From positions 2,108,001 through 2,172,000 of the forward strand of contig NZ_CP094467.1 of assembly GCF_023347235.1 (NCBI RefSeq): a stretch of DNA of 64,000 nucleotides, written 5' to 3'. The notes beneath the pieces are model-generated. The model was given only the letters and a program-made list of their open reading frames with translations, ran no database searches and was not told the origin of the DNA. Of this stretch, positions 1 through 64,000 are shown piece after piece. Made by a program: the position numbers and the translations under genes. Origin of the DNA: Faecalibacterium sp. I4-1-79 (GTDB lineage: Bacteria > Bacillota > Clostridia > Oscillospirales > Ruminococcaceae). The stretch's first letter is position 1. Every line of letters begins with the position of its first letter.

Positions 1-422
1 CACGCTGCAAAGTGGGTGCGGTTGCGCTGTAACGGAACTCCTCCACAAGGCGGGGATCCCGGTGGCGCAGGGCGCGGTAGCCCACCTGACCGATGACATA
101 AAAGCGGTCATTGGGGTCTGCGTGCTCCCGCAAAAACTTGAGCAGGTTCTGGTTATAAGCACCTGCCATGCCCTTATCGGCAGTAAGCACCAAATACGCC
201 CGCCGGGGGTTTTCCAGATTCCGCTCGTGGAAGAAGGGATGCTCCGGCTCCTCCGGCAGATGCGGCACAACACGGGAGATGGTGTCCCGCATACGGTTGA
301 AGTAAGGGGACACATTCTGGTAGTTCTGCCGTGCCTTGCGCAGCTTGGACGAAGAGATCAGGTACATGGCATTGGTGATCTTCATGGTATCCTGAATGCT
401 CTCGATGCGCTCCTTCAGCAGC

Positions 423-436
<14 letters not shown>
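1..436 (-). CDS. atpG: ATP synthase F1 gamma subunit, 3' part outside window
   Basis: Central stalk subunit of F1, which couples c-ring rotation to catalysis. Translating the minus strand from the ATG at 436 gives the helical gamma N-terminus (MSSSKLLKERIESIQDTMKI, then NAMYLISSSKLRKAR), the coiled coil that enters the alpha/beta hexamer. A GGGAGG lies 8 nt upstream of this ATG; another in-frame ATG at 442 is too close to that site. It overlaps the end of the alpha gene by 14 nt, so translation is probably coupled. Only about 145 codons are inside the window. Identification is firm; the C-terminus cannot be seen. Confidence 0.9.
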
Positions 437-2166
<1,730 letters not shown>

Positions 2167-2177
<11 letters not shown>

Positions 2178-2658
2178 TGCCTGCACCTGCTTTCTGCAGC
2201 AGATCGTCCAGCAGCTGATCATCATCCTGGGCGGTCAAATTATGTTTCAAAAGCTTTTCGCACATGGAGCGTGCCAGTGCCGTAGCCTGTGCATCTGCTT
2301 CCCGCAGCTTGTTCTGGCGCTCGATCTCCACAGCAGCCTTACCGGCAGCCACGATCTCATCGGCCTGCTTCTGCGCGTCGGCCAGCAGCTGCTGCTTTTC
2401 CACCTCGGCCTGCTTCTCGTAGGCTTCGCGGCGGGCTGCGGCTTCGTTGTCCACATTACGCAGCTTGTCCTGCGCGGTCGTAAGTGCTGCGGCGGCCTCG
2501 GTCTTGGAGGTCTGTGCCGCTGCAATGTCTGCCTCGATCGTCTTCTGGCGCTGATCCAGCACGTTCTGGATGGGCTTGAACAAAAACTTGCGCAGCAGCA
2601 CATACAGGATCAGGACATCCACCACGGTCCACAGCAGGTTCAAATCCAACTTCAGCAT
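2167..2658 (-). CDS. atpF: ATP synthase F0 b subunit
   Basis: Peripheral stalk subunit that anchors F1 to the membrane sector. The 163 aa protein has one N-terminal membrane helix (about residues 5-25, LNLLWTVVDVLILYVLLRKF), followed by a long alanine- and charge-rich helix typical of b. It ends normally near NLTAQDDDQLLDDLLQKAG and carries no delta domain, so it is not the b-delta fusion known in mycobacteria. It lies between atpE (15 nt upstream) and the delta-alpha fusion, with which it overlaps by 11 nt. Confidence 0.95.
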
Positions 2659-2673
2659 TCGTCCACGCCTCCG

Positions 2674-2901
2674 TTACTGGCCCAGGAACAGGATGATCAG
2701 CAGTGCAACGACGAAGCCGAAAATTGCGGTACCTTCTGCCAGCGCAGCGCCCAGCAGCAGGTTCGTCTGGATCTTGCCGGAAGCCTCCGGCTGGCGGGAG
2801 ATGGCCTCCGTTGCCTTACCCGTTGCAATACCAATGCCAATACCGCCGCCAATGCCGGTCAGCGCTGCAATGCCAGCGCCCAGAGCTACCAAACCACTCA
2901 T
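2674..2901 (-). CDS. atpE: ATP synthase F0 c subunit (proton type predicted)
   Basis: Rotor ring proteolipid of 75 aa with two membrane helices joined by the polar loop SRQPEA. The ion-binding carboxylate is Glu56 ([11 protein letters not shown]). Compared with sodium-binding c subunits such as that of Ilyobacter, the Gln of helix 1 is replaced by Ile23 and the Ser after the Glu is Gly57. Those two side chains ligate sodium, so a proton-coupled ring is inferred. A good AGGAGAT site precedes the ATG at 2901. Operon position is between atpB and atpF. Confidence 0.95.
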
Positions 2902-2941
2902 AGTTCTATCTCCTTTGTAATTACAGTTTTAAATGTGTTGT

Positions 2942-3625
2942 TTATTCCTCGCCGCCGATGCTCTCTTTCATAAACAGTGCGGTCAGGAACACGAAAACAT
3001 AGGTCTGGATCAGACCATCGAACAGGTCAAAATACAGGCTGAACACCGCCGGGACGAACACCGGCACCACCAGCTTGAGCAGTTCCATGATAACGAACGC
3101 GCCCAGCACGTTGCCGAACAGTCGCATACACAGACTGGTGGGGCGAATGGCGATCTCGAGGATGTTCATAGGGGTCATGATGGGGGTAGGGGCTGCAAGG
3201 CTCTTGAGAAAGCCCGCGCCGCCCCGGGCGCGAACGCCTGCATACTCGATAAGCACGATGCTCATCAGTGCCAGCGCAGCGGTCACATCCAGATCCTTTG
3301 TGGGGGGCTTTACGCCGAACACGCCGATCACGTTGGAGCAGGCAATGTACAGCGCCACGGTCATCAGGTAGGGCACATAGCGGCTGCCCTCCTTGCCCAG
3401 CAACCCTTCAAAGAAGTTTTTGCCAAGGGAGTACAGCGCTTCCAGTGCTGCCTGACGCTTGCTGATGTGATCCACCTTCAGGTTGCGGGTAAGCAGGATG
3501 GAGCCCACCACCAGCAGCAGCATGATCACCCAGCTGATGACCACCGATTCCGGGATCTGCAGCGAGCCGACCTTGACATACTCCACGGTGAGTTCTTCCA
3601 TCAGAGCCTGCGTCAATTTGTTCAT
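2942..3625 (-). CDS. atpB: ATP synthase F0 a subunit
   Basis: Stator channel subunit of the membrane sector, about 227 aa with five to six membrane helices. It contains the conserved half-channel segment PTSLCMRLFGNVLGAF with the essential Arg before LFGN. The start MNKLTQALMEE at 3625 was preferred over longer in-frame starts because AAGGAGG lies 8 nt upstream and the extra residues look like leader sequence. It is the first gene of the atp operon; a promoter candidate lies about 220 nt upstream, and no atpI homologue is recognised between the two. Confidence 0.94.
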   Translation of the reverse strand: MNKLTQALMEELTVEYVKVGSLQIPESVVISWVIMLLLVVGSILLTRNLKVDHISKRQAALEALYSLGKNFFEGLLGKEGSRYVPYLMTVALYIACSNVIGVFGVKPPTKDLDVTAALALMSIVLIEYAGVRARGGAGFLKSLAAPTPIMTPMNILEIAIRPTSLCMRLFGNVLGAFVIMELLKLVVPVFVPAVFSLYFDLFDGLIQTYVFVFLTALFMKESIGGEE

Positions 3626-3674
3626 TTGCTTTTCCTCCTTCCTGCAGGGATAGGGGTCTGCGGGCGGGAGCCGG

Positions 3675-3712
3675 GTGTGCGGCAGATCCCCGGCCGAGGA
3701 TCTGCCGCACAC
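3675..3712. repeat. 15-bp perfect inverted repeat in the atp leader
   Basis: GTGTGCGGCAGATCC (3675-3689) and GGATCTGCCGCACAC (3698-3712) are separated by 8 nt. The hairpin would form in the predicted 5' untranslated region of the atp mRNA, about 50 nt before atpB. It has no U-run on the minus strand, so it is not a simple terminator of that transcript; on the plus strand only TTTTG follows. Confidence 0.6.
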
Positions 3713-3848
3713 TTTTGCTCCGCGCCCCTTCACACCTTCTTATCGCGCGAAGAAAAGACTGTGCACCGTGAAAAAAGCAAGGAAGGCGCTGCTGAATGCT
3801 TTCTGCGCCCTCCCCTTTCTCTGTCGGTTTCGTCTTTTTTCGTTGTGT

Positions 3849-3877
3849 ATAATAGTACGATTGCACAAAATTGGCAA
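3849..3877 (-). promoter_or_regulatory. Promoter candidate of the atp operon
   Basis: On the minus strand a -35 TTGCCA (3872-3877) and a -10 TATTAT (3849-3854) are separated by exactly 17 nt. The start of transcription would be near 3842, leaving a leader of about 215 nt that contains the 3675-3712 hairpin. The rest of the gene-free stretch 3626-4190 is AT-rich and shows nothing else recognisable. Confidence 0.6.
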
Positions 3878-4190
3878 GGGTATTTGTGTACATTCTACAT
3901 TTTACCCGGTAGCATTGCACCGACAAAACAAAACTGTTGTACAGGGTGCACAATTGCAAGTTAAAAAAGCATATAATCTGTACAATGTTCTTGGATTTTT
4001 CCAGTGCTTTGCAGGCGTATTCTTCCGGTTTTGGGAAATATTTCCGCAAAAATAGCCGTACCGTATAGCTTTTATATATCAGGTATATAAAAAACGTATA
4101 GGTATCTTCCCCGGTATGTTTGGACAGCATCTTATGTATATTCCTTATACATATTTATTATAGAATCGCAGCCAAACCGCCTTACATGGC

Positions 4191-4646
4191 CTACTTTTCC
4201 CCGCGGCGGAACACCAGCCGGAAGATGGCACGGGCAAGCGGGCCGCAGTACAGCATCTGCCAGCACAGCGCCATGGGCATATTGCAGCCCCAAGTATGTA
4301 CCCACATCCCAAAGCTCGGCTCTTTGAACAGCAGCGTTGCGACCAGGCTCATCACCGGGCACATGATGCACACGATCATCAGCGAGATGGCGTAGGTGAT
4401 GAACTGCGGGCGGTCTGTGGGGCGCATAAACAGGAATGCCAGCTTCGTGGCCAGCTTTTCCACCACAAAAAATTCCAGCACAAAGGCCACCGGCACCATG
4501 ATCGGCATTTCGTGCAGAGCCATAACAAAAGTAGCATTGGTCACGCCGTTTGTGTTCAACGCCACATTGTAGACGATCATGCCATAGACCATGATAGCGG
4601 CCATGACAATGGTAAAGAAGATGCGTTCCGGTAAAGTTTTAGGCAT
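4191..4646 (-). CDS. DUF2798-type four-helix membrane protein
   Basis: 151 aa with four hydrophobic segments arranged as two similar halves: each half has a membrane helix, a MALHEMPIM- or PSFGMWVHTWG-like loop and a second helix. This matches the DUF2798 family as remembered. Function is unknown in the family. It is transcribed in the same direction as the atp operon but separated from it by 565 bp and its own promoter region, so it is probably not part of it. The start follows a GGAGAATC element. Confidence 0.65.
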   Translation of the reverse strand: MPKTLPERIFFTIVMAAIMVYGMIVYNVALNTNGVTNATFVMALHEMPIMVPVAFVLEFFVVEKLATKLAFLFMRPTDRPQFITYAISLMIVCIMCPVMSLVATLLFKEPSFGMWVHTWGCNMPMALCWQMLYCGPLARAIFRLVFRRGEK

Positions 4647-4695
4647 TTTGATTGATTCTCCGTTTCTTTTTTATGCAAATTTTCGCCGCAAAAAA

Positions 4696-4729
4696 GCCGC
4701 CCCGCGAAACTTTCATCTCGCGGGGCGGC
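4696..4729 (-). terminator. Intrinsic terminator, minus strand
   Basis: GCCGCCCCGCGA (4696-4707) pairs with TCGCGGGGCGGC (4718-4729). On the minus strand the stem is followed by TTTTTT. It would stop minus-strand transcripts entering from the right before the DUF2798 gene. Confidence 0.7.
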
Positions 4730-4916
4730 GGCGACTACCATTCATTGGTGGTATTTTAGCACAAATAGAACCGGCGCATAATACCTTGCGGGCACTTTCT
4801 CCCCTTTTGTGGAAAATCCTTCACGAACGACCCGGAACTTCTGGGCAATTTTTCCGCACCGCCGCAGGTTTTAACATTGCACAAAAACAAAATTTATTCT
4901 TTGTGCGGTCTGCCAA

Positions 4917-4945
4917 TAGACAAATCGTGCTTCTTCCTGTATAAT
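4917..4945 (+). promoter_or_regulatory. Promoter of the tiny-ORF transcript
   Basis: TAGACA (4917-4922), a 17-nt spacer and TATAAT (4940-4945) form a near-consensus plus-strand promoter. Together with the terminator at 5547-5594 it defines a transcript of about 640 nt with no long reading frame. Confidence 0.7.
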
Positions 4946-5027
4946 TAAGCCAGAAACCAGAGAAGTACAGCAGAAGCTCAAAAGAGAGTTACTCCCGCTG
5001 ACTTTAAGAAGAAAGGAGCGAAGACCG

Positions 5028-5078
5028 ATGGTTGATATGGAACCCGCACAGCAGGGACAGGCTGTCGGGGTTCGCTGA
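5028..5078 (+). CDS. Tiny ORF 1, 16 aa
   Basis: Encodes MVDMEPAQQGQAVGVR. GAAAGGAG lies 9 nt before the ATG, a textbook ribosome site. It is the first reading frame after the promoter. No homologue is known to me. Confidence 0.4.
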   Translation: MVDMEPAQQGQAVGVR

Positions 5079-5108
5079 GAAGCAAAATAGAGGCTCACCA
5101 CAAACGGG

Positions 5109-5213
5109 ATGTTTCCCCCGTATAAAAACACAAAAACAGAGCCAGTCTTGAGCATCAAAAATGCGATAACACGACAACCTGTCGATTCAATTCTTCCCAG
5201 AGCGTTCAGATAG
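5109..5213 (+). CDS. Possible small ORF, 34 aa
   Basis: A basic 34-residue frame beginning MFPPYKNTK and ending ILPRAFR. The only upstream purine run (AGAGG) is about 15 nt from the ATG, so translation is doubtful. Listed because it is the longest frame in the transcript. Confidence 0.2.
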   Translation: MFPPYKNTKTEPVLSIKNAITRQPVDSILPRAFR

Positions 5214-5233
5214 ATCCGCTGGAGATGATTCTT

Positions 5234-5272
5234 ATGAAAGTATCAATGATCCGGAGAACCTTATTTGAATAG
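5234..5272 (+). CDS. Tiny ORF, 12 aa
   Basis: Encodes MKVSMIRRTLFE, basic and partly amphipathic. GGAG lies 9 nt upstream of the ATG. Confidence 0.35.
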   Translation: MKVSMIRRTLFE

Positions 5273-5291
5273 CTGAAAAGGAGTTCTACCA

Positions 5292-5300
5292 ATGTACTAA
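5292..5300 (+). CDS. Minimal ORF Met-Tyr-stop
   Basis: ATG TAC TAA follows AAAAGGAG by 8 nt. Such a minimal frame can only act by loading or stalling a ribosome, if it is used at all. A near copy (Met-Tyr-Ser-stop, ATG at 5407, after AAAAGGG) lies 115 nt downstream. Confidence 0.3.
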   Translation: MY

Positions 5301-5345
5301 GTAAGACGTTTCCCTTGCAAATCTAACTCGAAAGAATGTGGTAAT

Positions 5346-5390
5346 ATGAAATTCATCCTCATGAACCGTTTGCCGCAGTCCAACAGTTGA
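5346..5390 (+). CDS. Tiny ORF, 14 aa
   Basis: Encodes MKFILMNRLPQSNS, a hydrophobic-basic start. The upstream purine stretch AAAGAATGTGG is weak compared with its neighbours. Confidence 0.25.
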   Translation: MKFILMNRLPQSNS

Positions 5391-5406
5391 GAAAAGGGTC
5401 AGTCCA

Positions 5407-5418
5407 ATGTACAGTTGA
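5407..5418 (+). CDS. Minimal ORF Met-Tyr-Ser-stop
   Basis: ATG TAC AGT TGA after AAAAGGG with about 8 nt spacing. It shares the CAATGTAC context with the frame at 5292. Confidence 0.25.
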   Translation: MYS

Positions 5419-5478
5419 TTTTCATCCCCTTGCAAAGTACCTAAATTCTGAAGAAACGTTTCTAAGGAGAGTCACCCT

Positions 5479-5502
5479 ATGAAACCCGTATTCCGAAAAT
5501 GA
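5479..5502 (+). CDS. Tiny ORF, 7 aa
   Basis: Encodes MKPVFRK. AAGGAG lies 9 nt before the ATG. Confidence 0.3.
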   Translation: MKPVFRK

Positions 5503-5524
5503 GGTCACCAAGGAGAAGAGGCTT

Positions 5525-5542
5525 ATGACTCCGAAGAAGTAA
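5525..5542 (+). CDS. Tiny ORF, 5 aa
   Basis: Encodes MTPKK. AGGAG lies 9 nt before the ATG, and the stop codon is only 4 nt before the terminator stem, so a terminating ribosome would cover the stem. Confidence 0.3.
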   Translation: MTPKK

Positions 5543-5546
5543 GTAT

Positions 5547-5594
5547 CCAGCCGGACGAGGGCTTGCAACCGCCTCGTCCGGCTGGTTTTATTTT
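5547..5594 (+). terminator. Intrinsic terminator of the tiny-ORF transcript
   Basis: CCAGCCGGACGAGG (5547-5560) pairs over 14 bp with CCTCGTCCGGCTGG (5572-5585), followed by TTTTATTTT on the plus strand. Confidence 0.85.
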
Positions 5595-5662
5595 ATGTTG
5601 TTTCAACAAATAGTTGATGGCCAATTTATGCAAAATTTACGCAGGAAGGTTGAATAGCGTCC

Positions 5663-5690
5663 TTGTGTTTTCGCCCCCCTATGTTATAAT
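5663..5690 (+). promoter_or_regulatory. Promoter candidate for the 5708 gene
   Basis: TTGTGT (5663-5668), 16-nt spacer, TATAAT (5685-5690). It lies just upstream of the small membrane protein operon. Confidence 0.5.
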
Positions 5691-5707
5691 ATGGTAAAAG
5701 ATGGGAG

Positions 5708-6034
5708 GTGCATTTTATGCAGCTGGCGTTTGGCTGGTACAACATTATTGAACTCTTGTTCTGCCTTGTAGCGCTGTGGATGGGCATTCGCGACCTGCAG
5801 GGCAAAGACCCGCTGATCCACACCTTTTTTAATCAATATGACCGCGACCCGGAATACCGCGCCATGTGGCAGAAGAAAAACGGCGTGTGGGAGATCTTCA
5901 ACGCAATGGTTCTTGCTTCTTCGCAGTTTCTGGGCAACTTCCCCACCCTGAGCAACGGGGTACGCACCATTACAGTCATCGTTGATGTGATCTACCTGAT
6001 CCTGTATGAAATCTGGGAGCACAGCGCGGATTGA
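5708..6034 (+). CDS. Small membrane-associated protein of unknown function (108 aa)
   Basis: Starts MHFMQLAFGWYNIIELLFCL or at the Met four residues later (MQLAF), which follows a GGGAGGTG site at 5704. It has one N-terminal hydrophobic helix, a charged middle (NQYDRDPEYRAMWQKK) and a hydrophobic C-terminal segment. I do not recognise a family. It is the first of three small membrane proteins in a row; the next begins 17 nt after its stop, so they are probably an operon. Confidence 0.7.
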   Translation: MHFMQLAFGWYNIIELLFCLVALWMGIRDLQGKDPLIHTFFNQYDRDPEYRAMWQKKNGVWEIFNAMVLASSQFLGNFPTLSNGVRTITVIVDVIYLILYEIWEHSAD

Positions 6035-6051
6035 GCCGCCGGGAGGTAGCT

Positions 6052-6363
6052 ATGAACCTGAACCTTTCCACTTCAGACTGGCTGAACGCAGCACTGGGCG
6101 TATTGTTTTTATACCGCGGCATTCGGGACTTGTACAATGGCACCGGCACCGGTTGGAGCAGTGAGGACGAAAAGAAGCACTTCCACAAATTTTACGGCAT
6201 TCTGTTGATCCTTTGCGGTGCATTCTGGCTGGTCAACATTTTTCTGCCCAGAGTCGAGCCGCTGCACTCCATTTTGATGGTGGCGGCGCTTGTGTTCAGT
6301 GTTGCTCTGCTGATCTCACATCTGTGCTATACCCTGAGCAGGGACGACAAAAACAAAAAGTGA
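6052..6363 (+). CDS. Small membrane protein of unknown function (103 aa)
   Basis: Three hydrophobic segments: near the start (WLNAALGVLFLYRGIRDLY), in the middle (ILLILCGAFWLVNIFL) and near the end (ILMVAALVFSVALLISHLC). The ATG at 6052 follows GGGAGG at 6041, which decides the start over an in-frame TTG at 6031. The N-terminal part resembles that of the preceding gene product (a hydrophobic helix followed by GIRDL), so the two may be distant relatives. Function unknown. Confidence 0.7.
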   Translation: MNLNLSTSDWLNAALGVLFLYRGIRDLYNGTGTGWSSEDEKKHFHKFYGILLILCGAFWLVNIFLPRVEPLHSILMVAALVFSVALLISHLCYTLSRDDKNKK

Positions 6364-6372
6364 GGGGTTTCC

Positions 6373-6594
6373 ATGGAAGTCATCTTATCGATCTTGGTCG
6401 CGCTTTTCGGCATCGGGTTCGGTATCTTTATGGCGCTGCAGCCGGAGGATGCCATTGCCCTGCGTTCCCGCAGGCGGTACACGCAGGTGCCCGAACCTAC
6501 GGAGGAGTACATCCGGCTAACCCGGCTGGAGGGCATCGTAGTTTCGGTGCTCTGTGCTGTGCTTTTAGTGGTGCTGCTGTTCGCGCCCAAATAA
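6373..6594 (+). CDS. Small two-helix membrane protein (73 aa)
   Basis: Two hydrophobic helices at the ends enclose a charged middle with RSRRRYTQVPEPTEEYIRL. The ATG follows a weak GAGGGG site and lies 9 nt after the stop of the previous gene, so it is probably translated from the same mRNA. Function unknown. Confidence 0.65.
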   Translation: MEVILSILVALFGIGFGIFMALQPEDAIALRSRRRYTQVPEPTEEYIRLTRLEGIVVSVLCAVLLVVLLFAPK

Positions 6595-6612
6595 TACTTT
6601 GCAGCTTTCCTC

Positions 6613-6641
6613 TTGCGGATTTTTTCTCGCCCTGTTACAAT
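6613..6641 (+). promoter_or_regulatory. Promoter candidate of the Dabb gene
   Basis: TTGCGG (6613-6618), 17-nt spacer, TACAAT (6636-6641), about 28 nt before the start codon. Confidence 0.5.
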
Positions 6642-6668
6642 GAGAAAAAACGCAGGAGGTTTTTTGTT

Positions 6669-6971
6669 ATGGTCAAGCACGTTATTCTCTGGCAGCTGAA
6701 GGACGAGTTGTCCACCGAGGAAAAGGCCGCCGTCAAGGCCGGCATCAAAGAGGGGTTGGAAAGCCTTTCCGGCAAAATTCCGGGGCTTGTGGACATCCAT
6801 GTCAACATTGATGCTCTCCCCTCCTCCAACGCCGACCTGATGCTGGATACCACCTTTGAGAGCGCCGAGGCGCTCAAGGGGTACTCCACCCACCCGGCGC
6901 ATGTGTCAGTGGCAAACAGCAAGGTGCGCCCCTACTACAAAAACCGCGTCTGTCTGGACTACGAGGTATAA
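6669..6971 (+). CDS. Dabb (stress-responsive alpha/beta barrel) domain protein
   Basis: A 100 aa cytosolic ferredoxin-like alpha/beta protein. The N-terminus MVKHVILWQLKDE with the conserved His, the GLESL..KIPG segment and the C-terminal HP.H....KVRPYYKNR motif fit the Dabb/DUF superfamily of small dimeric proteins. The biochemical role is unknown for most members. GCAGGAGG lies 10 nt upstream of the ATG. It has its own promoter and a terminator, so it is a single-gene unit. Confidence 0.8.
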   Translation: MVKHVILWQLKDELSTEEKAAVKAGIKEGLESLSGKIPGLVDIHVNIDALPSSNADLMLDTTFESAEALKGYSTHPAHVSVANSKVRPYYKNRVCLDYEV

Positions 6972-6991
6972 GGCAGCGGTCATTTTACGCA

Positions 6992-7028
6992 AAAAGGGTC
7001 ATTGCACGGTTTGTGCAATGACCCTTTT
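6992..7028. terminator. Bidirectional intrinsic terminator
   Basis: AAAAGGGTCATTGCAC (6992-7007) pairs perfectly with its complement at 7013-7028 around a 5-nt loop, giving a U-run on either strand. It serves the convergent genes at 6669 and 7049. Confidence 0.85.
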
Positions 7029-7048
7029 ACTATCAGGCGATGCCGAAC

Positions 7049-7282
7049 TTACTGAACGAACTCCACGGTGTACTCAAAGCCGTACTCTTCCTGCAGCTTC
7101 TTGACCTCGGGCTCGCAGTCCTCGATGAAGGTGGGAGCGTAAACGGAAGCGCCGTTGTGTGCCTTCTTGTAGTCCTCCACGATCTGCTGCAGCTTTGCCC
7201 AGCCCTCGTTGGCCTTGTTCTGGTCGATGCTGTCAGGGAAGTTGATGATGAACTCGCGGTGTTTGGGAATACGTGCCTTCAT
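7049..7282 (-). CDS. Small hypothetical protein (77 aa)
   Basis: A soluble, charged protein beginning MKARIPKHREFIINFPDSID with a predicted helix AKLQQIVEDYKKAHNG. AAGGAG lies 9 nt upstream. No family recognised. It sits downstream of tatD on the same strand, with the shared terminator behind it. Confidence 0.6.
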   Translation of the reverse strand: MKARIPKHREFIINFPDSIDQNKANEGWAKLQQIVEDYKKAHNGASVYAPTFIEDCEPEVKKLQEEYGFEYTVEFVQ

Positions 7283-7372
7283 AATAGTGATCTCCTTATT
7301 CTTATCGTTTTCAATAAATCAGCTTTTTATTCAGAAGCGGAGCGCTTTGCCCCGCGACCTGCGAAAAAACGG

Positions 7373-8188
7373 TTACAGCCCGAACACCCGGCGGGCGTTT
7401 GCGGCGGTGGTGCGGAACACCTCTTCCGGCTCCAGTGCCTTGCGCTGGGCGATGTATGCACCCACATAGCGGATGAGGGAGCTGTCGCAGCGGGTGCCGC
7501 GCACCGGCTCCGGTGCCATGTAGGGGCAGTCGGTCTCCAGCACGATGGCGTCCAGCGGCAGGGCGTCGATGGCCTTGGCTGCGCGCTTGGCACCGTTGAA
7601 GGTGCAGGCACCGCCAAAGCCAATGTACAACCCCTGCGCCGCCAGCTGCACGGCATCCTCGGCGCTGCCGGAATAGCAGTGCACAATGCCCTTGGGGCGG
7701 TATTTTTTAAGCAGGGCGTAAACGTCTGCGTGCGCCTGCCGGTCGTGCACGATGATGGGCTTGTCCAACTCCAACGCCAGCCGGATCTCGGCTTCAAACA
7801 GCGCCAGCTGGGCGTCCTTGGGCACTGGCCAGTGATAGTCCAGCCCGCACTCCCCTACCGCCACCACCTTGGGGTCGTCGTAGTAAGGCATCAGCGCCCG
7901 CATCTCGGCGGCCCAATCGCCCCCGTACACCGACACCGTGGGCGCAGGGCCGTCCTCGCCGCAATCGGCGGCGGGCAGCAGGCTTTCCGGGTGGATGCCA
8001 ATGGCCGCCACCACCCACGGATAGCGGTGCGCCAGCTCCAGCACCCGGGGCGCATCCCCGGAGTGGGTGGCCTGCTCGCACACACCTACCACACCCTTGC
8101 CGGGCAGGCTGTCCAGCAGAGCAAAGCGGTCGGCGTCAAAAGCGCGGGCACTGTAATGGGCGTGGGTGTCAAAAATAGGTCCGGTCAT
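7373..8188 (-). CDS. tatD: TatD family metal-dependent deoxyribonuclease
   Basis: A 271 aa TIM-barrel metallohydrolase. Metal ligands are visible in order: the FDTHAHY motif near the N-terminus, GECGLDYHW, HDRQAH, HCYSGS and the C-terminal ETDCPYMAPEP. Family members are 3'-5' DNA exonucleases or phosphoesterases of the cytosol. The start overlaps the stop of the upstream transporter gene by 4 nt (ATGA), with AAAAGGAG just before it. The operon order metG-transporter-tatD fits the frequent metG/tatD neighbourhood in Firmicutes. Confidence 0.93.
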   Translation of the reverse strand: MTGPIFDTHAHYSARAFDADRFALLDSLPGKGVVGVCEQATHSGDAPRVLELAHRYPWVVAAIGIHPESLLPAADCGEDGPAPTVSVYGGDWAAEMRALMPYYDDPKVVAVGECGLDYHWPVPKDAQLALFEAEIRLALELDKPIIVHDRQAHADVYALLKKYRPKGIVHCYSGSAEDAVQLAAQGLYIGFGGACTFNGAKRAAKAIDALPLDAIVLETDCPYMAPEPVRGTRCDSSLIRYVGAYIAQRKALEPEEVFRTTAANARRVFGL

Positions 8189-9144
8189 ACCTTCTCCTTT
8201 TGGGCGGGGGCTTTATTCACCAGCCAGATGCCCACGCATACGAACACCAGCGCCGCCAGATACTGCCAGCGGAACAGCGGTTCGCCGTTGAGCACGGCGC
8301 TCAGCAGCACATTGACCACCGGGTTGACAAAGCTAAAGATTGCGATGCGGCTGACCGGGTTGTTTTTCATCAGCAGCGCCCACAAGATATAGCCTGCGCC
8401 GCAGATGAAGGCCAGATACAGCATGACCACCGCAGCCAGTGCGCTTTGCGCATGGAGACGGCCGCCCATGACAGTGCCCAGCACAAACAGTGCCAGCCCA
8501 CCCACAAACAGGTTCAGGAAGCAGACAGCAAAGCTGTCGGCCTTTTTGGTGACCGACTTGTTCCACGGGCCGGACAGAGTGAAGATGACGGTCGCCGCCA
8601 TCATGCAGAACACGCCCCAGCCGCTGCCGCCGCCGTGGTTGCCAATCGTACCGATAAGCACTCCGGCAAAACCCACAGCGCAGCCCAGCGTTTTTGCCGG
8701 GGTCATGCGGTCCGCATTGCCGTAGATAAAGTGGGCAAAGATGACGCCCAGAAAGCTCTGGGTGCTGTTCAGGATGCCGCCAAACGCGCCGGTGAGCATG
8801 GCCACGGCGATATAGTAGAACGCATACTGTGCCGTGGTCTGCCACAAGCCCAGCGCGCAGCACTCGGCTGCCACCCTGCCCCGGGGCAGGCGGGGTGCTT
8901 TTCCCTGCAGTAGGATACTGCCCAGCAGCACCAGCACGCTGCCCAGCATGAACCGCACCCCTGCAAAACAGAAGATGGAGGCGGTGTTGCCGGAGTCGAT
9001 GGAGAACAGGCGGTAGCCCAGCTTGATGAACGGAAAGGCCGAACCCCACAGGACATTGCAGAAGATGGCCAGCAGCACGGCGCACACCGGCGTGCCGAAG
9101 ATCTTATCCAGCTTTGCCGCACGGACGGCTGTATTATCAGACAT
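8185..9144 (-). CDS. EamA/DMT family transporter
   Basis: About 319 aa with ten predicted membrane helices in two EamA-like repeats; the first opens with NVLWGSAFPFIKLGY, a typical EamA start. Such proteins export metabolites or amino acids; the substrate cannot be read from the sequence. The ATG at 9144 is preferred over an in-frame GTG at 9156 because the GAGGA just upstream of 9144 lies inside that GTG extension. It follows metG by 12 nt and overlaps tatD by 4 nt. Confidence 0.85.
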   Translation of the reverse strand: MSDNTAVRAAKLDKIFGTPVCAVLLAIFCNVLWGSAFPFIKLGYRLFSIDSGNTASIFCFAGVRFMLGSVLVLLGSILLQGKAPRLPRGRVAAECCALGLWQTTAQYAFYYIAVAMLTGAFGGILNSTQSFLGVIFAHFIYGNADRMTPAKTLGCAVGFAGVLIGTIGNHGGGSGWGVFCMMAATVIFTLSGPWNKSVTKKADSFAVCFLNLFVGGLALFVLGTVMGGRLHAQSALAAVVMLYLAFICGAGYILWALLMKNNPVSRIAIFSFVNPVVNVLLSAVLNGEPLFRWQYLAALVFVCVGIWLVNKAPAQKEKV

Positions 9145-9156
9145 GATGTTCCTCAC

Positions 9157-11154
9157 TTAGTGGATGCGGCTGCCCACGGGGGTATCGTCACCGTAGAAAG
9201 CAATGGAGCAGCCGCCGTCGGCGGTGTCGGCAGCAAAGATCATGCCCTCGCTGACGTACTTGCCCTTGAGCATGGGACGGGGTGCCAGATTGCACACGAT
9301 GCCCAGCTTTTTGCCAATGAGATCCTCCGGCTTGAACCACTTGGCAATGCCGGACAGGATGCAGCGCTCCCGCTCGCCGTCAAAGACGGTGAGGTGCAGC
9401 AGCTTCTTGCTCTCCTTCAGGTTCTCGCAGGCGCGCACCTCGGCCACACGCAGCTCCACCTTGCAGAAGGTGTCAAAGTCGATCTCTTCCTCATGGGTGA
9501 AGTCCACGGTGCTCTCCTCTGCGGGGGCGGCAGCCTTCTTCTCGGCTTCCTCCTTGGCCTTGTTGGCAGCAGCGGCAGCGGCCTTGCGCTTCTCGTCCTC
9601 TTCCTTCAGGTGGGCGATCTCCTTAGCCACGTCAATGCGGGGGAACAGTGCCTCGCCCTTATGCACAGTATAGGTCTGCTGTGCGCCGTAGGTGGTCTTG
9701 GTCAGATCCAGTGCAGAAGCGTCCAGACCCAGCTGCTCCATCATCTTGGGGGCAGTGGTGGGCAGGTAGGCATTCAGCAGGATGCCGCACACGCGCAGTG
9801 CCTCGCACAGGTGGTACAGCACGCTCTCCAGACGCTGCTTGTTGGCCTCGTCCTTTGCCAGTGCCCAGGGTGCGGTCTCGTCGATATACTTGTTGGCGCG
9901 CTGGATGACCGCAAAGATCTCCATCAGTGCCTGCGGGATGGTCAGGTCATCCATATCGGCAGTGACCTTGGCGGTCAGCTCGTTGACCATGGTCTCCAGC
10001 TCGGTGTCGATGGCCTCGGTACCAGCCACGTTATGCACAGTGCCGCCGAAGTACTTTTCGCACATGGCCACGGTACGGCTGAGCAGGTTGCCCAAGTCGT
10101 TCGCCAGATCACTGTTGATGCGGTTGATCAGCGCTTCGTTAGTGAACATACCATCGTTGCCAAAGGGGATCTCGCGCAGCAGGAAGTAGCGGATGGCGTC
10201 CACGCCGTAGCGGTCGCACAGGATAACGGGGTCTACCACGTTGCCCACAGACTTGGACATCTTGCCGCCGTTCATCAGCAGCCAGCCGTGGCCGAACACC
10301 CGCTTGGGCAGCGGCAGATCCAGTGCCATCAGCATGGCAGGCCACAGGATGGTGTGGAAGCGCAGAATCTCCTTGCCTACCATGTGCAGGTCGGCCGGCC
10401 AGAATTTATCGTAATCGTGATAAGTTTCGTTGCCGTAGCCCAGTGCGGAGATATAGTTGCTCAGAGCATCGACCCAGACGTACATGGTGTGCTTGGGGTC
10501 GAAGGGCACGGGGATGCCCCACTTGACCGAGGTACGGGATACGCAGGTGTCCTGCAGGCCCTGCTTGATGAAGGCGATCATCTCATTCTTACGGCTCTCG
10601 GGCTGGATGAACTGGGGATTCTCCTCATAGAGCTTCAGCAGGCGGTCGGCGTACTTGCTGGTCTTGAAGAAATAGGCCTCCTCGTGGGCATCATAGACTT
10701 CGCGGCCGCAGTCCGGGCACTTGCCGTCCACCAGCTGGCTGTCGGTCCAGAAGCTCTCGCAGGGCTTGCAGTAGTGGCCGATGTACTCGCCCTTGTAGAT
10801 ATCGCCCTGCTCGTACAACTTGGTGAAGATCTTCTGGCAGCTTTCCATGTGGTAGTCATCGGTGGTGCGGATAAAGCGGTCGTAGCTGACATCCAGCAGC
10901 TTCCACAGATCCTTGACGGTGGCCACGATCTTGTCCACATACTCCTTGGGGGTGACGCCGGCATCGGCAGCCTTATCCTGGATCTTCTGGCCGTGCTCAT
11001 CGGTGCCGGTCAGGAACATGACGTCGTAGCCCTGCATCCGCTTGAAGCGGGCCAGCGCATCACATGCCACGGTGGTGTAGCTGTGGCCGATGTGCAGCTT
11101 ATCGCTGGGGTAGTAGATGGGGGTGGTGATATAAAATGTCTTGTGTTCGCTCAT
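9157..11154 (-). CDS. metG: Methionyl-tRNA synthetase with C-terminal tRNA-binding domain
   Basis: Charges tRNA-Met in the cytosol. 665 aa: class I core with HIGH at 21-24 and KMSKS at 298-302, a zinc knuckle with C129/C132 and C146/C149, an anticodon-binding helical domain, an alanine/lysine/glutamate-rich linker (about 510-545), and an EMAP/Arc1p-like dimerisation and tRNA-binding domain from about 555 to the end. Regulation is visible: a T-box leader lies immediately upstream. First gene of an operon with a DMT transporter and tatD. Confidence 0.97.
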   Translation of the reverse strand: MSEHKTFYITTPIYYPSDKLHIGHSYTTVACDALARFKRMQGYDVMFLTGTDEHGQKIQDKAADAGVTPKEYVDKIVATVKDLWKLLDVSYDRFIRTTDDYHMESCQKIFTKLYEQGDIYKGEYIGHYCKPCESFWTDSQLVDGKCPDCGREVYDAHEEAYFFKTSKYADRLLKLYEENPQFIQPESRKNEMIAFIKQGLQDTCVSRTSVKWGIPVPFDPKHTMYVWVDALSNYISALGYGNETYHDYDKFWPADLHMVGKEILRFHTILWPAMLMALDLPLPKRVFGHGWLLMNGGKMSKSVGNVVDPVILCDRYGVDAIRYFLLREIPFGNDGMFTNEALINRINSDLANDLGNLLSRTVAMCEKYFGGTVHNVAGTEAIDTELETMVNELTAKVTADMDDLTIPQALMEIFAVIQRANKYIDETAPWALAKDEANKQRLESVLYHLCEALRVCGILLNAYLPTTAPKMMEQLGLDASALDLTKTTYGAQQTYTVHKGEALFPRIDVAKEIAHLKEEDEKRKAAAAAANKAKEEAEKKAAAPAEESTVDFTHEEEIDFDTFCKVELRVAEVRACENLKESKKLLHLTVFDGERERCILSGIAKWFKPEDLIGKKLGIVCNLAPRPMLKGKYVSEGMIFAADTADGGCSIAFYGDDTPVGSRIH

Positions 11155-11164
11155 GGGGTTCTAT

Positions 11165-11478
11165 CTTCCTTTCTTTTGGTTCTGCAAGCAAAAAACGCTC
11201 CCGCCCTGCCGGGTATAACCGGACAAGGACGAGAGCGCTGAACCTTCGTGGTACCACCTTGCTTCGCTGTGCCCTTGCGGACGCAGCCTTTAGCCGACAA
11301 AAAACCGGCCTTGCGCGGTAACGGGCGCACCCCGTCGCAGGCTCATTGTTCACCTGCGCGGCTCCAAGACCATCTTCGGCACCGCGCGGCCTGCCCGGTT
11401 CCATCCTTCGGGCTTTCTGTCAGGCGCAGACGGTGCGTACTCTTCTCTTCACAGCCAATTTGACACAATTTTCAGTGT
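11165..11478 (-). promoter_or_regulatory. T-box leader of metG
   Basis: On the minus strand the leader contains the T-box core AAGGTGGTACCACG (about 11246-11259), which pairs with the acceptor end of uncharged tRNA, followed by a terminator stem (CGCTCTCGTCC with GGGCGGGAGCG, then TTTTTT, about 11190-11240). A long stem I region lies upstream; an ATG within GAACAATGAGC (about 11342-11352) is the candidate specifier, which would match tRNA-Met. T-box identity is firm; the specifier assignment is a reading of the likely loop. Confidence 0.88.
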
Positions 11479-11485
11479 TACTTTT

Positions 11486-11514
11486 ATCATACGCAAAAAG
11501 TGCGGATTTGTCAA
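11486..11514 (-). promoter_or_regulatory. Promoter of the metG T-box transcript
   Basis: Consensus -35 TTGACA (11509-11514), 17-nt spacer, -10 TATGAT (11486-11491) on the minus strand. Confidence 0.8.
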
Positions 11515-11597
11515 CAAAAAGATGCAGGATCACGCCACACAGAGCATCTGCCGCCCGCATTTTGGTGCACGGGCAACATCTGCTGCAGTGCTCCGTC

Positions 11598-12983
11598 TCA
11601 GACGGCGTAGCCCTTGCCCTTGATGACCTCCACCACCTGAGAAACGTACTTCTGGCAGGTGTCGTGGTCGGGAGCTTCCACCATCACGCGGACAAGCGGC
11701 TCGGTGCCGGACTCGCGCACCAGAATGCGGCCGGTATCGCCCAATGCTTCTGCCACAGCCTTGACTGCCTCCTGCACCGCCGGGTCGTTCTGCGCAGCCT
11801 TTTTATCCGTCACACGGACGTTTTCCAACACCTGCGGGTAGATCTTCAGCGGCTCGGCCAGCTTGCTCATGGGCATCTTCTTCGCCAGCATAACTTCCAT
11901 CATCTTCAGGCTGGTCAGGATGCCGTCACCGGTGCTGGCGTACTTGGAGAAGATGATGTGGCCGCTCTGCTCGCCGCCGATCCGGCAGCTGTTCTTAGCC
12001 ATGTATTCGTAGACGTACTTATCGCCCACGGCGGTCTTTGCATAGCCGATGCCCTGCTCGTCAAAGGCCTTGTACAGGCCAAAGTTGGACATGACCGTGG
12101 TGACCACGGTGTTGTTCATCAGCTCGCCGTGCTCCTTCATGTAGCAGCCGTAGATGTACAGGATGTGGTCGCCGGTAATGACGTTGCCCTTCTCGTCCAC
12201 GCACAGGCAGCGGTCAGCATCACCATCAAAGGCAAAGCCAACGTCCAGACCGTTCTCCACTACGAACTTCTGCAGGCCCTCGATATGGGTAGAACCGGCA
12301 TTATTGTTAATGTTCAGGCCGTTCGGCTTGTTGTTGATGACGTAGGTGTCAGCGCCCAGAGCGTCAAACACGGACTTAGCGATATTCCAGCTGGAGCCGT
12401 TGGCGCAGTCCAGACCGACCTTAATGCCCTTGAAGGAGTAGATACCCAGAGAGATCAGGTAGCCCATGTAGCGGTTACGGCCTGCCACATAGTCCACGGT
12501 GCAGCCGATGTGCTCCCGGTGTGCAAAGGGCAGCTCCGGCCAGTCCTTGTCAAACACATGGAGTTTGCCGTCAAGGTAGTCCTCCACCAACAGCAGGGTC
12601 TCCTCGGGCATCTTCTCACCGTAGCAGTCGATGAGCTTGATGCCGTTATCATAGAACGGATTGTGGCTGGCAGAGATCATAATGCCGCAGTCGAAGTCAT
12701 CCACGCGGGCAATGTAGGCCACAGACGGGGTAGTGGTGACGTGTAGCAGGTAGGCGTCTGCGCCGGAAGCAGTCAGGCCTGCGACCAGACTGTACTCGAA
12801 CATATAGGAGCTGCGGCGGGTGTCCTTGCCGATAACGATACGGGCGGGCTCATTGTTGCCGTTGCGCTCGCGCAGAGCGTTATAATACCAGCCCAGAAAA
12901 CGGCCAACCTTGTAGGCATGGTCAGCGGTCAGATCAATGCCCGCTTCCCCACGGAAGCCATCGGTCCCAAAATACTTTCCCAT
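11598..12983 (-). CDS. glmM: Phosphoglucosamine mutase
   Basis: Converts glucosamine-6-phosphate to glucosamine-1-phosphate for UDP-GlcNAc and cell-wall synthesis. 461 aa alpha-D-phosphohexomutase: N-terminal GKYFGTDGFRG, active-site serine loop ISASHNPFYDNGIK, metal loop DGDADR, sugar loop GGEQSGH and phosphate loop RESGTEPLVRVMVE. The GTDGFRG start and length fit GlmM rather than phosphoglucomutase. It is the last backbone gene before the accessory region; the orphan gap fragment lies 345 bp upstream of its start. Confidence 0.92.
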   Translation of the reverse strand: MGKYFGTDGFRGEAGIDLTADHAYKVGRFLGWYYNALRERNGNNEPARIVIGKDTRRSSYMFEYSLVAGLTASGADAYLLHVTTTPSVAYIARVDDFDCGIMISASHNPFYDNGIKLIDCYGEKMPEETLLLVEDYLDGKLHVFDKDWPELPFAHREHIGCTVDYVAGRNRYMGYLISLGIYSFKGIKVGLDCANGSSWNIAKSVFDALGADTYVINNKPNGLNINNNAGSTHIEGLQKFVVENGLDVGFAFDGDADRCLCVDEKGNVITGDHILYIYGCYMKEHGELMNNTVVTTVMSNFGLYKAFDEQGIGYAKTAVGDKYVYEYMAKNSCRIGGEQSGHIIFSKYASTGDGILTSLKMMEVMLAKKMPMSKLAEPLKIYPQVLENVRVTDKKAAQNDPAVQEAVKAVAEALGDTGRILVRESGTEPLVRVMVEAPDHDTCQKYVSQVVEVIKGKGYAV

Positions 12984-13178
12984 TCTTGATTACCTCGTTC
13001 CCAAAAGTGAACTTTTTATAGTGTATATGCTTTTCCCTGTTGCCTGATGCTCCCTGCAAAGAGAAGCAATATCGTCTGCATGGTACATCGGCTCCGGGAC
13101 GCTGTAAGTTCAGTATAGCACAATTCTCAGAGCAAATCATCCTTTCTTTGGATTTTCTCCCTGCAAGCAGATAAAAAA

Positions 13179-13216
13179 CGCCCTTCCTCTCACGGAATCC
13201 CGCAAAAGAAAGGGTG
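13179..13216 (-). terminator. Terminator-like hairpin after the orphan gap fragment
   Basis: CGCCCTTCC (13179-13187) pairs with GAAAGGGTG (13208-13216) using wobble pairs, and the minus strand continues into TTTTTT. It shares CAAAAGAAAGGGTG with the terminator behind intact gap (54933-54970), which suggests both follow gap 3' ends. Confidence 0.6.
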
Positions 13217-13328
13217 TTGAACTTAATATCCTGTTGTCGCGCCGATCACAGCATATTCGTACCAGAAAGGCTGTTATCAGCCGTCATTCGGCGCAGCGTC
13301 TCAAGCGCTTTTTAACGTTAGAACGTCA

Positions 13329-13432
13329 TTAGCAGTTCTCAGCAAAGTACTTAATGGTACGAACCATCTGAGAGGTGTAGGAGTTCTCGTTGTCGTACCA
13401 AGACACGACCTGAACCTGATAGGTGTCATCGT
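13329..13432 (-). pseudogene. Orphan 3' fragment of gap (possible att site)
   Basis: About 103 nt match the last 34 codons of the intact gap gene at 55074-55177 with two internal mismatches (13344 and 13362), in the same orientation and including the stop codon. It encodes the GAPDH end [20 protein letters not shown]. Similarity stops abruptly at about 13432. There is no promoter or start, so it is not a gene. The most likely origin is duplication of the target during integration of an island into the 3' end of gap. Confidence 0.85.
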
Positions 13433-14103
13433 AGCTACGCTAAATTTTCACGATTTTTTTTGTGATCGTTCATAATTTCGAAACAACAGTTACAGTACCA
13501 CAGCATACCGTTGTCGTACCAAAACCGGCTTATTCGTATTAAAATTATACCATGTTTTGGCGTTATTTTCAAGTTTTTTCGCAATTTTGTGTTTTTGGAT
13601 TTTTTGCATTTCCGCACTTTTTATGCGTATGGATTTTCATGTGATATCGTGCTCACTCTTCGGAGCGTCCGGGACCCGGGGCTTCCGCCGGGGCGTTCGC
13701 CCTGCCCAGATGCGCTCCTCAGGGTGGGTGATGACGGGTTGAATTACGGTTTGATTGGTGCATTGATGGACTAGCTTGGACGATGGGTTATCTCTGATTT
13801 TTGAAGAATACTTTTGAAGCGATTGAAGTTGTTTTGATGTGCAGATTGCCTTGATAGCTTCTTGTCTGTGATGTTCCTTTGCTTAGCCTCCGCTCTCCCC
13901 TGCTACCTCTCTTGCTGAAATTTCCCCGGAAGTGATTTTGAGGGATGGAATGAGAAACGGATATATTTGTTCGATATAGAACAATTGCTCCATTATAAAA
14001 CCGCATGGATGAGATTTTGTAATCACACCCACACGGTTTGAGGGTTAAAAAAATTTATAAAATGTGGAATTTCCCTTTGTCTCGAACTAAAACCGTTTTG
14101 CTT
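13433..14103. other. Gene-free stretch between the gap fragment and the RT locus
   Basis: AT-rich DNA with a short GC-rich patch (about 13660-13730). No convincing gene. It contains one arm (13769-13781) of an inverted repeat whose other arm (14128-14140) lies in the last codons of the second RT gene. It could hold an untranslated RNA, but I see no strong promoter. Confidence 0.4.
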
Positions 14104-14125
14104 CACCAAATCAGTTGGTGTTTTT
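14104..14125 (+). terminator. Weak plus-strand terminator
   Basis: CACCAA, 5-nt loop, TTGGTG then TTTTT on the plus strand, ending at the stop codon of the second RT gene. It would stop a plus-strand RNA from the 13.8-14.1 kb stretch. Confidence 0.45.
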
Positions 14126-16134
14126 CAGTCCAAGCTAGTTATAAACCCTATTTGATTTTTTTTGTAATTTTTAAAAATTGTTCTTTGATAAGTTCTATAA
14201 GTAATCCGGTTATCAAAAGAGCGTATTTTCCCCCAGTTAAAAAAGCTTTTTTCCGGTTTGTTCCCCTGATTTGAACGTTGGAGAAACTCACATAAAAGCT
14301 TTTTAATTTTTTCAGACGGAAGATTTACCTTTGATTCATTTGGCGTTATATCTTTCACAAACTGAGTAATTTTTTTCTTTAATTCATTTGACAAGAAAGG
14401 GCAATTATGAAATATAAGAATGTACCAAAATTCCTCATACATCATTGGCTCTCTTTTCGAAATTCTATCAATTTTATCATCAACCACTAACTCAACTTCC
14501 GCAAGAATTTTTTCAAAGAAATTCTTATAATATTTAGAGTACCGCAGTATGATTCCCCACAATATTGGGTTGTCCAATGCCCGAATTCTCTCAACAATAT
14601 TCTCCTCCACCTTAGAAGATAGTGTCAAGCCGTACTCCGAAAGCAACGGAAACCAATCACATAAATCAAACAAGTTTCCTTTTTCAAAAATGAATGCATA
14701 TCGCCAAATACATTTTCTCAACTTTTCTCTGACAATTTCATTGGCTTTAAAATCAACTTCATCATTAATATACGATAGAATTGATATAACTTTCCGTGTT
14801 GATTCAAACGAAGGGCAATATGCATAGATGTATAAAGTTAAATCGATCAGGAGCATTGCCTTCCCATATTGATCCTGGTGAAAAAGATTATATCCATTCC
14901 TTTTCCTCCCAATATTGTTTAGTATTGTCGAAAGCAGAAACGAAACGATAGTATGTCTTTCTTCTGAATACTTTTTCATTAAAACGGTTATTTCATCTTT
15001 TATTCGGTCAACCGGGATAAACGTATCTTTTACCAAAATCTGTTCTTCCGTTGGAAACTTGCGGAAATCATCTAGTTTCCCTTGATAGAAAAAATCACCT
15101 ATAGCATCCGCCAGTAGCCTTGTGCTTTCAAGCCAGTCTTTAGGCAAACAGGGTGTAGCGTCTTTTATATATTTCAAATCATTTAATCTTAGCAAATAGC
15201 GTTCCGCAATCAAACGATACTGTTCAACAATGTAATCAATCACTACATCGTTTGAGGCAAAAATGAAGATATCATCAACGTATCGGTATATTTTGTAATC
15301 AATTCCATAAACAATATTTTGAATTTCTAACGCCCTCTTAACTTCACAATCAATCCATTGCAACAGAATTTCAGCCATCATTCGAGAAAACTCAGGTCCC
15401 ACCACAATGCCATTCGAAAAGCGTCCATTAATGTTTTGCATAATTCGATCGATTTCCACGAACAAATTAGAGTTTTTTGCATTTTTTGCATCAACTGTAT
15501 TTTTTTCTATGCACCATGAAAAAGCGTGGGTGTAAATGCTATCAAAGCATGCTTTATAGTCCACTTTTGCATATACTGGAAATTTAAAATTATTCACACG
15601 CCAAATATGCGAACCTGTAAAGCTGTTAATTGATTTATATGGACCAATTTTAAAAAAAGTGCCACTCTGTTGAATTATCGATCGATCGGCAAAACAGGCT
15701 CTGTCTTGAAAATAGTGAATTTCTTTTTTCAAACGGGAGCGGTACACTAAATCCGTATTTTTTTGATGGTATCGAATAGAAAATTCATGATGTTGTTCAA
15801 AATAGTCTAAAATTTCTTTTTGATAGCAGTCGATAAAGAAAAACAAATTCAGTGCTGAACATGGTTGAATAATGCTCATTTCCCTTGTTGAATTAGTCCC
15901 CTTGAGAATCCTATACTTTAACGGCTTTGTTCCCCAACCATCCTCAAATAAAGATTTTCCTGCGGCCTTCATCATGTAGAAGTCTTTCAACAAGTTATTT
16001 ATCACTTTCTGCTGAGGCTTTTCTGTCAAAAACTCATAAAAACTTGTAAAAGAAAACAGTTCCGAAACTTCCACCGGAAGCAAATCTGTCAGGATAAAAT
16101 CCAACTTATTTCTCTCTAACCCCATCCACCCCAT
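14125..16134 (-). CDS. Defence-type reverse transcriptase, large partner (DRT3 Drt3b/UG8-like)
   Basis: 669 aa. The RT fingers-palm is recognisable: motif A KVDYKACFDS with D192, motif B-like GIVVGPEFSRMMAEI (242-256) and motif C YVDD at 285-288, all catalytic aspartates intact. The last ~300 residues form a helical domain without a recognised fold. No maturase or integrase domain is present, so it is not a group II intron or retroelement RT. GGGGAGG lies 8 nt before the ATG. Paired with a second RT 172 bp upstream with an ncRNA between, it fits the two-RT DRT3 anti-phage type (UG3 plus UG8); the subtype is assigned from memory and size, not by alignment. AT-rich composition unlike the backbone suggests transfer. 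Confidence 0.8.
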   Translation of the reverse strand: MGWMGLERNKLDFILTDLLPVEVSELFSFTSFYEFLTEKPQQKVINNLLKDFYMMKAAGKSLFEDGWGTKPLKYRILKGTNSTREMSIIQPCSALNLFFFIDCYQKEILDYFEQHHEFSIRYHQKNTDLVYRSRLKKEIHYFQDRACFADRSIIQQSGTFFKIGPYKSINSFTGSHIWRVNNFKFPVYAKVDYKACFDSIYTHAFSWCIEKNTVDAKNAKNSNLFVEIDRIMQNINGRFSNGIVVGPEFSRMMAEILLQWIDCEVKRALEIQNIVYGIDYKIYRYVDDIFIFASNDVVIDYIVEQYRLIAERYLLRLNDLKYIKDATPCLPKDWLESTRLLADAIGDFFYQGKLDDFRKFPTEEQILVKDTFIPVDRIKDEITVLMKKYSEERHTIVSFLLSTILNNIGRKRNGYNLFHQDQYGKAMLLIDLTLYIYAYCPSFESTRKVISILSYINDEVDFKANEIVREKLRKCIWRYAFIFEKGNLFDLCDWFPLLSEYGLTLSSKVEENIVERIRALDNPILWGIILRYSKYYKNFFEKILAEVELVVDDKIDRISKREPMMYEEFWYILIFHNCPFLSNELKKKITQFVKDITPNESKVNLPSEKIKKLLCEFLQRSNQGNKPEKSFFNWGKIRSFDNRITYRTYQRTIFKNYKKNQIGFITSLD

Positions 16135-16162
16135 TGACTTTTCCTCCCCAATAGTATATGCT
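16134..16162 (+). promoter_or_regulatory. Promoter of the inter-RT ncRNA
   Basis: TTGACT (16134-16139), 17-nt spacer and TATGCT (16157-16162) on the plus strand. The -35 starts at the first base of the large RT gene's start codon on the other strand. Confidence 0.65.
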
Positions 16163-16167
16163 TAATA

Positions 16168-16308
16168 GGCAAGCATATGTTTTGCAGTGTTTATCATGTA
16201 AACACACACATCATCGGCACGGTAAACGCTTCGGCCAATATCGTGTTTAGAGCATAGCTACGGCAAATGCTCCGAGACGGTAAGGGAAACCTTACCGTTT
16301 TGTTTTTT
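16168..16308 (+). ncRNA. Predicted ncRNA of the two-RT system
   Basis: About 140 nt on the strand opposite both RT genes, filling the gap between them. It has its own promoter and ends in a perfect 9-bp GAAA-capped terminator (ACGGTAAGG/CCTTACCGT, 16277-16298) with TTTTGTTTTTT, whose end overlaps the stop codon of the small RT. Near the 5' end a 7-bp hairpin GTGTTTA/TAAACAC (16187-16205) is followed directly by single-stranded ACACA (16206-16210); a second hairpin GAGCAT/ATGCTC spans 16250-16272. Published DRT3 ncRNAs are reported to template poly(GT) from an ACACAC motif, so this stretch may be the template. Orientation is inferred from promoter and terminator. Confidence 0.7.
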
Positions 16309-17725
16309 AAAAGCCCACTTTCATTTTGATAAGATATTCCTTTACCAATCCATTATAAGACTTCCGAATACCGTTTGAATCAGTCGGTCGAATATGAACT
16401 CTTTCACAAAGCTTTTCAAGTGCATCATAGTCATAACCTATTCCTTCCACAAATAGAAGCGTCCGGTTGCTTTTCAAATTTTTATACAGATCATATCCGC
16501 TTGCCGCATTCCTTTTTGAGGCATCGCTTGTAGCATACATTGCCAAAAAATACGGAATTGGAATTTTCTGACGTTGAAATTCCCATATAACCATATTTTT
16601 CAAAAAATCTGCCGTTTGCTTTTCAAGCGTCCACCCCTCTACAAAATAACGAAGTTCCGAGTAATTTGAAACAAACCCCTTCGTTTTCCAAACATTCCCA
16701 CTCGAATATTTTGATACATACACTACACGAGATGTAAACGCTCCCAGTCTCAACCGTAGTAATTCTACATCATGATAATCCGAACTGGATGGCTCACTGT
16801 ACAACTTGATCAGTTGCCTTACTCGGCGGCTATATTTTTCTTGCTTTTCCTGTGTAATCCCATACATCAATTTAACTGTATGCTTTTCCGTTGCCTTTTC
16901 TTGCAATAAAAAGTGAAATTCATACCCCAGATAGCTTATTTTTGTAGGATTTTGCGTCAGATTTTTTTCAGATACACAGCAAAACTTCTTCATATTGAAG
17001 GAGGTTTTACATGATTTTTCAGATTTGATTTGCTTATCATAGAATACCTGCTGCAGCAATCGTTCAAAAATCGAAAGGATCTTCGAGCGTTCCCAATTTC
17101 GATTTAAAATCAATATACCATCATCGATATATCGTTCATAATAGATTAGTCCTAATTGAGAAAACTCTTGGCGAACCACACAGTCGAATACAGAAGCTAC
17201 TATTTCTGCCATCGCATTTGACGTGCTTAATCCTGCGTATGCATACTGCGTCTCTTCTACAAATTTTTTTATCAAATCTGCATCTCTTCGAAAAGACAAG
17301 TGGCTTTTCAGGAATTTCTCGTAGATATATGTTGCTGAAAGCGAGTTGAAATAATTTTTGAAATCAAATTTTACAATCGTAAATGCAGACATTTGGGCAA
17401 CCGCCGGAAGGGTATTAAACAGCGTCTTAACCATTTTATTACGATTGGGATAGTGAACACGAAATACTTTATCTAGGAGTTGTTTCAGGCATTGGCAAAT
17501 TATGTTCTCTGGCTCCAACAGGTCTGGATATCGGTAGACTTGACGTGTATGTCCATCTTGCGTAAGAACTAATGATTCCAACCTTGAAAAATCCAAGTCA
17601 TTGTTTTTCAAAGCCTCCTTTGTACGATTCACGGCTTTGTCCAAATCTTCCTGTGTAAAACCTGTTTGATAATTCGAAATTATAATTTTCCTAGCAGCAT
17701 ACTCTATTTCATTTTCAATTTGCAT
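16307..17725 (-). CDS. Defence-type reverse transcriptase, small partner (DRT3 Drt3a/UG3-like)
   Basis: 472 aa if started at the ATG at 17725, which has GAAGGA upstream; a longer form from 17776 lacks a ribosome site. Motif A KFDFKNYFNS (catalytic Asp121), motif B-like GLSTSNAMAEI (165-175) and motif C YIDD (199-202) are intact, so the enzyme should be active. The C-terminal ~200 residues are helical and of unknown fold. No RNase H, maturase or protease domain. It is first in transcription order, followed by the ncRNA region and the larger RT. I infer that it is the partner that copies the ncRNA, by analogy with Drt3a. Confidence 0.8.
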   Translation of the reverse strand: MQIENEIEYAARKIIISNYQTGFTQEDLDKAVNRTKEALKNNDLDFSRLESLVLTQDGHTRQVYRYPDLLEPENIICQCLKQLLDKVFRVHYPNRNKMVKTLFNTLPAVAQMSAFTIVKFDFKNYFNSLSATYIYEKFLKSHLSFRRDADLIKKFVEETQYAYAGLSTSNAMAEIVASVFDCVVRQEFSQLGLIYYERYIDDGILILNRNWERSKILSIFERLLQQVFYDKQIKSEKSCKTSFNMKKFCCVSEKNLTQNPTKISYLGYEFHFLLQEKATEKHTVKLMYGITQEKQEKYSRRVRQLIKLYSEPSSSDYHDVELLRLRLGAFTSRVVYVSKYSSGNVWKTKGFVSNYSELRYFVEGWTLEKQTADFLKNMVIWEFQRQKIPIPYFLAMYATSDASKRNAASGYDLYKNLKSNRTLLFVEGIGYDYDALEKLCERVHIRPTDSNGIRKSYNGLVKEYLIKMKVGF

Positions 17726-17803
17726 AGATAAAACCCATCCTTCAATGTAGCCCAATCTTAACTTATAATTCATCAAACGTAAAACACAGATTGATTTGAT
17801 TTC

Positions 17804-17832
17804 AGTATATCATAGGTCAACAAACAAGTCAT
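17804..17832 (-). promoter_or_regulatory. Promoter candidate of the RT operon
   Basis: ATGACT (17827-17832), 17-nt spacer, TATACT (17804-17809) on the minus strand, about 80 nt before the chosen start. The -35 is weak. The remaining gene-free bases up to 18030 are AT-rich and show nothing else. Confidence 0.4.
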
Positions 17833-18030
17833 CTCTATAATTTTTTAATATCATCTTGTTAAAAATGCATTTCTTTGTTGCTGTGTCTCTCCCATTCATT
17901 CAATAAAATGACTTCACAGAATAAGAATCGTGAATCTTTCCCTACACGATTTTTGCCACTTCTGCAACCAATCTCCAGATTTAATGCAGTACAAACAGTA
18001 TTTAAAAGAAACGCTCTCTAAAAGTAAAAT

Positions 18031-18067
18031 GCCCACAGTAAGCAGGTCACACCTGTTTATCATGGGC
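18031..18067 (-). terminator. Terminator of the coiled-coil gene
   Basis: Nested stems GCCCA/TGGGC and CAGGT/ACCTG (around 18031-18067), followed on the minus strand by ATTTTACTTTT. Confidence 0.5.
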
Positions 18068-18074
18068 TTCGCTG

Positions 18075-18401
18075 TTATTTCAGTTTTGCGAGAATCTCGT
18101 CTGCACTCACGCCTTCGGCAAGCAATTTTTTCAAAACAGATTCTGCTTCAGCCTTTTTCGCGTTTTCTGCAGCCTTAGCATCTGCCTTTACCTTCTTCGC
18201 TTCCAGGGATGCCACTTCTTTTTCGGCCTTCTTCAGAGCAGCCTTCTTCTCTTTCAGGTCAGCCTTCAAAGTGTCAATGTTTGCAGTGGTGGAAGTGATT
18301 TCAGAAGTCAGAGAAGCGGTGGATTCCTTTTTCTCTGCGATTTTGGATGCAAAGTCATTGGTAATCTTGGGGCAGTTCTTGCTTCCTTTGGTTCTGGGCA
18401 T
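18075..18401 (-). CDS. Small coiled-coil protein (108 aa)
   Basis: A highly charged Lys/Ala/Glu-rich helix from about residue 20 to 95, strongly predicted coiled coil, after a basic N-terminus MPRTKGSKNCPK. The end LLAEGVSADEILAKLK looks like a short helical hairpin. No enzyme motif. Possible DNA-binding accessory or phage-like protein. It has its own terminator and a GAGGTAG ribosome site. It lies directly upstream of the RT operon on the same strand, but the terminator argues that it is a separate unit. Confidence 0.6.
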   Translation of the reverse strand: MPRTKGSKNCPKITNDFASKIAEKKESTASLTSEITSTTANIDTLKADLKEKKAALKKAEKEVASLEAKKVKADAKAAENAKKAEAESVLKKLLAEGVSADEILAKLK

Positions 18402-18560
18402 ATTTGCTACCTCGATTCTTTTATATTATTTTTAAAGAAATCACATTTTTTAGAATACATTCATCACTCATATCAATAATTCTATTACTATCTAAACAAC
18501 CAGCTTGCATATTAAACTGTTCAGAAAAAGACTAAGAGCATTCCGCAAACGAAGTACCAC

Positions 18561-18761
18561 TCACTTTATTGCTCCTGCCATAATAGCTCGTTCAAAATCC
18601 TTCAATTTTTTTCGCTCTTCCATGGAATAATCGCCTGGCATCATAGGATTGATAGGCATGGGTACTTTTCCATTTTTTGTTTGCTGAATAGAAAAGCGTG
18701 TTTTTATAGTTCTATCATTGCCGTTGGTTTTTTTCGTTTTTCTACAAGTTCTATAGTTCAT
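18561..18761 (-). CDS. Small basic hypothetical protein (66 aa)
   Basis: Begins MNYRTCRKTKKTNGNDRTIK and contains a proline-rich PMPINPMMPGDYSMEERKK segment. AAGGTGAG lies 5 nt before the ATG. That leader region is a short tandem duplication (AAACTCACCTTAAATAT twice on the plus strand, 18763-18799), which duplicates the ribosome site. Function unknown. Confidence 0.5.
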   Translation of the reverse strand: MNYRTCRKTKKTNGNDRTIKTRFSIQQTKNGKVPMPINPMMPGDYSMEERKKLKDFERAIMAGAIK

Positions 18762-18809
18762 GTAAACTCACCTTAAATATAAACTCACCTTAAATATAAT
18801 CAGTTGCTT

Positions 18810-19955
18810 TTACGAAACGAAATTGCCTGTAAAAGCCTTGGCATAAATCAATTGTAAAAAACCCTGCGGTAGTCCTCCAATTCCTCCGGCTGTTCGATCC
18901 ACCCAGTTTGAATCCAACGTACTCAAAAACGTTGCATATTGTTGTGCCAGAGAAAAAAGCAATTGCGCTGCCGGTTTATCAAAAACTTCCAATCCTTCTT
19001 GTGCATTCTTGCAGTCACAACACAAATAGCCGAAATACTTATATGTTCCGTCAGCCAGTTTAGTTCTAATCGAAACCACTATAGCACAATTATAATATGC
19101 ATCAAAATCTATATGTTCATTCATATAATTTTCACTGTTTTTCTTTGCGTTATTCACAACAAAATGATCTTTTTTTAAACAATGAACAAAATCTCCGTTT
19201 CCATCTATGGTATATTTTTTATTGCCCACCTCTCTTTCATGTTTTTCGAACGTTTCTTTATCTCTGAATGCAGTGTATACAACAATTTTATCGCGGCTGT
19301 CTTTCCTTGCAACATACGGCTTATCAAACAATTTTATCGTTGCTGCAACATCAACTTGTATTCCTTTCGATGCCAAATAAGACTCTTCTATGCGTACTAA
19401 ATAATTCAATAGATTACTTGAATATATTTTATAAACATCATATAGTCCGGCGGCAAACTCATTAAAAGAGTAAACGACCTCTTTCTGAAGCTCCTCTGTA
19501 TCTTTCATTCCACCCTTTTGAAGTGTTTCCAATATATGATATGAACGTTCTGCAATATTAGGGATTCGAGTACAAAATTCATTATATAACTTGCTAACAT
19601 TCTTTTGATTAACACAGATATCTTCAATCTTTTTTCGCACTTCATTTAACTTGGCTTCTTCATCAGTCTGGCTCTTCTTCAAATCATTTTGAAGTTTTGT
19701 GTTTTCATCTTTTAGCTTTTTTATTTCCGATTGAATTTCATCAACCTTTTGGGTCATTCGATAGCGTTCATGAAGAGCCCAGAGCCAAGCGAAAACAGCT
19801 ATCACCTCCGCAACCAGTAATCCAATAAAAATATATACAAACCCGTTAGATTCCGTTCGGAACGCCGAAATCAAAGTGGCCACTATACCTACAACACCAA
19901 CAAGCCATCCCATTTTATCGCCAAATCCTATTTTTTTCCACTCACTCTTTTTCAT
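18810..19955 (-). CDS. Two-TM, coiled-coil protein with GAF-like C-terminal domain
   Basis: 381 aa. Two N-terminal membrane helices (about 15-30 and 42-62, GWLVGVVGIVATLI and FVYIFIGLLVAEVIAVFAWL), a coiled coil of about 45 residues (VDEIQSEIKKLKDENTKL), a helical middle, then an alpha/beta region ending in FGYLCCDCKNAQEGLEVF and LLFSLAQQYATFL, which looks like the last strand and helix of a GAF-type sensor. The ATG at 19955 follows GGAGGGG, which decides the start. It lies in the same AT-rich block as the RT pair, so a role in defence, for instance as a membrane effector, is possible but unproven. Confidence 0.55.
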   Translation of the reverse strand: MKKSEWKKIGFGDKMGWLVGVVGIVATLISAFRTESNGFVYIFIGLLVAEVIAVFAWLWALHERYRMTQKVDEIQSEIKKLKDENTKLQNDLKKSQTDEEAKLNEVRKKIEDICVNQKNVSKLYNEFCTRIPNIAERSYHILETLQKGGMKDTEELQKEVVYSFNEFAAGLYDVYKIYSSNLLNYLVRIEESYLASKGIQVDVAATIKLFDKPYVARKDSRDKIVVYTAFRDKETFEKHEREVGNKKYTIDGNGDFVHCLKKDHFVVNNAKKNSENYMNEHIDFDAYYNCAIVVSIRTKLADGTYKYFGYLCCDCKNAQEGLEVFDKPAAQLLFSLAQQYATFLSTLDSNWVDRTAGGIGGLPQGFLQLIYAKAFTGNFVS

Positions 19956-20189
19956 TTTCCCCTCCACCCATAATATTGGTGTATGTCCATGATTTTGTAG
20001 CTAATAATACAATTATAAGCGCCTTTGCATTCTTAGCCACAGCATCTACACACTGTGTTGCCTGCCGCTCACCACGTAGAGGTATGCAAAGTTTCGAGCA
20101 GCGTAGGTAGCCACGGTCTCCCATGGCTCCAGTATATCACAAGTTCATTTTAAAATCATCATTGTGATGAAAAATATTATCTAATTGCG

Positions 20190-21863
20190 TTACTTCAGAC
20201 ATTCTTCAGCACTCTTGCAAATTTCTGCCTCAACCTTCTCGGCAGCTGCCTTATTCTCCGCGCTGACGGAAATATAGATCTTGAGCTTCGGTTCGGTACC
20301 AGAGGGTCGCACCACGATGGAGCAGTTATCTTCCAGCAGGAACTTGAGCACGTCGGACTTGGGCAGACCATCCAGACCCGGAGCGTAGTCCAGCAGCTTC
20401 ACGACCTGCTTGCCGCCAAACTCCGTGATATCGCCGCGGAATACCTGCATGATGTTCTGCATCTTGGCAAAACCGGCACTGCCGTCGAACTCATAGCTGT
20501 GCAGGGTGTTCAGGCAGTAGCCATAGGTCTTGTACAGTTCGTTCAGCTTGTCCAGCAGGCTGATGCCCTTGGTTGCATAGTAGCTGAACATCTCGCAGAT
20601 CATGTAAGCACCGTCCGCACCATCCTTGTCGCGGACATAAGAGCCGGTCAGATAACCGTAGCTTTCTTCAAAGCCGAACACATAGCTGTCTGCCTTGCCC
20701 TGCTTCTCCAGCTTGCCGATCTGCTCACCGATGAATTTGAAGCCGGTCAGCACGTTGACGGTACGCAGGCCATAATGGGTGGCAATCTGCTCGCCCATGT
20801 CCATGGTGACGATGGTCTTGACCATGACCGGGTCGGCGGGCATCTTGCCGTGCTTTACACGCTGGCTGCAAATATAATCTAGCAACAGCATACCAGTCTG
20901 GTTGCCGGTCAGCAGTTCGTACTCTCCTGTCTTGTTCTTGACGGCGATACCCACACGGTCGCAGTCGGGGTCGGTTGCCAGCAGAAGGTCAGCATTACAC
21001 TTCTTAGCATACTCCATGCCCAACGCCATGGCTTCCTTGATCTCCGGATTGGGGTACGGGCAGGTCGGGAAGTTTCCGTCCGGCTGCTCCTGCTCCTTAA
21101 CCACGGTGATGTTGGTGTAGCCCATCTCTTTTAGGGTGCGGGTCACAGGCTTCAAGCCGGTACCATTCAGCGGGCTGTACACAATGGCCACATTCTTATT
21201 GACTTCTTCGCCAAACAGAACAGACTGGCTCTTGACCTGTTCCACAAATGCGGTGTAGACTTCATCCGGGATGTACTGGATGCTGCTGTTTGCCACACCT
21301 GCCTCAAAATCGCTGGTCTTGACGTCCGCAAAGATGTTCAGCTTCTCGATTTCGGCAAGAATCTCCGCTGCGGCCTCGGTGGTGATCTGACAGCCATCTG
21401 CGCCGTAGACCTTATAGCCGTTGTACTTGCTGGGATTGTGGGAAGCTGTCACCATGACACCGGCAGAGGTATGCAGATAGCGGGTCGCAAAGGACACGGT
21501 AGGAACAGGCATCAGGACAGGCCAGATGTTGACCTTGACGCCATTAGCCGCAAACACCCCAGCGGCGACTTTAGCAAACACATCGCTCTTGATACGGCTG
21601 TCGTAGCCGATTGCCACAGACGGCTCTGCGAAATTCTTTTTCAGGTAATCAGCCAAGCCCTGAGAGGCCTTTGCCACCGTGTAAACGTTCATGCGGTTGG
21701 TGCCCGCACCAATCACACCACGCAGACCGCCTGTACCAAAGGCAAGGTCACGATAGAATGCATCCTCGATTTTGGCGTCATCCAGCGTTTTCAGTTCTGC
21801 CACAACGTCGGCATCTGCGGTGGCATTTGCCAACCAGCGTTCGTATTCTTTCTTGATATCCAT
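20190..21863 (-). CDS. pgcA: Phosphoglucomutase/phosphomannomutase
   Basis: 557 aa phosphohexomutase interconverting hexose 1- and 6-phosphates in the cytosol. Visible: TGGLRG near the N-terminus, the phosphoserine loop TASHNPSKYNGYK, metal loop DPDCDRVG, sugar loop GFEESYGY and phosphate loop RPSGTEPK. The length and GTGGLRG type are those of the large PgcA/PGM2-like group. As the last gene of the GDP-fucose operon it probably supplies mannose-1-phosphate (PMM activity) between ManA and ManC, although it could also make glucose-1-phosphate. Composition is GC-rich again, unlike the RT block before it. Confidence 0.88.
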   Translation of the reverse strand: MDIKKEYERWLANATADADVVAELKTLDDAKIEDAFYRDLAFGTGGLRGVIGAGTNRMNVYTVAKASQGLADYLKKNFAEPSVAIGYDSRIKSDVFAKVAAGVFAANGVKVNIWPVLMPVPTVSFATRYLHTSAGVMVTASHNPSKYNGYKVYGADGCQITTEAAAEILAEIEKLNIFADVKTSDFEAGVANSSIQYIPDEVYTAFVEQVKSQSVLFGEEVNKNVAIVYSPLNGTGLKPVTRTLKEMGYTNITVVKEQEQPDGNFPTCPYPNPEIKEAMALGMEYAKKCNADLLLATDPDCDRVGIAVKNKTGEYELLTGNQTGMLLLDYICSQRVKHGKMPADPVMVKTIVTMDMGEQIATHYGLRTVNVLTGFKFIGEQIGKLEKQGKADSYVFGFEESYGYLTGSYVRDKDGADGAYMICEMFSYYATKGISLLDKLNELYKTYGYCLNTLHSYEFDGSAGFAKMQNIMQVFRGDITEFGGKQVVKLLDYAPGLDGLPKSDVLKFLLEDNCSIVVRPSGTEPKLKIYISVSAENKAAAEKVEAEICKSAEECLK

Positions 21864-21879
21864 TTCCGGTCACCTTTCA

Positions 21880-22419
21880 TTACACTCCGAGCTTTCTTGC
21901 CGTCCAAAGGATTCCATGTGCAGAACTATTGCAGCATATCTCGTTATTCATCACCATCTCAACCGCCCGTTTTAACGGAACAACGAGAACATCCAGCTCT
22001 TCCGTAGGGTCAAGATGCTGTTCGCCAACCTTTCGGCAGTGGTTGGCAAAGTAAATATGCATATAGTTCGTCAACTTCGCCGAGCTTTCTACCGTTGCTC
22101 CGATATACTGCCAGTCGTCCGAAACATATCCAGTTTCTTCCAGAAGCTCTCGTTTGGCAACTGCCAAACCATCTTCGCCTCTCTCAAAGCCTCCTGCAGG
22201 AACTTCAATAAGATCACGGTCAAGGCAATACCGATATTCCTTTTTCAGAACTATATTTCCGGCATCATCCAGTGCCACAATGGCCGCCGCATCGTTGAGT
22301 GAAATGGCATAGAAATCATCAATGTGCTGACCATTCGGCAAGTCCACTGAATCTTTTCTCACCTTGACCCATCGGCTGTCTACAAGCGGTTCAGATTTTA
22401 TTGTCTTCCACTTTTCCAT
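21880..22419 (-). CDS. NUDIX hydrolase (ADP-ribose pyrophosphatase type)
   Basis: 179 aa. A complete Nudix box GGFERGEDGLAVAKRELLEETGY-like pattern (G-x5-E-x7-RE-x2-EE-x-G) binds the metal and cleaves a nucleoside diphosphate bond. The fold start (SRWVKVRKDSVDLPNG) and the final VEMVMNNEIC helix resemble the ADP-ribose pyrophosphatase group; in this operon hydrolysis of a nucleotide sugar is a possible alternative. It sits 3 nt after the manA stop and 16 nt before pgcA, so it is clearly part of the sugar-nucleotide operon. Confidence 0.85.
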   Translation of the reverse strand: MEKWKTIKSEPLVDSRWVKVRKDSVDLPNGQHIDDFYAISLNDAAAIVALDDAGNIVLKKEYRYCLDRDLIEVPAGGFERGEDGLAVAKRELLEETGYVSDDWQYIGATVESSAKLTNYMHIYFANHCRKVGEQHLDPTEELDVLVVPLKRAVEMVMNNEICCNSSAHGILWTARKLGV

Positions 22420-22422
22420 GTA

Positions 22423-23409
22423 TCAGCCTCTTACATCAAGGAACTGTGCCTGCCCATGAATGGTTAGAGTTTCGGAATCTGCCGGAACAAAGATGCAGTC
22501 CCCCTTATAGAACGGAATTGTGCCGTTCTCATGGGAAATCGTACCGCAGCCGTTGACGCAGAGCAGCACCCGGAAGGCAATTTCATCTGCGCGGTAGTGC
22601 ACCTTCTGCCGCCGCTCGGTGTTGACGATCATACGGTACACTTCAAAATACTTGCAGCGGGTCAGCAGCTCAGAGGCAACGCCCTGTCGGTATTTCAGCA
22701 CCCGGAGCGGCTGCTTCGGTTCTGCACTGCCTTTCAGATTTGCTACATCCAATGCTTTGTCGATGTGCAGTTCCCGCTTTTTGCCGTCCTTGCCTACACG
22801 GTCGTAATCATATAGACGGTAGGTCAGGTTGGAGTTTTCCTGAATCTCGGCCACCAGTGCACCGGCTCCGATGGCATGGATAGTACCTGCTTCAATGAAA
22901 AACAGGTCGTCCTTCTTGACCGGAACCCACTGCAAGTCCTTCATCAGGGTTCCTTTGGCGATAGCGTCTCGCATCTGCTGTTCGGTACGCTCCCGCTTCA
23001 GGCCATACACAAGCTTTGCGTCCTTGCTGGCGTCCAGCACATACCACATCTCGGTCTTGCCAAGCTGCCCGTGTTCATACTCCTGCGCATAGGCATCGGT
23101 AGGGTGTACCTGCACCGACAGATCTTTCTTGGCATCGATGAATTTGATAAGAATCGGCAGCGCATTTTCGCCCTTATGGCGCTCGCCCAGATACTCCGGG
23201 TGTGCCCTCAGCACCTCTGCCAGTTCCTGTCCATCAAACGCACCGCCTACCACATAGCTGGGGCCATCGGGGTGGGTGGAGCACTCCCATGTCTCTGCCA
23301 GCGGGGTCAGGTCGATGTTTTTTTCAAATTCATCATTCAAACGACTGCCGCCCCAAAGATAATCCTTGCCGGACGGTCGGAGCAAAAGAGGCTTATTCTT
23401 GTTTTGCAT
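22423..23409 (-). CDS. manA: Mannose-6-phosphate isomerase, class I
   Basis: Interconverts fructose-6-phosphate and mannose-6-phosphate, the entry into GDP-mannose synthesis. 328 aa cupin metalloenzyme: zinc ligands in QVHPTDAYA and KTEMWYVLDA, and EAGTIHAIGAG at the catalytic site. The short, cupin-only form is typical for Firmicutes. ATG 23409 follows GCAGGAGG by 5 nt, which decides the start. It lies 19 nt after manC. Confidence 0.92.
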   Translation of the reverse strand: MQNKNKPLLLRPSGKDYLWGGSRLNDEFEKNIDLTPLAETWECSTHPDGPSYVVGGAFDGQELAEVLRAHPEYLGERHKGENALPILIKFIDAKKDLSVQVHPTDAYAQEYEHGQLGKTEMWYVLDASKDAKLVYGLKRERTEQQMRDAIAKGTLMKDLQWVPVKKDDLFFIEAGTIHAIGAGALVAEIQENSNLTYRLYDYDRVGKDGKKRELHIDKALDVANLKGSAEPKQPLRVLKYRQGVASELLTRCKYFEVYRMIVNTERRQKVHYRADEIAFRVLLCVNGCGTISHENGTIPFYKGDCIFVPADSETLTIHGQAQFLDVRG

Positions 23410-23428
23410 AGCTGCCTCCTGCGGTGGC

Positions 23429-24745
23429 TCAATATTCCAGTTCAAATTTCTGCTTGTCATGGACGTCGATGGCTTCACCCAGCTGCACTTCGATCAGCTT
23501 CAGTTCGGTCTCGGCAATCACAGTATGACGGCAGCCCGCGGACATGGTGATCACATCGCCTGCCTTCACGTTCTGCTCCATACCGTCCACAATGGTCTTG
23601 CCCTTGCCTGCAATGACCGTCCAGACCTCATCGCGGTGCTGATGGCTGTGGTAGTTCATCTGATGGCCTGCATTCAGGGTCACCTTGATAACCATGGACG
23701 CCTTGTCGATATCGATGACCTTAAAGCTGCCCCACGATTTTTCGGCGAACATGACCCGATGGTCGAGCGTGTTGACATAGGGCTTGATGTAACTGGACTG
23801 CTCCTTATCCGAGACCAGAATGCCCTCCGGGCTGGCAGAGACCACCACATCCTTCAGACCCATGCAGAGGATCGGCACATCCAGCTCGTTGACCACATGG
23901 ACGTTCTCGCACTTCTCGTTGAACAGTGCCTCGCCCACCGCGTGGCTGTCCATCGCCTCGGTCAGGGTGTTCCAAGTGCCAAGGTCTTTCCAAGTGCCTG
24001 CGAAGCGCATGACCTCGATCTCCGGCTCGTGCTCCACCACAGCATAGTCGAAGCTGATCTTGTTCAAAGTATCATATTTATTGAACAGGTCATCGTAGTC
24101 CACGAAATCAATGAGTTCATGGGCGCGGTTCAGCACATAGCCCAGCTTGAAGGCGAACACGCCGCCGTTCCAGAGCGCACCCTTTGCAATGTAGTCCTTG
24201 GCCACTTCCTGCGTGGGCTTTTCCTTGAACATGGACACCTTGCTGACCTGCTCTTTGCCAATGGGGATGATATAACCGTATTTCTCGCTGGGGTAGGTCG
24301 GTTCAATGCCCATCAGGACCAGATTTGCGCTGCTGACGGCGGCACGGTCGCCCAGTGCTTTCAACGCCTCAAAGTAGTCATTCTCCACATAGGGGTCTAC
24401 CGGGCAGACGACAACGGATTCTTCCTCACCGACGCCCTGCACGTCCTTCAGGTAGGCCGCTGCCAGAGCGATAGCTGGAAAAGTATCTCGGCGGCAAGGC
24501 TCCACGCTGATGCCCACTTCCTCGCCCAGCTGATTGTGGATAGCCGAAACCTGCGATTTGGAAGTAGCAATGGTGACGGTTGCATCCGCATCGACCGCCT
24601 TGATCTGATGGTAAACACGCTGCACCATGGATTCCAGTTCGCCGTCTTCGCGATGGAAGATCTTGATGAACTGCTTGGAACGGATATCATTGGAAAGCGG
24701 CCACAGACGCTGGCCGGAACCGCCGGACAATAACACCAGATTCAT
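23429..24745 (-). CDS. manC: Mannose-1-phosphate guanylyltransferase
   Basis: Makes GDP-mannose from mannose-1-phosphate and GTP. 438 aa: N-terminal nucleotidyltransferase domain with LLSGGSGQRLWPLS and KQF (pyrophosphorylase signature), and a C-terminal cupin (about 340-438) with MNYHSHQHRDEVWTVIAG. Unlike many proteobacterial AlgA/ManC proteins the cupin is unlikely to supply isomerase activity here, since manA is separate. The start at 24745 follows TAGGAGAAG. It is followed by manA and preceded by fcl. Confidence 0.92.
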   Translation of the reverse strand: MNLVLLSGGSGQRLWPLSNDIRSKQFIKIFHREDGELESMVQRVYHQIKAVDADATVTIATSKSQVSAIHNQLGEEVGISVEPCRRDTFPAIALAAAYLKDVQGVGEEESVVVCPVDPYVENDYFEALKALGDRAAVSSANLVLMGIEPTYPSEKYGYIIPIGKEQVSKVSMFKEKPTQEVAKDYIAKGALWNGGVFAFKLGYVLNRAHELIDFVDYDDLFNKYDTLNKISFDYAVVEHEPEIEVMRFAGTWKDLGTWNTLTEAMDSHAVGEALFNEKCENVHVVNELDVPILCMGLKDVVVSASPEGILVSDKEQSSYIKPYVNTLDHRVMFAEKSWGSFKVIDIDKASMVIKVTLNAGHQMNYHSHQHRDEVWTVIAGKGKTIVDGMEQNVKAGDVITMSAGCRHTVIAETELKLIEVQLGEAIDVHDKQKFELEY

Positions 24746-24818
24746 AATACTTCTCCTATCATTTAACAAAAAAGGCCGTGGCCCTGCACGGACACACGAC
24801 CTTTTCAAATCGTTTATT

Positions 24819-25763
24819 TTAGCGCTCTGCACGCATCGGGTTGTTCAGGAAATCCTCGTAGGACAGGCGCAGGCCATCTTCCAGCTCGGTCTTGTAGGTC
24901 CAGCCCAGATTGGTAGCCTTAGACACGTCCAACAGCTTGCGAGGAGTGCCGTTGGGCTTGGTGGTATCCCACTTGATCTCACCGGTATAGCCCACGACCT
25001 TGGCAACCAGTTCGGTCAGCTCCTTGATAGTCAGTTCCTTGCCGGTGCCAGCATTGACCGTCTCATTGCCGGAGTAGTTGTTCATCAGGAAGACGCACAG
25101 GTTTGCCAGATCGTCCACATACAGGAACTCACGCAGCGGAGAGCCATCGCCCCAGCAGGTAACGCTGGGCAGATTCTGCTCCTTAGCCTCATGGAAACGA
25201 CGGATCAGCGCCGGAACCACATGGCTGTGGGTGGGGTGATAGTTGTCGTTGGGGCCATAGAGGTTAGTGGGCATGACGCTGATGTAGTCGGTGCCGTACT
25301 GACGGTTCAGGAACTCGCAGTACTTCAGACCGGAGATCTTTGCCAGTGCATAGGCCTCGTTGGTTTTTTCCAGCTCGCTGGTCAGCAGGCAATCTTCCTT
25401 CATGGGCTGAGGAGCCATGCGGGGGTAGATGCAGGAGGAGCCGAGGAATTCCAGCTTCTTGCAGCCGTTCTTCCATGCAGAGTGGATGGCGTTCATCTCC
25501 AGCGTCATGTTGTCATACATGAAATCGGCCAGTGCTTCCTGATTGGCCACGATGCCGCCGACCTTGGCAGCAGCAAGGAACACATACTCCGGCTTTTCCT
25601 GTGCGAAGAACTCTTCCACAGCATCCTGACGGGTCAGATCCAGTTCTTTGTGGGTGCGTGTGATGATATTGGTATAGCCCTGACGCTGCAATTCACGAAC
25701 GATTGCAGAGCCCACCATACCGCGATGACCTGCGACATAAATCTTAGCATTCTTTTCCATCAT
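24819..25763 (-). CDS. fcl: GDP-L-fucose synthase
   Basis: Epimerase/reductase that converts GDP-4-keto-6-deoxymannose to GDP-L-fucose using NADPH. 314 aa extended SDR: nucleotide-binding [15 protein letters not shown], catalytic Ser in GSSCIYP and the [10 protein letters not shown] Tyr-Lys pair. Downstream of gmd by 33 nt and upstream of manC, forming the GDP-fucose pathway. The first or second Met (25763 or 25760) can serve; both follow AAGGTAAC. Confidence 0.95.
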
Positions 25764-25796
25764 GATTGTTACCTTCTTTTGATGCTTTTGATGAAA

Positions 25797-26888
25797 TTAT
25801 TTGATAACGCCCTTTTCGAGAAATTCAGCCAGATTGGTCTTGATATGCTCCTCGGCGCGCTCTACGGCGACTTTCTTCATGTCATGATCGACCATGATCC
25901 TGACAAGCTCTGCAAAGGTGGTCTTTGTGGGGTTCCAACCCAGCTCACGCTTGGCCTTGCTGGGGTCGCCCCACAGGTTGACAACATCGGTGGGACGGTA
26001 GAAATCAGGGCTGACCTCGATAACGACCTTACCCGTAGCCTTCTCGATGCCCTTTTCGTTCATGCCCTCGCCCACAAATTCCAGCTCGATGCCCACATCG
26101 TGGAAGGCCAGCTGGCAGAATTCCCGGACGGAGTGTTGCTCGCCTGTGGCGATGACGAAGTCCTCGGGCTTGTCGTTCTGCAAAATCAGCCACATGCACT
26201 CGACATAGTCCCTGGCATAGCCCCAGTCGCGCAGACTGGACAGGTTGCCCAAGTACAGCTTATCCTGCTTGCCCTGTGCAATGCGGGCAGCAGCCAGCGT
26301 GATCTTGCGGGTAACGAAGGTCTCACCGCGGCGCTCGGACTCGTGGTTGAAGAGAATACCAGAGCAGCAGAACATATTGTAGGCTTCGCGGTATTCCTTT
26401 ACAATCCAGAAGCCGTACTGCTTGGCGACGGCGTAGGGGCTGTAGGGGTGGAACGGTGTGTTCTCGTTCTGGGGAACCTCCTCGACCTTGCCGTACAGCT
26501 CGGACGTAGATGCCTGATAAATGCGGCAGGTATCCTTGAGGCCGGACAGGCGCACAGCCTCCAGCACGCGCAACACGCCGGTGGCATCAACGTCGGCGGT
26601 AAACTCCGGCACATCAAAACTGACCTGCACATGGCTCTGGGCGGCGAGGTTGTAGATTTCATCGGGCCGCACGGTGCTGACGACTGAGAGAATGCTCATG
26701 GAATCACTTAAATCGCCGTAGTGAAGGTGGAAGTGCTCATGGCCTTCCAGGTGGGCGATGCGCTCGCGGTAATCAACAGATGAGCGGCGTATGACACCAT
26801 GGACCTCGTAGCCCTTCTCCAGAAGGAACTCTGCCAGATAGGAACCATCCTGACCGGTAATACCGGTAATCAGCGCAATTTTAGACAT
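25797..26888 (-). CDS. gmd: GDP-mannose 4,6-dehydratase
   Basis: First committed step to GDP-L-fucose: oxidises and dehydrates GDP-mannose to the 4-keto-6-deoxy sugar. 363 aa extended [23 protein letters not shown] at the N-terminus, STSELYGK with the catalytic Thr/Ser-Glu region, [11 protein letters not shown] with the Tyr-Lys pair and [17 protein letters not shown], all typical of Gmd. First gene of the sugar-nucleotide operon, separated from the AraC-type regulator by about 200 bp that must contain the promoter (a TAATAT -10 near 26960 is plausible). Confidence 0.96.
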
Positions 26889-27085
26889 ATATTGACCTCA
26901 ACTTTCCTGTTGCTCTTTGCAGTTCTCTGCTTGGTTTTCTTGTAATACCGTATATTATTTTAGCGAATCCCGAATCAAAACTGAATTCACTATCTTGCCT
27001 TTCGAGGCAAATCGTTTACACAATATTGCCCTCTTTTGAAGAAAGCCGTTACATTCACACGACCGCATTAGAGTCAATACAGCGT

Positions 27086-27961
27086 TTACCACTTTTCACG
27101 GAACTCTGATGGTGTAATTCCCTCGACCTGTTTAAAGATACGGCTGAAATAATGCGGTGCACCCAAACCGCACTGATATCCGATATCTTCCAATTTCTTA
27201 TCCGTAAAGCGTAGCATCTGCTTGGCTTTTGTAATGCGGAGATTTAGTACATAGGTATTGATACTCACTCCGAACTGTTCCTTAAACACACGGGTCAGAT
27301 AAAACTTACTTATAAAGAACTGGTCTGCCAATGCATCCAGCGAAACTTTTTCAGTGTAATACTTATCCAGATAATCTCGGATTGGATCAAGATTCTGCTT
27401 TTTCAATGTAGTATCCAAACGCTCCGTTGGATGCCATGACTCTTTCATAAGGAGAACCAAAAGTTCATTCAGGCTACCATTGATTCGCATATCCCGGATG
27501 TAGTCATCCGACGAAGCAAGAGTGAAAAGAGACTTATGCAGCTCTGTAAACGCAGTAATATTCTCCGGATGGAATACTGGGCGTCCTCCGCGTTCTTGGT
27601 ATTTCTGATAGATGTCCTGCATCGTTACACCGGAAAAGTGAATCCACGACAAGGACCACAGTTCTTTATCAGTACTATGTGAGTACGGTTGCTGACAGTC
27701 AATAAAAACACAGTCTCCCCTGCCTAGCTTATATTTCTTTCTCTGATACTCCAGCTCACCAGAGCCGGAATTGACACAGAAAAACAGGTAAGAGGACAGA
27801 TGGGTGCGCGAGGAAATATGCGGCTGTTTAGCCTGCAAGGAACCAATCTCCTGAAGATAGAGCAGGGCAGACTTTGCAAATGTTGTTGGTGTATAAAGGA
27901 CACGGTCAGAGGAAACAATTGGGGAGGCATCCGGTGAATCATGTAAAAACAAGTCATTCAT
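27086..27961 (-). CDS. AraC family transcriptional regulator
   Basis: 291 aa. N-terminal cupin-type sensor domain (about 40-150, GSGELEYQRKKYKLGRGDCV) and a C-terminal pair of helix-turn-helices (about 195-291) with VSLDALADQFFISKFYLTRV and the closing IGYQCGLGAPHYFSRIFKQ motif. Such regulators usually sense sugars. It lies between the polysaccharide genes and the GDP-fucose operon, all in the same direction, so it may control fucose or polysaccharide genes. ATG 27961 is preferred over an in-frame GTG at 27970 that falls in the ribosome site. Confidence 0.9.
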   Translation of the reverse strand: MNDLFLHDSPDASPIVSSDRVLYTPTTFAKSALLYLQEIGSLQAKQPHISSRTHLSSYLFFCVNSGSGELEYQRKKYKLGRGDCVFIDCQQPYSHSTDKELWSLSWIHFSGVTMQDIYQKYQERGGRPVFHPENITAFTELHKSLFTLASSDDYIRDMRINGSLNELLVLLMKESWHPTERLDTTLKKQNLDPIRDYLDKYYTEKVSLDALADQFFISKFYLTRVFKEQFGVSINTYVLNLRITKAKQMLRFTDKKLEDIGYQCGLGAPHYFSRIFKQVEGITPSEFREKW

Positions 27962-27990
27962 CTTGGACACCTTCCCCTTCTTTTACGCTA

Positions 27991-29038
<1,048 letters not shown>

Positions 29039-29098
29039 AGTTTTCCTCCTGTCAAGAATAATCATAACAACTCTATCCGTCTGACATATGCAAAAGGT

Positions 29099-29520
29099 CT
29101 ACTTTTTAAGGATCTTCTTCAATTTATAAAGCAACCCTATTTTTCTTAAAACATACACCATACGCTTTTTCATTGTAGGTTTCGCATTTTTTAATCGAGC
29201 AATTATCAATTTCTGAATACAGTCGGTTTCTATTTTTATGCTTCGGAGCATTGTCCTGTAATTGGGAATAAAATCCGATGAAGTCCCCATCTATACATTG
29301 ATTCACGGACAAAGTTTGTAAATCGTTAAAAAGTTACTTGCCAGCTTCAGTGTTCACGTAAATCAGTGATAGATCCTTGTCATCTGAGAGATTTAATCGA
29401 TACGATTTAATCCCCTAAGCATCAGCAATAGTCAAATCACTAATTCGGCCTTTCTTTTCGAAATCACATTCATAGCAGCAGTTTCTCAAATCTGCATTTC
29501 TAATAAATGATCCATCGTAT
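29099..29520 (-). pseudogene. Remnant of FrhB-like (coenzyme F420 hydrogenase beta type) protein
   Basis: Minus-strand translation upstream to downstream gives LRNCCYECDFEKKGRISDLT, then IADA-stop-GIKSYRLN, DDKDLSLIYVNTEAGK-stop-LFNDLQTL and finally a basic C-terminal helix in another frame (KRMVYVLRKIGLLYKLKKIL). This is the C-terminal half of the FrhB-type Fe-S proteins common in polysaccharide clusters, where they act beside pyruvyl transferases. The expected ADFWGI motif has TAG where Trp belongs. Two stops, a frameshift and loss of the 5' half make it inactive. Confidence 0.75.
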
Positions 29521-29523
29521 AAA

Positions 29524-31044
29524 TTATGTCCTTCGTTTTATGTAATCCAATGCCTCTCCAATGCTTTTCGATTTCAAGCAGAATAGTATTGTGCCATAAA
29601 CTGTAACAACAACAACACCCTCTATAATAAGACAAATCAATGTGCTCAAATTCACAACTTCTTTAACTAATAAAAGAACTACAACCGATAAAATCAAGGC
29701 TGTAATTCCCTTTCTTATTTCCGAGAAGCAGCTTTTGACTGAAAAACCAGGCAGATAATTTTTAACATCTCTTAACAGAAGTATTGTTGCAATCATCATC
29801 GCAATACTCGTCGCAAGCGATACGCCAGAAATGCCGATAAACTTAGAAAGCAAAAAACTCAACGTAATATTGCATACAATTGATATCATTCCATTAATCA
29901 TTGGTGTTTTTGAGTCTTGAAAAGCATAAAAAACCTTAACCAAATTAGCTCTTGCTGCTTGAAAGACAAATCCCAACGAATATCCAATAACGACACTATA
30001 CGTCAGTGTAATTTCATTTGTTCCAAAATTGCCACGTCCGTAGAACAGTTCAACAATTTGATCTCCCGCAATTACACACATTCCCGTGATAGGCAACAGA
30101 ATCAACGTAAGATAAACAAGTATTTTTTCAAGACTCTTTCCCACTTTACCAGTCTGTCCCTGCGCAACCCATGTACTGCAGTGAGAAAATAAGACCACTG
30201 AAATCGATGTAACAATAACTCCAACTACCATATCATGAACCGATGCACCATAGTTTAAAACAGAGGCACTTCCATTTCCAAGGCCTGTCGAAATTTGGTT
30301 GTCTACAATCTGATTTACTTCATACATAGCATTACCTAGCAGTAATGGAATAGTAAGCTCAAGTAATTTTTTTACTTCGACCTGATAGTCAATCTTTCCA
30401 ATAACAAATTTAAGTTTTTTTCTTGTGGCTACAGTTACCAAGATACACTCTGCAATTCCAGAAAGAATAAAAGCATAGAGCATACCGTTCATACCAAATT
30501 GAGAATAAAAAAAGACTGCTGCTAAGATTAAAAATACGTTTTGAAAAAAAGCTATTGCTTTTCCTGGCAAAAATATTTTATCTGATTCGAGAACTGTATT
30601 AACAATCAAATAATAACAATACAAGATAAGTTCGGCAGACATAATTCTAATGTCATAAGCCAAATCGCTAATCTGTTCTCCCTGATACGATGGCGCAAGA
30701 AATCTTGCCACAAATGGCGCAAACACCGAAAACAAAAGTGCTAATACAGCCGAAATTGGAAGAAAAGTTCTTAGAACCGCATTAATCAGGCCATTCGCCT
30801 TCTCCCGTCCCTCATTAACTAAGAGTTGGGTGTGAATAGTCAAAAGTGAAATAGACAGTGCAGAGAATATCGTTCCACACAATGAAGTCATCGTCCCAGT
30901 TGCGACAAAAAAAGCATCTGTTTCTATTGTCGCGCCACAGTATGCCGCAAGAACTGACTGTTTGATCAAACCAAGAAACTTGATTAAAACAGTAAATAAT
31001 GAAACCATCACTGTTGAAACCAGTATACTTTTCTTGTTTTTCAT
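29524..31044 (-). CDS. Wzx-type lipid-linked oligosaccharide flippase (MOP/MviN family)
   Basis: 506 aa with about 14 membrane helices. FLGLIKQSVLAAYCGATIET near the start and VELFYGRGNF in the middle are MurJ/MviN-like, so it belongs to the MOP exporter superfamily. In this polymerase/glycosyltransferase context it most likely flips the lipid-linked polysaccharide repeat unit to the outer face of the membrane; MurJ-like lipid II flipping is less likely. It starts 12 nt after the polymerase stop. Confidence 0.85.
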   Translation of the reverse strand: MKNKKSILVSTVMVSLFTVLIKFLGLIKQSVLAAYCGATIETDAFFVATGTMTSLCGTIFSALSISLLTIHTQLLVNEGREKANGLINAVLRTFLPISAVLALLFSVFAPFVARFLAPSYQGEQISDLAYDIRIMSAELILYCYYLIVNTVLESDKIFLPGKAIAFFQNVFLILAAVFFYSQFGMNGMLYAFILSGIAECILVTVATRKKLKFVIGKIDYQVEVKKLLELTIPLLLGNAMYEVNQIVDNQISTGLGNGSASVLNYGASVHDMVVGVIVTSISVVLFSHCSTWVAQGQTGKVGKSLEKILVYLTLILLPITGMCVIAGDQIVELFYGRGNFGTNEITLTYSVVIGYSLGFVFQAARANLVKVFYAFQDSKTPMINGMISIVCNITLSFLLSKFIGISGVSLATSIAMMIATILLLRDVKNYLPGFSVKSCFSEIRKGITALILSVVVLLLVKEVVNLSTLICLIIEGVVVVTVYGTILFCLKSKSIGEALDYIKRRT

Positions 31045-31056
31045 AAATTTGCTCCA

Positions 31057-32184
31057 TTAAGCTTTCTGTTCTTCTTGATAAATATGGCAATCGGCCATAA
31101 ATAGGATAAATATTAGAAAACGCATATACGTCGATGATAATGTAAAAATAAGCACTCCCGTTGCAACAAGTGCAATGCCCATAGCAATATCTTTTTTAAA
31201 GGCTCTTTTTAACGCTACGATAAAAAAATACAAATAGAACAACAAACCAATAATACCATTTTCAAAGAGAATATCCATGAAAGTGTTATGTGCCACTCTA
31301 TCGAACCCTGAATAAGAAGGTGCTGCCCCCTGTCCCATACCACATATAAGCCCTAATGGGTGACTGAATAATGCGTTCATAAGATTTCCCCAAATTCTTG
31401 TTCTCCCTCCAAGACTTCCTGCGTCTGCGGCACCGGTAAAACGATATAGAGTATTAGCTGGAATCATTTTTACCGCAACTGATAGCAAAAACACGAACCC
31501 AACTATGCCAACAATTCCATAGAGTGGTTTTCTTCGTATTTCAGATCTCAGCATCCATGTTGTGTACACCAGTACGACAAATGCAATACACAGCAACCCA
31601 CTACGCGATCCAGACTGAGCCACAAAATAAAATGAAAGAACCATCTCGACTAGGAGAAGTGCCCTTATAAATATATTGTTTTTCCTTAAAAGGAACTCAC
31701 TCACCATCGCAACAGGAAGGATAAACCATCCCGATAGATAGTTTGGATCTGCACCCGTTGTACTAGAAATTATCCAAAACCTATTATCTTGATATGTACC
31801 AAACGTGAAGCATAAAATCAAAAGAACGACTCCCTGTATTACAAATGCTTTCTTTAGCCGTTCATAGTCCTGTTCCGAGTACGAAAACTGAAGAACCAAG
31901 AACAAAAAAATATACATTACAGCCGTATTAAATAGATTTAGAAATGGTGCAGCATTTACGCTCCAATAGCAAGTTAGAAACGCATAACCCAAAAATAGAA
32001 GCAATGCACTGGTTTCATCAATTACTATTTTTTTTCTATATAGAACACACAATCCTGCAACAAGAAGTCCAACAGTGTATAGCAACTTTTCAACACCAAT
32101 AACATGTTCTAAAGGAGACAGAACAATAAGCAGTATCAACATAGTTGATACAAGCGGATTGTTTTTCCTTGCTTCATCCCTCAA
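31057..32184 (-). CDS. O-antigen polymerase/ligase-like protein (Wzy type)
   Basis: 375 aa with about ten membrane helices and the Wzy_C signature: SGSRSGLL in one loop and a large extracytoplasmic loop ending HNTFMDILFENGIIG. It should polymerise repeat units outside the membrane. Wzy proteins are poorly conserved, so specificity cannot be predicted. It lies 6 nt after the GT4 gene and 12 nt before the flippase. Confidence 0.85.
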   Translation of the reverse strand: MRDEARKNNPLVSTMLILLIVLSPLEHVIGVEKLLYTVGLLVAGLCVLYRKKIVIDETSALLLFLGYAFLTCYWSVNAAPFLNLFNTAVMYIFLFLVLQFSYSEQDYERLKKAFVIQGVVLLILCFTFGTYQDNRFWIISSTTGADPNYLSGWFILPVAMVSEFLLRKNNIFIRALLLVEMVLSFYFVAQSGSRSGLLCIAFVVLVYTTWMLRSEIRRKPLYGIVGIVGFVFLLSVAVKMIPANTLYRFTGAADAGSLGGRTRIWGNLMNALFSHPLGLICGMGQGAAPSYSGFDRVAHNTFMDILFENGIIGLLFYLYFFIVALKRAFKKDIAMGIALVATGVLIFTLSSTYMRFLIFILFMADCHIYQEEQKA

Positions 32185-32190
32185 GTTAAT

Positions 32191-33345
32191 TTAACCTCCA
32201 ATGACATCATGAAAAACATCGAGATATCTGCTCACTGTTACACCTATGTCATATTCATTTGAAATTTCCATTACCATATCATGCATTTCATTTTTCAGAC
32301 ACGAATTTGTGGCATAGTGGCTAAAGGCATGTTTCCATGCATCCGCATTATTTGTTTGAACCAAGTAGCCCCATTTGCACACCCTAAAAAGTTCCCCAGA
32401 ATTCAGCTGATTTTCATTAAATACCTGTCTAAATGCACTAATATCAGACAACATCATTGGACATCCAAGCGCTAATGCCTCTAATTGGAAAATCGACAAT
32501 CCCTCCCAAAGTGAAGGCATTACGACCATGTCCGCCTTAGCAATTCGACGCAAAACTTCCACTCTTTCTAAGTTGCCCAACAATTGAATACTTTTGTTAC
32601 TTCCAATGATATGCTCCAGTTCTTCTTTATCCTCGCCATCACCCACAATATAGTACTTTGCTTTTAAACCACTACATCTTAGGAAGCCTGTAATTGAAAC
32701 GGGCAGATTTTTTTGCCTTGACAAACGTCCTACAGAATAAAAAGTAGTTTCAGAATCTCGCTCTTGCTGATTTGCCTGATTTGCATTTGTAGCAAAGCGT
32801 CGAATTCCTTCCATATCAATCCCATTGGGAATAGAATAGACATCATTTTTTCTACCAAATCGATGAATATACTCATCGTATGCTGAATCAGAGCAACAAA
32901 TAACTTTTTTTATCAGAGGACTCGTTATCTTGGCTTGTAGGTAATAGCGGCTATACTGAGAATGATATGTTTCTATAACACTTATTCTTTTGTTATTTAT
33001 GGAAGCAAAGGTCCCCACCAATGCCGCAAGCTTAAGATGGACATTACATATAATTTTTTCTCCATCAGCATACGAGTTCAATATACCTCTTAATTTTTCT
33101 GCTAGCAATAGAAAATGCAAAAGAGCATCCTTTTGATTTCTCGTATTCAAACATTTTGCACTTGCCCCCATAGTAATCAACTCTTTTGTCATTTCATCGT
33201 TGTCGTTTTCTCCCTTATTTATGATTCCAATAAGCATTAATCTTTGATTGGCTTTAAGAAACGCTTTGCACAACTCATATACAAAGCTTCCAACACCTCC
33301 CGCCTTGCTCAATTCCAAATCATTTACTACAACAGCAATTTTCAC
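32191..33345 (-). CDS. Glycosyltransferase family 4
   Basis: 384 aa GT-B fold enzyme. N-terminal VKIAVVVNDLELSKAGGVGS with the Gly-rich acceptor loop, YSVGRLSRQKNLPVSI starting the donor domain, and the C-terminal E-x7-E region PSLWEGLSIFQLEALALGCP. The donor sugar cannot be told. The GTG at 33345 follows AGGGGTG and matches the normal length, which rules out the longer frame. It lies 25 nt after the fucosyltransferase. Confidence 0.88.
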   Translation of the reverse strand: MKIAVVVNDLELSKAGGVGSFVYELCKAFLKANQRLMLIGIINKGENDNDEMTKELITMGASAKCLNTRNQKDALLHFLLLAEKLRGILNSYADGEKIICNVHLKLAALVGTFASINNKRISVIETYHSQYSRYYLQAKITSPLIKKVICCSDSAYDEYIHRFGRKNDVYSIPNGIDMEGIRRFATNANQANQQERDSETTFYSVGRLSRQKNLPVSITGFLRCSGLKAKYYIVGDGEDKEELEHIIGSNKSIQLLGNLERVEVLRRIAKADMVVMPSLWEGLSIFQLEALALGCPMMLSDISAFRQVFNENQLNSGELFRVCKWGYLVQTNNADAWKHAFSHYATNSCLKNEMHDMVMEISNEYDIGVTVSRYLDVFHDVIGG

Positions 33346-33370
33346 ATTATCACCCCTGTATCTGATTGTT

Positions 33371-34240
33371 TTATAACTGTATCCAATCGTCAGGTAAAAA
33401 TCCCTTTGAATCATAAAACGCTGGAGAGATAACCATTTTATCCTTATTAGGATTAAGCATAGCCGCCCACCAACTATATGTACTGTATGCAATAATATTA
33501 TTTTTGCAGTGCATCATACTCGTAAAGTCACCGATTGCATCGTTCTTATCGGAGTTGTCAACAAACTTCATTCTGTCCAAACCCGCGAATTGTACTTTAC
33601 ACCAGTCTATGTCATCACTAAACACATAAAAATTTGTATTGGGTTTTTTTCTAGAAACTTCTTCAATCGCTTTTTTATAATAAGCTAAATCAGCCAAGTG
33701 CCCCTTCGAATGCAACTGATCTGAACGTCTGACATGGATAGCAGTGCTATCAGTCGATGAAACTTCATTAACTAACAGCTGCGTCTTTTCGCTAATCTTT
33801 TGAGGGATAAATTCTTTTCGCAAATCATCAATGCTCTCTTTCAGATAGATAGCCGCATAGTTATCATAGTAGCCATTTAGATAGATATTGGGACGCTGCA
33901 TAAGGTTTAGATAGTCATATTTACTATCTGAACCTACCACTGCCCATTCACCAAGGTAGAAGCGTGACACATTTAAATACTCAAATGGTTTTCTAACAAA
34001 ACGGTGTCCAAAAAAGCGAACTTTCAACGGCAACTTCTTGTGTTCAATTATCGAGGCTGATGGAATTGTAAACTTATCAAGTTCATACTTACGATGAGTC
34101 AACCACGGTACATTGCCTTCTCCATCAAACCACTCAATATCAAGTTTCAGTTCATCTCCATAACGTTTAGCTAATGTATAGCCAAACGCATATTGAAACA
34201 ATTGGTTGCCAAGACCACCTTTCAAACGCGTAACAATCAT
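33371..34240 (-). CDS. GT11 family alpha-1,2-fucosyltransferase
   Basis: 289 aa. Three GT11 signatures are present: GGLGNQLFQYAFG at 8-20, the GDP-fucose motif HVRRSD at 169-174, and AYSTYSWWAAMLNP near the C-terminus. The enzyme transfers L-fucose from GDP-fucose, usually in alpha-1,2 linkage to galactose. It fits the GDP-fucose operon 6 kb downstream. The start at 34240 overlaps the stop of the preceding glycosyltransferase (ATGA) and follows AAGAGGAAA. Confidence 0.93.
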   Translation of the reverse strand: MIVTRLKGGLGNQLFQYAFGYTLAKRYGDELKLDIEWFDGEGNVPWLTHRKYELDKFTIPSASIIEHKKLPLKVRFFGHRFVRKPFEYLNVSRFYLGEWAVVGSDSKYDYLNLMQRPNIYLNGYYDNYAAIYLKESIDDLRKEFIPQKISEKTQLLVNEVSSTDSTAIHVRRSDQLHSKGHLADLAYYKKAIEEVSRKKPNTNFYVFSDDIDWCKVQFAGLDRMKFVDNSDKNDAIGDFTSMMHCKNNIIAYSTYSWWAAMLNPNKDKMVISPAFYDSKGFLPDDWIQL

Positions 34241-35301
34241 TTCATTTCCTCTTTCTCTACTTTTTCGACGATTTTCTTGAACGAATCCAACTGGTTTCGA
34301 TAGTAGAAATGCGTAAGGAAAAAGCTCCGACATTTTTCATTCATTACTTTGCCTGTTGCCTCTATATTCTTGATAGCATTTGTGATTGTGTTGCACCCGA
34401 AATCATCAATAAATACACCTGTATTCCCCGGTTCCACAAATTCTTCAAAGCTCCCCAATCTTGTTGCAATAACTGGTGTTCCCTGCATGAATGCATTCGG
34501 CAGCACACCGCTTTGTGTTGAGCGACGATAGCCATTCCACGTTGCAAGACTTCGACGATAAGCAGCACTCATCTCTTCTTCTGTTAAAGGTCGTCCTTGT
34601 TGAACTAATAATTGCCCTTCATCCTGCATTTTTTTGTAAATCTGATCTGCAATCATATCTGAAATATTACTACGTGTCGCGATTTGGAATTTTTGCTTCG
34701 AGCCGCTTTCATACGCTTCTCTAATATATTTGATAAATATATCTGAGCCATGGGGCTCTGCATAAGTTCCAATCATGGAAAAATACTCTCTGTAAGTGCA
34801 CACTTTTTCATCGTAATCGTCCAGAAAAAGCAATGGCAGAAAAACCGCTTTCCGATACGCCCCCTTCATATATCTCTTGCAGTTTTCCTCCGCATACTTT
34901 GAACATAAGACGACTCTTGTTGCTTTAGCACAAAGCCATACATTTAAAGCGCAAGCAACAGCTTGTTTTATAAAGTAGTTACCATCTTTCATCAATTCCT
35001 TTATCCCCATATAAGGTTCATGCAGAATATAGAAAATTTTGCAATTATGTTTTTCGCACCACTTAAATAGTTCGACATTCTCAAATCCAGTATTTTGTAC
35101 TACAGCAATGTCAGGATGATAATTTTCTACATTTACCATATCTGTTGTGTAATTATATTCATTCTTATCAAAGAATTTTTCATACTGGGAATCAAAATAA
35201 AGCTCAGTTTGATATCCACATTCTTCGCACATTTTATACCAAGCTTTCATATGACCAATAAAACCAGGACTAAAATGTTTAGAAACTATTAGAATATTCA
35301 T
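34237..35301 (-). CDS. Glycosyltransferase, GT4-like
   Basis: 354 aa with a GT-B layout: MNILIVSKHFSPGFIGHMKAW at the N-terminus and a C-terminal donor site region GYRRSTQSGVLPNAFMQGTP and RLGSFEEFVEPGNTGVFIDD. The E-x7-E pair is modified (SGVLPNAF), as in several divergent GT4 groups. The ATG at 35301 follows GGAGGTGAAG. It overlaps the GT11 gene by 4 nt. Sugar specificity unknown. Confidence 0.82.
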   Translation of the reverse strand: MNILIVSKHFSPGFIGHMKAWYKMCEECGYQTELYFDSQYEKFFDKNEYNYTTDMVNVENYHPDIAVVQNTGFENVELFKWCEKHNCKIFYILHEPYMGIKELMKDGNYFIKQAVACALNVWLCAKATRVVLCSKYAEENCKRYMKGAYRKAVFLPLLFLDDYDEKVCTYREYFSMIGTYAEPHGSDIFIKYIREAYESGSKQKFQIATRSNISDMIADQIYKKMQDEGQLLVQQGRPLTEEEMSAAYRRSLATWNGYRRSTQSGVLPNAFMQGTPVIATRLGSFEEFVEPGNTGVFIDDFGCNTITNAIKNIEATGKVMNEKCRSFFLTHFYYRNQLDSFKKIVEKVEKEEMK

Positions 35302-35372
35302 CTCTTCACCTCCACATTTAATCATTTACTATCACCTCGGCATAGCCTTCTTGTTTGCTGTGATTGTAAATT

Positions 35373-36206
35373 CTATTTTCTCAACACTTTCTCAAACATA
35401 AACTTTCGAAGCCAGTTCGGCGCCAGCGCCGACCCACTACGGATCACGCAACTCTTGATGAACTGTCCTTCTCCAATGAATCCCTGTTTCTTCATGAATT
35501 TGAACAGCCTTGCTTGTGTCTTGGCATATTTCCAACCGGCTCTTCTTAAATACATATCCGAGCCTGCCCGCATATGGAGCAACGGCTCTTGAATGTTATA
35601 GCCCTGATACCCTGCCATCAACATCCTTAGCCAAAGGTAATAATCCTCCAGCAGGTAGAAGTCTTGGTAAGAACCAACTGCTTCGACTGCGGACCTCTTA
35701 TACATCACACAGGGGTGATTAAACGGATTCCGCTTCTTTGCAAACTCTATAATTTCCGCATTCGTCTCCGGCGGCACTCGCCTCGTATCAACCGTGTTCG
35801 GATCAGTGGTAAACTCCTCCACGATGCCGGAGCAAATGCTCACCTCCGAATGTGTGTTAAACACAGCAATCTGTTTTTCACATCGATCTGGATAAGCGAT
35901 GTCGTCGCTGTCCATCCGGGCAACCAACTCATTTTTGCAATGCTTGATGCCTTTGTTGAGTGCGTTGCCAAGTCCACCGTTCTTTGTGAGCCGAATAACA
36001 TTCAGGAATTCACCCATTTCTTGTTGCTTTGCTGCGATTACGCTATCCAGTGGTTCGTTCAACGGTCCATCACATACCAATACGAAATCATTTGTGGATA
36101 GCGTCTGCGCTTGTATGCTCTCTATTGCCTGCTTCAGATACTCCGGCTTCTCTTTGTGATAAACCGACATAAGAACGGAGTATCCTCTGTATCCCACAAC
36201 ACTCAT
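35373..36206 (-). CDS. Glycosyltransferase family 2
   Basis: 277 aa GT-A enzyme. YSVLMSVYHKEKPEYLKQAI starts the nucleotide-binding domain, ELVARMDSDDIAYPDRCEKQ holds the DxD metal site (SDD) and YLLEDYYLWLRMLMAG the catalytic ED. The N-terminal extension is short. The ATG at 36206 with AGAGGA is preferred over 36221. It probably adds an early sugar after the priming step. Confidence 0.9.
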   Translation of the reverse strand: MSVVGYRGYSVLMSVYHKEKPEYLKQAIESIQAQTLSTNDFVLVCDGPLNEPLDSVIAAKQQEMGEFLNVIRLTKNGGLGNALNKGIKHCKNELVARMDSDDIAYPDRCEKQIAVFNTHSEVSICSGIVEEFTTDPNTVDTRRVPPETNAEIIEFAKKRNPFNHPCVMYKRSAVEAVGSYQDFYLLEDYYLWLRMLMAGYQGYNIQEPLLHMRAGSDMYLRRAGWKYAKTQARLFKFMKKQGFIGEGQFIKSCVIRSGSALAPNWLRKFMFEKVLRK

Positions 36207-36923
36207 AGTTCCTCTCCGCATATCAAAGATTACAGCCCAGACTCATTCTCCAAAAGCCTGAGCCGTTTTTTCTTATAAAGCTCTACTAATCGTCCTCAGC
36301 AGTGTGAGTCACACTACCGCTATGTCTTGTACCGCTGCAATGAACGTTGCTATGGCAAATTCACGCTACGGTAGCCGTTGTCTTTAGTCCTGATGACACT
36401 ATCACGCGTTACGGTAGCTCCCATCTTTAGTCCTGATAGCACCAACGCTCGTTACGGTAGCCCCTGCCTTTATTCCCGGTTCCACTCATCCGTGCCACGG
36501 TAGCGTCCCTGCTTATGCCGGATTACACCACAGGAATGAGCATCTCTGCGACCATGTGGTTATCATCATCACTCTCACATCCGCCTTGTTACCTTCAAGA
36601 CCGGGATGAAATCGCAGATGATGTTATCATCGTCAAGTCCCAAAACCGCTATGTGAAAGTCACTACAGTATCGTTAGTACCCTCACGGTGCAATCAGACA
36701 TAAACCCACGAGCTACGGCCGCATCCATAAAAGTGCTTTTTCCGGGCATAAACGCCTCAATTCAACCTCATTTTGCCCTCTCTAACGCCCATGGTCTCGG
36801 CATTTTGCACTATCGAGAGTACTATCCAGCTTAACGCCACGGTAAGAGGTGTATTTATGCCCGATTCCACTCTGGATTTTCTTTCAGCTTTTGGCAGCTC
36901 AAAACGCAAAGAGTCATCGATAT
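36207..36923. other. Gene-free spacer inside the polysaccharide cluster
   Basis: About 720 bp without a credible reading frame between the priming transferase and the GT2 gene, unusual in an otherwise tight operon. It contains four tandem 43-bp units (36368-36539). Further GGTAGC/GGTAAG-like scraps occur on both sides, so the repeat array may once have been longer. A decayed gene or a regulatory spacer is possible. Confidence 0.6.
36368..36539. repeat. Four tandem 43-bp imperfect repeats
   Basis: The anchor ACGGTAGC recurs at 36368, 36411, 36454 and 36497, exactly 43 bp apart. Units 1 and 2 also share CTTTAGTCCTGAT and a trailing CG.GTT; units 3 and 4 are more diverged. A period of 43 is not a multiple of three, so it is not a coding repeat. 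There is no spacer/repeat division as in CRISPR. Confidence 0.75.
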
Positions 36924-38282
36924 TTAGTGGTTTTCTCCACTCATAGCAGTAGTTTGACCCTCGGAAACTCCCTCGGTACTTTCAGGCATAAACAGGATTT
37001 TCACGGTTGCCAGCATGATTTTCAAATCCTCGATCAGGCTTGGATGTGCAATGTACATCAGATCCATCTGCAGTTTATCGTAGGGGGTGGTGTTGTATTT
37101 GCCATACACCTGTGCATAACCGGTCAAGCCTGCCTTTGCCTGAAGCCGCAGTGCAAACTCCGGCATCTCCTCGCAGTACTGGGCAGCGATCTCCGGGCGC
37201 TCCGGACGAGGGCCCACAACAGACAAATCACCCTTTAGGATGTTCAGCAACTGAGGCAGTTCGTCCAGACGGCAGGCGCGGATAATGTGACCGACCTTTG
37301 TAATACGGTCATCCTTGTCGCCGGTGGAAAGACGTGCCACGCCATCCTTTTCTGCGTCCACGCGCATAGAGCGGAACTTCAAGATCTCGAACTGCTTACC
37401 ATCTTTGGTCAGGCGCACCTGTTTATAGAAAGCGGGACCACCATCGGATTTGACCGCAATGGCCGTAATCAGGAACAACGGACTCAGGATGATCAGTGCC
37501 ACCAGCGAGATCACAATGTCCATCGCGCGCTTAACGAACAGGAACTCCGGACTTGCCATGTAACGACCGACGCGCAGCATCGGCAGGTGGAACATATGCA
37601 TCGGCCAAGCGCCACTCATAATAACGTCGCCCACACGGGGGATGACGAACATATTGATGCCCTTCCCTACGCAGTGCTTCAGGATAATGTTTCGTTCATG
37701 GCTGTGAACACCACTGACAAAAACAGTCTCCATGCCGTCCAGAATGCTCAGGTCTGCCAAGCACTCCGACACGCTCAGGGTAACCTGCACGTCGTATTTC
37801 TGGCTCAGACCGTACTCGTTGATGAGCTTTTCCATACCATGACGCACATCGTAGACGACTGCGGTCTTCTGCGGCGGAAAGGTCTTGTAGTACCATTTAT
37901 GTGCACAAGATGCCCAGATCGCAGCCATCACCAACTGCCCCGCAATTGCCGCAATACCCGGCAACAGGTTGCAGAGCTTTGCCGACATCAGGCAGATCAC
38001 GATGTACAAAATACCATCGGTTGCCATCGCGCCAAGGATCTGGCCATACACAAGCTCCGAGACCCGCTGCATGGACATCCAGAACGCATCGTAGATTTTA
38101 CCGAGTGCAATGTACAGGATAAAAAACAGGCCTAAAATCGCAAAATGACCCTCCCATGCCAGATTTGCATAGGTCTGGTGCGAGTAGTACAGGAACCAGC
38201 AGCCCGCAAACGGCAGCTCGATCATCAGAACATTCAGGATCTTCACGACCCTCAACATCACATCATGCTGAATCTTTGACAT
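36924..38282 (-). CDS. Polyprenyl glycosylphosphotransferase (priming sugar transferase, WbaP/CpsE-like)
   Basis: 452 aa. Four to five N-terminal membrane helices, a CoA-binding-like middle domain, and the C-terminal bacterial sugar transferase domain with KRAMDIVISLVALIILSPLF, KFRSMR, RLDELPQLLNILKGDLSVVG, PRPERPE and LRLQAKAGLTGYAQVYGKY. It transfers the first sugar phosphate to undecaprenyl phosphate, starting repeat-unit assembly. ATG 38282 follows GGAGAGG; an upstream in-frame TTG lies within that site. It is the first gene of the polysaccharide cluster in transcription order. Confidence 0.93.
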   Translation of the reverse strand: MSKIQHDVMLRVVKILNVLMIELPFAGCWFLYYSHQTYANLAWEGHFAILGLFFILYIALGKIYDAFWMSMQRVSELVYGQILGAMATDGILYIVICLMSAKLCNLLPGIAAIAGQLVMAAIWASCAHKWYYKTFPPQKTAVVYDVRHGMEKLINEYGLSQKYDVQVTLSVSECLADLSILDGMETVFVSGVHSHERNIILKHCVGKGINMFVIPRVGDVIMSGAWPMHMFHLPMLRVGRYMASPEFLFVKRAMDIVISLVALIILSPLFLITAIAVKSDGGPAFYKQVRLTKDGKQFEILKFRSMRVDAEKDGVARLSTGDKDDRITKVGHIIRACRLDELPQLLNILKGDLSVVGPRPERPEIAAQYCEEMPEFALRLQAKAGLTGYAQVYGKYNTTPYDKLQMDLMYIAHPSLIEDLKIMLATVKILFMPESTEGVSEGQTTAMSGENH

Positions 38283-38372
38283 AATCCTCTCCAATAACTC
38301 CTTTAGATTTTCTTTTTACGACTCACGTAACTTCTCCGACCCAAATTGCATCAAGTGCTTTGGATCGCGCTA

Positions 38373-40598
38373 TCAACTACACAAACCGATATCTTCCCCC
38401 GTTTTGTGGTTAGCTGAAACATTCAGTCTTTCGCTTTCCCTATGAGGTCCTTGTGCCAACTCCAACCGGCGCGGTCTCGAATCTGCTTTCTCCCACCGCA
38501 TCCCGATGGCATCCAGCTTTGCAATCCGTTCCTCTGTCAGAACAGCGCAGCTTTTTTCAGGATTATGGCGGGTATACCGCTGCCGTTTGACCCAATTGCC
38601 AAGGTTGTATCCGTTTGGCGACACATATTCTGCCGGGATATTCAGGTCGCCGTGGGCATCAAAATAGCGCTTCGCTTCCTGATATCCTTCGTTCCACTGG
38701 CGGTCATTGCGGTTGCCCCAGTACATTCCGATACGGTTGAGCCGTTCGACTTGTTCGTCCGTCAGTTTTCCTTTCGGGTATGCCCATTGCTGGCTTGCGA
38801 CCCATTGTCCCAGCCGTTCACCAGCCGCTGTCACATAGGAACGCGGGATATTCAGGTTGCCGTTTTCCTCATAGTAGGCGGCAGCCAGCGCATAAGCCTT
38901 TTCCCACTTGGCATCAAAAACGCTCCACACCATGCCGATCTCATCAAGCTGTGCGATGCGTTCTTCCTTCAAGCGGCCATTCAGCTTTTGCTGCCGGGTC
39001 TTAAGAATCCACTGTCCCAAAGGGTAGCCGTCCGGGTCGGTGTATTTGCCGGGCACCATCAGGTTTCCGTAGGTGTCGTGGTATTTCTTTGCGACCTCAA
39101 ATCCATGCTGCCACGCAATTTCCTTCCGGTTTCCCCAGACCATGCCGATGCTGTCCAGCCGCGCGATCTGCTGCTCGGTCAGATTGCCTTGGATCTGTCC
39201 CTCGCGCACCCGGCGCTGGGTGACCAGCCACACGCCAAGGCTCAGACCGCCGGGCGTGGTGTACAGTTTCGGGACGTTCAGGTTGCTGTGCTCCGCATAG
39301 TAGATACTTGCCTCAGAGAAGTAGTGCTCCCAGCCGGAAGAAAGGCTCGCCTGCAGCTGTTCGAATAGTACCCGGCAATCGTGCACCTGCTCGATGACCT
39401 CAAACCGCTCGGTCACGATCTTATCGCCCTCGCCGTTGGCATACAGACGATGGACTGCTTCCTGCATCTCGCTTTGCAGACCGGAAATGCTGGTCAGACC
39501 CTCAAAGTTGTTGACCACATCGAGAATCAACGGGGCTGCGGTGTCCCCGGCGGTCAGGGCACGTCCGATTTGCTGCTTGTAGATGATGGGCGAAATGGTA
39601 GGTCTGAACAGGATGACCCCGGAAATGCCTTCCACATGGATACCCTCGTTGAGCATATCGATGCAGAACAGCAGCTTCAGCCGGTTGCTTGTGTCCGTTT
39701 TAAAGTCCGCAAAGGCTTTGTCCGTGTTCGGGTCATCTGAATAGGCCTGATACACCACAACGTCCGGGTTGACCCCAGCGAACCACTCCGGCACATGGGA
39801 CACCATCTCGTCCATGTGCTCCTTGTTAGCGCAGAACACAATGTACTTGCCAGTCTTATTCGTGATATGATGTGCAAAGACCCTATCCAGACCATCCGCT
39901 TGTTCCAAAGCGCGGCGCAGCGCGTCCAGATATTTCTGGTTCACATCCTGAATGCCCGGTGCTCGCAGGTTATCCACCCGTGCCTGATACTTTGCAAGGG
40001 CTTTCTGATACTGATAAACCGTGGTCACATATTTCGGGGCAGGCAAAATGCCCCTGACGACTGCTTCGCCAAGGTTCATGTCGCTTGCAATATGTCCATC
40101 GAAAAGTTCTTCGGCCATGTCGCGATTGTTATCTAGATAGCGGATGTTTGTTGCTATCAAACCCAGCAGTTTTGTGTTCGGACATAACTTTAATAAAGCC
40201 ACCGTGCTTTCGTCCCAGCATTCAGCACCGGCACGATGGAATTCGTCGAGTATAATATAGGCGGGCTTCTGCGCTGCTATTTCGTCCAGCTGTGCCTGTG
40301 TGCAGCACATCAGTTTGGCGTAGGTGTAAAAATGAACGTTTGTCAACGGAAAATCCGAGTCGTTCTTTTTCAGGCTCTCCAGCTGGGTCTTGAAGATGTA
40401 TTCACTGGGAGAAAGCCAGATTACAACCTTGTCCGGGTTGTCCTCGACCAGCTTGAACGCAATATAGCTCTTTCCGGTGCCGGTGGGATAAACAATGGCG
40501 GCTTTGCCATACTGGTTCATCATCCGGACTGCCGCATGATATGCTTTCTCGTTGTGCTCAAACAGACGCAATGCCACCTTGTTCACCCCTTTCCGCAT
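38373..40598 (-). CDS. SF2 DEAD/DEAH helicase with four helicase-associated repeats
   Basis: 741 aa. SF2 core with Walker A PTGTGKS at 38-44, DEFH at 118-121 and arginine-finger motif QIGRA. From about residue 430 four helicase-associated (HA) repeats of about 68 aa follow, each with W...(Y/F)......YGNL.VP..Y and the end LGQW...QR......L...(R/Q)I..LD.IGM.W pattern. HA repeats probably bind nucleic acid. These proteins are frequent on mobile elements of gut Clostridia. A promoter lies upstream at 40669-40697. It is next to, but has no obvious part in, the polysaccharide cluster. Confidence 0.88.
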   Translation of the reverse strand: MRKGVNKVALRLFEHNEKAYHAAVRMMNQYGKAAIVYPTGTGKSYIAFKLVEDNPDKVVIWLSPSEYIFKTQLESLKKNDSDFPLTNVHFYTYAKLMCCTQAQLDEIAAQKPAYIILDEFHRAGAECWDESTVALLKLCPNTKLLGLIATNIRYLDNNRDMAEELFDGHIASDMNLGEAVVRGILPAPKYVTTVYQYQKALAKYQARVDNLRAPGIQDVNQKYLDALRRALEQADGLDRVFAHHITNKTGKYIVFCANKEHMDEMVSHVPEWFAGVNPDVVVYQAYSDDPNTDKAFADFKTDTSNRLKLLFCIDMLNEGIHVEGISGVILFRPTISPIIYKQQIGRALTAGDTAAPLILDVVNNFEGLTSISGLQSEMQEAVHRLYANGEGDKIVTERFEVIEQVHDCRVLFEQLQASLSSGWEHYFSEASIYYAEHSNLNVPKLYTTPGGLSLGVWLVTQRRVREGQIQGNLTEQQIARLDSIGMVWGNRKEIAWQHGFEVAKKYHDTYGNLMVPGKYTDPDGYPLGQWILKTRQQKLNGRLKEERIAQLDEIGMVWSVFDAKWEKAYALAAAYYEENGNLNIPRSYVTAAGERLGQWVASQQWAYPKGKLTDEQVERLNRIGMYWGNRNDRQWNEGYQEAKRYFDAHGDLNIPAEYVSPNGYNLGNWVKRQRYTRHNPEKSCAVLTEERIAKLDAIGMRWEKADSRPRRLELAQGPHRESERLNVSANHKTGEDIGLCS

Positions 40599-40613
40599 AA
40601 AGGGGTACCCTTC

Positions 40614-40633
40614 ACATGGAAAATGGAGGATAC
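40614..40633. repeat. Left copy of recombination-like site
   Basis: ACATGGAAAATG followed by GGAGGATAC. The second copy at 42032-42052 has the first block reverse-complemented and the GGAGGATAC block in the same direction. The pair flanks the frameshifted integrase. Confidence 0.5.
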
Positions 40634-40668
40634 CAATTTTTCGACATCATTGTTTGATTCTCCCTATT

Positions 40669-40697
40669 ATTTTATCATGGTTATATCTGGGAATCAA
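40669..40697 (-). promoter_or_regulatory. Promoter candidate of the HA-repeat helicase
   Basis: TTGATT (40692-40697), 17-nt spacer, TAAAAT (40669-40674) on the minus strand, 71 nt before the helicase start. Confidence 0.5.
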
Positions 40698-40860
40698 TAG
40701 AAAATTATACAAATGTATCCCACCTGACCTTAGAAAAAAACTCGCAGAAGCCGAAACTTTTTTGCACATTGCCCAGTTCTGCATGAAAAAATCCAGCTAA
40801 AAACGAAGGTGGACAGAATAAGTGGTCAGATGGGTGTCCAAGACGCAGGAGGAAACAAAA

Positions 40861-42007
40861 ATGGCACGACGGGGAGAAAACATTCATAAGCGCAATGATG
40901 GTCGGTGGGAAGGCCGCTATATCAAAGCGCATACACCGGATGGAAAGATTCAGTGGGGCTATATCTATGGCACAGTCTATGCAGAGGTCAAGCAGATTCT
41001 GATTCAGAAAAAAGCAGAAGCTGGTTTTTATAACCTGAAAAGAACCGACCTAACCTTTGAAGCATTGGCCGAGGTATGGCTGCGCTCCCAGCGAAATGCC
41101 GTAAAAGAATCCACCTATGCGCATTATTCGTACACGCTGCACAAGTATCTTCTTCCGGTTTTGAGCAAAGTGTCCGTTGCATCCCTTGACGAGAGCTTCC
41201 TCGAACAGGCCATGCAGCAGATCATCGTGCCCACAGATGCCGCACACAAGCCACTGGGAAATTCTTCTGCCCGGGAATGCCTCTCGATGCTGCGTCGAAT
41301 ATGCCGCACATTTACGCCTGATTCGTCCGATGGAGTTGGAAGTTGCGCTGCCAAAAGCTGTTGATAAAACACCCGTGCCCCTTTCTCCGGCAGAACAGCA
41401 ACGGCTCTTCCAGTATGTGCAGGAGAACCCCACGCCTCGCAAAATCGGCTTATTACTGGGGCTTGAATTAGGTCTGCGTATTGGCGAGATCTGCGGCTTA
41501 CAATGGGGTGATTTTGACCTGAAACTTGGCACGCTGAAGATCAACAGGACAGTCTGCCGAATTTCCTGCGGAAACGGTCATACAAAGGTGGTTATCCAAA
41601 CGCCGAAAACCCGCACCTCCCGCCGGGAAATTCCAATCCCGAAACAGCTACTTATTGTGCTAAAAAAGCTGCGCGGAAACGCCAGTAATTCCACATGGTT
41701 TCTATCTGGCAACGAGTCTAAGCCCACCGAACCCCGCTGCTACCGAAAAAGCATCAGAGCATATCTGAAACAGGCAGCTGTCCGGCAGGTACGTCCGCAC
41801 GCGCTGCGCCATACCTTTGCAACGACCTGTCTGCAGGCGGGGTGCGATGTAAAGACCCTCAGCGAATTGTTAGGACACGCTAACGCCAACATCACCTTGC
41901 AGCGCTATGTGCACTCTGACCTGACCCGAAAGCGCAGGGAGATGAACCGAATTTTCTCCCATCAGGTGTCCATGAGGGGCAGGAAATCGATGAATCTGAT
42001 AGAATAA
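40861..42007 (+). pseudogene. Tyrosine recombinase (phage integrase), frameshifted
   Basis: Starts MARRGENIHKRNDGRWEGRY, the arm-binding type N-terminus of Tn916/phage integrases, with GGAGG upstream. The core-binding domain runs to LSMLRRI near 41301, after which the coding frame shifts by +1 and continues as YAAHLRLIRPMELEVALPKA. The catalytic domain is otherwise complete: RIGEICGLQW, HALRHTFATTC and LLGHANANITLQRYVH. A one-base indel at about 41296-41306 explains it. Either a real pseudogene or a sequencing error. Confidence 0.85.
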
Positions 42008-42031
42008 CGTTTGATTTTGGCCACGGCCTTT

Positions 42032-42052
42032 CATTTTCCATGTGGAGGATAC
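42032..42052. repeat. Right copy of recombination-like site
   Basis: CATTTTCCATGT (42032-42043) followed by GGAGGATAC (42044-42052), 24 nt after the integrase stop; see the left copy at 40614-40633. Confidence 0.5.
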
Positions 42053-42175
42053 TTTTTTGTTTTTTAGGTGTCATTTTCTTAACGCAAAAAGGCCCCTGCC
42101 GATCACATTTCTGTGAAAGACAGAGGCCTTCTGTTGCTAGATTTTAATCAGGTCTGGGGAGATGGAACAACTATC

Positions 42176-42424
42176 TCATTCTACCGGGTCAGTGTCCCCT
42201 TCCAGATTTTTAACTACCCCCGGGGTGTCTGACGCACTGAGCATCTGTTCTTGCTCCATGCGGCGGCGTACAGCTTCCACCACATAGGCGTTTACGCTTT
42301 GCCCAGCTTGCTTTGCTGCTTGTTTGATGCGTTCTTTTTCGCCCTTTTGCGTCACGAGCTGTGTGTACTCGTAATTCTCGTTATTCCATTTTCGTTTGCT
42401 GGCTGTACTTGTTTTGCCGCCCAT
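42176..42424 (-). CDS. Small ribbon-helix-helix-like protein (82 aa)
   Basis: Basic N-terminus (MGGKTSTASKRKWNNENYEY), then QLVTQKGEKERIKQAAKQAG and QSVNAYVVEAVRRRMEQEQ, which reads like the beta-strand and two helices of an Arc/MetJ-type ribbon-helix-helix repressor. The start at 42424 is chosen as the likely one; a longer frame reaches 42487 but would run through the promoter. It is divergent from the 42652 operon across two palindromic operators, so it is the best candidate to bind them. Confidence 0.55.
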   Translation of the reverse strand: MGGKTSTASKRKWNNENYEYTQLVTQKGEKERIKQAAKQAGQSVNAYVVEAVRRRMEQEQMLSASDTPGVVKNLEGDTDPVE

Positions 42425-42458
42425 CCAAAGCACCAACTTTCTGTTTACTCTTATAGGT

Positions 42459-42486
42459 ATTATATCATATCTTTTCGAGCTGTCCA
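42459..42486 (-). promoter_or_regulatory. Promoter of the RHH-like gene
   Basis: TGGACA (42481-42486), 16-nt spacer and TATAAT (42459-42464) on the minus strand. The palindrome 42495-42510 lies just upstream. Confidence 0.6.
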
Positions 42487-42494
42487 TTCTGCAA

Positions 42495-42510
42495 ATACTT
42501 CATGAAGTAT
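42495..42510. promoter_or_regulatory. Operator palindrome 1
   Basis: ATACTTCATGAAGTAT is a perfect 16-bp palindrome next to the -35 of the minus-strand promoter. Confidence 0.65.
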
Positions 42511-42556
42511 GCACTTTCCGCAATTTATAGCCTTTTTTCTTGTGCAACATTCCATC

Positions 42557-42585
42557 TTGCGTACTTCATGGAGTAGGCGTATACT
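42557..42585 (+). promoter_or_regulatory. Promoter of the 42652 operon with operator 2 in its spacer
   Basis: TTGCGT (42557-42562), 17-nt spacer, TATACT (42580-42585). The spacer contains TACTTCATGGAGTA (42562-42575), an imperfect copy of operator 1, placed where a repressor would block RNA polymerase. Confidence 0.65.
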
Positions 42586-42651
42586 AGTGCCATCGGGAAC
42601 ACCGGTTCTCACATCCGACCATTCACCAACAATTTGAAGAGAGGTACACAC

Positions 42652-42927
42652 ATGAGTATCAACGTTTTACTGACCCTTGTCGAGCAGTACAAGGAGGCCG
42701 CCCAACTGATCGAGGCTGCACAGGCTGAACAGGAACAGTTGAAAACCCAGATCCGCGAGGCACTGGCTGAGCGCTCCACCAACTATCTGGAAGTAGGCTG
42801 CCACAAAGTCCGCCTGTCCGATTTCTCCAGCACCCGACTGGACAGCAAAGCCATCAAGGCCGTAGCACCCGACCTGTACGACCAGTACAGCAAAACGGTC
42901 ACCGGCACCCGCCTGAGCATCACCTGA
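42652..42927 (+). CDS. Small helical protein (91 aa)
   Basis: N-terminal helix VEQYKEAAQLIEAAQAEQEQL is coiled-coil-like; the C-terminal part has YLEVGCHKVRLSDFSSTRLD and APDLYDQYSKTVTGTRLSI. This resembles small phage or ICE proteins that describe substrates to nucleases, but no firm family. AGAGAGG precedes ATG 42652. First gene of a plus-strand series of accessory genes. Confidence 0.65.
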   Translation: MSINVLLTLVEQYKEAAQLIEAAQAEQEQLKTQIREALAERSTNYLEVGCHKVRLSDFSSTRLDSKAIKAVAPDLYDQYSKTVTGTRLSIT

Positions 42928-43063
42928 AAAGAAAAGCCCTTGCAAATGCCGCCTAGGAAACTGCATTTACAAGAGCCAGTAAAGACCGCTGGGGAGCGGT
43001 TCGGATTACAAGACTATTATAGCCGCTCCCCTCTTTTTTGTAAAGAGAATAGGAGTTCATAAG

Positions 43064-43726
43064 ATGAAACAGACTGTCAAAACCTCCCGCGCTGCTGGTC
43101 AGCTGGAAAAGATGTTCCGCGAGCTCAACAAGCACTACTTTGCAGGCAAGCTGACCGAGCCCATCATCAGCCTGAAAAAGACCCCGTCCGCCTATGGTCA
43201 CATCACCTGCTCCAAGGTCTGGCAGGCAGGCGGCGAGAACAAGTACGAGATCAATATTTCGTCGGCTACCCTTGACCGCCCCATTGAAGAGACTGCTTCC
43301 ACCCTGCTGCACGAGATGGTGCATGAGTACTGCATGGAGACTGGCATCAAGGACACCAGCAACAACGGGGTCTATCACAACCGGCGCTTTAAGGAGCAGG
43401 CCGAGGCACACGGCTTGACCGTCGACCACCACGAAAAGTATGGCTGGACCATCACGAGCCCGTCCGAAGAGTTGCTGGACTTCATCATCTTCCAAGGCTG
43501 GCAGGATATCCAGATGGGTGAGCGGCTGGCATGGTCGGATATGGCAGGCACCGGAGCAGGCAGCAAGGCACCCGGCAGCAGTCAGACCGGAGCGCCCAAG
43601 CCTCCCAAAGCAAAGAGCAGCACCCGGCGGTGGGTATGCCCCAAGTGCGGTACCATCATCCGGAGCACCAAGGAAGTGCGGGTCATCTGTGCGGACTGCA
43701 TGGAGCTGTTCGTGAAGGCTGACTAA
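43064..43726 (+). CDS. SprT-like zinc metalloprotease domain protein
   Basis: 220 aa. The zinc-binding active site is HEMVHEYC (about residues 85-92) with a third His in the YHNRRFKEQAEAHG segment, a SprT-like arrangement. The C-terminus has a zinc ribbon, VCPKCGTIIR followed by VICADC. Eukaryotic relatives (Spartan) cut DNA-protein crosslinks; mobile-element SprT proteins are common but uncharacterised. AGGAG lies 8 nt upstream. Confidence 0.85.
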   Translation: MKQTVKTSRAAGQLEKMFRELNKHYFAGKLTEPIISLKKTPSAYGHITCSKVWQAGGENKYEINISSATLDRPIEETASTLLHEMVHEYCMETGIKDTSNNGVYHNRRFKEQAEAHGLTVDHHEKYGWTITSPSEELLDFIIFQGWQDIQMGERLAWSDMAGTGAGSKAPGSSQTGAPKPPKAKSSTRRWVCPKCGTIIRSTKEVRVICADCMELFVKAD

Positions 43727-43796
43727 CCATAGCAGGACAGAGAGCGAGGGCACGAGTGAGAGTAGTGCTATTATATAAAATCACAGGAGACATTCC

Positions 43797-44081
43797 ATGG
43801 ATACTTATAAAATCGCTGTTGACGCCTTTCTTGCCGAGACGTCCGAGTGCAAAGCCAGTGGGTGCGCCGTATTTACCGGGGCAGACATCGCGTTCCAAGA
43901 CATCCAGCTGCACACGCACCGAAACAAATCAGAGCTGCACTTCATGGCTGGACACACCATGCTTTCCATCCCCCTTGCCAGCATCCTGAGTATTGAAAAG
44001 TTGGTATTGCGAGATATCCAGTCCACCGAGTATGAGATCATCACCAAAGAAGGCGGCACCATTACCCTTGACGTTTTTTAG
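43797..44081 (+). CDS. Hypothetical protein (94 aa)
   Basis: Small alpha/beta protein with a beta-rich second half (SELHFMAGHTMLSIPLASIL, STEYEIITKEGGTITLDVF), reminiscent of a small PH-like or barrel fold. ACAGGAGA lies 8 nt upstream. Part of the accessory plus-strand series. Function unknown. Confidence 0.6.
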   Translation: MDTYKIAVDAFLAETSECKASGCAVFTGADIAFQDIQLHTHRNKSELHFMAGHTMLSIPLASILSIEKLVLRDIQSTEYEIITKEGGTITLDVF

Positions 44082-44151
44082 AAGTGCACTCGTAAAGACA
44101 GAGATCCGCCGGGCTGTGAGAGGACGCCCATTATATTGAAGGAGAGCAGCC

Positions 44152-44352
44152 ATGACCATTATATCAGAACGTTTGCAGCACCTGCGCCTGACGCACGGCT
44201 ATACTCAGACCGAGCTTGCCCGAACTATGGGTGTGACCCGCCGGGCAGTCTACGCATGGGAGCACGACAAATGCCCCGAGATTCCCCGCCTGATCCAGCT
44301 CGCCCAATTCTATCAGGTATCCACCGATTATCTGTTGGGGTTGGCCGAGTGA
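44152..44352 (+). CDS. XRE family helix-turn-helix regulator (66 aa)
   Basis: A single Cro/CI-type HTH domain: ISERLQHLRLTHGYTQTELA, then RTMGVTRRAVYAWEHDKCPE as recognition helix, and the conserved end FYQVSTDYLLGL. GAAGGAG lies 8 nt before the ATG. Candidate controller of the accessory module. Confidence 0.9.
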   Translation: MTIISERLQHLRLTHGYTQTELARTMGVTRRAVYAWEHDKCPEIPRLIQLAQFYQVSTDYLLGLAE

Positions 44353-44549
44353 GGTGTCCCCTGCCGCCGGAGGCCTTACCGGAGACTTTTTGCGCGCTAT
44401 AGTGCGGTCATCTATAAACTTGCGCGACGGCAGCCAGAAAGCACCATATTTTAAAAGTGTCCTTGTAAGTCCATCTTATCGGACGCATCGTTTGGTAAGC
44501 TTTAGATACATCAAAGCAAACACACTTCAAAACACAGGAGGATAATATT

Positions 44550-44948
44550 ATGGCAGGCGCTTTTTCGTTATTTTTAGGCATGTTGGGTCTTGGTGCAGCT
44601 GGTGCAGTCAGCGCGGGACAGAACGCAAAAATCAAGAAGGCAGATTATCAGTATGGCGAGGAGCATGGCCTTCATGGCACCTCTGAGGTTCTGCAAATGC
44701 GGGAGCGAGTGCGTAAAGAATGGTGGAGCATCTGCGGCAAAACCTACAACGCATGTGAGAGGCCTGCATCGAGTTACGGCGACCTCAGCAGAACTCCGTG
44801 GTGCTATCTGAAAAAGCGCTGGTTCATTGATCACCTGAACAAAAAGGGCATCCCTTATGATGATCTGGTCGTGGACGATGTTACCGGCGTTACCTTCTAT
44901 GAGAGCCAGAAAAGAACGTCCCAAGCCTATATGAGAAAGCTGCGGTAA
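44550..44948 (+). CDS. Hypothetical protein with N-terminal membrane anchor (132 aa)
   Basis: Begins with a small-residue hydrophobic segment (FSLFLGMLGLGAAGAVSAG), followed by a charged region rich in aromatic residues (EWWSICGKTYNACER, KKRWFIDHLNKKGIPYDDL). AGGAGG lies 8 nt upstream. No family recognised. Confidence 0.6.
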   Translation: MAGAFSLFLGMLGLGAAGAVSAGQNAKIKKADYQYGEEHGLHGTSEVLQMRERVRKEWWSICGKTYNACERPASSYGDLSRTPWCYLKKRWFIDHLNKKGIPYDDLVVDDVTGVTFYESQKRTSQAYMRKLR

Positions 44949-44999
44949 TAGACATCGCGCCTATCGTCACCACTTCTATCAGCAGCAGGAGGTAAGCTT

Positions 45000-45185
45000 A
45001 TGGCTGAAAATAAATTCGTTGTCAAAACGGTATTCCATGATGAAAATGGAGATACTCTGCTTCGTGAAGATTACCGTGAAACACGAGAAAAAGCACAGGA
45101 GCTCAAGGATTTGGCTGATTTTGGCTATGCCGGACTTTTTGGCAAGGGTCAAATGAAAGTTACTACAGAAATCATTGAACGCTGA
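45000..45185 (+). CDS. Hypothetical protein (61 aa)
   Basis: Small acidic alpha/beta protein: NKFVVKTVFHDENGDTLLRE (two strands) then a helix REKAQELKDLADFGYAG. CAGGAGG lies 8 nt upstream, so translation is likely. No family recognised. Confidence 0.55.
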   Translation: MAENKFVVKTVFHDENGDTLLREDYRETREKAQELKDLADFGYAGLFGKGQMKVTTEIIER

Positions 45186-45794
45186 CACCAACCATCATTT
45201 CCTATAGCAGCAACAGGGCTCTGCCGCTCAGACACGAGTAGCAGGGCTCTTTTTTACTTGGTATCCGGTCAAGAAGTGAACTTAAAGAGCGGCGTTTAAT
45301 ATCAGACAGCACACATCCCGGCGGATTTGCGGCTCGATTATTATTTTCACCACTTTTGAGCATATCCATTTGCGTCGTGAAATGCGACGGAATTATGAGC
45401 GGACTTTGATTCCAGTCATAAGGTCTGTCAAACACATCTCCACTTGTGGCGAAAGTACAGAATTGAAGCACGGCGCACATTTTTGAGCACCATCTACATC
45501 TCCCCAAAATTGGGGACACCTTTCTTGATGGGGTCGGTCTAAGCGACCTCACTTCAATTTAGGCCGTTGCAGGTGCGTACTGTTTGGTACAGGGTCGTGT
45601 ATGGCGATTCTATCAGCGCAACAAAGCTTAACTTGAACCATTGAGCTCGTTAATCAGATTGATGATTAATGAGGTTGGAAACCATACGCAGACCATTTTG
45701 ACCCACTCTCAGGGGTAATCAATTTGAGTACCCCCTTTTTTGGCAGCTTAAAATTCCGTCATCAAACAATATCCACAGTGTAGACGTCCTTGTA
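45186..45794. other. Gene-free stretch, possible transposon scars
   Basis: About 600 bp with no convincing start or ribosome site on either strand. Its composition is mixed, and the section around 45690-45745 (CCACTCTCAGGGGTAATC and CCCCCTTTTTT) looks like the end of an insertion element, but no inverted terminal repeats are visible. Confidence 0.35.
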
Positions 45795-46046
45795 TTATAC
45801 GGTAACACGATATATTCCGTTCGAGGTATACTTTTTAATGGTATCAAAGTCAGACAGAATCACACCGCAGCAGATATTTTTCTCAATTATTTGAGATATT
45901 TCACTCTGATCAAATCGTCGCCCATTTCTGATATGCGTCCTATTGGTGAAGGATTGATAAAGAGCGACATCAGTGCCTATATTTTTCACTGTTTTATATA
46001 ATAGAGTGAATTTCGTAGGCATCAATTTTCTAATTTTGTCACCCAC
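45795..46046 (-). CDS. Possible small protein (83 aa)
   Basis: Begins at a GTG that overlaps the end of the upstream small frame. Content is ordinary (LYKTVKNIGTDVALYQSF, DQSEISQIIEKNICCG). No ribosome site is obvious and no family recognised. It may be a fragment of a larger decayed gene together with the next frame. Confidence 0.3.
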   Translation of the reverse strand: MGDKIRKLMPTKFTLLYKTVKNIGTDVALYQSFTNRTHIRNGRRFDQSEISQIIEKNICCGVILSDFDTIKKYTSNGIYRVTV

Positions 46047-46246
46047 CAGACCATTTTCTTTTGTCCTGCTTCAAATCGCTTCTGCTTACTTCCAAGATCA
46101 TATCCATATTGATGCAACCATTTGCATGTTAAGGGCACTGAAGTCACCGCACTGAGATTACTATTACCGAGAATATTACCAGAAGATAGTTTGGCGCATT
46201 TTTTGCTATTTATATATATATTATATACCAAATTTTGCGCCACCAA
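46022..46246 (-). CDS. Possible winged-helix-like small protein after the helicase (74 aa)
   Basis: Begins at a GTG six bases after the helicase stop. Its end (LHQYGYDLGSKQKRF ... KKMVWWV) resembles the end of the helicase itself (LLCYGVKIISDRENKR ... KTFWILIK), as if the C-terminal module had been duplicated. It could instead be a lost extension of the helicase. Weak evidence for translation. Confidence 0.35.
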   Translation of the reverse strand: MVAQNLVYNIYINSKKCAKLSSGNILGNSNLSAVTSVPLTCKWLHQYGYDLGSKQKRFEAGQKKMVWWVTKLEN

Positions 46247-46252
46247 CTATAG

Positions 46253-48184
46253 TCACTGTTTAATCAAAATCCAGAAAGTTTTATCTCGATTCTCGTTTCT
46301 CTTATTCTCTCTATCACTTATAATCTTAACACCATAACATAGAAGAAATTTATTCAAACCCATCTGACCCGGCTCTCTCCCTTGATATTTTTCAATATAG
46401 CCAAAACCCATAATTTTTTCTGTCATTTCCTCTGAATCCATCGGTTGATTCAGGTGCGCATAGAGCCAATCTTCCAAATCTTTGAACCGATACGCTTTGA
46501 TGGGTTGGTGCAAGTTAAACATCGCATACTTCATAAATAACTCAGGATAATTCGTTGAGCTCATAATGTCATAAAGCATTTCGAGATCGTGCCCTACCTG
46601 TTGAAGCCCCAGCGGATTGATATGGTATCCAGTGACTACATTGTGTTCCAAAATTTTACTCTTATCGATTTTCTTCTGAATCACTTCCGGATTGTCACTA
46701 TGCAGGTATTTATTAAATTCTTCTTCGCCTGCCATGTACGCCTGCGCTGGCAAATACTTGTTCAACAGCATACTGCGAAACTTTTTCAGCCCACTGTTTG
46801 TGCCCCAGTACCAGTCAAGGCTATAATCCCTGAAATAGACAGTACAGGTGTCATCTGCATCCAAGGAGCGCTTGCGTCCGAGTGACTGAGCTATTTCCAG
46901 AGGATTCCATTGGTCGATAAAAATATGCTTTACACCCCGATCTTTCAATCCGATTCCCACACCCATAGCCTTTGTCGTGAACAGAATATTCTTTAGCTGC
47001 TGGCCATCCTTCACGCAGACCGAAAAATCGCTGTACTTTTTCCGATATCTTTCGTTGAAAGGTGAGCAATAATATGCGGCTGTGTCGCCAAATATTTTTT
47101 CCATTTCGGCCAAATCATCGCCAAGCTCCATGAACACGATTGCTTTTTCACCCGCCGGAAGGCGTTTCAGGATCGTCACCAGATTGTGTCGGGCATAGAA
47201 ATAGGCGACTTTGACGTACTCATAGTACTGCGGCAACCTATAGATACGTTCAGACTGCGTTGGACCACCTTTCTCTTCCAGAAGTTTCCAAGTATCCCGC
47301 CCGGTCGCACTCATATAAACCACGGTATGGTCTTTCTCTGCCTGTAGGAGGGCATCAAATGAATAGTGTGTATTGATGTTGAAGGCTGAGAACTCGGACC
47401 AGTAGTGGCATTCATCCGCAATGATAATTCGATGTCTGTCCAATAGCTCTTGAAGGATTCTCTGATCGGATACGTCTCCCTTACAGAGTTGCTCAAGTTT
47501 CTGGTAGGTGATAACGGTTAAGACCTCTTTATATAGATCCCATCCTTCTTCTGAATCATCGCCGAACACCATCAAGTATTCTGCCCTACGTCGTTTTTCC
47601 AGATCTTCATGCAATAGCGTCAACGGGCAAATCATAAGGATCCGGTTGTCATAATTTCCCTTCAAAAACTGATCAACCGCCCATCCAGCCATCTTCCGGA
47701 TAACGAATTCACTCTTGCCACGTCCGGTTCCCATATCCAGAAGAACTCTTCCGTTCCCCCAATGCTGGAATGCATCACCGATTAATTCTGAAGCATACGC
47801 CCACCGCTCCTTCTCCGCCGGGGCGTCCCCTCCTATCTTTACCAATGGCACGATTGCTTCTGCGGGCACCACTTCCACCTCTGGCGCTTCCTCTGCCTCC
47901 TGAACGGCACAGCACCCTTCCTGCAGCTCGGTGGGCTCTGGCGTCTGGGGACTGGGTATCCCCTCAGCCTCTGCTTCTGGCTCTGCTGACTGTCTGGTGG
48001 GCTCCGGCTCTGCGTTTATCCGTTCCAGCTCTGCAATCGCTGCACGGGCGCTTTCTGTCCATTCCCGCTGCTCTTCCTCGGTCAACGGGTTCTCCTTGCA
48101 GTTGCGTAGATATTCCTCATATTCGTGGGTTCTGTTCTGTTCATCCAAAAGCTTCAAGTAGAAGCCGTCAAAGGGCATTTTCAT
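46253..48184 (-). CDS. SF2 helicase-like protein of mobile element
   Basis: 643 aa. N-terminal helical and Pro/Glu-rich region (to about 115), then a SF2 ATPase core: Walker A GTGRGKS at 152-158, DECH at 257-260, motif III SATG and C-terminal RecA lobe with FTTKAMGVGIGLKDRG and QSLGRKRS as the arginine finger. Probably a DNA helicase or restriction-like translocase of the accessory element; no nuclease domain seen. ATG 48184 follows ATAGAGG; an ATG 42 nt further upstream lacks a site. Confidence 0.8.
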   Translation of the reverse strand: MKMPFDGFYLKLLDEQNRTHEYEEYLRNCKENPLTEEEQREWTESARAAIAELERINAEPEPTRQSAEPEAEAEGIPSPQTPEPTELQEGCCAVQEAEEAPEVEVVPAEAIVPLVKIGGDAPAEKERWAYASELIGDAFQHWGNGRVLLDMGTGRGKSEFVIRKMAGWAVDQFLKGNYDNRILMICPLTLLHEDLEKRRRAEYLMVFGDDSEEGWDLYKEVLTVITYQKLEQLCKGDVSDQRILQELLDRHRIIIADECHYWSEFSAFNINTHYSFDALLQAEKDHTVVYMSATGRDTWKLLEEKGGPTQSERIYRLPQYYEYVKVAYFYARHNLVTILKRLPAGEKAIVFMELGDDLAEMEKIFGDTAAYYCSPFNERYRKKYSDFSVCVKDGQQLKNILFTTKAMGVGIGLKDRGVKHIFIDQWNPLEIAQSLGRKRSLDADDTCTVYFRDYSLDWYWGTNSGLKKFRSMLLNKYLPAQAYMAGEEEFNKYLHSDNPEVIQKKIDKSKILEHNVVTGYHINPLGLQQVGHDLEMLYDIMSSTNYPELFMKYAMFNLHQPIKAYRFKDLEDWLYAHLNQPMDSEEMTEKIMGFGYIEKYQGREPGQMGLNKFLLCYGVKIISDRENKRNENRDKTFWILIKQ

Positions 48185-48385
48185 GTAATAGCCTCTATAA
48201 TAATATAAGGCGCACAGCCCAGCCATCTTGCCAGACCATGCGCCGGTTTGTCAGCGCCTGCCAAAAAAAGCTCTGGTCAAACGCTTTGTTCTGTGCTATT
48301 ATAGGGGCGGGAACTTTTACTGCAAATACATATTCCCGTCTCTATTACCGCTTTGCCTGCGCCAACAGGTAAGGCGGTTTTTGTT

Positions 48386-48658
48386 TTACTGTTGCACATG
48401 GGCCTTCGCCTCGAGTGCCGCCGCCGCTTCTGCAAACCTCCGCATGGCGCTGCTGTAGCCAATTTCAAAAGAACTCTCGGCAATGGGCGCGACCAACCCT
48501 TCCAGAATTTCAGATAGAATCGCATTCTGTACGTCACCCAAATACGGTCGAACAAGCACATCTAGCTGATGAAAGCTTGCCTCCACAGCACTTTTGAACT
48601 TCTCTTCATTCTGCTTGATTTCGTCAGTGGTCTGAAATACATCTTCTAAAAAGCTCAT
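48386..48658 (-). CDS. Small helical protein (90 aa)
   Basis: All-helical, acidic N-terminus MSFLEDVFQTTDEIKQNEEK, middle YLGDVQNAILSEILEGLVAP, end SSFEIGYSSAMRRFAEAAAA. The last element resembles GFEMGARVMKSALEEEM of the gene at 50273, so the two are probably related. AAAAGGAG lies 7 nt before the ATG. First of the series of small acidic proteins between the helicase and RepA; the order of transcription is from right to left. Confidence 0.65.
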   Translation of the reverse strand: MSFLEDVFQTTDEIKQNEEKFKSAVEASFHQLDVLVRPYLGDVQNAILSEILEGLVAPIAESSFEIGYSSAMRRFAEAAAALEAKAHVQQ

Positions 48659-48820
48659 TTTAATCTCCTTTTTAGCATGACACTGCCTCTGGATGTCCTG
48701 CCCATTCCACAGCCTGCTCATTTGCTTGGGCGCGCTGTACACTGCCGGCACCCACCTTTACCACAGCTTTTTTATTGTCAAGCGCCTTGCATGTGCTAGA
48801 CGTTTTTTGTTTGCCTTGGA

Positions 48821-49147
48821 TCATGTCTCTGGCACCTCATTGTCCTTGTGCCCTTCAAGTCCAACGCGCATCTCTGGGGTCAGCGTTCTGGTAAACTCCA
48901 AGTATGCCTGGATTCCCAGCTCTACCGCGTATTGCTCTGCTTGGGCCATCAGTTCTGCCGACAACCGTGCGATCCTATTCTTGTCCGCCTCATCAACCGG
49001 CAGGTCCTCCAGCGCCCTTTCCAGCGCGTCTGCGGCCTTGACCAGCGGCTCACACAGCTCACGCGTCTGCCGTGGGATGATCAAATATCCTTCTTCGTCC
49101 AACGACACACTCAAAATGTCCACGCTGCAGGTCTTGTTATCCGTCAT
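48821..49147 (-). CDS. Small helical protein (108 aa)
   Basis: A short beta segment (SVDILSVSLDEEGYLIIPRQ) is followed by helices with ELCEPLVKAADALERALEDL and ARLSAELMAQAEQYAVELG. Acidic and soluble. AAGGAGG lies 6 nt upstream. No family recognised. Confidence 0.6.
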   Translation of the reverse strand: MTDNKTCSVDILSVSLDEEGYLIIPRQTRELCEPLVKAADALERALEDLPVDEADKNRIARLSAELMAQAEQYAVELGIQAYLEFTRTLTPEMRVGLEGHKDNEVPET

Positions 49148-49165
49148 AAGCTTCCTCCTTGTCCT

Positions 49166-49747
49166 TTACATTCCACACCATCGTGCCGCCCGGGGATTCA
49201 CAAACTCCGGCTTGAACGTCACATTGGGGAAATTCACATCCATATAGTTTCCGAACTCTTCCGTCGCCGCCTCTTCGCTGTAATCGGCCAATGCATCCAC
49301 CGTTTCCAGCGCCTGCAATAGACGAATGCGCCCCGTGTTCCGGTCATGCCCCATCTGCACAAGCTCACTATCGGTCAGTTCATTGCAGAGTTCATAGGTG
49401 GCAGCGATATAGCTTCGCAGTACAGGCTTTGGTTCAAGCCGCACCTCATAATAGTAGGTCGGCTCCTCTGCTGCTGCCTCCTGAACGACAGCCTCCATGC
49501 TGCAGATGATCTCCAGTTCGGGGTCGCCTTCTGCATCTGAGGTAGGCGTAATGGTCATATCCGTACCATCGCAAAAACGCATCGTAATGCCTTTACCGAC
49601 CGTGGAATCTCTTTGATCCGGGCAGATACATCCGCCCGCCGGGGTCGTTTTCCCAGACAGCGCTGCGTTCAGAATGAGCGATGCTTCCCGCTCTTCTTCA
49701 GGTGTTTCGGCATGGACCTCGGCACCGTTCATGTAGATATCGATCAT
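49166..49747 (-). CDS. Small acidic paralogue family member A, with C-terminal extension (193 aa)
   Basis: Residues 1-90 match the product of the 50647 gene: MIDIYMNG versus MIELYFND, LNAALSGKT versus LNNILAGKT, CDGTDMTI versus NDGTTLRI, and GDPELEIIC versus GEPELLIRC. A second region (about 105-193) is helical and ends NFPNVTFKPEFVNPRAARWC. ATG 49747 follows AGGAGGGG. Function unknown; the repeated family suggests a shared host or DNA-mimic role, which is speculation. Confidence 0.65.
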   Translation of the reverse strand: MIDIYMNGAEVHAETPEEEREASLILNAALSGKTTPAGGCICPDQRDSTVGKGITMRFCDGTDMTITPTSDAEGDPELEIICSMEAVVQEAAAEEPTYYYEVRLEPKPVLRSYIAATYELCNELTDSELVQMGHDRNTGRIRLLQALETVDALADYSEEAATEEFGNYMDVNFPNVTFKPEFVNPRAARWCGM

Positions 49748-49772
49748 AGTCGTACCCCTCCTGTTTGGTTGA

Positions 49773-50150
49773 TTAAAAAATCGTATCGATGTCCGGATCG
49801 TCCAGCTCATCCAGTTCGTCCATCCAGTCATATGCCGTGGGGACAATTTTTTCGTCCGCATCATTCTGGTAGGGCACAGAATGGCAGTCGATTTTCAGTA
49901 ACGCCCGCCCATCATCGCTGAGGTATGGCAAGAAGGTGATCGTCATATTACACTCCCAATCCGGCGCGTCGGCCAGCTTCAACGTAATTCCTTCGCAGGG
50001 ATTCAGACTGTCGTGGGGTGTGTCTGTGCAGGTATCATAGATCAAAGCCTTCCCTTCCAGCACATTCCTCAACGCCCAGAGCGCCGATACGTCATTCTTA
50101 CGTCCATTCGTCCGGATCGTTACTGCGTCTTCGTGATTGTAATCCATCAT
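49773..50150 (-). CDS. Small acidic paralogue family member C (125 aa)
   Basis: Same layout as its neighbours but more diverged: WALRNVLEGKALIYDTC, EGITLKLADA, ITFLPYLSDDGRALLKIDC, then a very acidic end DWMDELDELDDPDIDTIF. CAGGAGG lies just upstream of two tandem ATGs (50150 and 50147); either may start. Highly negative charge. Confidence 0.6.
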   Translation of the reverse strand: MMDYNHEDAVTIRTNGRKNDVSALWALRNVLEGKALIYDTCTDTPHDSLNPCEGITLKLADAPDWECNMTITFLPYLSDDGRALLKIDCHSVPYQNDADEKIVPTAYDWMDELDELDDPDIDTIF

Positions 50151-50272
50151 TATACCTCCTGCGCGATGCGCGCACATGTAATTTTTTTGCAGGCTTCTTT
50201 TGCGTTTGCGGTTAGCATAGTCAAACCTCTTGCTCGTACTGCAGTGTCAGGATACTGCTGCTTGTCTTCTGT

Positions 50273-50527
50273 TCACGGCTTCACCCCCTCCGTCATCTCC
50301 TCTTCCAGTGCGCTCTTCATTACACGAGCGCCCATCTCGAACCCTTTCATGAAGCAAAATTCCATTCCCCTGTGTGCTGCCTGTACAGACAGATGGCAGA
50401 TATCCGACAGGACGCTCTGCGGCATTCCTGTTGCCAACGCATAATCCTCCAAGTAGCATTCAAATGCGTCTGCAGCTTCCTTGAGCTCCGCCGACTCTCT
50501 GAGGTTCACCAGATCATTCAGGTTCAT
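50273..50527 (-). CDS. Small helical protein (84 aa)
   Basis: Starts MNLNDLVNLRESAELKEAAD after GAGGAGG with 8 nt spacing; an alternative ATG at 50599 has no site. All-helical, with a Cys-containing centre and the end FEMGARVMKSALEEEMTEG, similar to the 48386 product. These proteins look like the small helical family often seen in prophages of Clostridia. Confidence 0.6.
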   Translation of the reverse strand: MNLNDLVNLRESAELKEAADAFECYLEDYALATGMPQSVLSDICHLSVQAAHRGMEFCFMKGFEMGARVMKSALEEEMTEGVKP

Positions 50528-50646
50528 ATAGATTTCCTCCTCACCGTCAAGCAGGTTCTCTTTTACGTTATTTTCAACCATATTATAGCTTCTTTTCATT
50601 GAAATTTATTTTTGAAAACAGGTACATTGTCGGTACGGGGTTCGCC

Positions 50647-50946
50647 TTAGTCGTAATTCGCGACCCTCTGGTACATCCCCTCAACGGTCTCCTCCGTAAC
50701 GCATCTGATGAGCAGCTCCGGTTCTCCCGCCTCATTCAGGATAGGTCTGATCCGCAGCGTTGTGCCGTCGTTCAGATGGTACAGCAGCCCCTTGTGCAGC
50801 GGAGCATCGTAAAAGCAGGGCAGGATGCACATCTCCGTGTCAGCCGTTTTTCCAGCCAAAATGTTGTTGAGTGTCGCCTCGGCATACTGCTCCTCTTCAC
50901 GGTTCTCGGGCAGAAGATTTGCATCATTGAAGTAAAGTTCGATCAT
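50647..50946 (-). CDS. Small acidic paralogue family member B (99 aa)
   Basis: MIELYFNDANLLPENREEEQ start, LNNILAGKT, HLNDGTTLRI and EAGEPELLIRC. About 40 percent identical by eye to the first 90 residues of the 49166 product. GGAGAA lies 8 nt upstream. Function unknown. Confidence 0.65.
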   Translation of the reverse strand: MIELYFNDANLLPENREEEQYAEATLNNILAGKTADTEMCILPCFYDAPLHKGLLYHLNDGTTLRIRPILNEAGEPELLIRCVTEETVEGMYQRVANYD

Positions 50947-50961
50947 ATCAGTTCTCCTTTT

Positions 50962-51276
50962 TCATGCACATTTGTTGTTCTTCAGAGTTGAGGTCAAAGC
51001 CTTGTCCGCCGGACAGATGGACTGCAGCAGCCCCCGCGCCTCGCTCTCCAACCGCTGGAGCTCGGCACGCACCTGCTCCCATTCCTTCAGCTCCCCGCTG
51101 GCGACTCCCTCACGAATTGTGCGTCTTACAGCTTCTGCCAGTGCCTCCTCCAGCCTTGCATGATAGGAACAAGTATCGTACTCCACCCCGCCGTCGGCCT
51201 TCGCATGCGCCTTTTTCAACGCATAATACACGCTACTCGCGTCCAGATAATAATTTTTCCAAATTTTCAGCAACAT
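50962..51276 (-). CDS. Small helical protein (104 aa)
   Basis: Begins MLLKIWKNYYLDASSVYYAL after GGAG; a longer frame to 51321 has no site. Contains CSYHARLEEALAEAVRRTIR and a helix ELQRLESEARGLLQSICPAD. The composition is that of the other small proteins here. Function unknown. It lies 15 nt before the 50647 gene, so the series is probably one operon. Confidence 0.6.
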   Translation of the reverse strand: MLLKIWKNYYLDASSVYYALKKAHAKADGGVEYDTCSYHARLEEALAEAVRRTIREGVASGELKEWEQVRAELQRLESEARGLLQSICPADKALTSTLKNNKCA

Positions 51277-51321
51277 CAACACTCCAAACTTATATTTTTT
51301 GTTTATTTTGCTAGAGTTCAT

Positions 51322-51656
51322 GTACAGTTTCCCTTGTTGGCAGGGTGCTGCCCGGGCTCTATGTTCTATCTGTCATATGGTCCTCCTTTTGAATTGAATC
51401 GTGTTTTTTAGAACGGTCTTGCTGTCTGCTCCCAACAGTGCCAAAGCGGGTCAGATCTTTCACCCTACCGGCGCTATGGGATTTTCAGCGGTCTACTGCA
51501 CTGCATGCCACTTCCTCCTTTTTTGCCCCCGTTATGGCGACCTCAGCCTTGCAAAGCAGGGCTCAACATTGCAAAAGCAGAAATTGTGTTTTTTCGCTTT
51601 TCATCGATATTTTTCGCCAACATTGCAACATTGCAATCATACACCCTCAGCAGCCG
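51322..51656. other. Spacer with AACATTGCAA repeats
   Basis: No gene. AACATTGCAA occurs three times (51565-51574, 51619-51628, 51627-51636; the last two overlap). These could be protein-binding sites upstream of the small-protein operon or downstream of repA. Confidence 0.5.
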
Positions 51657-52862
51657 TTACGCCACTGCCGTGCTCCGTGTCAGGGCTGTAACGCCGCAGA
51701 CTCCGACCTCTGGTACAATTTGCCGGACATTTTTGATGAGGCCATCGCCACTCAGCGCGCTGCGTGCATGGTTATAGGTGCTTTCACTGCATCCAGTTTT
51801 TTCCATAACTAGTCGCTGAAGCTCCTTGCTGACCATACGGTTCCCTGGGGCGGCATTCAACGTACGCAGGATTTCTCTCTGAACTTCTGCATACTTCTGC
51901 CCTTTATTGTCCGGCTTCTCCCGACAAAAATCCTCGTCCTTCCAATCCGAAGTCGAGTCAAACTTCAGCCTTACCGTCTTGATTCCCCTGACCTCTACCG
52001 TCTCGGTGGTAAAAAGGATCGTATCCGCCGGTACTCCATAGCTGCTTTTTTCGTGGGAGACGTAGCTTTTGCTGCCATCCCTCGTATGCCCCATGATCAG
52101 CACGCTGCGGGCGGTGTCCCAAAGTTCACCCGATCCATTCAGGCGCTTGCGCCCAAACGCGGATGGATTTTTGTTGGTATGGGTCACCAGCAGGATGGCA
52201 AACCCCTGTTGCTGTGCCAGCATGCGCAGGTCCTGAAGCACCCTCCGCATCTGTTGACGGTTGTTCATATTGGCAGAATTAGGCAAAAACGCCTGAAGCG
52301 GGTCGATAACCAGCACCAGCGGATTCGCCGCAATGATCCAGTTCACTAGATCCGGGTCGCCGAGGTAGGGCATTTTCCCCTTCTTCTCGTAGTATACATC
52401 AGAATCGATCACCACGACCTTGCCCAGATCAGCACCAGCAGCAGCCATACGCGGGCACAGCACAGCATCGATGGGGTCCTCGCCCGCAAGGATCACAACG
52501 TTGCCCGTGCGGTTGGGTGCCTGTGGAAAAACCTCCGTGGCCTCGCCCATGGTCAGGGATCTCGCGATCTGCGCCACGAACTGCCCCTTGCCTACACCGC
52601 CGTCACCGCAAAGGAGTGTGATTTCGCCGCACTGCAGACGTCCGGATGCCAACATTTCATGATTTTGGGGCGTCACATCGCTCAACCGCTGAAGAACAAC
52701 GCCTCTCTGGTTCAAAGCATCCAGCTCAAGCTCCGCTACTCCCCCAGCTAGGTCTGCGGGCGCTGCAACGGGCGCGATATCCTGTACCACCCCCTCGTCA
52801 GCCACCTGTGCCTTCATGGGCAACTGCAGCAGATTCGTATTGAAAATGTCATTTTTTTCCAT
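51657..52862 (-). CDS. RepA-like AAA ATPase (RecA-fold replicative helicase type)
   Basis: 401 aa. RecA-like ATPase with Walker A GDGGVGKGQ at 86-94, NVVILAGEDP (Walker B region with H-bonded E), VLVIDPLQAFLP as Walker B and LLVTHTNKN as the sensor Gln/His motif. This matches the RepA/RSF1010-type hexameric helicase (AAA_25) family used by plasmids and integrative elements. The C-terminus has a winged-helix-like segment (AEVQREILRTLNAAPGNRMV). ATG 52862 follows AAGGAGG. It indicates that the element can or could replicate on its own. Confidence 0.88.
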   Translation of the reverse strand: MEKNDIFNTNLLQLPMKAQVADEGVVQDIAPVAAPADLAGGVAELELDALNQRGVVLQRLSDVTPQNHEMLASGRLQCGEITLLCGDGGVGKGQFVAQIARSLTMGEATEVFPQAPNRTGNVVILAGEDPIDAVLCPRMAAAGADLGKVVVIDSDVYYEKKGKMPYLGDPDLVNWIIAANPLVLVIDPLQAFLPNSANMNNRQQMRRVLQDLRMLAQQQGFAILLVTHTNKNPSAFGRKRLNGSGELWDTARSVLIMGHTRDGSKSYVSHEKSSYGVPADTILFTTETVEVRGIKTVRLKFDSTSDWKDEDFCREKPDNKGQKYAEVQREILRTLNAAPGNRMVSKELQRLVMEKTGCSESTYNHARSALSGDGLIKNVRQIVPEVGVCGVTALTRSTAVA

Positions 52863-53073
52863 GTTCACATTCCTCCTTGTCCAAATAAATTTTTGACGAT
52901 GTTCAGTTTTCAAGGTGCTCCACCCCGCTTTCACAGGGCAGCCGCCTGCTCCGTCGTGCAGGGGCAGCTTCCAAGTCGCCTCGGTCACCGCCCCCCCGCA
53001 CGCGGGGCACGCTTGTCGGGATGTCGAGCACGTCCGGGGCTTGTCCGGCCGCTCTCTCCTCCTCGGGTGCACA

Positions 53074-53102
53074 AGCATAACACACTCGGCAGGATTTGTC
53101 TA
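53074..53102 (-). promoter_or_regulatory. Promoter of repA
   Basis: TAGACA (53097-53102), 17-nt spacer, TATGCT (53074-53079) on the minus strand. The mRNA would have a GC-rich leader of about 205 nt. Any in-frame extension of repA beyond this point is untranscribed. Confidence 0.65.
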
Positions 53103-53305
53103 GGGGTTTTTTAAAAAAGTTTCACCATACGCGCTACAAGGCGTCTCTGGTTCATTTTTCTAATTTTTGCCATAAACATCTACATTGGCAGTAAAAATCC
53201 GCTGTAGAAGCTCCTAGGCGTGTTTGCCGCCGCATAAACACAATATCATAGGTCGTTAAAACTGTCAAGGGTCGCTCGTGCCCTTCTACCGCCCCACAAT
53301 CATCA
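53103..53305. other. Leader-proximal intergenic DNA, nothing recognised
   Basis: Upstream of the repA promoter. No gene, no strong hairpin. Gene-free DNA continues to the integrase terminator at 53960, becoming very AT-rich after 53600. Confidence 0.3.
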
Positions 53306-53450
53306 CATTAATATACTAGTTATGTATATTTGTAGGTTTGTCTTACCTCTGCCGACTGCGCCATAAACGCATCAGAATACTAGTCATATCGTTTTATCAT
53401 TCCGTTCTACTTTAGCATCCCGCACTGCAACACATCAATATACTGGTTAT
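53306..53450. repeat. Three repeats with ATACT(A/G)GT core, ~64-bp period
   Basis: CATTAATATACTAGTTATG at 53306, CATCAGAATACTAGTCATATC at about 53370 and CATCAATATACTGGTTATG at 53433, spaced 64 and 63 bp. A fourth weak copy (TATACTAG) lies near 53589, and ATACTAGT also occurs at 42581. Their position upstream of repA, in front of AT-rich DNA, is that expected of iterons or Rep-binding sites of an origin. Confidence 0.55.
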
Positions 53451-53959
53451 GTTTCCTTGTCTGGATCAGCTTCGCCATTGCTCATGATCCTGTTTCCGTG
53501 TGCTACTGTTGCCAGTGTCCTCGATTTCTCTCCTGCACTTTTCTCAATCATTTTAATCCACTCTGTCGCGTCACAATACTTCTCTTTATACTAGAATTTC
53601 GAAACATCTAAATCAGTAAAAAGTTCACCACATTATTGCGCTTGTTTTTTGTCGTTGTGTCGTTTTATTTTCACTTTTTAATTTTTGCAGTCATTCAGCT
53701 CTCTTATTATAAATATATATAATACATTATTATAATATATAGGCATTCTACAACTCTTCTTCCATATAAAAGTTTTTATCGTATTATCGCATATTTTTAC
53801 TCGTTATTTTCAAGATATGTTCTTTCTATTTATAAATAGGTATAGACTCGCTTCATTGTTTCTTTATATTTTCACTTTTCGTCTTACACACGTCATTTTA
53901 CAAATCAATTAAATCCTATATATTCTATTGTTCATCTTTCACAATCGAATCAAAACAAA

Positions 53960-53993
53960 AAGAGCAGCCCCACCACCCGGCGGAGCCACTCTT
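53960..53993 (-). terminator. Terminator of the integrase gene
   Basis: A 12-bp stem with wobble pairs (53960-53971 with 53982-53993), followed by TTTTTG on the minus strand. Confidence 0.7.
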
Positions 53994-54013
53994 GAAGTGT
54001 ACGATTCAGTTTT

Positions 54014-54925
54014 TTACAGGTTCATCAGGGGGCTGGTCTGGGTACCGCGATCCACGATGTCCTTATCCTTGATGCCCAACAGGTAGCGCTGGGTGATCAT
54101 GATATTGACGTGCCCCATCAGGCGGGAGACACTGTACAGGTCCAGACCGTTCTTCAATTGCATCTGTGCGAAGGTGTGGCGGCAGGTATGAGGGCTGACA
54201 CGCACCGAGGACGAGACCCCCACTTCTTTTGCTGCATGCTTCAATATCCGTGCCACGGCTTCATCGGTCATGGGCTTACCGTTTTTGCTGGGGAAGAGAT
54301 TCTTGTAGCGGGTAGGGTGCTCCTTCAGGTAGCCATCCCGGAGCGTGCAGTACTTGACGAGCTGCTTAGAGAGTGCGGGCGATTTGGGCACGACCCGTTC
54401 CTTACTGCCCTTGCCGTGCTTGACCAGAATATAGTCCTGCTTGATGTCCTCCGGCTCCATCAGGATCATTTCGTTGCAGCGCATCCCGGTATCGAACAGC
54501 AGCATGATGATGGTCTTGTTCCGTACCTCCAGAAAATCCTTGCCGTCGTAGAACTGGATCATCCGTTTCATCTCAGTCGCTGTAAATGTATCAATAATCG
54601 TCCGGGGCTGGCGGAGGCACTTTACCTTTTTGGCCGGATTATCCCGTTCCTCCAGATAGCCCTCATTGACCAGATAGTTGAACCATGTGCGCCACACCTT
54701 GAGCAGGTCGTTGATATAGCGGGGCGTGCTGCCCGCGTCCTGCTTCTCCTTCATCAGGTCCCGGATGTGGCGGGGGCGGACATCCTCCAGCTCAGCGATC
54801 TGCTTCAGCTCCAGATATTCCAGCAAAAAACGGGTCGCAGCCTTATAATTGCGCAGGGAGCCTTTAGCCAGATGGCGACATTCACAATCGTAGATAAATT
54901 CATCGCGGAGATCTTTCAAACACAT
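54014..54925 (-). CDS. Tyrosine recombinase (XerC/D-like integrase)
   Basis: 303 aa. N-terminal SAM-like core-binding domain (LAKGSLRNYKAATRFLLEYL) and a complete catalytic domain: Arg in LLFDTGMRCNEMI, KHGKGSKERVVP, HTCRHTFAQMQL and the Tyr in LMGHVNIMITQRYL. It lies only 148 bp from the gap stop codon and directly behind the gap terminator, as integrases next to their att sites usually do. It is the best candidate for mobilising the accessory region. Its start at 54925 follows GGAAAGGG. Confidence 0.92.
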   Translation of the reverse strand: MCLKDLRDEFIYDCECRHLAKGSLRNYKAATRFLLEYLELKQIAELEDVRPRHIRDLMKEKQDAGSTPRYINDLLKVWRTWFNYLVNEGYLEERDNPAKKVKCLRQPRTIIDTFTATEMKRMIQFYDGKDFLEVRNKTIIMLLFDTGMRCNEMILMEPEDIKQDYILVKHGKGSKERVVPKSPALSKQLVKYCTLRDGYLKEHPTRYKNLFPSKNGKPMTDEAVARILKHAAKEVGVSSSVRVSPHTCRHTFAQMQLKNGLDLYSVSRLMGHVNIMITQRYLLGIKDKDIVDRGTQTSPLMNL

Positions 54926-54932
54926 AAAAAAA

Positions 54933-54970
54933 CACCCTTTCCTTCATGGCGGACCACAAAAGAAAGGGTG
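54933..54970 (-). terminator. Terminator of gap
   Basis: CACCCTTTC (54933-54941) with GAAAGGGTG (54962-54970), then TTTTTTT on the minus strand. It ends 8 nt before the integrase start codon. Confidence 0.8.
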
Positions 54971-55073
54971 AAAAATTGCTAGATAAGCTTATCGTACCAG
55001 ATCAAGCTTGTTCGTAGTTGAGCAAGACAAACTCCGGTCGACAAATCATCCGATTTTTAACGCAGCTACGCAA

Positions 55074-56105
55074 TTAGCAGTTCTCAGCGAAGTACTTAAT
55101 GGTACGGACCATCTGAGAGGTGTAGGAGTTCTCGTTGTCGTACCAAGACACGACCTGAACCTGATAGGTGTCGTCGTCGATCTTAGCGACCATGGTCTGG
55201 GTAGCGTCGAACAGAGAGCCGTAACGCATGCCGATAACATCGGAAGAAACGATCTGATCCTCGTTGTAGCCGAAGGACTCAGAAGAAGCAGCCTTCATAG
55301 CAGCGTTGATAGCTTCCTTGGTGACATCCTTGCCCTTGACGACAGCAACCAGAATGGTGGTGGAGCCGGTGGGAACAGGCACACGCTGAGCAGAGCCGAT
55401 CAGCTTGCCGTTCAGCTCGGGGATGACCAGACCAATGGCCTTAGCAGCACCGGTGGTGTTGGGGACGATGTTCTGTGCGCCAGCACGAGCACGGCGCAGG
55501 TCGCCCTTGCGCTGAGGACCATCCAGAATCATCTGGTCGCCGGTGTAAGCATGAACGGTGGTCATGATACCGGAAACGATGGGGAAGGTCTTGTTCAGGG
55601 TGTTGGCCATGGGAGCCAGGCAGTTGGTGGTGCAGGAAGCAGCGGAGATGACCTGATCCTCAGCGGTCAGGGTCTTCTCGTTGACGGAGTAGACGATGGT
55701 CTTCAGATCGTTGCCTGCGGGAGCAGAGATAACGACCTTCTTTGCGCCAGCCTGGATGTGAGCCATGCTCTTCTCCTTGCTGGTGTAGAAGCCGGTGCAC
55801 TCCAGAACGACGTCAACGTTCAGCTCGCCCCAAGGAGCATCCTTTGCGTCCTTAACAGCGTAGATCTTGATCTCCTTGCCGTCGACGATGATGGAATCCT
55901 CGGTGGACTCGACAGTGTGCTTGCCCTCGCCGATCTTGCCGCAGAAAGAGCCCTGAGCAGTATCGTACTTCAGCAGGTGAGCCAGCATCTTGGGGCTGGT
56001 CAGGTCGTTGATTGCGACGACCTCGTAACCCTCAGCATCAAACATCTGACGGAAAGCCAGACGGCCAATACGACCGAAACCATTGATAGCAACTCTAACA
56101 GCCAT
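55074..56105 (-). CDS. gap: Glyceraldehyde-3-phosphate dehydrogenase, type I
   Basis: Glycolytic enzyme of the cytosol. 343 aa: Rossmann start [17 protein letters not shown], catalytic Cys in [12 protein letters not shown], the HAYTGDQ and the C-terminal [14 protein letters not shown]. Consensus promoter and AGGAGG ribosome site point to strong expression. The last ~100 bp are duplicated at 13329-13432, which marks its 3' end as the probable integration site of the island; the gene itself remains intact. Confidence 0.97.
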
Positions 56106-56160
56106 TGTAATAGTACCTCCTAATTATTTTACCCATAATCGGATAAATCACGGTATCTTT

Positions 56161-56189
56161 ATTGTAGACCAAAACCGGCAAACTTTCAA
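56161..56189 (-). promoter_or_regulatory. Promoter of gap
   Basis: TTGAAA (56184-56189), 17-nt spacer, TACAAT (56161-56166) on the minus strand. Confidence 0.75.
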
Positions 56190-56303
56190 GTGTCTGCTAA
56201 AAAATTAACAACACAATTTTATCTTTTTTTGCTTTTGTATGATTTTATGCACCCTGCCACAAAGCTTTTGTTCAATTACACCAAGGGCGCGCAGCCATTT
56301 TTG

Positions 56304-57089
56304 TCAGTCGTTTCCAGTTTTTCCCTGCCCAGTACAGGCAAGTCCCATACCGCCGATACAGCACAGCGCGAGACCGGAAAGCAGTTCCGGCAGCACCGCC
56401 GCAGCACCGCTGCCAAGACTCGCCGCCAACAGCAGAAGCACCCGGGGCAGTTCCCAGCACAGGCACAGGCAGAAGGCTGCAAGCGCCGCTGCGTGCAGGG
56501 TGCGGCCGTTTTCCGGCTGGGGCAGGTACAGCGTGCGCGCCAGCGCCGCCAGAAACAGCAGCGCCGCCATCTCCTGCCAGACCGTTGCCGTAGGCTGTAC
56601 CCTGTGCCAGCTGGAGCTGTTCTCCATAAAGCGCATCAGCACGTTCCAGTAAAACAGCGCACTGCCCGCTATGGCCACCGGCAGACCTCCGGTGGGCGTT
56701 TTCCAGCCGTCCCGGCGCAGCCAGCTGCGCCCGAGATTGCTCAGCCACACGGCACAGGCCACCTCCAGCAGAATGCGTACAAAGGTGCTTACCGTACCGG
56801 CGGCGAACACAAACTGTGCTGCACCGGCAGCCAACATACACACTGCCCCCGCAAAGGCCAGCACGCCTGCCGCCGGGCGGCGGCTGCGCAGCGGCTCCGG
56901 GGGCAGCGAGCGGCTGCGCCCGGCCAGCACTGCGGCCAGCACCACAGCGCCCAAGGCAAGATACCGCCACCATACCGCGCCTGCGGTACACAGGCCTGTG
57001 GCAGCGTCCGTAGCAAAGGCAAGGTCTGCGCCGCGGCCAAGGCCAAGCAGTACGCAGAGCAGGACAATAACTAACTCTAACGGTTCCAT
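56304..57089 (-). CDS. Hypothetical multi-pass membrane protein (261 aa)
   Basis: Very hydrophobic, alanine-rich, with about seven predicted membrane helices and no motif I recognise. Its start codon overlaps the stop of citrate synthase by one base (TAATG), so it is translationally coupled to it. GC-rich composition as in the backbone. Function unknown. Confidence 0.75.
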   Translation of the reverse strand: MEPLELVIVLLCVLLGLGRGADLAFATDAATGLCTAGAVWWRYLALGAVVLAAVLAGRSRSLPPEPLRSRRPAAGVLAFAGAVCMLAAGAAQFVFAAGTVSTFVRILLEVACAVWLSNLGRSWLRRDGWKTPTGGLPVAIAGSALFYWNVLMRFMENSSSWHRVQPTATVWQEMAALLFLAALARTLYLPQPENGRTLHAAALAAFCLCLCWELPRVLLLLAASLGSGAAAVLPELLSGLALCCIGGMGLACTGQGKTGND

Positions 57090-58459
57090 TAACGCTCCTC
57101 GATGGGCTTATATTTCTGGCGCACGCCCAGATACTTGTAGGCCGGGCGGATAATCCGGTTGGCAAAGATCACCTCTTCTACCCGGTGTGCACACCAGCCC
57201 GGCACACGAGCGATGGCGAACAGCGGGGTGTACAGATCCTCCGAGATGCCCAGCATATTGTAGATCAGGCCACTGAACAGGTCCACATTGGCGCACACCG
57301 GCTTGGAGCTGCCCTTTTCCTCGGCAAAGATGCCGGGTGCCAGCCGCTCGATGCTGCACAGCATATTGTACTCTTCCTCAAAGCCCTTTTCGTAGGCCAG
57401 ATGCTTTGCGCGCTGCTTCAGGATGACCTCACGGGGGTCGCTGATGGTGTACACCGCATGACCCATGCCGTAGATCAGGCCGGAGCCGTCGCCCGCCTGC
57501 TTGCGCAGGATGCGGCGCAGATACTCGCGCACCTCATCGTCATCCTCCGGGTTCTCGACGTGCTTGAGGATATCCTGCAGCTGGCGGTTGACCATCAGGT
57601 TCGCACCGCCGTGCTTGGGGCCCTTCAGGGCACCGATGGCCGCAGAGATGGCCGAGTAGGTGTCCGTACCGGAGGAGGACAGCACGCGGGTGGTAAAGGT
57701 GGAGCAGTTGCCGCCGCCGTGGTCTGCGTGCACCAGCAGGCACATATCCAGCAGCTTTGCCTCCTCGTGGGTGAACTTCTGATCTGGGCGGTAGGTGCTG
57801 AGGATGTGCTCTGCCGTGCTCTGACCGGGCTTGGGCAGGTGGAAGAACATGCTCTGTTTATCGTAGTAGCGGCGCTTCATCTGGTAAGCGTTCACCATCA
57901 TGGTGGGCATACTGGCGATCAGGTTGATGCTCTGGTTCAGGATGTTCTCAAGGCTCAGATCCTCGGCGCGGTCATCGTAGGAATACAGGCCCAGCACACA
58001 GCGCTGCAACTTGTTCATGATATTGGGCGAGGGAGCGTTCATGGTGTCCATGAAGCCGTCCGGCAGGGCGCGGGATTCTGCTAAGATCTCGCAGAAATCG
58101 TCCAGCTGCTCCCGGGTGGGCAGGCTGCCGAACAGCAACAGCCAGATCACTTCCTCAAACACGAAGCGGTCGTTGCGGTAAGCCTCGTCCACGATCTCGT
58201 TGATGTTGACGCCCCGGTAGATCAGCTTGCCGGGGGCGGGGATCACATGACCCTCCTGATCTTTTTTGTAGCCCACAACGTCACAGACGTTGGTCAGGCC
58301 GGCCAGCACGCCGGTGCCATCCGGGTTGCGCAGACCGCGCTTGACCCCCAGCCGCTCGCTGGTCTCCGGGTCGATGTAGTTGTTTGCGATGTACTCCTCG
58401 CACAGGGTACGCATGGTCGTCGGGTCCAGCGTTGCCACTTCTGCGTGTGCAAAGTTCAT
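57089..58459 (-). CDS. gltA: Citrate synthase
   Basis: Condenses acetyl-CoA and oxaloacetate. 456 aa, the longer type seen in anaerobic Clostridia. Catalytic residues are in place: LVHADHGGGNCSTF (first His), YGMGHAVYTISDPR (second His) and NVDLFSGLIY (Asp). In a fermentative gut anaerobe it most likely feeds glutamate synthesis. It has its own promoter and is followed by an overlapping membrane protein gene. Confidence 0.93.
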   Translation of the reverse strand: MNFAHAEVATLDPTTMRTLCEEYIANNYIDPETSERLGVKRGLRNPDGTGVLAGLTNVCDVVGYKKDQEGHVIPAPGKLIYRGVNINEIVDEAYRNDRFVFEEVIWLLLFGSLPTREQLDDFCEILAESRALPDGFMDTMNAPSPNIMNKLQRCVLGLYSYDDRAEDLSLENILNQSINLIASMPTMMVNAYQMKRRYYDKQSMFFHLPKPGQSTAEHILSTYRPDQKFTHEEAKLLDMCLLVHADHGGGNCSTFTTRVLSSSGTDTYSAISAAIGALKGPKHGGANLMVNRQLQDILKHVENPEDDDEVREYLRRILRKQAGDGSGLIYGMGHAVYTISDPREVILKQRAKHLAYEKGFEEEYNMLCSIERLAPGIFAEEKGSSKPVCANVDLFSGLIYNMLGISEDLYTPLFAIARVPGWCAHRVEEVIFANRIIRPAYKYLGVRQKYKPIEER

Positions 58460-58535
58460 AGGAGTGCTCCTTTCCGTCTCTTACTTCTTATACTTTCCGA
58501 TTCCGTCCATCCTACGCTCTGATGGACATACTTTT

Positions 58536-58564
58536 ATAATATCGCTTTTGTTCAGTAAATTCAA
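58536..58564 (-). promoter_or_regulatory. Promoter of citrate synthase
   Basis: TTGAAT (58559-58564), 17-nt spacer, TATTAT (58536-58541) on the minus strand. Confidence 0.7.
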
Positions 58565-58691
58565 GCGTTAAGTGCGCACTTCTCACCGTAAAGCGCAAAA
58601 ATGCAGGTTTTTCTCTGCGCATTTCCCGCCGGTTTGCACGCCGCCGGGCGTATGATGCTTCTGAAGCTTGCGTCCCGGGAGGAGGTCTAGT

Positions 58692-59711
58692 ATGAAACGT
58701 TCCTTTTTGCTGCTGTGCGCCGTTCTGCTGGTGCTGGGCTGTGCCCTGCCGTGTGCTGCCTACCGTCTTGCCCGCATGACCCTTGCGCAGAGTGCCGCTC
58801 CGTCCACAGCCGAAGCGGCCTCTGCCGCCTCGGAGGAAAGCAGCGAGCAAGAAGCTCCCTCCCCTGCTGACATGACCGCTACCGTCTGCTTTATGGATCA
58901 GAGCACCGGGCAGACGGTAACACTGCCGTTGCGAGAGTACCTGATTGGAGCAGTTGCCGCTGAGATGCCGGTCAGCTGGCCGGACGAAGCACTGAAGGCG
59001 CAGGCAGTGGCGGCGCACAGCTATGCCCTCTACCACCGGGACCACAGTACCGGGGAAAACGGCGCATGGTTCACCGCAGACCCCGCCCGGCGGCAAGGCT
59101 GCCTGACCGATGCAGTGCTGCACAGCTACTGGGGTACTGCCTACGCAGCCAACTACGCCCGGCTTTCCGCGCTGGTGGATACCGTACAGACACAGATGTT
59201 GTATTATGGGGATGCCCCCGCCGGGACAAGTTACTTTGCCATGTCCAATGGCCGCACCGAGGCCAGCGAAAACGTCTGGGGCACCGCCCTGCCCTATCTT
59301 GTGCCGGTGGACAGCAGCACCGACACCGCCGCCGACAACTACGAATACACCCTGAACCTTTCCGCCGCCCAATTACAGCAGCTGCTGGCCGAGCGGCTTG
59401 GCATCGCCGCCGATCTTTCGCAACAGGCGCAGTGGTTCGGCACGCCGGTGCTCACCTCCTCCGGCTATGTGGACAGCCTGCCGGTCTGCGGGCAGACGGT
59501 GCAGGGTACCGCCCTGCGCAAGGCACTGGGGCTGCGCAGCGCCTGCTTTACGGTGGTCTGCCAGAGCGGAACCTTCTCCTTTACCACAAGGGGCTACGGT
59601 CACGGCGTAGGCATGAGCCAGTGGGGTGCAAAGGCACTGGCAGAGCAGGGCGCAGACTACCGCACCATTCTGGCGCACTACTACCCCGGCACGGAGCTGC
59701 AGGGGGAATAG
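58692..59711 (+). CDS. SpoIID/LytB domain protein
   Basis: 339 aa exported protein. Signal peptide or anchor KRSFLLLCAVLLVLGCALPC, a Ser/Ala/Glu-rich linker, then the SpoIID domain with PLREYLIGAVAAEMPVSWPD, KAQAVAAHSYALYH and the C-terminal RGYGHGVGMSQWGAKALAEQ motif. SpoIID is a lytic transglycosylase of peptidoglycan; LytB-type relatives occur in non-sporulating bacteria. ATG 58692 follows GAGGAGG. No sporulation genes are in the window, so a vegetative wall role is plausible. Confidence 0.88.
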   Translation: MKRSFLLLCAVLLVLGCALPCAAYRLARMTLAQSAAPSTAEAASAASEESSEQEAPSPADMTATVCFMDQSTGQTVTLPLREYLIGAVAAEMPVSWPDEALKAQAVAAHSYALYHRDHSTGENGAWFTADPARRQGCLTDAVLHSYWGTAYAANYARLSALVDTVQTQMLYYGDAPAGTSYFAMSNGRTEASENVWGTALPYLVPVDSSTDTAADNYEYTLNLSAAQLQQLLAERLGIAADLSQQAQWFGTPVLTSSGYVDSLPVCGQTVQGTALRKALGLRSACFTVVCQSGTFSFTTRGYGHGVGMSQWGAKALAEQGADYRTILAHYYPGTELQGE

Positions 59712-59772
59712 CGGCAGAACAAAGCGGAAAATTCATTTTAAATAAAGTCCTAAATTACGCAATTACGCAAAT

Positions 59773-59806
59773 GGAGCCGCTGCACATTGCCTTGTGCAGC
59801 GGCTCC
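59773..59806. terminator. Bidirectional terminator
   Basis: GGAGCCGCTGCAC (59773-59785) pairs with GTGCAGCGGCTCC (59794-59806) between convergent genes; short A/T runs on both sides. Confidence 0.8.
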
Positions 59807-59823
59807 AAATTTATATTCTTTTA

Positions 59824-60888
59824 TCAGCCGAACAGCTGTGCAAACCAGCTTACGGTGGTCTCGGCGGCGGTCTCTACCGTGGTCTCCATCTGCTGGACCG
59901 TCTGCTGCAACTTAGTGCCCCCAGCATCCTTGACCGACCAGTAGGTCTGGGTGCTGCTTGCGCTGCCGGACACCGTGAAGTCTGAGGCAAAGCACAGGCT
60001 CTCACCCGTAGAGTCGGTCATCAGCACCATGTAGGTGTAGCTGCCCTCCGGCAGTTCGCCAAAGCGGATCTGGCTGTCCAGCGTGTTCAGCGAGAAGGCA
60101 GCGGCGTTCACCTGCGCCTCAGCGCTCTGCACGGTCTGGTCCGCCGCGTCCAAAACAGCCACCTGCACGCTGGTCAGAGTGGTGCCGCTGGCGCTGTTGG
60201 CCGTACCGGTCAATGCCATGCCGCTGCCGGTGCGGATATTCACCGGGTAGCGCACGCCCTCCAACCGCAGCCCATCAGCCTGTGCAGCCACACTGTTGTG
60301 ATCTGCGGTGACGTACCAGTAGCAGGATGCTCTTGCAATGGACACACTGGAGCTGGTAATGGGGATGCGGCCGTAGCCGATGTTCCCCGCCGGGTCGGAG
60401 CAATAGAAAATACCGTTGGTGTAGTCGGTCAGCAGCACCGCATGGGGCTGGGTGCGGTCGTAGAGGACGATGCCCTCCGGGTGCTGCTCCAGCAGGGAGA
60501 TCAACACCGCCGTTTTGCTTTGCAGACTGGAGGGCAGGGTGGCGTAGCCCACCTGCATTTCCTTATATGTAAAGCTGTGTGCAAGGCCGTTGGCCCATGC
60601 TGTGGAGCGCACACTGTTCTCGGTCACGTTCGTCCAGTCGCTCAGCCCGTCAAAGTAGGCACGGCGGCGCAGCATCATGGCTGCGGAGGCCAGCGTACAG
60701 GTGCCGCCCCGGCTCTGCTTGAAGTAGAAACCTGCGTCCACGTTCAGGTCCACTGCCAATGCAGCGGGCAGACAGGTAAGCAGGAAAGCAAAGCTCAGTA
60801 TCAGGGTCAGCAATCGTTTTTTCAAGGCGTGCGGTGCGGTGGTATTCACGGTTCGGTATTTCCTTTCTTGTTTCTTTGCGGATCTCAT
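59824..60888 (-). CDS. Secreted C39-like cysteine peptidase domain protein
   Basis: 354 aa. Signal peptide (LLTLILSFAFLLTCLPAALA), then a papain-like domain with the catalytic Cys in QSRGGTCTLASAAMM, the His in QPHAVLLTDY and the Asp in FYCSDPAG. The C-terminal part (about 200-310) is a beta-rich domain of Ig-like appearance, ending in a helix. Probably extracellular and wall-associated. The start may also be a GTG about 39 nt downstream, which has AAGGAAA before it. Confidence 0.7.
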   Translation of the reverse strand: MRSAKKQERKYRTVNTTAPHALKKRLLTLILSFAFLLTCLPAALAVDLNVDAGFYFKQSRGGTCTLASAAMMLRRRAYFDGLSDWTNVTENSVRSTAWANGLAHSFTYKEMQVGYATLPSSLQSKTAVLISLLEQHPEGIVLYDRTQPHAVLLTDYTNGIFYCSDPAGNIGYGRIPITSSSVSIARASCYWYVTADHNSVAAQADGLRLEGVRYPVNIRTGSGMALTGTANSASGTTLTSVQVAVLDAADQTVQSAEAQVNAAAFSLNTLDSQIRFGELPEGSYTYMVLMTDSTGESLCFASDFTVSGSASSTQTYWSVKDAGGTKLQQTVQQMETTVETAAETTVSWFAQLFG

Positions 60889-61396
60889 AGGGATCTACCA
60901 CTACAAAGTATACCAGCCTGTAATTCTTTTGTAAACAATCCTTCGTCTTTTTTCTCAATATCAACACGTTTAGGGGATATTCGTTGGCTGTTTTTCACAA
61001 TTTTTTCTGCGATATTTCACGCATTTGACAAAGTTTCGTCCTACCTACCGCAGAACTATGAAAATAAATTTCTTTTTTGCCCGGCGCGCGAGGGCGCAAA
61101 AAAGTCCGGTACGCCTGCGCATTCGTCCCAGCATTTCACAAAATAATACCCTTCTTGGCAATGCCGCAGTCAGTCCGTCGTTGTCTGCCGCAGTTTGGGC
61201 AGTAAAGGACTCCAATTTCTCCAAATTCATATTCTAGTATATAAGTTTAGAACGGTCATTCCCCCTATTTTGTCTTTGTTTACCGGAATTCTGCCCAATA
61301 ATGCCTTAAAAAGTTTATATCAAACGCAAAAGTTGTTTTATTTTGCCAAGTCTTTCTTGTAAAACCGTGAAATCCACGTTAACTTGAATACAACAT
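60889..61396. other. AT-rich intergenic stretch, nothing recognised
   Basis: Contains the upstream region of the C39-like gene. No gene, RNA or repeat seen on either strand. Confidence 0.3.
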
Positions 61397-61397
61397 T

Positions 61398-61581
61398 GTG
61401 CACGCCTGCATGGACAACCTCGTGTCCGGCGGCGTAGACGGAAGATGAACTTCTACAACAACGGCAACACCGGCCTGCAGCTCTCCGGCCTGTCCACGGA
61501 CAACAAGGCACTGTGGCCCAGCTACAACACCATTAAAAACTGCACCTCCATGAACAACGCTGACCGCGCCATGGAGGATTC
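61398..61581 (+). pseudogene. Fragment of a right-handed beta-helix (pectate lyase-like) protein
   Basis: Translation gives HACMDNLVSGGVDG, a one-base frame change at about 61443, then MNFYNNGNTGLQLSGLSTDN and YNTIKNCTSMNNADRAMED. The N-x2-G-x-Q-L.G and NCTS.NN pattern is that of the parallel beta-helix of PL9/PL1-type pectate lyases. Only about 60 codons remain, with neither start nor end. A relic of an exported polysaccharide lyase. Confidence 0.65.
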
Positions 61582-61676
61582 AAAACCTCAACGCCCTTGT
61601 CGATACTGTCCGGCATGAAATCATTGAACGGTATCGCCCCGGCGAAGATGACCCGCATTTATTTGGAACATACTAA
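61578..61676 (+). pseudogene. C-terminal fragment of unknown protein fused to the lyase relic
   Basis: A 32-codon open frame with stop, ending TVRHEIIERYRPGEDDPHLF and two more residues. It follows the lyase fragment directly in another frame, as if a deletion had joined two genes. No family recognised. Confidence 0.4.
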
Positions 61677-61703
61677 ACGTTGAAGGGAGTCTCAACGTTT
61701 AGT
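61672..61703. repeat. 12-bp perfect inverted repeat
   Basis: ACTAAACGTTGA (61672-61683), 8-nt loop, TCAACGTTTAGT (61692-61703). It starts inside the stop codon of the fragment before it. No U-run; it may be an old terminator or element end. Confidence 0.55.
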
Positions 61704-61770
61704 TGAACAGATATCAATTTGCATTCTTTTTTCAGTGAGCCACTGCCCGCCGACCATCCTGCTTTTTTGC

Positions 61771-62622
61771 TCAGCTCAGTGCCTGCTGGATCTTTGCAAA
61801 GTCCTCCAGCGTCAGGGCTTCCGGGCGGATGCGGGCATCAAAGCCTGCGGATTCGATGGCAGCAATGACCTTCTCCTTGGGCAGGTTCAGCCCGCCTGCA
61901 ATGGCATTGGCAGCGGTCTTGCGGCGCTGCCCAAAGGCGGCACGCACCAGCGCAAAGTAGCCCGCCTCGTCCTCCACCTGCACAGCGGGGGTGGGGCGGA
62001 TATCCATGCGCACCACAGCGCTGGTCACCTTGGGGGCGGGGTAAAAGCTGCCCGGTGCAGCGGTGAACATCAGCTTGGAGGTGGCGTAGTAGTTCACCGC
62101 GCAGCTGATGGCGCTGGAAGCGCGGGTGCCAGGCACCGCAGCCAGACGGTCGGCGGCTTCCTTCTGCACCATGACGGTCAGGCTCTCGATGGGCAGGCGG
62201 TCGCCCAGCAGCTTCATCACGATGGGGCTGGTGATGTAGTAGGGCAGGTTTGCGCACACTGCCACCGGCATTCCCGGGAACTCCTCGGCGATGAGGGCTT
62301 TCAGGTCCACCTTCAGCACATCCTGCAGCACCAACTTGAAATTGTCCACCCCAGCCATGGTCTCGGCCAGCAGGGGCGGCAGACGCTCGTCCACCTCAAT
62401 GGACACCACTTTAGCGGCGCGCTTAGCCAGCTCCTTGGTCAGCACACCGATGCCGGGGCCGATCTCGATGACACCGTAGCGCTTGTCTACCCCGCTGGCA
62501 TCCACGATCTTGGTGGGGATGCCCGGGTTGATGATAAAGTTCTGCCCAAAGCCCTTAGAAAGTGCAAAATCGTATTTTTCGCACAGGGCACGGATCACAG
62601 AAAGGTCGGTCAGTTCCGGCAT
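61771..62622 (-). CDS. rsmA: 16S rRNA dimethyladenosine transferase
   Basis: Dimethylates two adjacent adenines near the 3' end of 16S rRNA (KsgA). 283 aa: KGFGQNFIINPGIPTKIV at the start, SAM-binding motif IEIGPGIGVLTKELAKRA, and the catalytic NLPYYITSPIVMKLL motif, followed by MVQKEAADRL. C-terminal helical domain with AFGQRRKTAANAI. ATG 62622 follows AAAGGAA. Single gene between a terminator and the 61.7 kb relics. Confidence 0.95.
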   Translation of the reverse strand: MPELTDLSVIRALCEKYDFALSKGFGQNFIINPGIPTKIVDASGVDKRYGVIEIGPGIGVLTKELAKRAAKVVSIEVDERLPPLLAETMAGVDNFKLVLQDVLKVDLKALIAEEFPGMPVAVCANLPYYITSPIVMKLLGDRLPIESLTVMVQKEAADRLAAVPGTRASSAISCAVNYYATSKLMFTAAPGSFYPAPKVTSAVVRMDIRPTPAVQVEDEAGYFALVRAAFGQRRKTAANAIAGGLNLPKEKVIAAIESAGFDARIRPEALTLEDFAKIQQALS

Positions 62623-62643
62623 AGGGTCAATTCCTTTCTCAGA

Positions 62644-62674
62644 AAAAGGCTGTTGCAGAACGCAGCAGCCTTTT
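62644..62674. terminator. Terminator between the S41 protease gene and rsmA
   Basis: A 13-bp stem (62644-62656 with 62662-62674) around AGAAC, with A- and T-runs on both ends, so it works for the minus-strand protease transcript. Confidence 0.75.
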
Positions 62675-62702
62675 TGGTGTTTATGGTTCAGGATCGCGGG
62701 GT

Positions 62703-64000
62703 TCACTCCGCTGCGCTTGCAGCCGTTTCCGGCTCAGACGCGGCAGTCTCACCCTCGGCGGGCTCCCCCTCCGCAGCTTCTGCGGGGGCGGTATCGTCTG
62801 CTGCGGCAGAGGAAGCAGCACTGTCCGCTGCAGCGGCAGAGCTTGCGCCCGCCAGCGTAGTGGTGCCGCTCAGCTGCTGGGCAGCGCTGACAGCGCGCTG
62901 TACCTGCGGGTCGGTCTGGGGAGTGTAGTCGTAGAAGTTCGTCGCTTCCTCTGTGCTCAGAGCGCGCTCCACGTCCACCGTCAGGCCGGTGCCGTCAAAG
63001 CAGCTGCCGTCGCCGCAGACCAGCTTTGCCACCGTGATGACCACGGCACTGCCGTCCGACAGGCGCTGCGGGCTGCTTTGAATAGTGCCCTTGCCCATGG
63101 TGGTGGTACCCACCAGACGGGCTCCGTTCATGTTGCGCAGGGTGGCTGCGAACAGCTCGGCTGCGCTGGCGGTGTTGCCGTTGACCAGACAGACCATCGG
63201 CAGGCTGACGGCACTTTCGGCATCGCTGCTGCCGATGACGGTGCGGTTGCCATTTTTATCCTCGGCGTAGGCCACAGTGCCCTCCGGGGCGATCAGGTCA
63301 ATGCAGTTGACAGCATCTTCCAGAATGCCGCCGCCGTTATCCCGCAGGTCAAACACCAGACTGGCCGCGCCGTTTGCGGTCAGGGTGCGCAGGGCGTAGT
63401 CCAGCTCGCTGGGCGTAGTGCCGTCGAACTGACGGATGTAGATATAGCCCACATTGTCCAGCAGCTGGTAATCCACGGTGGTGCTGGTGTAGCCGGAATG
63501 GGTCAGCTCAGCCGTTTTACTGGCGGCAGTGCTGTCCAGCCATGTCACGGTAACGGTAGTGCCGGCCTCGCCCTGCAGGGCTTTGTACACGGCATCTGCG
63601 CTGGACAGGCTCTTGACATCGGTATCGCCTACGGTGGTAATGTAGTCGCCCATGGCGATGCCTGCTTCCTGTGCGGGAGAGCCGTCGTAAACACGGGTGA
63701 CCTTGGCGTAACCGGTCTGGTCGATGCCAAGCTCCACGCCGATACCCAAAATCTTGCCGCCCTGGATGTTCATCAGCTCGGTGTAGGCGTTGGCGGTGTA
63801 GTAGCGGGCGTACTTGTCGCCCGTGCCCAGCAGATAACCGGCGGTCAGGCGGTCGTACAGGGTGGCCTCATCGATGGTGTAGTAATCGTTGCTGCGGACG
63901 TAGCGGTCCACCTCAGCGATCTTGTTGTACATACTTTCCTTTTCTTTTACGCTGTTGACCGTGCTGTCGAACAGACGCATGGCGATGAGCATCGTGATGG
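62703..64000 (-). CDS. S41 family C-terminal processing peptidase, 5' end outside window
   Basis: CtpA-like serine protease. Order seen: N-terminal helical domain, PDZ domain (about GGKILGIGVELGIDQTGYAK to ITTVGDTDV), then the peptidase with the catalytic Ser in NGNTASAAELFAATL and the Lys in TTMGKGTIQSSPQRL. The C-terminal ~70 residues are an Ala/Ser/Glu/Pro low-complexity tail. The reading frame remains open at the window edge, where a membrane anchor would be expected. Confidence 0.9.
   Translation of the reverse strand, partial: ITMLIAMRLFDSTVNSVKEKESMYNKIAEVDRYVRSNDYYTIDEATLYDRLTAGYLLGTGDKYARYYTANAYTELMNIQGGKILGIGVELGIDQTGYAKVTRVYDGSPAQEAGIAMGDYITTVGDTDVKSLSSADAVYKALQGEAGTTVTVTWLDSTAASKTAELTHSGYTSTTVDYQLLDNVGYIYIRQFDGTTPSELDYALRTLTANGAASLVFDLRDNGGGILEDAVNCIDLIAPEGTVAYAEDKNGNRTVIGSSDAESAVSLPMVCLVNGNTASAAELFAATLRNMNGARLVGTTTMGKGTIQSSPQRLSDGSAVVITVAKLVCGDGSCFDGTGLTVDVERALSTEEATNFYDYTPQTDPQVQRAVSAAQQLSGTTTLAGASSAAAADSAASSAAADDTAPAEAAEGEPAEGETAASEPETAASAAE

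Follow-up and report, generated by a model that had tools for sequence, protein, structure and literature searches.

A DRT3 variant, mainly of Bacillota, with an antisense-encoded, putative template RNA between its two reverse transcriptase genes

The window, a stretch of 64,000 nucleotides from Faecalibacterium sp. I4-1-79, carries a pair of reverse transcriptase (RT) genes of the anti-phage defence system DRT3 and, in the gap between them and on the opposite strand, an RNA gene that very probably gives one of the two enzymes its repeat template. We hold with high confidence that this antisense-encoded RNA, by analogy with the E. coli system, would be copied by Drt3a into poly(dTdG), with Drt3b making poly(dCdA). 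Comparison with related loci establishes the identity of the genes, the structure and (by covariation) the strand of the RNA, the position of its AC run, the geometry of its promoter and its link to one clade of DRT3; the copying and the poly(dTdG) product are carried over from E. coli DRT3.

Results

Sequence matches identify the RT pair as DRT3

The best PADLOC model for the large RT was Drt3b (E 1.8e-121) and that for the small RT was Drt3a (E 1e-34). The window Drt3b matched the PDB Drt3b structures 9z6y and 26cz; the window Drt3a as a single query found no PDB chain at E 0.001, and a profile built from 15 Drt3a relatives matched the Drt3a chain 9z6y_A (E 5.8e-26). Judged from these matches, the adjacent Drt3a (UG3) and Drt3b (UG8) genes are a DRT3 pair. 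Both lie on the minus strand, with the start codon of drt3b at 16132-16134, the stop codon of drt3a at 16307-16309, and a gap of 172 nt in which Rfam models at gathering scores gave no match.

The sequence-only reading had placed in this gap a promoter with 17-nt spacing, a stem-loop-rich RNA of about 140 nt and a terminator, and every one of these elements was found where it had put them (Table 1). Its finer claims held too: the hairpin at 16187-16205 is followed by a free ACACA, which is unpaired in the predicted fold, the -35 hexamer overlaps the start codon of the large RT gene by one base, and the T run of the terminator extends over the stop codon of the small RT gene. The plus strand of the element folds at -50.8 kcal/mol (z -6.05), with 0 of 200 shuffles as good; the minus strand folds as well, although less stably (z -4.53), because palindromes fold on both strands.

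Table 1. Positions of the RT genes, promoter and RNA elements in the window
Feature	Position	Strand	Remarks
drt3b	14125..16134	-	class 1 (UG8) RT; expected protein-templated poly(dCdA) synthase
drt3a	16307..17776	-	class 2 (UG3) RT with YIDD motif; expected RNA-templated poly(dTdG) synthase
-35 hexamer, TTGACT	16134..16139	+	base 16134 common to the drt3b start codon; position conserved
-10 hexamer, TATGCT	16157..16162	+	17-nt spacer; position conserved
antisense-encoded DRT3 ncRNA, ~140 nt	16169..16308	+	ends inferred; fold z, covariation, strand test
stem-loop 1	16169..16185	+	consensus fold, covariation, window fold
stem-loop 2, GTGTTTA-TCATG-TAAACAC	16187..16205	+	directly 5' of the putative template; consensus fold, covariation, window fold
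ACACA, putative exposed template	16206..16210	+	AC run in full 16202-16210, then UCAUC; unpaired in predicted fold
stem-loop 3	16216..16247	+	variable sequence, pairing kept
stem-loop 4	16250..16272	+	consensus fold, covariation, window fold
stem-loop 5, terminator	16273..16308	+	13-bp stem and GAAA loop (16273-16302), then TTTTTT; T run overlaps drt3a stop

Around the operon, the stretch between drt3b and a glmM-like gene holds a fragment (13332-13445, minus strand) that, we presume, resembles the C-terminus of glyceraldehyde-3-phosphate dehydrogenase. On the drt3a side, the protein encoded at 18810-19967 (minus strand) has membrane helices and a coiled coil by eye, and an HDV-like ribozyme of the F. 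prausnitzii family (RF02682, 70.7 bits) lies just 5' of its ORF at 20023-20102 (minus strand). Searched by tblastn at E 1e-3, the fetched loci, which reach about 2 kb beyond drt3a, contained no match to this protein or to its neighbour at 18075-18401.

Three operon layouts match the Drt3b tree

Related loci were taken from whole-genome searches, genome contigs (the best 80 of 329), viral contigs and seven phage and plasmid records; among the viral contigs, the window Drt3b as sole query found no relative and an alignment query did find relatives. Genes were called with two profiles, and 96 of 116 loci were kept. Those removed had no DRT3 pair (L002, L006-L009), were copies or near-copies (L019, L026, L058, L099, L105, L109, L116), or had truncated or broken genes (L030, L041, L080, L095, L103, L111, L112, L114); some near-copies were retained (e.g., L038/L039 and L049/L054/L066), so that counts given here refer to loci rather than to independent events.

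In layout 1, the published one (60 of the 96 loci), drt3a and drt3b abut or overlap, with a gap of 0-10 nt. Layout 2, that of the window, has drt3a, a gap of 138-289 nt and drt3b on the same strand and comprises 28 loci, including L031, which was moved by hand from the overlap to the gap class because its drt3b frame extends upstream of the true start. In the eight loci of layout 3 (L010, L014, L052, L074, L078, L081, L088, L097), whose named hosts are Bacillota, the two genes are divergent. These layouts match the Drt3b tree: on an unrooted tree of 78 rows, made by a quick method with SH-aLRT values only, two layout changes were needed without L031 and three, the minimum possible, with L031 as its own label, against a mean of 30.3 after shuffling. 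Support was 100 for the branch of the 28 layout-2 rows (L031 included) and 84 for the eight divergent rows.

Where a layout-2 row has a named cellular host, this host belongs to Bacillota, with one exception. L027, a MAG that bears the label Candidatus Aphodousia (Sutterellaceae, Pseudomonadota), has a Drt3b that nests among Clostridia, through either transfer or a misbinned contig. Three phage or viral layout-2 records also have the antisense AC run, namely L012 (NC_029078.1, Erysipelothrix phage SE-1, in which drt3b carries the annotation "DNA binding protein"), L011 (MT836158.1) and L098 (IMG/VR). The stop-to-stop frames of Drt3a in L036-L040 are 598-656 aa long, compared to 431-510 aa elsewhere (one truncated at 222), which suggests an N-terminal extension.

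The AC run changes strand and place with the layout

On the antisense strand of the layout-2 gap, an AC run of at least 5 nt was present in all 28 loci (shuffle mean 5.6), whereas the sense strand had one in four (shuffle mean 6.4), the shuffles preserving base composition only and related loci not being independent. Homologous loci lacking the run, which would have refuted the sequence-only reading, were thus not encountered in this layout. For runs of at least 6 nt the counts were 25 of 28 (antisense) and 0 of 28 (sense). The run is just 5 nt in three loci (L012, L025, L042), which counts against the antisense-template reading. In layout 1, all 60 loci have a sense-strand run of at least 6 nt in the 250 nt that follow drt3b, and one has such a run on the other strand; the same sense-strand search in layout 2 gave none in 28 loci. 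A second AC-run RNA downstream of drt3b in layout 2 was considered and rejected, there being no excess of AC runs in that position. The divergent loci of layout 3 have an antisense run of at least 5 nt in six of eight (shuffle mean 1.3), and these runs are short (ACACA or ACACAA) and without a clear adjacent hairpin.

A stem that ends close to the AC run on its 5' side, at a distance of at most 8 nt, was found in 25 of 28 layout-2 loci, 53 of 60 layout-1 loci and one of six divergent ones. The mean fold z-score on the 5' side of the run was -2.02 in layout 2 and -1.08 in layout 1, as against -0.20 and -0.39 on the 3' side, and 5'-side values below -1 were found in 22/28 and 29/60 loci, respectively. 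The window itself scored only -0.5 on the 5' side: the first bases of its AC run belong to the stem, so that the 31-nt slice cuts the stem that the full fold shows. Layouts 1 and 2 have the template module in common, though without detectable overall homology.

The promoter is locked to the start of drt3b

Taken alone, the promoter in the window is not significant (9 of 12 consensus matches, with about 15% of shuffles as good), and a scan of 15900-16500 gave three further promoter-like sites, one of them on the minus strand with 10 of 12 matches (four sites found versus 1.8 expected). It becomes convincing because its position is fixed in related loci, and only thereby. Over the 28 layout-2 loci, a single distance from the start of drt3b gives the best match to TATAAT (mean 5.18 of 6, versus 1.95, sd 0.55, over all offsets), and the TTGACA peak falls one base inside the drt3b start codon (4.14 of 6, versus 1.64, sd 0.43). 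Of the 28 loci, 21 have CATTG, which sets the -35 element at the start codon; its absence from the other seven counts against the antisense-template reading.

The Shine-Dalgarno sequence of drt3b (GGAGG, minus strand) lies, by eye, inside the promoter spacer in the window and in most layout-2 rows. The RNA, with its start upstream of the drt3b ribosome-binding site, would leave that site uncovered; therefore any cross-talk should occur at transcription or through the spacer.

Covariation and G-U pairs mark the antisense strand as the RNA

Ten close layout-2 relatives were aligned over the entire RNA (alignment A3). Of the 41 pairs in the consensus, 19 are changed on both sides, and 97.1% of the cells are paired, against 37-46% in slid controls; none of 500 shuffles reached any of five measures. 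The pairs include 46 G-U and 1 A-C when read on the antisense strand, but 1 G-U and 18 A-C when read on the sense strand, and all ten RNAs fold better as antisense. In a second clade, aligned separately (L003, L023, L025, L028, L029), there are 45 pairs, of which 23 varied on both sides, with 23 G-U versus 1 A-C for the antisense strand and 7 versus 16 for the sense strand. An excess of G-U over A-C is the asymmetry expected on the strand that is the RNA; thus three lines of evidence assign the RNA to the antisense strand, namely the covariation, this asymmetry and the promoter tied to the drt3b start codon. Plain MAFFT alignments of two further sub-clades (L011, L032, L033 and L042; L035-L038 and L040) yielded almost no consensus fold, with nine pairs each and hardly any energy, and because of this the RNA of these sub-clades rests on the position of the AC run, the promoter and a local hairpin.

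The terminator is clear in the window, where the hairpin and T run score as a terminator on the plus strand, but it is no clade-wide strand marker. A terminator-like hairpin follows the AC run on its 3' side on the antisense strand in 14 of 28 layout-2 loci (shuffle mean 1.8), and the sense strand passes the scan in 13 of 28 (shuffle mean 1.1). The outcome is mixed for the refuting condition that the sequence-only reading had set, homologous loci without the terminator, and it counts against the antisense-template reading. The antisense stems have 13-17 pairs in 12 of the 14, the sense ones 6-10 pairs, and the T tract is interrupted in several loci. On our reading of alignment A3, the terminal loop is GNRA in all ten rows.

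A covariance model (R1) was built from the ten A3 loci, as the sequence-only reading had proposed as a check, and run on 38 sources. Among 18 held-out layout-2 loci, eight were matched at E < 0.01, all antisense and in the gap, which agrees with the predicted place and strand; two more were matched there only at E 1.3 and 7.2, and eight were missed. The 28 matches in these sources also included a stray one in the window at 37672-37800 (E 0.28) and seven on the sense strand of loci used to build the model, which echo the antisense signal (E 0.025-1.3). None of the eight divergent loci was matched. With R1 as the query, in that one direction, no match at E up to 10 was found in 66 published-layout sources, some of them truncated or copies, so that this search revealed no homology between layout-1 and layout-2 RNAs. 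That result, the misses among the held-out loci and the two sub-clades with almost no consensus fold count against the antisense-template reading.

In 297 genomes of the family, R1 gave nine matches at E <= 0.01, three of them below 1e-5 and all three in genomes with DRT3; the DRT3 genome behind L003 was missed in this search because its filters were stricter. Six weak matches (E 1e-4 to 0.0073; G050, G052, G076, G117, G167 and G231, as L120-L125) may be chance or distant RNAs. Among 197 genomes of the order, the genome that contains the window was the sole one to pass 1e-5.

The residues that select the Drt3b product are conserved

E22, R71 and R241 of E. coli Drt3b are reported to select dA and dC (PMC13174585), and on the 26cz alignment a residue count gives E22, R84 and R251 as their counterparts in the window. 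These are present in all 28 layout-2 Drt3b proteins; across the 96 loci, both arginines are invariant and E22 is replaced by Asp in two of the 60 layout-1 proteins. The two residues that PMC13213688 names for Deng et al., E26 and R253 in chain 9z6y, fall in the same columns as the nucleotide-selecting residues of the window Drt3b. The C-terminal Tyr that serves for priming in E. coli (Y666) ends seven of the 28 layout-2 proteins and is lacking in 21, the window included, which counts against the antisense-template reading. The window protein ends in FITSLD, with Y649 and Y657 near the end as candidate priming residues. The C-termini of Drt3b vary within the layout-2 clade (the window; L012, L035-L040).

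Alternative readings of the gap

The gap could hold a sense-strand structure of the drt3a-drt3b mRNA, such as a drt3b leader, an attenuator or a processing site, with the AC run as the complement of a UG-rich motif. Inverted repeats do fold on both strands, as the sense-strand z of -4.53 illustrates, and sense terminator-like hairpins occur in 13 of 28 loci. Nevertheless, the strand tests in two separately aligned clades disfavour this proposal, through the G-U/A-C asymmetry, and all ten A3 RNAs fold better as antisense; moreover, the fixed promoter is directed antisense, and copying of a UGUGU RNA would yield poly(dCdA), which is what the other enzyme makes. We regard an mRNA structure as very unlikely.

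Only a slim chance is left to an antisense RNA that is mainly a cis-acting regulator, lowering drt3b expression through promoter competition or pairing with the mRNA, and is not a template. The overlap of the promoter with the start codon and Shine-Dalgarno sequence of drt3b is what such a regulator would have, and the RNA is by position complementary to most of the spacer between the two genes; against it, the RNA retains its AC run on the 3' side of a hairpin, a feature common to the layout-1 RNAs, and in layout 2 AC runs are not in excess downstream of drt3b. The regulator and template roles can coexist. A chance origin, in which the gap happens to be rich in palindromes and its AC run has no meaning, fits the weakness of the window promoter on its own (p ~0.15), but is contradicted by the conservation, the covariation and the held-out matches of the model, and we give it next to no credence.

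Discussion

The antisense-template reading suggests the following course of events. From a promoter nested over the start codon and Shine-Dalgarno region of drt3b, an RNA of about 140 nt would be transcribed back toward drt3a, against the direction of the operon, and would end at the hairpin terminator on the drt3a stop codon; RNA synthesis from this promoter and transcription of drt3a and drt3b may interfere with one another. The folded RNA would bind Drt3a and expose ACACA 3' of stem-loop 2, which would act as the 5' template boundary. Drt3a could then copy ACACA/CACACA to TGTGT, slip back two nucleotides and repeat, giving poly(dTdG), and Drt3b, its selecting residues unchanged, would make the complementary poly(dCdA). 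The resulting poly(dTdG)/poly(dCdA) duplex would be the defence product.

As described in PMC13174585, E. coli DRT3 likewise comprises Drt3a, Drt3b and a small ncRNA with an AC-repeat template beside a stem-loop, and the E22, R71 and R241 residues are conserved in the window system. The RNA there, however, is encoded on the sense strand downstream of drt3b, whereas that of the window is antisense, lies between the RT genes and has its own promoter over the drt3b start; in addition, the E. coli Drt3b has a C-terminal Tyr and the window Drt3b has none. The published DRT3 RNA sits downstream of the operon, so that an antisense RNA between the two genes departs from the arrangement on record and is a variant of it. 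For the RNA model of the same work, the 250 nt that follow each operon were taken from E. coli DRT3 and its close relatives, and the flanks of Drt3b homologues, 1 kb to either side, were searched afterwards; the antisense RNAs of layout 2 were therefore no part of its starting set. The main text of PMC13174585 does not contain the words antisense, opposite strand or divergent, and no description of the antisense layout was found in the DRT3 literature covered (PMC13174585; PMC13314766 and PMC13213688; titles and abstracts).

Other systems are more distant. DRT10 (PMC12632851) has a 9-nt repeat in the system studied, a poorly conserved template loop, and one RT with a SLATT protein, whereas the class to which the window belongs keeps its template dinucleotide, as if this were fixed by the partner Drt3b. 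DRT9 resembles it in ncRNA-templated repeat synthesis (as cited in PMC13174585) but makes poly(dA) and has no second RT.

It is possible, although on balance doubtful, that DRT3 lineages hold different and perhaps unrelated template RNAs, at different places and on different strands, with the same AC template in each because its complement is written into the protein of the partner enzyme (E22/R71/R241); the RNA would then be exchangeable and the template constrained. As part of this tentative idea, the nested promoter of layout 2 would make the synthesis of template RNA and of RT mRNA mutually exclusive, and might serve to sense that a phage has taken over transcription.

DRT3 uses two templates for its DNA, one of RNA and the other of protein, and the layout with an antisense RNA between the RT genes is an apparently undescribed variant, carried by a whole branch, mainly of Bacillota. 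With the location of the RNA known, the layout-2 clade becomes testable; re-spacing the RT genes or expressing them separately would silently lose the template. The nested promoter also suggests a control that is impossible in the E. coli layout.
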